38,638 nucleotides of DNA from an uncultured Clostridium sp. (GTDB taxonomy: Bacteria; Bacillota; Clostridia; TANB77; CAG-508). The stretch lies in NCBI GenBank assembly GCA_947388675.1, contig CANDRW010000017.1:1-38638 (forward strand), written 5' to 3'. A program made the translations under genes and the position numbers. Numbering within the stretch: position 1 is the stretch's first letter; each line of letters begins with the position of its first letter. Positions 1-38,638 of the stretch are shown here, piece by piece. The notes beneath the pieces are model-generated. The model was not told the DNA's origin. It was given only the letters and a program-made list of their open reading frames with translations, and did no database searches.

Positions 1-25
1 CTTGAAAATAGAGGAGTGTATCTAA

Positions 26-343
26 ATAAAATCTAAAATTAGTTTACACTACCTATTAGAGATAGGGGGGAAACGAATTTATTACAGTGGTGATACAAAA
101 ACAATTTCGGAAAAAGTGATACAAGAATTTCGAGAAGGAAAGTTAGATGAGTTTTATCAAGATGTTAGTAGATATGATACACCAGCACATATAAGTATAG
201 AAGAATTAAAAAGAATATTTAATCAAAGCGAAAGAAGCAAAATTACTTGTATGCATTTTGATGATGAAATAACCATGCAAATGGCAGAATGTGTTGGATT
301 TAATGTAGCAAGAGTAAAAGGATTAAGAGAATTGGAACGATAA
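26..343 (+). pseudogene. C-terminal remnant of an MBL-fold metallo-hydrolase-like protein
   Basis: The reading frame is open from nt 26 after an in-frame TAA (23-25), giving IKSKISLHYLLEIGGKRIYYSGDTKTISEKV...DEFYQDVSRYD...HISIEELKRIF...CMHFD. This resembles the C-terminal half of MBL-fold proteins. There is no N-terminal HxHxDH motif and no good start. Confidence 0.45.
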
Positions 344-354
344 TATAGTTAAAA

Positions 355-388
355 AACAGTAGAAAATTTAAAAAGCTACTGTTTTTTT
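355..388 (+). terminator. Rho-independent terminator
   Basis: AACAGTAG...CTACTGTTTTTTT stem followed by T-run. Confidence 0.75.
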
Positions 389-455
389 ATTTTAGAAAAA
401 TCTGGAACGGATAAAATTATTCATGATGGTAAAAATAAAAATGGGAGGGAAAGAA

Positions 456-1457
456 ATGATATTTAAACCAACTGCTATTTATTTTGAAAAAGATATAGAA
501 AATTATGAGTTAGGGAAAAAGTTATTAGAAAAATATAAGGATGTTCCTAAAATCCAAATTGAAAATCATAACAATATAGAAGAAATGAGAAAAAAGGAAA
601 ATTCAGAATTTTTGAAAATGAAGAAAAATTTAATTATTGGTACAAGGAAAACACATAAATTTGTAGAAAATCACAAAGTATCTGACTATTTAGTACCATA
701 TACTTCTTCAGGTTGTATTGCTAGTTGTATGTATTGTTACTTAGTGTGCCATTATAATAAATGTGCCTATATGAGACTATTTGTAAACAGAGAAGAAATG
801 CTAGAAAAAATTATCAAAACAGCAAATAAATCAGAAAAAGAATTAACTTTTGAAATCGGAAGTAATAGTGATTTGGTATTGGAAAATACGATAACAAACA
901 ACTTAGTTTGGACAATAGAAAATTTTAAAGATACTGAAAAGGGAAAACTAACCTTTCCAACAAAATTTGCTTATGTAGATGATTTATTGCCATTGGACCA
1001 TAGACATAAAGTGATTATTAGAATGAGTGTTAATCCTGAATACATTATTAATCATGTGGAGTTTGGAACTTCAAGATTAAAAGAGAGAGTAGAAGCAATT
1101 AACAAATTAGTAGAGGCAGATTATGAAGTAGGAATACTAATTGCACCTGTTATCTTTTTAGAAAATTGGAAAGAGTTATATCATGAATTAATTGTATATT
1201 TGCAAGAAAATCTAAGTGAAAAAGCAAAAGAAAAGATATTTTTTGAAGTGATTTTTATGACATATAGTTATGTACATGATGCGATTAATAAAGAAGCATT
1301 TCAAAATAGTATAGAAATATTTAATAAAAGTAAAATGACAGGAAGAGGAAAAGGTAAGTATATGTATCAAACAGATATTAGAAAAGAGGGGGAAGAGTTT
1401 TTTAGAAAAGAATTAAATCAGTATTTTAAGGATAATAAAATATGGTATATAGTATAA
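456..1457 (+). CDS. splB: Spore photoproduct lyase (radical SAM)
   Basis: CIASCMYC (CX3CX2C) radical SAM motif in SPL-like context (DYLVPYTSSGC...YMRLFVNREEM). GGGAGGG RBS lies before the ATG at 456; the ORF track start at 423 is probably too early. Confidence 0.85.
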   Translation: MIFKPTAIYFEKDIENYELGKKLLEKYKDVPKIQIENHNNIEEMRKKENSEFLKMKKNLIIGTRKTHKFVENHKVSDYLVPYTSSGCIASCMYCYLVCHYNKCAYMRLFVNREEMLEKIIKTANKSEKELTFEIGSNSDLVLENTITNNLVWTIENFKDTEKGKLTFPTKFAYVDDLLPLDHRHKVIIRMSVNPEYIINHVEFGTSRLKERVEAINKLVEADYEVGILIAPVIFLENWKELYHELIVYLQENLSEKAKEKIFFEVIFMTYSYVHDAINKEAFQNSIEIFNKSKMTGRGKGKYMYQTDIRKEGEEFFRKELNQYFKDNKIWYIV

Positions 1458-1636
1458 TTCAAGGAGTTACTTTTATATTCAACTTTTGAGTTGATAAAAA
1501 CTGATTTTGTCGTAAATAATACTTTGTGGAAAGAAGGTAAATAATGAGTTTAGAAAAAGTAGATAATAATTCCATGATTATTAAAATCACAGTTAGTATA
1601 TAGTTTATAGTCTTAACAAAGTTTTTTAAAAAAAAG

Positions 1637-1664
1637 TTTACAAACATAAAGGCTATGGTATAAT
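1637..1664 (+). promoter_or_regulatory. Sigma70-type promoter
   Basis: TTTACA-N16-TATAAT. Confidence 0.5.
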
Positions 1665-1718
1665 ATAAACAAAATTAGTAAATACTTGAATTAGTAGAAA
1701 AGAAGAAAGGAAATGAGA

Positions 1719-1919
1719 TGAAGATAAAAGATTAAGGAATAACATTAGTAGTCCTAGTAGTAACAATTGTGGTATTATTGATATTAGCGGGAATCACAAT
1801 AGTATATGTATTGGGAGATAATGTAATATTTAAGTTGGCTCAAGAAGCGAAAGACAAAATGGACAAAGCAAAGAAGGTGAAAAATGAAAGAAGACATTGT
1901 AATATTAATTCCAGCATAT
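1719..1919 (+). pseudogene. Type IV prepilin-like N-terminal segment with in-frame stop
   Basis: Frame from ATG (~1719): MKIKD*GITLVVLVVTIVVLLILAGITIVYVLGDNVIFKLAQEAKDKMDKAKKVKNERRHCNINSSI*. Typical prepilin methylation/TM segment with a TAA just before GITL. It overlaps the start of the next gene. Confidence 0.6.
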
Positions 1920-2558
1920 AATCCTAATAGTAAAATTTATGAATTAGTACAAAAATTACGAGAAAATGGATTTTTTAAAATAGTTGTAGTAGATGATGGA
2001 AGCAGTAAAAAGGATTTTTTTCAAAGTATAGAAGGCTCAGTAACTTTACTACATCATAAAAGTAATTTAGGAAAGGGGAGAGCTTTAAAAACTGGAATGG
2101 CTTATTGCATAGAGATGTATCATAATATAATAGGAATTATAACAGTAGATGCAGATGGACAACATAAAATAGAAGATGTTTGTAGAATATATGAAGCTTT
2201 TAAAGAAAATAGTGCAGGTATTATTTTGGGAAGTAGAAATTTTAGAAAAACTGGAATACCAGTAAAAAGTAGAATAGGAAACATTGCATGTTCTAAATTA
2301 TTAAAATATAAAATAAAAGTAAAAATAAGAGATACACAAACAGGATTAAGAGCCATACCATTTTGTTTGCTAGAGTCTTTTAAGGAAATAGGAGGAGAAC
2401 ACTTCGAATATGAAACCAATGTATTAATATACTGTTGCAAAAGAAATATAAATATACAAGAGTTACCAATAGAAAGTATATACATAGAGAAAAATAGATC
2501 AAGCAATTATCGACCAATAAGAGATTCTATTAGTATTTTAAAACAGTTGTATAAATAG
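1884..2558 (+). CDS. Family 2 glycosyltransferase (dolichol-P-sugar synthase-like)
   Basis: VILIPAYNP...VVVDDGSS...NLGKGRALKTG...TVDADGQH...SRIGN...DTQTGLRA. Confidence 0.85.
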   Translation: MKEDIVILIPAYNPNSKIYELVQKLRENGFFKIVVVDDGSSKKDFFQSIEGSVTLLHHKSNLGKGRALKTGMAYCIEMYHNIIGIITVDADGQHKIEDVCRIYEAFKENSAGIILGSRNFRKTGIPVKSRIGNIACSKLLKYKIKVKIRDTQTGLRAIPFCLLESFKEIGGEHFEYETNVLIYCCKRNINIQELPIESIYIEKNRSSNYRPIRDSISILKQLYK

Positions 2559-2561
2559 AAA

Positions 2562-2605
2562 AAACAGTAGAAAAGTTACACTTCACTTCTACTGCTTTTT
2601 TTAAG
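2562..2605. terminator. Bidirectional rho-independent terminator
   Basis: AAAACAGTAGAA...TTCTACTGCTTTTTTT between convergent genes. Confidence 0.7.
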
Positions 2606-3224
2606 TCAAAGTAATTTTATTCTTATTCTTCTTAATAATCTTCTCATCTTTTAATCTTTTAATTTCACGCATCATGGCAGTTCTTTCAATCATCAAATAG
2701 TCAGATAAATCTGTCAAAGAAAGTGGAAGTTCAAAGGTTTTACTACGATTTTCAGAAGCTAAGATTTGAAAATAGGTGAGAAGTTTATCCCTAACACTTT
2801 TATTAGTAAGAAGTAGCATTCTAAAGTTTTGCTTAGCAATACTAGAAAAAACAAGGTCAGGAAGGTTTTTTAAAATCTCAATATGATATAAACAATCTTC
2901 AGTACAATTTTCAGCAGCATCATAAGGATAAAAAAGAACTTTACATTTTTCTTTGGCTAAAACAAATAACTCTCTATCCATATAAATTTTGAAGAGAGGT
3001 TCACCAAATACATCGTTTTTCGTATAATAATATAAAATCTTTTTATTGCCATCTTTATCATAAGTTAAAAGCTGTGCTCTTCCTTCTAATAAGATGCAAA
3101 ATTGATTTCTTTTTGAAAGTAAAGTAGTAACAATTTCATCAGCTTGAAATTCCTTGATTTCAATAAGCCTACAGTTACTTTTAAATCTATCTACAAAATT
3201 ATCGCTATCGAAATTTCTAATCAT
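2601..3224 (-). CDS. Crp/Fnr-family transcriptional regulator
   Basis: cNMP-binding-like N-terminal domain (FCILLEGRAQLLTYDKDGNKKILYY), CTEDC in the dimerisation-helix region, C-terminal HTH (LSLTDLSDYLMIERTAMMREIKRLKDEKII). Confidence 0.8.
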   Translation of the reverse strand: MIRNFDSDNFVDRFKSNCRLIEIKEFQADEIVTTLLSKRNQFCILLEGRAQLLTYDKDGNKKILYYYTKNDVFGEPLFKIYMDRELFVLAKEKCKVLFYPYDAAENCTEDCLYHIEILKNLPDLVFSSIAKQNFRMLLLTNKSVRDKLLTYFQILASENRSKTFELPLSLTDLSDYLMIERTAMMREIKRLKDEKIIKKNKNKITLT

Positions 3225-3259
3225 TCAAATCACCTATACCAATACTATATCATAAAATA

Positions 3260-3273
3260 GTTGCCATAGCAAC
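3260..3273. promoter_or_regulatory. Palindromic operator candidate 1, upstream of the Crp/Fnr-like gene
   Basis: Perfect inverted repeat GTTGC-CATA-GCAAC. Confidence 0.6.
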
Positions 3274-3399
3274 ACTGAAAAAATAAAAAGTGAATTCATG
3301 TGGGTTTGGATAGAGAAATATTTTGTAATATAATTGTAATATTAGAGAAAAACATAGTTAATACAAGGCTTATCACAAACTAAAAAAAGAAAATTACAA

Positions 3400-3419
3400 A
3401 AAGTTGCCATAGCAACTTT
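3400..3419. promoter_or_regulatory. Palindromic operator candidate 2, upstream of nrdD
   Basis: AAAGTTGC-CATA-GCAACTTT, same 14-nt core as site 1. Confidence 0.65.
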
Positions 3420-3528
3420 CCTAAAATCCAATTTTCAAATAAAATATAACCATCCTAAAGAGAAGAACCATCAAGATAAAAAACAACACACAGGATTAAA
3501 GAACGATAAAAAACATAGGGGGTAAAAC

Positions 3529-5781
3529 ATGAAAATAATCAAAAGAGATGGAACAATAGTAGAACATAATCCTGAGAAAATCAGAATAGCTATTGGAAAA
3601 GCAAACAATGAAGTAAGAAGAAAGGAAAGAGCAACAAAGGAAGAAATCGAGGAAATTATTGAGTATATTGAAGAACTAGGTAAACCTAGAATGCTTGTAG
3701 AAGATATCCAAGATATTATTGAACAAAAATTAATGGAAATTGGAAGATATAATTTAGCAAAACAATATATTACATATCGTTACACAAGAGCATTAATTAG
3801 AAAAGCAAATACAACAGACCAAAGTATTAAAGAATTAATCGAAGGTGAAAGTGAATATTGGAATAGTGAAAATGCTAACAAAAATGCTAAAGTAGTAACA
3901 ACACAAAGAGACTATTTAGCAGGAATTACAAGTACAGATATTACTAGAAGATTTTTATTGCCAGAAGATGTAGTAAAAGCACATGACGAAGGAATTATCC
4001 ATTTCCATGATGCAGACTATTTTGCGCAGAATGCTTTAACCAATTGCGAATTAATTAATTTAGATGATATGCTACAAAATGGTACTATTATGAATGGAGT
4101 TATGATTGAAAAACCACACAGATTTATTACAGCATGTACCATTGCAACACAAATTATTCTAGCAGTTACCTCTTCTACTTATGGTGGTGCCACAGTATCT
4201 CTATCTCACTTAGCACCATTTGTAAAAAGCAGCTATGATAAATACTATAAAAAATATAAAGAAAATGGATTGACAGAAGAACAAGCGAAAAAGTTTGCAG
4301 ATTTAGATACTAGAAAAGAAGTGGCAGATGGAGTACAAACCTTTAATTATCAAGTTAATTCAATGACAAATACCAATGGACAAGCACCATTCTTATCAGT
4401 TACTATGTATTTAGGAGAAACAGAAGAATACAAAGAAGAATTAGCCTTAATTATTGAAGAATTCTTAAAAGAGAGAATTTTAGGATTTAAGAATGAAAAA
4501 GGTGTATACATTACCCCAGCTTTCCCTAAATTATTATACGTTTTAGAAGAAGATAATGTTCATGAAGAAAGTAAATATTGGTATTTAACAAAATTAGCAG
4601 CAGAATGTACTGCTAAGAGAATGGTTCCAGATTATATTTCAGAGAAAATGATGAAACAATTAAAAGTAAATGAAGTGGGAGATGGAGATTGCTATCCTTG
4701 TATGGGATGTCGTTCTTTCTTAACACCAGATAGAACTATGAGCCTTGGAAACTTAGCTAATGCAAAGAACTACAAAGAAGGAAAAGGAAAATATTATGGA
4801 AGATTCAACCAAGGTGTAGTAACCATTAACTTAGTAGATGTTGCTCTATCTTCAGGAAAAGATTCAAAGAAATTCTGGGATATTTATGAAGAAAGATTAG
4901 AATTATGCCATAGAGCATTGCAAGTAAGACATGAAAGATTAGCAAAAGCAACTAGTGATATAGCACCAATTTTATGGCAACATGGAGCTTTAGCAAGACT
5001 TCCAAAAGGAGCAAGCTTAGAACCATTACTACATAATGGATATTCTACAATTTCACTTGGCTATGCAGGTTTATATGAATGTGTAAAATATATGACTGGA
5101 AAGAGTCATACAGATAATGGAGAAGCAAAAGATTTTGCTACTCAAGTTATGCAAAAAATGAATGATAAATGCAAAGAATGGAAAACGGCAGAAAACATTG
5201 ATTATAGTGTTTATGGAACCCCTATTGAATCAACAACCTATAAATTCTCTAAATGCTTAAAAGAAAGATTTGGAGTAGTAGAAGGAATTACAGATAAAAA
5301 CTACATTACAAATTCATACCATGTACCTGTAACAGAAGAAATTGATGCTTTCTCTAAACTAAAATTAGAAAGTGAATTCCAAAAGTTAAGTCCAGGTGGA
5401 GCTATCTCTTATGTAGAAACACCAAACTTACAAAACAACTTAGATGTTGTAGTTCAATTGATTCAATACATTTATGATAATATTATGTATGCTGAATTAA
5501 ATACAAAATCAGATTATTGCCAAGAATGTGGATTTACAGGTGAAATTCTAATTGATGATAATTTAGAATGGTATTGCCCAGAATGTGGAAATAGAAACCA
5601 TGATACATTAAATGTAGCAAGAAGAACTTGTGGATATATTGGAAGCAATTTCTGGAATAAAGGAAGAACACAAGAAATTAAAGAAAGAGTACTACATATT
5701 GATAATAAAGATTATGATGAAAAAGAAGATGAAGGATGTAGTCATTGCCATACTACAGCAGTAGTACAAGAAGCGGTATAA
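3529..5781 (+). CDS. nrdD: Anaerobic ribonucleoside-triphosphate reductase
   Basis: N-terminal ATP-cone (MKIIKRDGTIVEHNPEKI), NrdD core, zinc-ribbon Cys pairs (CQECG...CPECG), C-terminal RRTCGYIGSNFWNKGR glycyl-radical region. Confidence 0.97.
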   Translation: MKIIKRDGTIVEHNPEKIRIAIGKANNEVRRKERATKEEIEEIIEYIEELGKPRMLVEDIQDIIEQKLMEIGRYNLAKQYITYRYTRALIRKANTTDQSIKELIEGESEYWNSENANKNAKVVTTQRDYLAGITSTDITRRFLLPEDVVKAHDEGIIHFHDADYFAQNALTNCELINLDDMLQNGTIMNGVMIEKPHRFITACTIATQIILAVTSSTYGGATVSLSHLAPFVKSSYDKYYKKYKENGLTEEQAKKFADLDTRKEVADGVQTFNYQVNSMTNTNGQAPFLSVTMYLGETEEYKEELALIIEEFLKERILGFKNEKGVYITPAFPKLLYVLEEDNVHEESKYWYLTKLAAECTAKRMVPDYISEKMMKQLKVNEVGDGDCYPCMGCRSFLTPDRTMSLGNLANAKNYKEGKGKYYGRFNQGVVTINLVDVALSSGKDSKKFWDIYEERLELCHRALQVRHERLAKATSDIAPILWQHGALARLPKGASLEPLLHNGYSTISLGYAGLYECVKYMTGKSHTDNGEAKDFATQVMQKMNDKCKEWKTAENIDYSVYGTPIESTTYKFSKCLKERFGVVEGITDKNYITNSYHVPVTEEIDAFSKLKLESEFQKLSPGGAISYVETPNLQNNLDVVVQLIQYIYDNIMYAELNTKSDYCQECGFTGEILIDDNLEWYCPECGNRNHDTLNVARRTCGYIGSNFWNKGRTQEIKERVLHIDNKDYDEKEDEGCSHCHTTAVVQEAV

Positions 5782-5784
5782 ATT

Positions 5785-5912
5785 AATAAAAACATATATG
5801 ATAACGTTTGACCTTGCTGGTCGCAACCTTCTTATTTAAATAAGGTTGGTTGCTCCATGCTCGCTTCGCTCAAACACTGCGTGGTCATTACTTTATCATA
5901 TATGTTTTATTA
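5785..5912. repeat. Palindromic intergenic element A (20-nt matched arms, GC-richer core)
   Basis: Left arm AATAAAAACATATATGATAA (5785-5804) against right arm TTATCATATATGTTTTATTA (5893-5912). Core begins CGTTTGACCTTGCTGGTCGCA. Confidence 0.7.
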
Positions 5913-5930
5913 GTATATAAGGAGGAGAAT

Positions 5931-6422
5931 ATGCGATATAATAAAATTCGTAAAATGGATATTTCAGATGGACCAGGAATTAGAGTATCTATTTTTATGC
6001 AAGGATGTGCTTTTCACTGCAAAAATTGTTTCAATCCAGAAACACATGATTTTAATGGTGGAAAAGAGTTTACAGAAGATACTATTGATACGATATTAGA
6101 GTTATGTGACAATGAAACAATAGAAGGGTTATCTATATTAGGTGGAGAACCAATGCATCCAACCAATATAGCAGGAACTACGAGATTAGCAAAAGCATTT
6201 AAGAGAGAATATCCAAATAAAACAATATGGGTATGGAGTGGATTTCTATTTGACAGAGATTTAAAGAATGAAGAAGTACTAAACTATATTGATGTATTAG
6301 TAGATGGACAGTATGTAGATGAATTACATAACCCAACTTTAAAGTGGAGAGGATCAGAAAATCAAAGGGTCATTGATGTGCAGAGGAGTTTGAGAGATGG
6401 AAGTGTTGTAGTACTTGAGTAA
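5931..6422 (+). CDS. nrdG: Anaerobic ribonucleotide reductase activating protein
   Basis: GCAFHCKNCFNPETHDFNGG radical SAM motif, adjacent to nrdD. GGAGGAG RBS before ATG at 5931. Confidence 0.95.
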   Translation: MRYNKIRKMDISDGPGIRVSIFMQGCAFHCKNCFNPETHDFNGGKEFTEDTIDTILELCDNETIEGLSILGGEPMHPTNIAGTTRLAKAFKREYPNKTIWVWSGFLFDRDLKNEEVLNYIDVLVDGQYVDELHNPTLKWRGSENQRVIDVQRSLRDGSVVVLE

Positions 6423-6478
6423 TGCTGACTAGATGTATGTCCTCAAAATAATATATTGCTAAAATTTTAAAATATATG

Positions 6479-6507
6479 TTTACACACACTGGGAAACAAT
6501 GTATAAT
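6479..6507 (+). promoter_or_regulatory. Sigma70-type promoter
   Basis: TTTACA-N17-TATAAT. Confidence 0.65.
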
Positions 6508-6540
6508 ATAACTAATAAGTAAAGAAAAGAGGACAAATAA

Positions 6541-7050
6541 ATGAAAGAAAACTTAAGTGAATTTTTAAAATTAGCTTATAGGCACAACAAAATTAGAGAT
6601 GTACAAGAAGCATTTGAAGAATTTCCAGTGGAAGAAGAATGGCATAAAGGAAAAATAGAAAATATCTTAAGAGAAGATGAAGAGCCTTATGCACTAAACT
6701 ATGCTATAGGGGATATTGTATTTGTTAAGAAATATACATATTCTGATGGAAAAATAGGAAATAATCATTTATTTGTTATTATAGATCAAGACAATATAGC
6801 AGTTTCTATTGAAAACTTTGGAATGCTGATATCATCCAATTTAAATAAATTAAAATTTACATCAAACGAATTATTGAGAAAGGATGAACTGAATCATTTG
6901 AACAAAAATAGCTTAGTAAAAACAGATGTAATATATAAAATTTTAAATGAACAAATTGAATTTAAAATTGGAAAAGTAGATATGGAAAAAGTGGAAGAAT
7001 ATAAGAAAAGTTTTTGTGAGACAGTAATAAATGACAAAAATAACTTATAA
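6541..7050 (+). CDS. Uncharacterised protein with a possible PemK/MazF-like domain
   Basis: AIGDIVFVKKYTYSDGKIGNNHLFVIID resembles the MazF/PemK beta-barrel start; family assignment tentative. Confidence 0.45.
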   Translation: MKENLSEFLKLAYRHNKIRDVQEAFEEFPVEEEWHKGKIENILREDEEPYALNYAIGDIVFVKKYTYSDGKIGNNHLFVIIDQDNIAVSIENFGMLISSNLNKLKFTSNELLRKDELNHLNKNSLVKTDVIYKILNEQIEFKIGKVDMEKVEEYKKSFCETVINDKNNL

Positions 7051-7054
7051 TTTG

Positions 7055-7083
7055 TTTACATATTTAAAATTATCATGTATAAT
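7055..7083 (+). promoter_or_regulatory. Sigma70-type promoter
   Basis: TTTACA-N17-TATAAT upstream of lysS. Confidence 0.65.
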
Positions 7084-7175
7084 AGTTAACAATAGATAAG
7101 ATATCATTTTTTATGATATCTTATTATGTATGTTAAAGTATATAGAATCTTTATATGAGAAAAGGAGATGGGCTT

Positions 7176-8672
7176 ATGGAAGAAAATAATAATCAAGAGC
7201 CAGAATTAGACTTAAACCATTTAATGGTAGTAAGAAGAGAAAAACTAGCCAAACTACAAGAAGAAGGCAAAGATCCATTTAAAATTATTAATTTTAATGT
7301 AACACATGATAGCAAACAAATTAAAGATAACTTTGAGGAATTAGAAAATAAAGATGTTACAATAGCTGGTAGAATTATGGCAAAACGTATCATGGGTAAG
7401 GCCTCTTTTTGTCATATTCAAGATGAAGAAGGGAAAATTCAAAGCTATATTAGTATTAATGAATTAGGAGAAGAAAGCTATAAACAATTTAAAGAAGATG
7501 ACATAGGAGATATAATTGGTATTACTGGTTTTGTATTTAAAACCAAAACAGGTGAAATTTCTATTCATGCAAAAGAAGTAACTTTACTTTCAAAATCTTT
7601 AAGACCATTGCCAGAGAAATTCCATGGATTAAAAGATACAGATTTACGTTATCGTCAAAGATATGTAGATTTAATTATGAATCCAGAAGTAAGAGAAACT
7701 TTTAAAAAGAGAACTGCAATTGTATCAGAGATTAGAAGAATTTTAGATGCAAAAGGGTATATGGAAGCAGAGACACCAATATTAAATACTATTCCAGGTG
7801 GAGCAAATGCACGTCCATTTATTACACATCATAATTCATTAGACTTAGATATGTACCTAAGAATTGCAACAGAGCTATATTTAAAAAGATTAATCGTAGG
7901 TGGATTTAACAAAGTATATGAAATTGGAAGAATTTTTAGAAATGAAGGAATGGATATTAAACACAATCCAGAATTTACGACTATTGAGTTATATGAAGCA
8001 TATACTGACCTAGAAGGTATGATGAATATTACAGAAGAGTTAATAGTAGAGTGTGCAAAAAAAGTAGCAGGAACGACTAAATTAACTTACCAAGGGGAAG
8101 AAATTGATTTAACACCTCCTTTTAGAAGAGTAACTATGATTGATGCTATCAAAGAAGTAACAGGGATAGACTTTAGTAATATTACAACAGACGAAGAAGC
8201 TCAAAAAGTAGCAAAAGAATTACATGTAGAATTAGATCCAATTAAGATTTCAAGGGGAGATATTATTGCACAAATTTTTGATGAAAAAGTAGAGGAAACA
8301 TTAAGACAACCAACTTTTCTTTATGAATACCCAATTGAAATTTCACCACTTGCTAAAAAAGATCCAGAAGATCCAACAATGACACAAAGATTTGAGTTAT
8401 TTATAGCTGGTAGAGAATATGCTAATGCTTTCTCAGAATTAAATGATCCAATTGACCAATATGAAAGATTTAGTAAACAAGTAGAAGCAAGAGAAGCAGG
8501 AGACGAAGAAGCCAACATGATGGATACAGATTTCGTAACAGCCTTAGAATATGGTATGCCACCAACAGGAGGAATGGGAATGGGAATTGACCGTTTAGTT
8601 ATGTTATTAACAGATTCAGCATCTATTAGAGATGTACTATTATTCCCAACAATGAAGCCACTTTCAGAGTAG
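7176..8672 (+). CDS. lysS: Lysyl-tRNA synthetase (class II)
   Basis: [46 protein letters not shown] motifs. AAGGAGAT RBS before ATG at 7176. Confidence 0.97.
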
Positions 8673-8745
8673 GTAGTGTCATAAAGGTAGAAAGAAAAAA
8701 CGAAGTAATAAAGAGCTTTATAGTTAGTAAAAGTAGCAAAATAGT

Positions 8746-9321
8746 ATGAAGGATATTCTAATTTTTGGTGTACCAAGAGTTGGAAAAACGACACTATCAA
8801 AGTTACTGATAGAAGAACTAAGAGATTATCATATTTTTTCAATAGATGCTATTAGAAATGCATTTGGAGATATATTTCCTGAACTAGAAATTAATGATAA
8901 AGGTGGAAAAAATAATGAAATCATACTACCAAATTACGTATCTAGGTTACTATATTGGCAGCATGATGAGTTAAGAAATAAGCAGGGATACATTATAGAA
9001 GGATGTCAAGTATTGCCAGACAAGGTAAAAGAAGTATTTGATTTGGAAAATTCAATAGTTATTTATTTAGGTCATGGAACATTATGCCTAGAAGATATTT
9101 GGAAAAATATTAGAAAATATGACACGCCAGAAGAATATTCTTATAAAAGAGATGATGAGACTATGCTAAAGCAATGTAGAGAGTATTATGAAATAGAAAA
9201 AATGAATATTGCTAAGTGTAAAAAATATGGATTTATATATGTAGATACTTCTACTAATAGAAAAGAAGTATTAAGAAAACTAGTAAATCAAATAAAATCT
9301 ATAGTGGAAGAGTTTAATTAG
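8746..9321 (+). CDS. P-loop kinase/NTPase-like protein (copy 1)
   Basis: Walker A GVPRVGKTTLS; resembles small-molecule/nucleotide kinases; similar to the ORF at 11336. Confidence 0.6.
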   Translation: MKDILIFGVPRVGKTTLSKLLIEELRDYHIFSIDAIRNAFGDIFPELEINDKGGKNNEIILPNYVSRLLYWQHDELRNKQGYIIEGCQVLPDKVKEVFDLENSIVIYLGHGTLCLEDIWKNIRKYDTPEEYSYKRDDETMLKQCREYYEIEKMNIAKCKKYGFIYVDTSTNRKEVLRKLVNQIKSIVEEFN

Positions 9322-9327
9322 GAAAGA

Positions 9328-9378
9328 GATGTATCTCAAATGTTAGAGAAATTTAGCATTTGGAGATACATTTTTTTA
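9328..9378 (+). terminator. Rho-independent terminator
   Basis: TGTATCTCAAATG...CATTTGGAGATACATTTTTTT. Confidence 0.8.
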
Positions 9379-9416
9379 TTTTTATGATATAATCTGAAGG
9401 AAAAGGTGGGAAAACA

Positions 9417-10073
9417 ATGGAACAGAAAATAAAGAATTTATTACAATTTTATTTATTAGCCACAGAGTTGAAAAATAAAATCAGAAGTGGTTGGAAAGTA
9501 TGGAATATTGAAAGAGAACGAATAGAGAGTGTTGCAGAACATATTTATGGTGTTTGCATTTTAGCAATTTCTATTGATTCTCAGTTTGAGTTAGGTATTG
9601 ACTTATATAAAGTAGTAATGATGTTAGTATTACATGAAATAGAGGAAATTAGAATAGGTGATTTAACACCATTTGATAAACAAACAAAAGAAGAAAGAAG
9701 AACCTTAGGTAAACAAGCAGTGGAAGAAGTATTAAGTATACTAGATAAAAAAGTACAATATATAGAATTGATAGAAGAATTTGAAGAAATGCAAACTAAG
9801 GAGTCACTTTTTGCTAAAATGTGTGACAAGTTAGAAGCAGATATTCAAAGTAAGATATATTGTGAAGAAGGATGTATGGATATACAAAAAGCAGAAAATC
9901 AGTATCTGTTAAAAGATGCAAGAATTCAAAAGTTATTAGAAGAGGGTGCAAAGTCTATTTCAGATTTGTTTGTAGAAAATGATAGACCAATTTTTACAGA
10001 AAAAGTTTTTGAAAATATAGCAGATTATGTGAAAGAAAATGAATTGCTACAATTAAAAAATAGAAAATATTAA
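9417..10073 (+). CDS. HD-domain hydrolase (YfbR/HDDC2-like)
   Basis: SVAEHIYGV...LVLHEIEEIRIGDLTPFD...KMCDKLEADIQ metal-binding pattern. Confidence 0.75.
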   Translation: MEQKIKNLLQFYLLATELKNKIRSGWKVWNIERERIESVAEHIYGVCILAISIDSQFELGIDLYKVVMMLVLHEIEEIRIGDLTPFDKQTKEERRTLGKQAVEEVLSILDKKVQYIELIEEFEEMQTKESLFAKMCDKLEADIQSKIYCEEGCMDIQKAENQYLLKDARIQKLLEEGAKSISDLFVENDRPIFTEKVFENIADYVKENELLQLKNRKY

Positions 10074-10127
10074 AAAGAAAAATATTGAATTTTAAATAAA
10101 GTAAAACAAGGAGCAAAATGCAAAAAA

Positions 10128-11348
10128 ATGAATAGATTGTTAAGAGTTGGAATAGATACACTTTTTACATCCATTACTCCAATTTTAGGATGGTTTCTAT
10201 TAGGAATATTAGTAGACAAAAATTTGATTAATATATTTACTTTAATATATCCCATGCAATTCGTTATTAGTGCTATACAAAGTGTTTTTGGGACAGGCGC
10301 TAATATAAGTGCGATTAGAGACAAAAATAAATCGGCAGTATTTTCAGGAATATTTTGTGGAGCAACAATTGGATTTATTATATTAGGTGGTGTTATACTA
10401 AACATTGATAGTTATATTCAATTTATGAATATGGATATTACAATTTATAGAATATTTGCAATTTATGCAGTAGCCCAAATGTTTTTACAGTTATTATTAA
10501 ACTTATCTTTATATAAATTATATTATGAAAATAAGAACAAAATAGCAAATCAATATAGCTTAACTTTCAACTTGATTAATTTTTCTGCACTTATTCTTAT
10601 GAGTATCTTAACTAAAAGTCAAGTAGCTATTGCTAGCATTTCTTTTACTATTACTATGATTTTTACTTTTTGGATGATATGCCATATTGTAGAAAAAGAA
10701 AAGTTTAAAATTAATATATTGAATTGTATAAAATATGATTCAGCCTATTTATTTGCAGAGATTAGTATGTTTATTATCTATTTATTTGGATTTAAAAATT
10801 CTTTTAATTTTGGAGAAAAATATATTTTGGCAACTTCATTTGCTACACTTATCACAGATACACAATGGGACATTTCAGGAGCAATTAAAACAATTGCACA
10901 AATTGATATTGCTAAAAAAGAGTTCTCATATGAAGAACATATAAAAAATAGCAGAAAATTAGTGGGATTATTAATTTCATCTAGTCTTGTAATGGGAATA
11001 GTCCTATATCCAATTTACCAAGTAGATATAACAGCTACATTGATTATAGTAAGTGTGGAATTAATAACAATGTATTTATATCCTTCCTATTTAACAAGAC
11101 TTACTTATATTCAATTAGAGCATTCTGCAATCAAGGCAACTGTTCAAAAACAAATTGCTAATATTCTTAGAATAGTGTGTTCTTTTTTAGCAACACCATT
11201 TTGTACCTCAATTGGATTGACATTTTCAGCTATATACCAATTAATGTCAACACATTATATTATAAAGAAGAATGGAATTTATATGGAAATGAAGGAAGAA
11301 CAAGAAAAACGATTAATAAATAATGGAAAGGAAGTATGGGAACAATGA
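10128..11348 (+). CDS. MATE-like multidrug/polysaccharide flippase-type transporter
   Basis: Polytopic; N-terminal region resembles MATE family (YPMQFVISAIQSVFGTGANISAIRDKNKSAVFSG). Confidence 0.65.
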   Translation: MNRLLRVGIDTLFTSITPILGWFLLGILVDKNLINIFTLIYPMQFVISAIQSVFGTGANISAIRDKNKSAVFSGIFCGATIGFIILGGVILNIDSYIQFMNMDITIYRIFAIYAVAQMFLQLLLNLSLYKLYYENKNKIANQYSLTFNLINFSALILMSILTKSQVAIASISFTITMIFTFWMICHIVEKEKFKINILNCIKYDSAYLFAEISMFIIYLFGFKNSFNFGEKYILATSFATLITDTQWDISGAIKTIAQIDIAKKEFSYEEHIKNSRKLVGLLISSSLVMGIVLYPIYQVDITATLIIVSVELITMYLYPSYLTRLTYIQLEHSAIKATVQKQIANILRIVCSFLATPFCTSIGLTFSAIYQLMSTHYIIKKNGIYMEMKEEQEKRLINNGKEVWEQ

Positions 11349-11923
11349 AAAATATTTTAATTATGGGAATTGGTAGGGCAGGAAAAACAACGTTAAGTAA
11401 TATGGTAAAGGACAAATGGACTAGTTATAATTTATTACATAGTGATTCTTTAAAATGGGCTATTATTCGAGCACAAGATAAAGAGGCATATTATAGAGAA
11501 AATGTAGATATTCAAAAAGAATATGAACATGGAGAATTTTTTCAAAGGACTCTCTTAGAACAGTACAAGTCTCTTATCAAAAATGATAAAAAAGGTTATG
11601 GATATATTTTAGAAAGTGGACAGTTGCATCCTAAGATAGTTAGTGAAATGATAGACTTTAGTACAACCATTGTAATCTGTTTGGGATTGGGAGATTTGAC
11701 AGCAAAAGATATGGTAGAACAATGTATTCAATATGATACGGAGGAAAGCTGGACTTATAGATTACCTAAGGAATATTTACTAAAGCATGCACAAGATTGG
11801 TATCAATGTAATGAGACGCTAAAACAAGAATGTCCTAAGTATCATATTAGATATATAGATACTTCTAAAAATAGAGTAGAGAAACTTGAAGGAATTGTGA
11901 AAGAATTAGAAGAACTAATATAA
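11336..11923 (+). CDS. P-loop kinase/NTPase-like protein (copy 2)
   Basis: Walker A GIGRAGKTTLS; shared layout with copy 1, including YDT.E.WTYR-type and YIDTSKNR-type segments. Confidence 0.6.
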   Translation: MGTMKNILIMGIGRAGKTTLSNMVKDKWTSYNLLHSDSLKWAIIRAQDKEAYYRENVDIQKEYEHGEFFQRTLLEQYKSLIKNDKKGYGYILESGQLHPKIVSEMIDFSTTIVICLGLGDLTAKDMVEQCIQYDTEESWTYRLPKEYLLKHAQDWYQCNETLKQECPKYHIRYIDTSKNRVEKLEGIVKELEELI

Positions 11924-12022
11924 ATCTTGAAAATTCTAGTATGATATGATATAGTATGTGTGCAATAGAAATTCCAAAAAATGGAATAGAAATAAGGGGA
12001 ACTATAAAAAGAAAGGTAAGAA

Positions 12023-12754
12023 ATGATGTATTTTGATAACAGATATTTATATATTTTTTTAGTAATTATTGTTGCTATGAATTTAGCAGGTGGAGGATTT
12101 GATTTATTAAGTTTATTACTAACTATACCAGGTGTTCTAATCGCTATTACTTTTCATGAGTTTGCACATGGATTTGCAGCTGATAGATTAGGGGATGATA
12201 CACCAAGAAATCAAGGAAGACTAAGCTTAAATCCTTTGTCACACTTAGATCCTATAGGTGTTGTCATGCTAATATTTGCACATATTGGATGGGGAAAGCC
12301 AGTTCAAATTAATCCTAACAACTTTAATAGGAAAATATCAGCACGTACAGGAGAAGCAATAGTATCATTTGCAGGACCTTTAATGAACTTCATTTTAGCA
12401 TTTGTATTTGCCATTATTTTCTATGCACTTCAAACTCTTGCTACTAGTTTTGCACTTACTACACAAGCAGGGATAATTATTATGACTATGATACAATGCA
12501 CAGTGCTAGTAAATGTAGGATTAGGGGTATTTAATTTAATACCATTACCACCATTAGATGGTTCTAAAATATTAATGGCATTTTTACCATATAACGCAAA
12601 AAGATGGTTTGAAGACCATACACAGTTATTCTATATTATCTTTTTAGTAATTTGGATAACACCAATTTCAGGAATGATTATTTCACCAGTAATCGAAGCG
12701 ATAACAGGTGGAATTGATGGAATAGTAAGCAGTTTATTTGGATTATTTGGTTAG
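12023..12754 (+). CDS. Site-2 protease family (M50) metalloprotease
   Basis: ITFHEFAHGFAADRLGD (HExxH) and NLIPLPPLDGSKIL. Confidence 0.9.
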   Translation: MMYFDNRYLYIFLVIIVAMNLAGGGFDLLSLLLTIPGVLIAITFHEFAHGFAADRLGDDTPRNQGRLSLNPLSHLDPIGVVMLIFAHIGWGKPVQINPNNFNRKISARTGEAIVSFAGPLMNFILAFVFAIIFYALQTLATSFALTTQAGIIIMTMIQCTVLVNVGLGVFNLIPLPPLDGSKILMAFLPYNAKRWFEDHTQLFYIIFLVIWITPISGMIISPVIEAITGGIDGIVSSLFGLFG

Positions 12755-12811
12755 TGTCAGTTTTGGGGATACACCTTGAATGTGAGAAAAGGAGAAATAT
12801 AAAAAGTAAGA

Positions 12812-13801
12812 ATGAAAGAAGATACATATATATTAGGAATTGAATCAAGTTGTGATGAGACTTCAGCTTCTATTGTTAAAAATGGAAGAGAAGTTCTTTC
12901 TAATGTCATCAATTCACAAATAAAAATACATGAACAATTTGGAGGAGTAGTGCCAGAAATAGCTTCTAGAAATCATATTGAGGCTATTTCAAATGTAGTA
13001 AGTACTGCTTTAAAAGAAGCCAATATAGAAATGGATAGAATTGATGGAATTGCATGCACTTATGGACCAGGATTAGTAGGTGCTTTATTAGTAGGGGTTT
13101 CATATAGCAAAGCATTGAGCTATGCATTAAATAAACCTTTGATAGGAACAAACCATATTCATGGGCATATTGCAGCAAACTATATTACACATCCTGAATT
13201 AGAACCACCATTTTTATGTTTAATTATTTCAGGTGGACATACTCATTTAGTACATATCAAGAGTTATACAGAATTTGAAATATTAGGAAAAACAAGAGAT
13301 GATGCGGTAGGAGAAGCTTTTGACAAAGTGGCTAGAGTAATAGGGCTTGGATATCCTGGGGGACCCAAAGTGGATAAATTAGCGAAAGAAGGAAAGTCAA
13401 CTATAGAACTTCCTAAAACACATTTTGATAATTTAGATTTTAGTTTTAGTGGAATAAAGACTGCAGTTATCAATTTACATCACAAAGCCCCAGAACTAAA
13501 TAAAGCAGACTTGTGTAGCAGTTTTGAGAAAGTGATAACAGAAGAATTAATAGAAAATACCTTAAAAGCAGCTAAACAGTTAAAGATTAAAAAGATTGCT
13601 CTTGCAGGAGGCGTATCAGCAAATTCTTATATGAGAGAACAATTCATTAATCTAGAAAAACAAGGATACCAGATTTTTTATCCAGAACCTATTTTATGTA
13701 CAGACAATGCAGCAATGATAGCTTCAGCAGGATATTATCAATACCTAGCAGGTACAAGATCAGACTTAAGCTTAAATGCAGTACCTAATTTAAGTCTTTA
13801 A
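12812..13801 (+). CDS. tsaD: tRNA N6-adenosine threonylcarbamoyltransferase
   Basis: [49 protein letters not shown]. Confidence 0.97.
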
Positions 13802-13807
13802 TATTCA

Positions 13808-13955
13808 GTTCCATTAGTTAAGATATTATTACACTTGTTCTTGCTGTCCGTTGCTTTCATATGCGAAAACGCAAATCAAAGAAAGCAACGGAAGGCGCTC
13901 GACAATGTCTCGCCTTGCGCGAACTACGTTCTCATAATATCTTAACTAATGAAAC
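13808..13955. repeat. Palindromic intergenic element C
   Basis: 22-nt arms with 1 mismatch: GTTCCATTAGTTAAGATATTAT (13808-13829) against ATAATATCTTAACTAATGAAAC (13934-13955). Inner hairpin CCGTTGCTTTC/GAAAGCAACGG. Confidence 0.75.
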
Positions 13956-13976
13956 AAGAAAAGAAAGAGAGAAAAC

Positions 13977-14684
13977 ATGGCAATATATGTAATAGCAGAC
14001 TTGCACCTTGCCTTTAGTGAAGATAAGCCAATGAACATATTTGGCGAAAATTGGGAAGGGCATACTGAAAAGATAAAGGAGAATTGGATAGCAAAAGTGA
14101 AGCCAGAAGATACAGTTGTATTGCCGGGCGATTTTTCGTGGGCAATGTATTTAGAAAATACTTATCAGGATTTTGCTTATCTAAATGCACTTCCAGGAAA
14201 AAAGTTATTGTTAAAAGGAAATCATGATTATTGGTGGACAACAGTAACCAATATGAAAAAGTACTTAACCGAGAACAAATTTGAAAATATTGATTTCATC
14301 TATAATAATAGCCATTTGGTAGAAAATAAGATTTTAACAGGTACTAGGGGTTGGAATTTAGCGGATACAGAAAATAGCAGTAAGATGATGAATCGAGAAA
14401 GCATTAGATTAAAATTAGCAATTGAAGATGGTATTCAAAAATATGGAGAAGATAAAGAAATTATCGTATTTATGCACTATCCGCCAGTTACGCCTAATAG
14501 TATTTATAATCACCAATGTATGGACTTTGTCAACATTATGAAAGAGTACAAAATTAAAAGATGCTATTATGGGCACTTACATGGAAAGTCCCATCAAGAT
14601 GCCATAGAAGGAGAATATGAAGGCATTATATTTAAGTTAGTTAGTAGTGATTATTTGAATTTTGATTTGATAAAAATAGATTAA
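13977..14684 (+). CDS. Metallophosphoesterase
   Basis: IADLHLA, LPGDFSWAM, LLKGNHDYWW, GHLHGKSH motifs. Confidence 0.9.
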   Translation: MAIYVIADLHLAFSEDKPMNIFGENWEGHTEKIKENWIAKVKPEDTVVLPGDFSWAMYLENTYQDFAYLNALPGKKLLLKGNHDYWWTTVTNMKKYLTENKFENIDFIYNNSHLVENKILTGTRGWNLADTENSSKMMNRESIRLKLAIEDGIQKYGEDKEIIVFMHYPPVTPNSIYNHQCMDFVNIMKEYKIKRCYYGHLHGKSHQDAIEGEYEGIIFKLVSSDYLNFDLIKID

Positions 14685-14717
14685 CATAAGTTTAGTAAAA
14701 TACAATAGCGATAGGGC

Positions 14718-14745
14718 TTGCATTTTACGGAAAATGTGATATAAT
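14718..14745 (+). promoter_or_regulatory. Sigma70-type promoter of tig
   Basis: TTGCAT-N16-TATAAT. Confidence 0.6.
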
Positions 14746-14781
14746 GAACAAGCGAATTAATTTTGAAAGGAAGATTAAATA

Positions 14782-16068
14782 ATGAGTGTAAAAGTAGAAA
14801 ACACAGAAAACAAAAATGAAGTAAAATTAAGTTTCACAATAGAAGCAGCAAAATTTGATGAAGCAATGAAGAAAGTATATGTTAAAACAGCAAAATACTT
14901 TACTATTCCAGGCTTCAGAAAAGGAAAAGCACCAATGCAAATGGTAGAAAAACACTATGGTAGTGAGATTTTCTATGAAGATACATTTAATGAATTAGTA
15001 CCAGAAATTTATGATGCAGCAATTAAAGAAAATAATATAGCAGCAGTAAGCCGTCCTAACATTGATATTACTCAAATTGGCAAAGGACAAGATTTAGTGT
15101 TCACAGCAGTTGTACAAACTAAACCAGAAGTAAAATTAGGAAAATATAAAGGAATAGAATTACCAAAAGTTGAGTATAATGTGTCTGATAAAGATGTAGA
15201 ACATGAATTAGGACATATGGCAGAGCATAATGCAAGATTAGTATCTATTGAAGACAGACCAGTAGAAAAAGGTGATATCGCAGTTATCGATTTTGAAGGT
15301 TTCTTAGATGGAAAGCCATTTGAAGGTGGAAAGGCTGAAAAACACGAATTAGAAATTGGAAGCAATACTTTTATTCCAGGATTTGAAGACCAAGTGATTG
15401 GTATGAAAATTGACGAAGAAAAAGACTTGAATGTAACTTTCCCAGAAGACTACTTCTCAAAAGATTTAGCAGGAAAGCCAGTTGTATTTAAAGTAAAAGT
15501 TCATGAAATTAAGCATAAAGAACTTCCAAAAATGGATGATGAATTTGCAAAAGATGTTAGTGAATTCGACACACTTGCTGATTTAAAGAATAGTATTAAA
15601 GAGAAAATTCAAAAAGAAAATGACGACAAAGCAAAATATGAAACAGAAGACAATGCTATCAAAGCTGTTTGTGATGGAGTAGAATTAGAAATTCCATCAG
15701 GAATGATTGAAACAGAAGTAGATAACATGGTAAAAGATGTAGAACAAAGATTACAATATCAAGGCTTAACATTAGAACAATATTATGCTTTATCAGGAAA
15801 ACCAGAAGCTGTTATGAGAGATGAAATGAAAGAAACAGCTGAAAAAAATGTAAAATCAAGATTAGTCATAGAAGCAATTATCAAAGCAGAAGATATTAAG
15901 CCAGAAGATAAAGAAGTAGAAGAAAAATTAAAAGAAATGGCTAAAAACTATCAAAAGACAGAAGAAGAGATGCTTCAAAATACATATTTGAAAGATTACA
16001 TTACAGAAAATATGAAAGTAGAAAAAGCAATTCAATTTGTTATTGATAATGCTAAATTCAAAAAATAA
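14782..16068 (+). CDS. tig: Trigger factor
   Basis: PGFRKGKAPMQMVEKHYG, FKBP-type domain (EKGDIAVIDFEGFLDG), followed by clpP-clpX. Confidence 0.96.
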   Translation: MSVKVENTENKNEVKLSFTIEAAKFDEAMKKVYVKTAKYFTIPGFRKGKAPMQMVEKHYGSEIFYEDTFNELVPEIYDAAIKENNIAAVSRPNIDITQIGKGQDLVFTAVVQTKPEVKLGKYKGIELPKVEYNVSDKDVEHELGHMAEHNARLVSIEDRPVEKGDIAVIDFEGFLDGKPFEGGKAEKHELEIGSNTFIPGFEDQVIGMKIDEEKDLNVTFPEDYFSKDLAGKPVVFKVKVHEIKHKELPKMDDEFAKDVSEFDTLADLKNSIKEKIQKENDDKAKYETEDNAIKAVCDGVELEIPSGMIETEVDNMVKDVEQRLQYQGLTLEQYYALSGKPEAVMRDEMKETAEKNVKSRLVIEAIIKAEDIKPEDKEVEEKLKEMAKNYQKTEEEMLQNTYLKDYITENMKVEKAIQFVIDNAKFKK

Positions 16069-16169
16069 AAAGTAAATTCCTATGACAAGTACATAAAAAT
16101 TAGCAATAATTCACAAGAAAAAATGCTAATAACATCAATAATTATTAGTAAGAAAGGGTGGTCAAATAA

Positions 16170-16775
16170 ATGAAAGAACAAAACAGTTTAGTACCTTATG
16201 TTATTGAACAAACAGCAAAGGGAGAAAGATCTTATGATATTTTCTCAAGACTTTTAAAAGACAGAATTATATTCTTAGGAGAGGATGTTAACCAGACTTC
16301 AGCAAGTTTAGTTATTGCACAATTACTATTCCTAGAGTCAGAAGACCCAGATAAAGAAATTCACTTATACATTAATAGCCCAGGTGGTTCTATTACAGAT
16401 GGAATGGGAATTGTAGATACCATGAACTATATTAAATGCCCAGTTTCTACTATTTGTATTGGTATGGCAGCTAGCATGGGAGCAGTATTGTTAGCAGCAG
16501 GCGAAAAAGGAAAAAGATATGCTACACCTAATGCAGAGATTTTAATTCATCAACCATTAATCGGTGGTGGAGGATTATCTGGTCAAACAACAGAAATCAA
16601 AATCCATGCAGACCATATGGTAAGAACAAGGGAAAAATTAAATAAGTTCTTAAGTGATAGAACAGGTCAATCATTAGAAACAATTGAAAGAGATACAGAA
16701 AGAGATAATTATATGACAGCAGAAGAAGCACTAAAATATGGACTTATTGATGGCATAATGGAAAAAAGAAACTAA
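16170..16775 (+). CDS. clpP: ATP-dependent Clp protease proteolytic subunit
   Basis: [33 protein letters not shown] (catalytic Ser), [10 protein letters not shown]. Confidence 0.97.
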
Positions 16776-16897
16776 ATTTTAAAAATAATCAGCATCTTGC
16801 GTCGTTGAAAATCATTTTAAAGCAGTCACATACAAAAGTATGCTCCTTGGCTTTAAAATGATTTTCGCCTAGCAATATACTAATTCTTTTTAAAATT
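16775..16897. repeat. Palindromic intergenic element D (nested double stem)
   Basis: Outer arms AATTTTAAAAATAAT/ATTCTTTTTAAAATT (16775-16789, 16883-16897). Perfect 17-nt inner arms GAAAATCATTTTAAAGC/GCTTTAAAATGATTTTC (16807-16823, 16850-16866). Confidence 0.75.
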
Positions 16898-16918
16898 AAA
16901 GTGAAGGAGTTAAATTTT

Positions 16919-18253
16919 ATGGCAAATAATAAAAACCAAAATATTAGATGTTCCTTTTGTGGAAAGTCCCAAGAAGCAGTAAATCGTATTATTGCAGGAC
17001 CAGGAGTATATATTTGTGATGAATGTATCAAGGTTTGTACAAATATTATAGATGATGATGTTTACCAAGATGCAGAAATTACTTATACTACTACAGGACA
17101 GGAAAAATTGCCAACACCAGCTGAGATAAAAGACATTTTAGATTCGTATGTCATTGGTCAAGAAGAAGCTAAAAAGACACTATCTGTTGCAGTATATAAC
17201 CATTACAAAAGAATAAATCATGAAAATGATACAGAAGATGATGTAGAATTACAAAAAAGTAATGTCTTGTTATTAGGTCCAACTGGTTGTGGTAAAACCT
17301 TATTAGCACAAACCTTGGCTAGAATTTTGCAAGTACCATTTGCGATAGCAGATGCTACTACCTTAACAGAGGCTGGATATGTAGGTGAAGATGTTGAAAA
17401 TATCTTACTAAAACTAATCCAAGCTGCTGACTATGATGTAGAAAAAGCACAAAAAGGTATTATCTACATTGATGAAATTGATAAGATTTCTAGAAAATCA
17501 GAAAATCCATCTATTACAAGAGATGTTAGCGGGGAAGGTGTACAACAAGCCTTATTAAAGATTGTAGAAGGAACTGTTGCATCTGTTCCACCACAAGGAG
17601 GACGTAAACACCCACATCAAGAGTTTATTCAAATAGATACTTCTAATATTCTATTTATCTGTGGTGGTGCATTTGAAGGACTAGAAAAAATTGTAAAAGA
17701 TAGAATGGGTAAAAAGTCAATTGGGTTTGGTGCTCAAATTGAAAGTAACAAAGATATTGATAAATATAAAGTGTTTGAAGAATTATTACCACAAGACTTA
17801 TTAAAGTTTGGTTTAATTCCAGAGTTCGTAGGAAGATTACCAATCATTGCAACCTTACGAGAATTAGATAAAGATGCTTTAGTTGATATTGTCACAAAAC
17901 CAAAAAATGCTTTGGTAAAACAATATCAAAAACTATTCAAATTGGATAATGTAGAATTAGAATTTGAAAAAGAGGCATTAGATAAGATTGTAGATAAAGC
18001 AATAGAAAGAAAAACGGGAGCAAGAGGTCTTCGTTCTATTATAGAGGAAATTATGAGGGATGTCATGTTTGAAATTCCTTCTAATCCTAAAATAGAAAAA
18101 TGTATGATTACTGGAGATACTGTGGAAAATGGCGAGGCTCCAAAGATTATTATAAATAATAATCGCGAGATACCAGTCAAAAAGCCACAAGCACAAGCAC
18201 CAGCAAAAACAAAAAGAGCGAAGACAACTAAGAGAACAGGAACAAGTGCATAA
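16919..18253 (+). CDS. clpX: ATP-dependent Clp protease ATP-binding subunit
   Basis: CSFCGKSQ...CDECI zinc-binding domain, GPTGCGKT Walker A, IDEIDKI Walker B, KKSIGFGA. Confidence 0.97.
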
Positions 18254-18288
18254 TGTCGAATTTTGTCGCACGAAAAATAAAAAAATTG

Positions 18289-18317
18289 TTGAAAAAATGA
18301 CTAAAAAATAGTATAAT
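18289..18317 (+). promoter_or_regulatory. Sigma70-type promoter of candidate sRNA
   Basis: TTGAAA-N17-TATAAT. Confidence 0.75.
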
Positions 18318-18323
18318 GAATAT

Positions 18324-18478
18324 ACTGAAAGAAAACAAAAATGAGAGAGTTCCTGCTTTAGTGGAAGATGAAAAATGAGTGAGCTCATACTTTAGTTGAG
18401 GATATAAATGAGAGAGTTCCTGCTTTAGTGGAAAATTTAAAATTAATAGGGGGTTCAAAAAGAACCCTCTATTTTTTT
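18324..18478 (+). ncRNA. Candidate small RNA with three tandem hairpin repeats
   Basis: Strong promoter, three ~33-34-nt repeats each with a 4-bp stem and a TRCTTTAGT loop, then a rho-independent terminator; no ORF. Confidence 0.6.
18446..18478 (+). terminator. Rho-independent terminator of candidate sRNA
   Basis: ATAGGGGGTTC-AAAAA-GAACCCTCTATTTTTTT. Confidence 0.85.
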
Positions 18479-18481
18479 GAG

Positions 18482-18577
18482 TTCTAGGAAAGTGCTGTAT
18501 AGCACTTGACGTAGAAATCAATTATTGCGAATGTTACAAAATCTTAAAAGCTTTGCTTTTTAGAATTTGTTAATTCG
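18482..18577 (+). repeat. Dispersed structured repeat, copy 1
   Basis: TTCTAGGAAAGTGCTGTATAGCACTTGACGTAGAA...TTATTGCGAATGTTACAAA...TTTAGAATTTGTTAATTCG; matched in reverse at 37936-38037. Confidence 0.75.
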
Positions 18578-18614
18578 TTTTTTGTATAAAAAAATAAAAA
18601 AAGGAGGAGAAAAC

Positions 18615-18845
18615 TTGGAAATAAAAAATGGAAAATTGGTAGTATATGATGTAGATAATAATTATAGAAACTATTTAAGAAAAGAAGCAATAGTAAATGA
18701 AATTTTAGAGAAGACAGAAAAAGTATTAAAAATTCTAGAAGATAAAACACATCATGATTATCGATTTTTTAAAGGAATTTGTTGTGATTATCAATTATTA
18801 GAACAGAAATGTCAAGAATACATAAAAATCCATTTAACTACTTGA
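18615..18845 (+). CDS. Small hypothetical protein (TTG start)
   Basis: AAGGAGGAG RBS 5 nt before TTG at 18615; MEIKNGKLVVYDVDNNYRNYLRKEAIVNEILEKTEK... Confidence 0.55.
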   Translation: MEIKNGKLVVYDVDNNYRNYLRKEAIVNEILEKTEKVLKILEDKTHHDYRFFKGICCDYQLLEQKCQEYIKIHLTT

Positions 18846-18879
18846 AAAACTATAAAAAATATGATACACTAAATGCCAT

Positions 18880-19138
18880 AGGAAAAAGCGATAATAAAGG
18901 ACAACACAATAAAGTAAAAAGCCTAACAGAGAGCCAAATAACTTGCTGAGAGTTTGGTAGGAAAATAGCTTATTGTTATCACCTTTTGGCTATTGAATTG
19001 AAATAATAGTAAATTCAATCGTAATTCTTGCGTTAAAAGAAAATGAGTGAAAAGAATATTTATTCTTTTAAGTTAGGTGGTACCACGGAAGTTTGAAGCC
19101 ATTTCGTCCTAAATAATAAGACGAAATGGCTTTCTTTA
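18880..19138 (+). promoter_or_regulatory. T-box riboswitch (Ile) controlling ileS
   Basis: T-box motif TTAGGTGGTACCACGG at ~19073-19088. Candidate specifier ATC in TTATCACC (18978-18980). Terminator GCCATTTCGTC/GACGAAATGGC (19098-19130). Upstream of ileS. Confidence 0.92.
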
Positions 19139-19140
19139 AG

Positions 19141-19176
19141 TTCTAGGAAAATGCTTTAGTATTTGATGTAGAACTT
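19141..19176 (+). repeat. Dispersed structured repeat, partial copy 2
   Basis: TTCTAGGAAAATGCTTTAGTATTTGATGTAGAA matches the 5' half of copy 1. Confidence 0.65.
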
Positions 19177-19242
19177 AATGATGCAAAAATTTATTAAAAA
19201 ATAAAATTTTGTATTCATATAAAAAATAGAGGGGGAATAAAT

Positions 19243-22011
19243 ATGTCAGAAGAAAAGAAAGACTATGGACAAACATTAAATTTACCAAACACAGAGTTTC
19301 CAATGAGAGGAAATTTACCAGAAAAAGAGCCCAAAATTAAAGAAGCAGTTTTAGATAATGGCTTATATGAAAAAATGTTAAAAAAGAATGAAGGAAAAAA
19401 ATCATATGTATTACATGATGGACCTCCATATGCGAATGGAGAAATTCACATGGGGCATGCTTTAAATAAAGTATTAAAAGATACTATAGTACGTTTTAAA
19501 AACTTACAAGGATATTATACACCATATGTACCAGGATATGATACACATGGACTTCCAACAGAGAAAAAAGCAATTCAAAAATTAGGTATTAAACGTGAAG
19601 AAATGAGCATTTCTAAGTTTAGAGATATTTGCCATGAATTTGCTTTAGAATATGTTGGAAAACAAACAGAAGGCTTCCAAAGATTAGGTGTACTTGGAGA
19701 CTGGAAACACCCATACATTACATTAGAGCCAGAATTTGAAGCAAGACAAATTGGTGTATTTGCAGATATGTACCAAAAAGGATATATTTATAAAGGGTTA
19801 AAACCTGTATATTGGTGTACAGACTGTGAAACAGCACTAGCAGAAGCTGAAATTGAATATAAAGATGTAGATAACGTATCTATCTATGTAAAATTTCCAG
19901 TAGTAGAAGGAAAAGGTATCTTAGATAATGACATGAAAATTGTAATCTGGACAACAACACCTTGGACATTACCAGGAAATACTGGTATTACTGTTGGTGG
20001 AGAATTTGAATATAGTGTGATTGACACAGGAGCAGAAAAGCTAGTGATGGCAACATCAGAGGTAGCAAGAGTTATGGAAGTAGCAGGTATAACAGATTAC
20101 AAAACTATCAAGACAATGCAAGGTGCAGAATTAGAAGGAATTTTATGTCAGCATCCATTTGCAAAAAGGACTTCTAAAGTTGTTATCGGAAGTGAGGATA
20201 CAGTTAACGTAGAACTTGGAACAGGTACTGGTGCAGTTCATACAGCACCTAGTTATGGTAAAGAGGACTATTTATGTGGTCTGAAAAATGGACTAGAAAT
20301 TATTGTATGTGTTGACGGGAAAGGATATCAAACAGAAAAAGCTGGACAATTTGCAGGTTTATCTTGTGAAGAGTCTAACAAAGTTATCACGAACTGGTTA
20401 CAAGACAATGGATATTTATTGGCAACAGAAAAAATCAGCCACTCTTATCCACATTGCTGGAGATGTAAAAATCCAATCATCATTAGAGCAACAGACCAAT
20501 GGTTTGCATCAGTTGACGGATTTAGAAAAGAAACGCTAGATGCCATCAAGACTATTAAATGGACACCAAGTTGGGGAGAAGAAAGAATTGCTAGCATGGT
20601 AAAAGATAGAAATGACTGGTGTATTTCTAGACAACGTACTTGGGGTGTGCCAATTCCAATCTTCTATTGTAAAGAATGTGGCGAAGAATATGCTACAAAA
20701 GAAGGATTTGAGAAAATCAAGCAAATCTTTAGAGAAAAAGGTTCAAATGCTTGGTATGATTTAGATGAAAAAGATTTAATGATAGAAGGTTCAACTTGCC
20801 CTCATTGTGGTAGTCATGAATTCAAGAAAGAAACAGACATTATGGATGTATGGTTTGACTCTGGTTCTTCACATCAAGCGGTACTTGTAGAAAGAGGAAT
20901 TGACTATCCAGCAGACCTATACTTAGAAGGACATGACCAATATAGAGGATGGTTCCAATCATCACTATTAACATCAGTTGCAACACAAGGTGTGGCTCCA
21001 TATAAAGGAATTTTAACACATGGTTGGGTTATTGATGAAGATGGAAGAAAAATGTCTAAGTCATTAGGAAATGGAATTAGCCCACAAGATATTATTAAAG
21101 AATATGGTGCAGATATTTTAAGACTTTGGGTATTATCTTCTGACTTTAAAACAGATATTAGTATTTCTAGGGATATCTTAAAACAAATTAGTGAGGCATA
21201 TAGAAAGATTAGAAACACTGCAAGATACATTTTAGGAAATATTGCAGATTTTGATCCAGAAAAGCAAGTTAATTATAGTGATATGCTAGAGATTGATAAA
21301 TGGGCATTATTAAAATTATATCAATTAGTAAAGAATTGTACACAGAATTACGAAGATTTCAATTTCCATATGGTATATCATGATATCAACCAATTTTGTG
21401 TATCAGATATGAGTAACTTCTATTTAGATATTATTAAAGATAGGTTATATACCTCAAAAGTAGATTCAGTAGAAAGAAAATCAGCACAAACTGCTATGTA
21501 CATTATTTTAGATAGCTTAGTAAAAATGTTAGCACCAATGATTTGCTATACAACTGAAGAAATTTGGAGTTATATGCCATATAAAAAAGACGAAAATGTA
21601 GAAAGTGTTATGCTTAATTACTGGCCAGAAGTAAATAGCGAATATGAAAATCATGAATTAGAAGAAAAATGGAACCATATTTTAGAATTAAAAGAAATAG
21701 TAGCAAAAGAGCTAGAAGTAGCAAGAAGCGAAAAAGTAATTGGTCATTCGCTAAATGCAAAAGTTACAATTTTAGCAGATGAAAAAGAATATGAGTTCTT
21801 AAAAGAAAACCAAGAGCAATTAGAAACAGTATTTATTGTGTCTAATTTACAAATTGAGCAAAAAACAGCAGAACAAACAGAAAAATTAGTAGTTAAAGTA
21901 GAAGTAGCAGAAGGAGAAAAATGTGAAAGATGTTGGAAATATTCTACAACAGTAGGTGAAGATAAAGAAAATCCAACTATTTGTCATAGATGTAGCAAAG
22001 CAATTCATTAA
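19243..22011 (+). CDS. ileS: Isoleucyl-tRNA synthetase
   Basis: DGPPYANGEIHMGHALNKVLKD (HIGH), DEDGRKMSKSLGN (KMSKS), C-terminal CERCWKY...CHRC. Confidence 0.98.
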   Translation: MSEEKKDYGQTLNLPNTEFPMRGNLPEKEPKIKEAVLDNGLYEKMLKKNEGKKSYVLHDGPPYANGEIHMGHALNKVLKDTIVRFKNLQGYYTPYVPGYDTHGLPTEKKAIQKLGIKREEMSISKFRDICHEFALEYVGKQTEGFQRLGVLGDWKHPYITLEPEFEARQIGVFADMYQKGYIYKGLKPVYWCTDCETALAEAEIEYKDVDNVSIYVKFPVVEGKGILDNDMKIVIWTTTPWTLPGNTGITVGGEFEYSVIDTGAEKLVMATSEVARVMEVAGITDYKTIKTMQGAELEGILCQHPFAKRTSKVVIGSEDTVNVELGTGTGAVHTAPSYGKEDYLCGLKNGLEIIVCVDGKGYQTEKAGQFAGLSCEESNKVITNWLQDNGYLLATEKISHSYPHCWRCKNPIIIRATDQWFASVDGFRKETLDAIKTIKWTPSWGEERIASMVKDRNDWCISRQRTWGVPIPIFYCKECGEEYATKEGFEKIKQIFREKGSNAWYDLDEKDLMIEGSTCPHCGSHEFKKETDIMDVWFDSGSSHQAVLVERGIDYPADLYLEGHDQYRGWFQSSLLTSVATQGVAPYKGILTHGWVIDEDGRKMSKSLGNGISPQDIIKEYGADILRLWVLSSDFKTDISISRDILKQISEAYRKIRNTARYILGNIADFDPEKQVNYSDMLEIDKWALLKLYQLVKNCTQNYEDFNFHMVYHDINQFCVSDMSNFYLDIIKDRLYTSKVDSVERKSAQTAMYIILDSLVKMLAPMICYTTEEIWSYMPYKKDENVESVMLNYWPEVNSEYENHELEEKWNHILELKEIVAKELEVARSEKVIGHSLNAKVTILADEKEYEFLKENQEQLETVFIVSNLQIEQKTAEQTEKLVVKVEVAEGEKCERCWKYSTTVGEDKENPTICHRCSKAIH

Positions 22012-22051
22012 AGAAGAACCTTAAAGAATAATTTGTTTAAAGGGGATAAAG

Positions 22052-23422
22052 ATGAGAAAAAGAAAGCATGGCAAAAGTAGCATAGTTAAAAATATTCTAT
22101 CAATAGCAATAATGGTAACATCCATTATTGCTTTGGTTGTTATTTATAGTAAGTATAATTATAATGATTTTATCAAAAGTGTACGTGAAAGGGAGAAGAC
22201 CTCTTTTGTACGCGACCAAGAAATAAAATGTTCCGAAATGGATAGTTATAAAATAGAAAATACAGACTATAATGACGCTATGTTTTATGAAACCATTTCA
22301 GTAACACCAAATACCCCATATAAAGTAACTTGTAAAGTAAAGGTTGAAAATGTTATCAATGAAAATGATACGAAGTCTGGTGGAGCACATATTTCTATTG
22401 CAAGTACAACAGAGCGTTCTATTATGCTAGCTGGAACGCAAGATTGGCAAGAAGTTACTTTCTATTTCAATTCTAAAAATAGAGAGGAAGTAGATGTTAG
22501 TTTTAGATTAGGTGGTTATGATGAAAAGTCAAAGGGAACTGCTTGGTTTTCAGATTTTAAAATGGAAGAAGGGGTAGCAAGTCAAAGTAATAATTGGAAG
22601 TTTGTTTGTTTCATTTTTCCAGAAATAGATGTTGATGTTGAAGTAAATGGAAAAGTAGAACATGTTAGTCTCAAGATGTCTGATAGTGATATACAAGATT
22701 TAAAAGATGATATGGCAAGATTCCAAACTTCTATCAAAACGATGAGCCGTAATAAAATGAGTGTTACTTATGACATGTATACGATTCATGAACCAATCAA
22801 ATCACTTTCTTATGATGAGGAAAATGGTTATTATGTTTCCGTGGAGGATGTACATGAGTATATCAAAAGTTATGTAGAAGAAAATGAATATGACCACATC
22901 TATATTGGAATTAGAATGGCTAATTTACAAAAGGGAAGTAATACTTTAACCAATGACTGGATAGGTCTTGGTGGAATGCAGTATCTTGGAATAGGATATT
23001 CTAATATTCGTTTGCCAGACAGCGAAAATAACTATGCCTATAAATATCATTACCGTATTAATACATTCCCAGAAGAAGTGTATATTCATGAATTTTTGCA
23101 TACTTTAGAAAGAAATGCGCAGGAATATGGTTATGAAATTCCAGCTTTACATGATTATGCCCAATATGGTTATAGAGAAGAAAAGATAGAAGGACAAAAG
23201 AAATGGTATATTGCCTATATGAATAAAGAAATTAATGATAATGGAAAAATGATAGGCTTGCCAGAAGAAGTATTTAGTTATAAGCCAACACATGAAAGTA
23301 ATTTTAAATATGGTCGACAGATGAAAGTATTGAAAGAACCTGAAAACTTTATTGAAGTGATTAGAAGTGTTTTTGATAGAGTTAGTAAAATTTTTAGTAA
23401 TTATAAAGAGCAAAATATATAA
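22052..23422 (+). CDS. Membrane-anchored/secreted protein with a putative zincin-type metalloprotease domain
   Basis: N-terminal TM, CBM-like beta region (VTPNTPYKVTCKVKVEN...TAWFSDFKMEEG), YIHEFLHTLERNAQEYGY with HExxH. Confidence 0.6.
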   Translation: MRKRKHGKSSIVKNILSIAIMVTSIIALVVIYSKYNYNDFIKSVREREKTSFVRDQEIKCSEMDSYKIENTDYNDAMFYETISVTPNTPYKVTCKVKVENVINENDTKSGGAHISIASTTERSIMLAGTQDWQEVTFYFNSKNREEVDVSFRLGGYDEKSKGTAWFSDFKMEEGVASQSNNWKFVCFIFPEIDVDVEVNGKVEHVSLKMSDSDIQDLKDDMARFQTSIKTMSRNKMSVTYDMYTIHEPIKSLSYDEENGYYVSVEDVHEYIKSYVEENEYDHIYIGIRMANLQKGSNTLTNDWIGLGGMQYLGIGYSNIRLPDSENNYAYKYHYRINTFPEEVYIHEFLHTLERNAQEYGYEIPALHDYAQYGYREEKIEGQKKWYIAYMNKEINDNGKMIGLPEEVFSYKPTHESNFKYGRQMKVLKEPENFIEVIRSVFDRVSKIFSNYKEQNI

Positions 23423-23515
23423 TAACGTTTGTCCTTGTTGGTCGCAGGCTTCGCTGCGACAGGCGTTCACTTTGTTCACCTTACGCGGACTGCACTTTTA
23501 TTATATATTTTGCTC
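23408..23515. repeat. Palindromic intergenic element B
   Basis: Perfect 18-nt arms GAGCAAAATATATAATAA (23408-23425) / TTATTATATATTTTGCTC (23498-23515). Core starts CGTTTGTCCTTGTTGGTCGCA, close to element A. Confidence 0.8.
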
Positions 23516-23548
23516 AATAGTAATTACTACATAAATAAAGGAGCAAAA

Positions 23549-24604
23549 ATGAAAGTAGCAGATTTTAATTATGACTTACCAAAAGAATTGATAGCACAAG
23601 TGCCAATTCAAAATAGAGATCAATCTAGATTAATGGTATTAGATAGAAAAGAGCAATCAATTGACCATAAGATTTTTAAAGATATTATTGATTATTTAGA
23701 ACCAGGAGATTGTTTGGTTAGGAATAATACAAAAGTTATTCCTGCTCGTTTGTATGGAGTAAAAGAAGAAACAGGTGCACATGTAGAGTTCTTATTATTA
23801 CACCGAATAGAAGGTGATATATGGGAAGTTATGGTAAAGCCAGGAAGAAAATTAATGCCAGGAACAAAGGTTGTTTTTGGAGAAGGTTTACTAGAAAAAA
23901 GTGATAATCCTAGAATTTTACTAAGAGCAGAAATTTTAGAACAATTAGAAGGTGGAAGTAGAAAAGTAAAATTTGAATATGAAGGTATTTTTAATGAGAT
24001 TTTAAATGAAATTGGCTTAATGCCATTACCACCATATATTCACGAAAAGTTAAAAGAAAAAGACAGATATCAAACAGTTTATGCTAAATATGAAGGTTCG
24101 GCAGCTGCACCAACAGCAGGGCTACATTTTACAGATGAGTTATTAGAAAAAATCAAAGAAAAAGGTGTAGAAATTGCCAATGTCACTTTACATGTTGGAA
24201 TAGGAACCTTTAGACCTGTGAAGGTAGAAAATGTAGAAGAACATGATATGCATTCAGAGCATTTCTATATCAAACAAGAAGATGCAAATAAGATTAACAA
24301 AGCAAAACGTGAAGGACATAGAGTTATTGCAGTAGGTACTACTTCTTGTAGAGTATTAGAGTCGATAGCAAATGAAAATGGTATGGTAGAAGAAGCGGAG
24401 AGTGATACAAATATTTTTATTTATCCAGGATATCAATTTAAATGCTTAGATTGTTTAATTACAAATTTTCATTTGCCAGAATCTACTTTGATTATGTTAA
24501 TATCTGCTTTAGCAGGAAGGGACTTTGTGATGAAGGCTTATGAAGAAGCGGTAAAAGAAGAATATCGTTTCTTTAGTTTTGGGGATGCAATGTTGATTAA
24601 GTGA
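23549..24604 (+). CDS. queA: S-adenosylmethionine:tRNA ribosyltransferase-isomerase
   Basis: [53 protein letters not shown] before ATG at 23549. Confidence 0.96.
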
Positions 24605-24668
24605 TTTACAAAATAAAGATTAAGGATTTTCTATATTCTTAAAAATAACAAGATTGAAATATAAATTA

Positions 24669-24698
24669 TTGACATATTTTGTAAATGTATGTTATAAC
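24669..24698 (+). promoter_or_regulatory. Sigma70-type promoter of queA-tgt intervening block
   Basis: TTGACA-N18-TATAAC. Confidence 0.5.
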
Positions 24699-24744
24699 TA
24701 TAATACATATGAAAAAAGAAAAAGAAAAACTTAGGAGGAGAAAG

Positions 24745-27268
24745 ATGAAAGCTGAAAACATTGATACTCTAAAGAGCTATAGTTTAGAGAACAAAAAAAT
24801 AAGAAATAATAACCAGAGTTATCTTAGTTGTAATCGGCAAATCTTTTACAGCAGGAATAACTCTGATTGCTTTGGTTGTTACAATTGTAGTTTTATTGAT
24901 ATTGGCTGGAATGACACTTAATTTGGTTATGGGAGAAAATGGCATAATGGGGCAGGCTAATTGGGGAAAAGAACAATATCAAAGGGCATCTAATGAAGAA
25001 AGATTACATTTCTTTTTAACGAATGCTAAATTAGATGTAATAGCAGGAAATGAGAATATTACAATAGATATTTTAAAAACAAAATTAGAAAAAGAAGATT
25101 GGATAATTAGTGTAGAAAAAGAAAGTGACAGTGAATTGAAGGTAATCACAGAAGGTGAATATTTATTTTTAGTAAATTGGGAAAATGGAAATTTTACAAT
25201 AGAAAGTCAAGGTAAAGATGACGGAGAGCCATATCCAACAATAAAGTTAGAGCAATTGCCAGGAGAAGGAGTACCAGGAGAAATTATAAAAATAAAGGTA
25301 ACAGCTACAGTAAATGCAATCGGAAAGACAACAGGAATAAAGACAGTTGAAAATATGACGACAGGAGAAAGTAAACCATATGAAGAAGGTGGAGTCATAT
25401 TTGAAGTAAGCCAAAATGGAGAATATATATTTAAAGCAATTACCAATGTTGGAAAAAGTAAAAAAGCTAAAATACTGATAAATGTTTCAACAGGAGGACC
25501 AATAAGTATAAATATAGTACCAACTACACCTAGAAATACAATAAAAGAAGGGACTAAAAATCAAATAGCAACAGGACCAATCACTGTAAATATAAGATGG
25601 GGAGAAATAAATATTGCAAGGGATGACAAATTCCAGTATAGAATAGGAACAGAAGGAGAATGGAAAGTAAGTAAAGAAACTACTACTAGTTTACAAGTAA
25701 CAGAAAATACTATTGTTACAGCAAGATATTATAATGGAGAAGAATCTATAGGATTACAAACTTATAATATTCAAAATGTAGATAATGTAGAACCAAACAA
25801 TTTTACACCTACAGCTACAAGTACAACAAATACAATAGAAGTAACTGCTAGCACAATTGACACTGCAAGTAGTGGCGCAGCAGAAGGAATAGCAGGTATA
25901 TTAAGATATGAATATAGTATGGATGGAAATGTTTGGCAACAAGAAAATGTATTTTCAGGACTAGCTCAAGATACAGAATATACAATACAAGTAAAAGCAA
26001 TAGACAAAGCAGGAAATGAAAAAATTGGTACAGTTAGTATTAAAACAGAAGCAATACCAGGAGGAGATGACATTAGCTTTAAAGCAAGCACAACTTCATG
26101 GACAAATCAGAATATAACTGTAGAAATTCAATTTCCAAATATAGCAGGATATACAAAACAATATAGTTTAGATAATAGTAGCTGGGACACATATACAAAA
26201 GCGATAGAAATGAGTAATAATGGAATTATATATGCAAGATTAGTAGATAATGGAGGACAACCTGGTAAGATAGGTCAATATCAAGTAAATAAAATAGATA
26301 AACAAAAGCCAAATGCGCCAAGTATAAATGTAAGTTCTGGTGTTGTTGGAAATGAAAGCTGGTATAGAAGCAATGTAGTTGTTTCTATAACAAATGGATC
26401 AGATGCATTAAGTGGAGTAGAAAATAGTACATATACTGTAAGTGGAGCTCAAACATTAGGAGAAACTAGTGGAAATAGTATAAGTATAACTGAAGAAGGG
26501 ACAAGTACAATAACAGCATATACATATGATAAGGCAGGCAATAAATCAGAGGCAGCCACTCTAACAATAAAAAAGGATTCAGTAGGACCAGTGTTTAGTG
26601 GTGTACAGGATTATAAACAATATGATACAAGTACAAGTATTCTAACCAATGGAGTAAAGATAAGTGATGCAACAAGTGGTGTTACAAGTTCAACAGCATT
26701 TACATATAATCCTAAGTCACTAAGTTACGGAGAGAATATTATTACATATACAGCAACAGATAAGGCAGGCAATACTACATCAGTACAAAGAAAGATTACT
26801 GTAGAAAGTGGAGTATGCTTTGTAGAAGGCACGAAAGTATCTACACCAAATGGCTTAATTAATATAGAGAATTTAAAAGTAGGAGATATTGTATACACAT
26901 ATAATGAGCAAAATGGAAAAATAGAAGAAAAACCTGTTGAGAGAACTTTTATAAATAGTTCAAGCGAAATAGCGAGTATAACATTTGAAAATGGAGAAAA
27001 AATAGAAAATACTAAACCACATCCATATTATGTAATAGGAAAAGGTTGGACAGAAACAAAAGATTTGAAATTAGGAGATAAAATATTAACACAAAGTGGA
27101 AAAGCAGAAAAAATAGTAAATATTAAAACAAATATGAAAGCTAAAGAGATTTTAGTGTATAATTTAAGAATACAAGATAATCATAATTATTTTGTTGGAA
27201 CTACAAAATTATTAGTTCATAATACTCTTGCTGGTTCATGTGGACTAGAAGAATATCCAATAGAATAA
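24745..27268 (+). CDS. Prepilin-like TM segment, Ig/FN3-like repeats and C-terminal Hint domain protein; N-terminal frame disrupted
   Basis: AGGAGGAG RBS and ATG (24745) are in a different frame from the GITLIALVVTIVVLLILAGMTLNLVMGENGIMGQA segment; the ORF track opens at TTG 24872. Repeats contain the YDKAGNKS/AIDKAGNEK pattern. Hint: CFVEGTKVSTPNGLINIENLKVGD...TKPHPYYVIGKGW...YNLRIQDNHNYFVGTTKLLVHN. Confidence 0.75.
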
Positions 27269-27281
27269 TAGTTGAGGTTTT

Positions 27282-28118
27282 ATGAAATTAAAATTTATAT
27301 TTATTATATTATTATGTTTATTATTAATTATTTGTGGTTTATATGTAAATAATGTAATGTTAGAATCTAATGCAGAATTACAAAATAATTCAGAATATAG
27401 CATGCAAAAATTTGATTTAAGAGAGAAAATAAGCCTAAAACCAGAATATCAAATTAGAGCAACTTACAAATCATGTTATGCTTATGCTGCATTAGATTCT
27501 ATAGAAACTTATCTATTGCTACAGAATGGAAAAGAATATAATTTTTCAGAAGCACATGTGGAATATATGACAAGTAATTTATTAGGTGGAAAACGAAAAT
27601 TTAATTCTAGTGGGAATTTTTATGATATTATAAATTATATTAAAGAAGGTAAAGGCCCTGCTTTAGAAAAAGATATTCCAAATAGAGAATATAACCCAAA
27701 AGAATATAACATGTTAAGAAATAATATAAGAGCTATTTTTAAAGATATTAGAACAGTAGATTATGTTAGAGAAGAAGAGAATTTTAGAGATAAAATAAAA
27801 CAACATATTGCAAAAAATGGTTCATTATGTACATCAATTTATTTTATGCCTAATGATAATAAATACTATAATCATTCAACATATTCATACTGTAACTTAA
27901 ATGAGCAAGATGGTAATCATATGGTGTCAATTATTGGTTGGGATGACAACTATCCAAAGGAAAACTTTAGTAAAGAAAATAGACCAAAGCAAAATGGAGC
28001 ATATATTGTAATGGCTTATTGGAAAGAAGCGGATAATGATAATATCATTTATATTTCTTATGAAGACTGTTTAGTGGAAAAAGTAATGATAGGAATACAA
28101 GAGTGCATTTTGTATTAA
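27282..28118 (+). CDS. Papain-like (C1) cysteine peptidase homologue, secreted or membrane anchored
   Basis: FDLREKI...YKSCYAYAALDSIETYLL, DGNHMVSIIGWDDNYPKENF, NGAYIVMAYW...NIIYISYEDC; N-terminal signal/TM. Confidence 0.7.
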   Translation: MKLKFIFIILLCLLLIICGLYVNNVMLESNAELQNNSEYSMQKFDLREKISLKPEYQIRATYKSCYAYAALDSIETYLLLQNGKEYNFSEAHVEYMTSNLLGGKRKFNSSGNFYDIINYIKEGKGPALEKDIPNREYNPKEYNMLRNNIRAIFKDIRTVDYVREEENFRDKIKQHIAKNGSLCTSIYFMPNDNKYYNHSTYSYCNLNEQDGNHMVSIIGWDDNYPKENFSKENRPKQNGAYIVMAYWKEADNDNIIYISYEDCLVEKVMIGIQECILY

Positions 28119-28179
28119 AGTAAAATTTTCTAGAAAGGAGATTATGAATATTTAGATTATTAAATATATCATAAAAAGT

Positions 28180-28641
28180 ATGATGAATAATAGAAACAAA
28201 AGAATTATGTTTATTATGGGTATTATAATTATAATTTTAATAATATTTATGGGATATAAGGTAATAAACAAACAAGATAAAGATAATAGCAATGAGTTTA
28301 ATAAGACAAATGCAATAGTACAAACAATTGAAGATGGTCAAAAAGTAAATAAAAGTGAAAAAATGAAAGAAACAAAAAAGCTAGGAAATATAGAAATTAG
28401 TAATATTATTTTGAATTTTCAAAATAATGAAAGTCAATTAACAGCAAAAGTAAAAAATGTAGGAAGCGGAAAAGATGGAGATTATTTTATAAAAATAACT
28501 ATGATAGATGAAAAGGGGAATTCAATAGGAGAAGTAAAGGGCTATATAGATAAAATAGAAGCAGGAAGAGAAAAAGATATTAGTATAAAAGTAAGTGCAG
28601 ATTTAGTTGATGCTTATGATATAAAAATAGAACGAATATAA
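28180..28641 (+). CDS. Single-TM protein with FxLYD-like domain
   Basis: N-terminal TM and KKLGNIEISNIILNFQNNESQLTAKVKNVGSGKDGDYFIKITMIDEKGNSIGEVKGYIDKIEAGREKDISIKV. Confidence 0.6.
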   Translation: MMNNRNKRIMFIMGIIIIILIIFMGYKVINKQDKDNSNEFNKTNAIVQTIEDGQKVNKSEKMKETKKLGNIEISNIILNFQNNESQLTAKVKNVGSGKDGDYFIKITMIDEKGNSIGEVKGYIDKIEAGREKDISIKVSADLVDAYDIKIERI

Positions 28642-28647
28642 GGAAAA

Positions 28648-30357
28648 ATGATGGAAATGATATTTGTCTTAATTTATTTAATATTATTAATAGGAACTAT
28701 AATAGTTCCTATTAATAATATTAGAAGTAATTTTTTATATAGAAGTATTTTAGGAATAATTATGATTTTTGGTATCAATATCATTATTTCAATTATTACT
28801 TATGTAATAGGAATTAAATGCTCAATAGAACTTTTAAGTGTTATATATTTTTTTCTATTAATTCCTATTATATATAAAATTTTAAAAGAAAAAAGAATAC
28901 AATTACTGTATATATCAGCAAAAGATATTATATTTGGAGTATTTTGTGGTATTCTAATTATTATGGTTATGATTAAGCAGTATGGAATGCCATTAAGCAT
29001 AAAGTATGAAACAACGGATGCATCGACCCATTTTTCAGCGGCTATTTCTTTTATGCATGATAAAACCCTATTATTAAAAGACGATAGTAAACTAAATGAA
29101 AAATTTGAATTTAATAATTTGATGTTTGGAAGTTATGTAAATACAGGTATATTCATATCTATTTTTAAAAGCTTTTTACCAGAAATTGAGTTATATAAAT
29201 TATATATTATCTTTGATATGATTATTTTATGGCTATCTGTATTAATATTTTATATTACATTAAATAATAAAGATGTTTTAAGGCGAAAAATAGTAATATG
29301 GATTTTTAGTCTTATTTATATTTTATCTTATCCATTAAATAGTGTATTAATGGGAAGTGCCTATTTAACTTTATCATTATTATTGGTTACTACAATTTTA
29401 TTTGTATTTATCAATAGGCAAAAAATGAAGTCATCATTGTTTTATTCTATATTATTTGTGCTGAATACAGCATTAATTAATACTTATATGTTATTTGCGA
29501 TTATAGTTTTTATATCTGAAATAATATATGTAGGTTTTAAATTAAAGAAAATAAAACCATGTATCCTTATAATTCTTCCAGTATTTTCAATACTATTATA
29601 TGCTAGCAATATTTCAGAAAAATTACAAATAATACAAGAAGAAGGTCCAATGTACAAAAATTATTATTCTAATTTTATTATATTTGTTCCATTGATATTA
29701 ATAAAATTTTATAATGATATAAAACATAAAGAATTTTTTAACATTGAAAATGTTTTTATTTTAGTAAATTTGATAACGATAATATGTACATATATATTGA
29801 AACAAAATGGCATAATCTCTTCTTATTATTGTTTAAAATATTATTATATATTATGGATATTCACTATATTCATAACATGTGAAATGCTCTTGAAATTATC
29901 TAGTTATAGATTAAGTTTAGGCATATTATCTGCTATCGTAATATTCATGACAATATCTATCTTTAATTTAGATTATACTTATAGTGAAGATGAGTTATCA
30001 AAAGATATTACGAAAGAAAATATTTTTTCCATAGGAGATGGAATTAAAAATAATATTAATATTATATTAAATAAAAAGTGTATATTGAATGAAGAAGAAT
30101 TAGAAATAATTAATAAAGCGAATGAGATGGACATAGATGAATTTTGTATTTTAGGTGGAGAAGGACAAATCAGATGGGTGTATGCTATATTAAATAAATA
30201 TATAGATAGTAATATTAATGTAGAAGATTTAGATTATAAATATTTGATTTGCTTTAAAAGAGCTACGTATATGCATCAAAATGTACAAGAATTAAAAGAA
30301 AAGTATGAATTTATTTATGAAAATAAGTATGGAGGTATTATGAAAATATATGAATAA
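28648..30357 (+). CDS. Polytopic membrane protein, possibly GT-C-like
   Basis: Many TM segments with a conserved-looking KYETTDASTHFSAAISFMHD loop. Confidence 0.5.
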   Translation: MMEMIFVLIYLILLIGTIIVPINNIRSNFLYRSILGIIMIFGINIIISIITYVIGIKCSIELLSVIYFFLLIPIIYKILKEKRIQLLYISAKDIIFGVFCGILIIMVMIKQYGMPLSIKYETTDASTHFSAAISFMHDKTLLLKDDSKLNEKFEFNNLMFGSYVNTGIFISIFKSFLPEIELYKLYIIFDMIILWLSVLIFYITLNNKDVLRRKIVIWIFSLIYILSYPLNSVLMGSAYLTLSLLLVTTILFVFINRQKMKSSLFYSILFVLNTALINTYMLFAIIVFISEIIYVGFKLKKIKPCILIILPVFSILLYASNISEKLQIIQEEGPMYKNYYSNFIIFVPLILIKFYNDIKHKEFFNIENVFILVNLITIICTYILKQNGIISSYYCLKYYYILWIFTIFITCEMLLKLSSYRLSLGILSAIVIFMTISIFNLDYTYSEDELSKDITKENIFSIGDGIKNNINIILNKKCILNEEELEIINKANEMDIDEFCILGGEGQIRWVYAILNKYIDSNINVEDLDYKYLICFKRATYMHQNVQELKEKYEFIYENKYGGIMKIYE

Positions 30358-31492
30358 ATTTATTATAAGCTTATTAACTATTTTAATATCTAGTATATCA
30401 TTACCGAATTTTAATAATGAGCTAATGGAAAAAAATAAAACACTAAATGGAGAAGTGCCAAGCTATTGTAATCCAATTATTCCAAAGGGATTTAAAATAT
30501 CTGACGAAGGAGCCAGCTGGGAATATGCAAATGATAAAGTAGAAGGTTGGAATGAAGGTTTAGTAATTGAAGACATCAATGGTAATCAATTTGTATGGGT
30601 GCCAGTTAAAGATGGAATAGGTGAAGATGGTAAATATGCTGATAATAATGAAGTAAAATATAAAAAATGGTATATAGATGAAAAGAAGGATCTTGTAGAT
30701 GAAAAAACGAAAAGGGAATTAGAAGAGTTACTGAAAAGAGATATTACGGGAGATTTAATAACAGATGAACAAATAGTAGAGGACAAGCTTCCACAAGAGG
30801 TTATAAGTGAACAAGAACAAATTATAAAATATGGAGGATTTTATATTGCTAGGTATGAGGCAGGAATAGAAAAGAGTATATTACAAGAGCTTTATTGTTT
30901 AGCTGAGAATGATGATGAAATTACTGTTGACGAGCGAAATAATACTATATCATATAAGCCAGTTAGTAAAGAAAATGTGCAAATATGGAACTTTATAGAA
31001 TATTCAAATGCAAAAAGAGTTGCTGAAAATATGTATCATAATGAAGAAGTAAAAAGTGGCTTAATGACAGGGAGACAATTTGATACTATAATGAGATGGG
31101 CGGTTAATAATCATTATAATTTAGAAGATACAACAACTTGGGGAAACTTTTTGGATACCTATCATAATAATTATAGGTACAGTTATGCTTCATATTTAAG
31201 AAAAAAGTCTCAAGACTGGAAATTAAAGGGCTATGGAAATAAAGATAAAAATAATATTATATTTACTAGTAGTGGAGGTTTAGAAATTGCCAAAATGAAT
31301 TATATATATGACATTGCTGGAAATGTATTTGAATTTACCACTGATTTATATGAAGGAGAAATTAGTTTAGTAAGAGGAGGCTGTGCAGCATATTCAGGGA
31401 AGAAAGATTCTCCACATCCAGTTATAGCAACCAGTATGGGAGATTCGCTACATTATGCTATTGGGTTTAGAGTGGTATTGTATGTAAACTAA
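30350..31492 (+). CDS. Secreted FGE-sulfatase/SUMF1-like (C-type-lectin-fold) protein
   Basis: N-terminal signal, GGFYIARYEAGIE, SGLMTGRQFDTIMRWAVNN, YDIAGNVFEFTTD, VRGGCAAYSG, YAIGFRVVLYV. Confidence 0.7.
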   Translation: MNKFIISLLTILISSISLPNFNNELMEKNKTLNGEVPSYCNPIIPKGFKISDEGASWEYANDKVEGWNEGLVIEDINGNQFVWVPVKDGIGEDGKYADNNEVKYKKWYIDEKKDLVDEKTKRELEELLKRDITGDLITDEQIVEDKLPQEVISEQEQIIKYGGFYIARYEAGIEKSILQELYCLAENDDEITVDERNNTISYKPVSKENVQIWNFIEYSNAKRVAENMYHNEEVKSGLMTGRQFDTIMRWAVNNHYNLEDTTTWGNFLDTYHNNYRYSYASYLRKKSQDWKLKGYGNKDKNNIIFTSSGGLEIAKMNYIYDIAGNVFEFTTDLYEGEISLVRGGCAAYSGKKDSPHPVIATSMGDSLHYAIGFRVVLYVN

Positions 31493-31500
31493 GCTACTTT

Positions 31501-31587
31501 TTGCAAAAGCTGGAAGAATCCTATAACTTGGGAAAAGACCTGAAACTGACCATTGAAGGAACCGAATTTACACTTGAATTAGTATAA
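31501..31587 (+). pseudogene. Short C-terminal gene remnant of unknown family
   Basis: LQKLEESYNLGKDLKLTIEGTEFTLELV* with CTG/GAC/ACC codons unlike the surrounding AT-rich codon use. Confidence 0.35.
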
Positions 31588-31592
31588 AAAAT

Positions 31593-31627
31593 GCAAAAGG
31601 CGGTTACATTGTAACTGCCTTTTGTGA
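31593..31627. terminator. Rho-independent terminator
   Basis: GCAAAAGGCGGTTACATTGTAACTGCCTTTTGT inverted repeat. Confidence 0.6.
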
Positions 31628-31755
31628 TATAATTATTGCAAATAACCAACATATTACATTGACATTCATAGGATAGAAAGATAAAATAGGAGAAGTTAAA
31701 AAATGAAGACATTGAAAAATTAATGTATCAAGTCAATTATATAGAAACGAATTAG

Positions 31756-32892
<1,137 letters not shown>

Positions 32893-32893
32893 A

Positions 32894-33009
32894 ATGTCGC
32901 ACGTAGGGACAGATGTCGCACAAACTATACATTTCACTGCGTTACATCGCATAAATCATCTGTAGTTGGCTTCGCTTCACACAGCTGACTTAACGTCCCT
33001 TATGCGACA
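32894..33009. repeat. Palindromic intergenic element H
   Basis: TGTCGCACGTAGGGAC (32895-32910) against GTCCCTTATGCGACA (32995-33009); core contains GGCTTCGCTTC. Confidence 0.55.
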
Positions 33010-33024
33010 AAATAGGAGGAAAAC

Positions 33025-34587
33025 ATGAATGATTTAATTGGCAATAACTATGAGCAAAGTAATGACCAACTAAAAGCAAAAAAATGGATGAAGATAATAG
33101 GCGTTATTTTAGTACTACTATTTTTGGTTTGCATTGGCTTAATTGCTTTTATGTATTATTGGGATTCAACACAATTAAAAATCACAATAGATGGAAAAGA
33201 AAATGCCAATGTAGAAAGTATTTTGCTAATACAAGATGGACAGGTTTATCTACCAATTCGAGCGTTTGCAGAATTCGTAGGGTATGAGTCATATAGTGGG
33301 GATTATAAGCAATATGCAGAGGATAACACAAAATGCTATGTGCAATGTACTAATGAAATAGCATCTTTTACGATGAATTCAGACAAAATATATAAGCTTT
33401 TAACGAATGGAAATGATTATGAATATTTTACAATTAATGAGCCAGTTAAGATGATAAATGGTGTACTATATACAACAAAAGAAGGCGCTGAAAGGGCATT
33501 TAATATTATATTTAATTATAATCAAGAACAAAATAGAATTACAGTTTATACATTACCATATTTAGTAACACAATATGCAGCAAAATTTAAAGATTCAGCT
33601 ATTGCAGGAGATGGCACGAATTTCAGTAATCAAAAAGCATTGCTAGATGATAGGTTAATTGTAAGAAATACAGAGAATTATTATGGGGTATCTGATTTAT
33701 CTGGGAATGAAATACTAGGAACCAAATATACTAGTATCCAATATGTAGAGAGTACAAGAGAATTTATTGTAACAACAGCAGAAGGCAAAATGGGAATTAT
33801 GTCTTATGATGCTACTACCAAGATTAGCCCAGATTATGACCAAATTAAACAAATTGATAAAGATGCAGGGCTATATTTAGTAACAAATAGTAATAAGCAA
33901 GGTGTTATTAATAACTCTGGAAGCATTATTGTTCATTTAGAATATGACCAAATTGGAGTAGATGCTAATAGATTTAATAGTAATAATATTAAAAATCAAT
34001 ACCTATTATATGATAATTGTATTCCAGTTAAAAAAGGTAACCTATGGGGCATTTTTGACAAAACTGGTAGACAGATTTTACCAATAGAATATGAAGATTT
34101 AGGCTGTATCGCAGGAGCAGGAAATTCTACAATCCAAACTGCTAATAACATTTTACTAATCCCAGATTATAAAGGAATTGTAGTAAAAAAAGATAATTTA
34201 TATGGTGTAAAAGACTTTGAGGGAAAAGATTTGATACCAATTGCTCTAAAGACAGTTTATTCTACTACTTCTGCAGGAGAAGAAACTTATTACATGATAT
34301 ACAATGATCAAGTTATGAATGTAATTACATATATTCAAACATATGTAGTAAAAGACACAAATCAGTCAAATACAAATAACCAAAATACTAACAATGTAGA
34401 TAATAATGATATTACAAACAATACAGTAGTAAATGATACTACTAACAATGAAAATAATAACGCAATAGGAACCAACAACACACAGGCAACAAATGCGAAT
34501 GTAGTAAATGAAAACTCACAGACAATAGGTGAGAATAATTCTGTACCCAATGAGAATTTGCAAGGAAATGTAGTAGGAACTAATTAA
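33025..34587 (+). CDS. Membrane-anchored protein with amine-oxidase-N-like domain, WG-type repeats and Asn/Thr-rich tail
   Basis: N-terminal TM; VYLPIRAFAEFVGY; repeats YYGVSDLSGNEIL, KQGVINNSGSIIV, LWGIFDKTGRQILPIEYEDL, LYGVKDFEGKDLIPI; N/T-rich C-terminus. Confidence 0.7.
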   Translation: MNDLIGNNYEQSNDQLKAKKWMKIIGVILVLLFLVCIGLIAFMYYWDSTQLKITIDGKENANVESILLIQDGQVYLPIRAFAEFVGYESYSGDYKQYAEDNTKCYVQCTNEIASFTMNSDKIYKLLTNGNDYEYFTINEPVKMINGVLYTTKEGAERAFNIIFNYNQEQNRITVYTLPYLVTQYAAKFKDSAIAGDGTNFSNQKALLDDRLIVRNTENYYGVSDLSGNEILGTKYTSIQYVESTREFIVTTAEGKMGIMSYDATTKISPDYDQIKQIDKDAGLYLVTNSNKQGVINNSGSIIVHLEYDQIGVDANRFNSNNIKNQYLLYDNCIPVKKGNLWGIFDKTGRQILPIEYEDLGCIAGAGNSTIQTANNILLIPDYKGIVVKKDNLYGVKDFEGKDLIPIALKTVYSTTSAGEETYYMIYNDQVMNVITYIQTYVVKDTNQSNTNNQNTNNVDNNDITNNTVVNDTTNNENNNAIGTNNTQATNANVVNENSQTIGENNSVPNENLQGNVVGTN

Positions 34588-34689
34588 TCACTAGATAGCA
34601 CAGTAGCTACACAACAATAATATAATACTTCTAAACTCCTTTTAGTAAGCATACAATAAAACAAAAGCTTATTTAAGAGGAGTTTTTGT

Positions 34690-35118
34690 ATGGAAAAAGA
34701 AAATATTTTGAAAGCTAATATTACAACAGAAGAAAGTGAAATAAAAAAGAAGGCGATGGCTGTTATAAAAGGATGTTTATTTGCCATGATATTTTCTGTT
34801 ATTTTACTTACAATTTATGCCTTATTACTAGCCAATACTGCCATTGCAGAAAATACAATGATGCCAGTAGTATTAACTATTACAGGAATTAGTATTTTAA
34901 TTGGTGGAACAATTAGTAGTAGAAAAATGAAGAAGAATGGACTAATTTATGGAGGAATTGTTGGTTTAGTTTACGTTTTAACTCTGTATTTAGCTTCTAG
35001 TGTTTCAATGGTAGGTTTTTCGCTATCAACCAATTCTTTTATTATGTTAGGAGTAGGAGTGATAACAGGTATTATAGGAGGAATTATTGGAGTGAATATG
35101 TCAGTAAGGAGAAAATAG
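34690..35118 (+). CDS. TIGR04086-like small membrane protein
   Basis: Four-TM protein (AVIKGCLFAMIFSVILLTIYALLL...GLIYGGIVGLVYVLTLYL) in a tgt-secDF neighbourhood. Confidence 0.6.
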   Translation: MEKENILKANITTEESEIKKKAMAVIKGCLFAMIFSVILLTIYALLLANTAIAENTMMPVVLTITGISILIGGTISSRKMKKNGLIYGGIVGLVYVLTLYLASSVSMVGFSLSTNSFIMLGVGVITGIIGGIIGVNMSVRRK

Positions 35119-35173
35119 AAAAAAGTAGCAACTATTTTTATGAAGAAATTCTGGAAAATAGTTGCTATTTTTT
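35119..35173 (+). terminator. Rho-independent terminator
   Basis: AGTAGCAACTATTTT...AAAATAGTTGCTATTTTTT. Confidence 0.75.
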
Positions 35174-35221
35174 ATGTTTTAGGGTAATATATACATTAGA
35201 AAAAACATAGGAGGAAGAAAT

Positions 35222-35881
35222 TTGATAACATTAGAAGATGTAAAGCAAAATGAAGAAGTAAAAGAATTAATTTTAAGTTCACAAAAACAATTAAATGCAT
35301 TAGGTTATACGGAACATTCTATAAGACATATTAGTATTGTATCTGAGCGTGCAGGAGAAGTTTTGAGAACTTTGGATTATCCAGAAGAAAGAATAGAACT
35401 TGCAAAAATTGCAGGATATATGCATGATATTGGAAATTGTGTTAATCGTACAGACCATGCACATTCAGGAGCAATACTTGCCTACCAGATTTTAAAAGAT
35501 ATGGGCATGGAAGCACATCATCGTACAGAGATTATGATGGCAATTGGAAATCATGATGAACAAACAGGAACAGCTGTTAGCGATATTTCAGCAGCATTAA
35601 TTTTAGCAGATAAATCAGATGTACATCGTGATAGAGTAGTAAACACAAATATTTCTACCTTTGATAAACACGATAAAGTGAATTATGCAGTAACTAATGC
35701 AAATTTTATTATGAATAGAGAAGAAAAAAAGGTTATTTTAGACTTGAAAATTGATACTGAAATATCACCAGTATTAGATTACTTTGAAATATTTATGGAT
35801 AGAACTATGATGAGCAAATATGCAGCAAAGTATTTAGGTATATGGTTTGAGTTAATTATTAATGATACAAAATTATTATAA
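35222..35881 (+). CDS. HD-domain phosphohydrolase
   Basis: HSIRHISIVSERAGE...IAGYMHDIGN...HAHSGAILAYQIL...ADKSDVHRDRV; TTG start with AGGAGG RBS. Confidence 0.85.
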   Translation: MITLEDVKQNEEVKELILSSQKQLNALGYTEHSIRHISIVSERAGEVLRTLDYPEERIELAKIAGYMHDIGNCVNRTDHAHSGAILAYQILKDMGMEAHHRTEIMMAIGNHDEQTGTAVSDISAALILADKSDVHRDRVVNTNISTFDKHDKVNYAVTNANFIMNREEKKVILDLKIDTEISPVLDYFEIFMDRTMMSKYAAKYLGIWFELIINDTKLL

Positions 35882-35901
35882 ATAATTGGGAGGAAAGAAA
35901 A

Positions 35902-37257
35902 GTGAAAATAGAGGAAAAATTAAAAGTAACATTAGTCATTTTAGTGATAATATTAATTTCACTAATTTCATTTGGTGGAATTTATGTTCAAAAAATGAAA
36001 TTTGTAGAGAATATGATTCCAGACTATCAATTAGGAATGGATTTAGGAGGAAGTAGATTATTAACATTAGGAGCTGATACTTCTAAAAATACAGTTATTT
36101 ATGATAAGGATGGAAATGTAGTTACTAAAGAAGGAGAAGGGACTACTAAAAAGGAAGAACCAGTCAATCCAGAAGATACTCTAACAGAAGAGAATTATAA
36201 TGCAGTAAAGAAAATTGTTCAAAAAAGATTAGATATGATGAATGTATCTGATTATACAATTAGACAAAATGAAAAAACTGGTGAACTATATGTGCAAATT
36301 CCAGAAAACTCCAATACAGATTTAATAGCGCAATATATGGCAATTAAAGGAAAATTCACAGTACAAAATGAAAATAAAGAAGTGTTGTTAGATAATAGTC
36401 ATGTAAAAAAAGCAGAAGTTAGATATAGTTCAGGAACCACTGGAACCACTGTATTTTTAACTATTCAATTAAATAAAGAAGGAGCACAAATTTTCCAAGA
36501 TATTACAAAAACTTATGTAACATCAACCGATGAAGAGGGAAAGGACAATTCTAAAAAGATTACTATGAAAATAGATGATTCTACTTTATTAGAAACAGCA
36601 TTTGATAATGAAGTTTCTAATGGAATGATTCAAATGTCCATTGGTACTGCTAGCACAGACAGTAGCACTTTAGAGGGATATGTAAGAGAAGCATCTAATA
36701 TTACTGTATTATTAAATAGTGGAGAGTTACCACTTACTTATACAAATTCAGAAAATAGATATGTAATGTCAGACTTGACGCAAGAAATGTTTTATATTCC
36801 TGTAGCAGTAATTGGAGTAGTGTTATTAATTGGATTAATTTTCTTAATCATAAAATACAAAAAGAATGGTTTATTAAGTGCTATTTCTTTAATTGGATAT
36901 ATTGCAGTATTATTACTAGTGTTACGTTATACCAATGTTATGCTAACAATGGAAGGTATGATAGCAATTGTAATTACAGTTGTATTAGATTACATCTTTA
37001 CCATTTATTTATTAAACTTAATCAAGCATCAAGATAGTAAAACTCTAGCAGAAGCATCTACAACATTTAAAGAAGCATTAATCAAAACACTATTTATTTT
37101 CATTCCAGTAGCAGTTACAGCAGTTGTATTATGTTTTGCTGGTTGGCTTCCAATTTATAGTTTTGGAATGGTAGCTTTTTGGGGATTATTATTAATTGTA
37201 CTATATAACCTAATTATAACAAGAACTTTAGTTGTAGATACTAAAAAAGCGAACTAA
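35902..37257 (+). CDS. secD: Protein translocase subunit SecD
   Basis: DYQLGMDLGGSRLLTLGAD, KKIVQKRLDMMNVSDYTIR, ~5 C-terminal TMs, followed by SecF-like ORF. Confidence 0.85.
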   Translation: MKIEEKLKVTLVILVIILISLISFGGIYVQKMKFVENMIPDYQLGMDLGGSRLLTLGADTSKNTVIYDKDGNVVTKEGEGTTKKEEPVNPEDTLTEENYNAVKKIVQKRLDMMNVSDYTIRQNEKTGELYVQIPENSNTDLIAQYMAIKGKFTVQNENKEVLLDNSHVKKAEVRYSSGTTGTTVFLTIQLNKEGAQIFQDITKTYVTSTDEEGKDNSKKITMKIDDSTLLETAFDNEVSNGMIQMSIGTASTDSSTLEGYVREASNITVLLNSGELPLTYTNSENRYVMSDLTQEMFYIPVAVIGVVLLIGLIFLIIKYKKNGLLSAISLIGYIAVLLLVLRYTNVMLTMEGMIAIVITVVLDYIFTIYLLNLIKHQDSKTLAEASTTFKEALIKTLFIFIPVAVTAVVLCFAGWLPIYSFGMVAFWGLLLIVLYNLIITRTLVVDTKKAN

Positions 37258-37277
37258 CATAGAAAAGAGGGAAAAAA

Positions 37278-37928
37278 ATGAACAAAAAAATATTTTATGC
37301 TATTTTAATATGCCTTATCATTGCAGGGGCAATTGTTATTGCTACAGTAGGACTTAAAACAGACATTACGTATAGTAAAAATCTAAGACTGGATGTATAC
37401 CTAGGAAATGAATATACAAGAGAAGAGGTAGAAACAATTGCAAAAGAAGTATTTGGAAATGAAAGAATGTTAGTGCAACAAGTAGAATATTATGGAGATA
37501 TGTTTTCTATTACAATGTCACAAGAAGTAGAAGAATTAGATACTAAAATAGAGCAATTAACAAATAAATTAAACGAAAAACTAAAATTAGAACTAAAGGC
37601 GGAAAATATTACAAAGGTGTACCAACCACATATTAGATTGTCTAGTGTATTAAGACCATATTTATTACCATTAGCAATTAGCATGATAGTTATCTTAGTA
37701 TATGTATTAATTCGCTTTAGAAAAATTGGAGTGTGGAAAACTTTAGCTTTATATGTACTAACAGTACTAGCTAGCGAGCTACTATATTTAAGCATTTTAG
37801 CAATTTGTAGAGTTCCAATTAATCGTTTAGTAACACCAATCGGTTTAGCTATTTATGTAGTTGTGATTACGGTTATTACTGCCAGACAGGAAAAGAAATT
37901 AACGGTCTACCAAGAAGAAAATAAGTAA
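37278..37928 (+). CDS. secF: Short SecF-like translocase subunit
   Basis: Follows secD; N-terminal TM, periplasmic-type region, then only ~3 C-terminal TMs (216 aa). Confidence 0.65.
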   Translation: MNKKIFYAILICLIIAGAIVIATVGLKTDITYSKNLRLDVYLGNEYTREEVETIAKEVFGNERMLVQQVEYYGDMFSITMSQEVEELDTKIEQLTNKLNEKLKLELKAENITKVYQPHIRLSSVLRPYLLPLAISMIVILVYVLIRFRKIGVWKTLALYVLTVLASELLYLSILAICRVPINRLVTPIGLAIYVVVITVITARQEKKLTVYQEENK

Positions 37929-37935
37929 ACAAAAG

Positions 37936-38037
37936 CGTATTAACAAATTCTAAATAACAAAGTCATTAAGAATTTGTAATATCCGCAATAACTATCTTCT
38001 ATGTCAATTACACGCTTACGCGAGTAATTTCCTAGAA
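37936..38037 (-). repeat. Dispersed structured repeat, copy 3 (reverse orientation)
   Basis: Reverse complement TTCTAGGAAATTACTCGCGTAAGCGTGTAATTGACATAGAA...TTATTGCGGATATTACAAATTCTTAA...TTTAGAATTTGTTAATACG matches 18482-18577. Confidence 0.75.
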
Positions 38038-38065
38038 TATAAAAAATAAACAAAAAATCGACAAT

Positions 38066-38098
38066 ACTCATATAATATAATGAGTATTGTTTTTTTGT
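38066..38098 (+). terminator. Rho-independent terminator
   Basis: CAATACTCAT-ATAATATA-ATGAGTATTGTTTTTTT. Confidence 0.8.
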
Positions 38099-38157
38099 TA
38101 TAAAATTTTAGTATAAAAAAAGAATACTTGAAAATAATAAAGAAGGAAAGTGAAAAA

Positions 38158-38496
38158 ATGTTAGAAAGGATAAAAAGAATTTTTTATAGAAGTATGGACC
38201 ATCAAGAAATAAGTTATTGTCAAGCGAAGAAAATGTTAATTGAAAAACCAAATACTATTTTATTAGATGTAAGAAGCAAACAAGAATATGAAGAAGGTCA
38301 TCTTTCTGGCAGTATTCCTCTTTGCCTATACGATATATGCAAACAAGCAAATCAAATACTTCCTGATAAAGAGCAAACGATTATTACTTATTGTTCTTCT
38401 GGAAGCAGAAGTAAAGAAGCGCAAGAAATGTTAGAAACAATGGGATATGAAAATGTATATAACTTGAAAGGTGGACTAGATAATATTAACAGTTAG
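38158..38496 (+). CDS. Rhodanese-like domain protein
   Basis: ILLDVRSKQEYEEGHLSGSIPL, IITYCSSGSRSKEAQEMLETMGYENVYNLKGGL. Confidence 0.9.
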   Translation: MLERIKRIFYRSMDHQEISYCQAKKMLIEKPNTILLDVRSKQEYEEGHLSGSIPLCLYDICKQANQILPDKEQTIITYCSSGSRSKEAQEMLETMGYENVYNLKGGLDNINS

Positions 38497-38638
38497 TGAA
38501 ATAGAAAAAGAAAGACTTTCAATTTATGAATAGAACATGTTACCGTTTGAAGCTAGTAAGAATAAAATATGGAAGACATATTAGAAAGACCAACTATAAA
38601 AAGTCAATAGATTTTTGAAAAAATTTTAAAAAAGTTTT

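Follow-up and report, generated by a model that had tools for sequence, protein, structure and literature searches.

Between clpX and a class I tRNA synthetase gene in an uncultured Clostridium sp. lies a short array of tandem repeats with the layout of a small RNA gene, which raises the question of whether it represents a new regulatory RNA or something already known. We examined the array within the 38,638-nt stretch of DNA that carries it (hereafter the window) and compared it with genomes of the same bacterial family. The array is a decayed member of an already known kind, an ordinary defence module, and not a new regulatory RNA: judging by sequence comparison, it is very probably a ToxI-type antitoxin RNA of a ToxIN/AbiQ type III module, orphaned by an in-frame deletion in its toxin gene.

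Anatomy of the repeat array

The preliminary description had placed a promoter, three repeats of 33-34 nt and a strong terminator at 18289-18478, and all were present (Table 1). Tandem Repeats Finder returned the array with a period of 34, 2.9 copies, 78% matches and a score of 138, which ranked first among 50 rows for the window (runner-up 85), and the terminator hairpin comprised 12 pairs (0.1 expected in shuffles). The stems likewise read as first proposed, UUCC/GGAA in units 1 and 3 versus CUCA/UGAG in unit 2, with both sides differing in two of the four pairs. The array matched no Rfam covariance model above threshold; weak matches to sraA, FopS and TD-2 all fell short of it and were put down to chance. 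We also rejected a role for the array as cis-leader to the gene that follows: the T-box there is a leader in its own right, ~400 nt past the array's terminator.

Table 1. Features of the array and its surroundings in the window
Feature	Position	Strand	Evidence or remark
clpX, gene preceding the array	16901-18253		
Putative antitoxin promoter: -35 TTGAAA, 17-nt spacer, -10 TATAAT, within AGTATAATGAATATACT	18289..18317	+	Consensus score 11/12
Putative antitoxin repeat unit 1	18338..18370	+	51.3 bits, E 3.8e-12, relatives-only covariance model
Putative antitoxin repeat unit 2, with CUCA/UGAG as its variant stem	18372..18404	+	40.2 bits, E 4.3e-9, relatives-only covariance model
Putative antitoxin repeat unit 3	18405..18437	+	47.6 bits, E 4.1e-11, relatives-only covariance model
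Intrinsic terminator separating putative antitoxin from toxin gene	18445..18478	+	Hairpin 18445-18473 and T tract
Shine-Dalgarno AAAGGAGG of putative toxin relic	18600..18607	+	Sequence; DNA alignment with G123
Putative ToxN relic, 76 aa, TTG start	18615..18845	+	PF13958 and AbiQ profiles; alignment with full-length toxins
TATTTAAGAAA at deletion joint	18672..18682	+	DNA comparison with G123 homologue
T-box leader	18882-19114		92.5 bits, just below Rfam gathering score 93
Class I tRNA synthetase, IleRS-type zinc finger	19243-22011		After T-box leader

Related arrays in the bacterial family

Used as a query against relatives, the 190-nt stretch matched mainly to the promoter. Downstream of those promoters we repeatedly found a small hairpin, 2-4 tandem repeats of ~35-45 nt, a terminator and an open reading frame of ~160-176 aa, and the reading frames that were tested were ToxN (PF13958, E 1e-26 to 1e-41). 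The promoter context of the window array also precedes type III arrays in relatives, where a terminator-like hairpin stands at the equivalent place in the order array, terminator, toxin. One contig (G182:C36) held the window's own repeat type, AAAATGAGAGAGGTCCTGCTTTAGTGGACGATT, in three units, with 1 and 3 alike and 2 a variant, and a full-length ToxN gene came directly after this array.

When 393 genomes of the bacterial family were searched with the G182 toxin, twelve close toxin homologues emerged (E 1e-112 to 8e-41), one of which (G379) had a broken frame. The window repeat type, in 1-4 units, was situated immediately upstream of the toxin in all twelve, and in G244, G164, G200, G233, G220 and G098 some units showed no difference from window units 1 and 3 over GAGAGTTCCTGCTTTAGTGGAA. 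By the search used, a ToxN-like stretch was present in 129 of the 393 sampled genomes. A covariance model built from relatives only, leaving out sequences of the window and of a sister genome (G029), picked exactly the three window units, with the next match at 13.6 bits (E 0.077). The same model found no further arrays of the window type in the window's own genome; its best match elsewhere there (C81, 24.7 bits) falls within a coding gene, and we attribute it to chance.

The array had initially been put forward as a novel sRNA, with a CsrA-like sponge binding at the GGA 3' of each loop as one option. Identical loops repeated between a promoter and a terminator of their own would suit an sRNA that regulates in trans, or a protein sponge, without any toxin-antitoxin link, but ToxN-family genes directly follow the array in 12 of 12 relatives examined of the toxin subfamily, a toxN relic lies next to the window array, and the supposed binding site is stem sequence. 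We therefore give such an RNA very little credence. GGA is not a conserved motif, because it is part of the 3' stem strand and changes along with the stem among relatives (e.g. GUGAACG, GUAGACG). What survives of the original proposal is a small non-coding RNA gene with repeated structured units, of a protein-titrating class; its novelty does not, since the array is of ToxI type, and the partner of that array type, going by the relatives, is not CsrA but the downstream ToxN endoribonuclease.

A promoter block of the form TTGACA-N17-TAGTATAATNAATATACTA, near-palindromic around the -10, was seen at L003, L006, L041 and other loci in relatives. This block is not exclusive to type III arrays: across the bacterial family it is also found ahead of a small number of other genes, among them one for a RelB-like antitoxin (identified by eye), and it is possibly a shared operator.

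Proposed pseudoknot layout of the repeat units

We fitted 19 distinct units to the pseudoknot layout of ToxI, with S2 corresponding to the hairpin described previously and S1 formed by the GAG just after the A-rich linker and a CUU in the loop. In unit 1, S2 pairs 18350-18353 with 18363-18366, and S1 pairs 18343-18345 with 18356-18358. Across S1 and S2, 99.2% of cells were standard pairs; five pairs, 14 cells, changed on both sides, which 0 of 500 shuffles matched, and sliding the partner by 1-3 columns lowered pairing to 50-74%. Units from relatives only showed the same pairing behaviour as the full set. By these controls, the compensatory stem change first noticed within the window is genuine and holds across relatives too. 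The covariation signal lies mostly in S2, while S1 (98% paired) comprises three pairs including one G-U and has a single compensatory change (A-U to G-C, G182 unit 2). We discarded a possible fourth pair in S1 (columns 14-23) as not general, since 13 of 19 sequences leave it unpaired.

Two U residues flanking the loop were invariant across the compared units. Conserved U residues of ToxI form a non-canonical U-U pair inside a U:U:G triplet (PMC8860590), and we infer that those flanking the loop in the array correspond to them. The repeat unit fits an H-type pseudoknot of the ToxI kind, into which it could fold. The three separate hairpins originally drawn are supported by comparison with relatives and not by energy: in the minimum free energy fold of the full transcript, units 1 and 3 pair with each other, and the folding energy is only modestly better than that of shuffles (z -2.0).

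Each of the three window units contains an ATG with a TAG in frame, as would be needed if each were a translated mini-ORF and the array encoded short peptides (MREFLL, MSELIL, MREFLL). The ATG is, however, missing from unit 2 of the G182 array, loops of the G123 units have one base fewer, putting the TAG out of register, and sequence changes track stem pairing instead; the probability of a peptide-coding array is negligible.

Among solved structures, the best match to the toxin subfamily was ToxN in PDB 4ATO (1.4e-17), which we take to be the Bacillus thuringiensis protein, and AbiQ of Lactococcus (4GLK) was also among the closest. ToxI of B. thuringiensis consists of 34 nt x 2.9 repeats (PMC5086642), equal to the window array in repeat length and number and set in the same order of array, terminator and toxin; unlike that system, the window toxin gene is without its middle, and sequence similarity to the toxin subfamily is distant. 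The antiQ repeats are 35 nt x 2.8 (PMC5086642). The subfamily toxin matched the PADLOC AbiQ profile at 3e-26 and the relic at 7.6e-7, though both are sequence-divergent from Lactococcus AbiQ and the relic is confined to profile positions 98-159. ToxIN of Pectobacterium and E. coli has a two-stem H-type pseudoknot, loop-flanking U residues and A-rich linkers cut by ToxN (PMC8860590), and the pseudoknot layout, flanking U residues and A-rich linkers are common to the window array; ToxI_Pa differs in having 36-nt repeats x 5.5, and S1 of ToxI_Ec has four canonical pairs where the window S1 has three with a G-U.

CptIN (NCBIfam NF047359) is type III too, but has a different toxin subfamily and longer repeats than the window array. 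A CptIN is the second type III system of the window genome (G000:C1:17768-18154, L169; NF047359 1.1e-43), with its own two-unit array of ~45-nt repeats and a terminator upstream. Since specificity for the cognate toxin has been reported for type III antitoxins (PMC5086642), we would not expect this system to draw on the window RNA.

The probable toxin relic, its locus and the proposed orphan RNA

The 76-aa open reading frame joins, in frame, ~23 N-terminal and ~50 C-terminal ToxN residues, and ~90 central residues are absent. It matched PF13958 over profile positions 103-159 (6e-5; 23.7 bits, just under the curated cut-off of 25) and was 68% identical over aligned positions to the toxin of G123, its nearest full-length homologue. 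Alignment with full-length toxins placed the FTSK segment of the subfamily within the lost part; FTSK aligns with the ToxN active-site Thr-Ser-Lys/Arg (alignment to 4ATO), and the active-site residues of ToxN_Pa are Thr52/Ser53/Lys55 (PMC5086642). Because the active-site segment is gone from the 76-aa frame, the window holds a putative antitoxin array and a relic, not a working pair.

In G123, one copy of the 11-mer TATTTAAGAAA stands at each edge of the part missing here, the two copies being 270 nt apart, and in the window toxin region the 11-mer occurs once, at the joint. A deletion between two 11-bp direct repeats would explain the in-frame loss of ~90 codons, as read from one 94-contig assembly. 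The kept frame and the intact Shine-Dalgarno might instead point to a functional shortened protein under RNA regulation, but 270 nt is divisible by three, so joining in frame needs no selection. The shortened product would also be without FTSK, the segment aligning with the ToxN active site (residues per PMC5086642), and close homologues in the searched sample were full length or otherwise broken, none being of the short form. We consider a functional short protein highly unlikely and regard the frame as a relic.

In the sister genome G029 (ClpX 96.6% identical), the same locus right after the clpX stop holds one repeat and a terminator, the array promoter is gone, and the same T-box and synthetase follow. 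By all appearances, the locus is decaying in the window/G029 lineage. In the other genus members examined, clpX was not seen next to this synthetase. A candidate DinD/antirepressor-like gene (read by eye) was observed in the toxin's place at L002 (G029:C73, ~1640-2100).

The window also contains two copies (18481-18516 and 19140-19173) of a dispersed intergenic element, TCTAGGAAA-hairpin-TTGAYGTAGAA, with ten further copies in the genome (e.g. G000:C12:49458-49491 and C13:10095-10125). The pattern had 12 exact matches versus 0 for a reversed-pattern control. Its flanks are fixed and its inner hairpin varies (GTGC/GCAC, TTAC/GTAA, TTAAGTAT/ATACTTAA), and it often lies just past a terminator or the end of a gene. 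Neither window copy had a significant Rfam match; the element may be a structured one, of mobile or RNA type.

In an intact module, the repeat RNA would be made from one promoter, and the terminator would pass only part of transcription on to toxN. By analogy with studied ToxIN systems, the ToxN endoribonuclease would cleave the precursor at the A-rich linkers that separate units, and each unit, as an H-type pseudoknot, would bind and block ToxN. The ~90-codon in-frame deletion in the window genome would have taken the active-site segment out of the toxin gene, leaving the RNA as an orphan antitoxin without its cognate enzyme. Most likely, the orphan RNA is still transcribed but partnerless. 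It is unlikely, going by the sequences, that it serves as a solitary antidote against ToxN-type toxins of mobile elements or phage defence, or has been redeployed onto another protein. Selection for the array as an anti-addiction or counter-toxin RNA against ToxN-type toxins of incoming elements or phages seems similarly doubtful. The promoter, three units and terminator look intact though the toxin is without its active-site segment, the unit 2 stem is preserved by compensatory change, and there are phages that evade ToxIN through acquired ToxI-like repeats (PMC5086642). Recent toxin loss would, however, equally account for the intactness, the G029 locus is down to one unit without the array promoter, and the array was not found in the phage or plasmid records searched (no match in the former; one 49-nt match, judged irrelevant, in the latter).

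Read as an orphaned ToxI-type antitoxin, an apparent new sRNA becomes a recognisable module. Rfam models miss arrays beside full-length toxins too, not just that of the window, and other such arrays have therefore probably been catalogued as unknown sRNAs. Type III antitoxin arrays can outlive their toxin gene and then resemble free-standing regulatory RNAs, and the recurring order of promoter, array, terminator and ToxN makes such arrays easy to find in this bacterial family.
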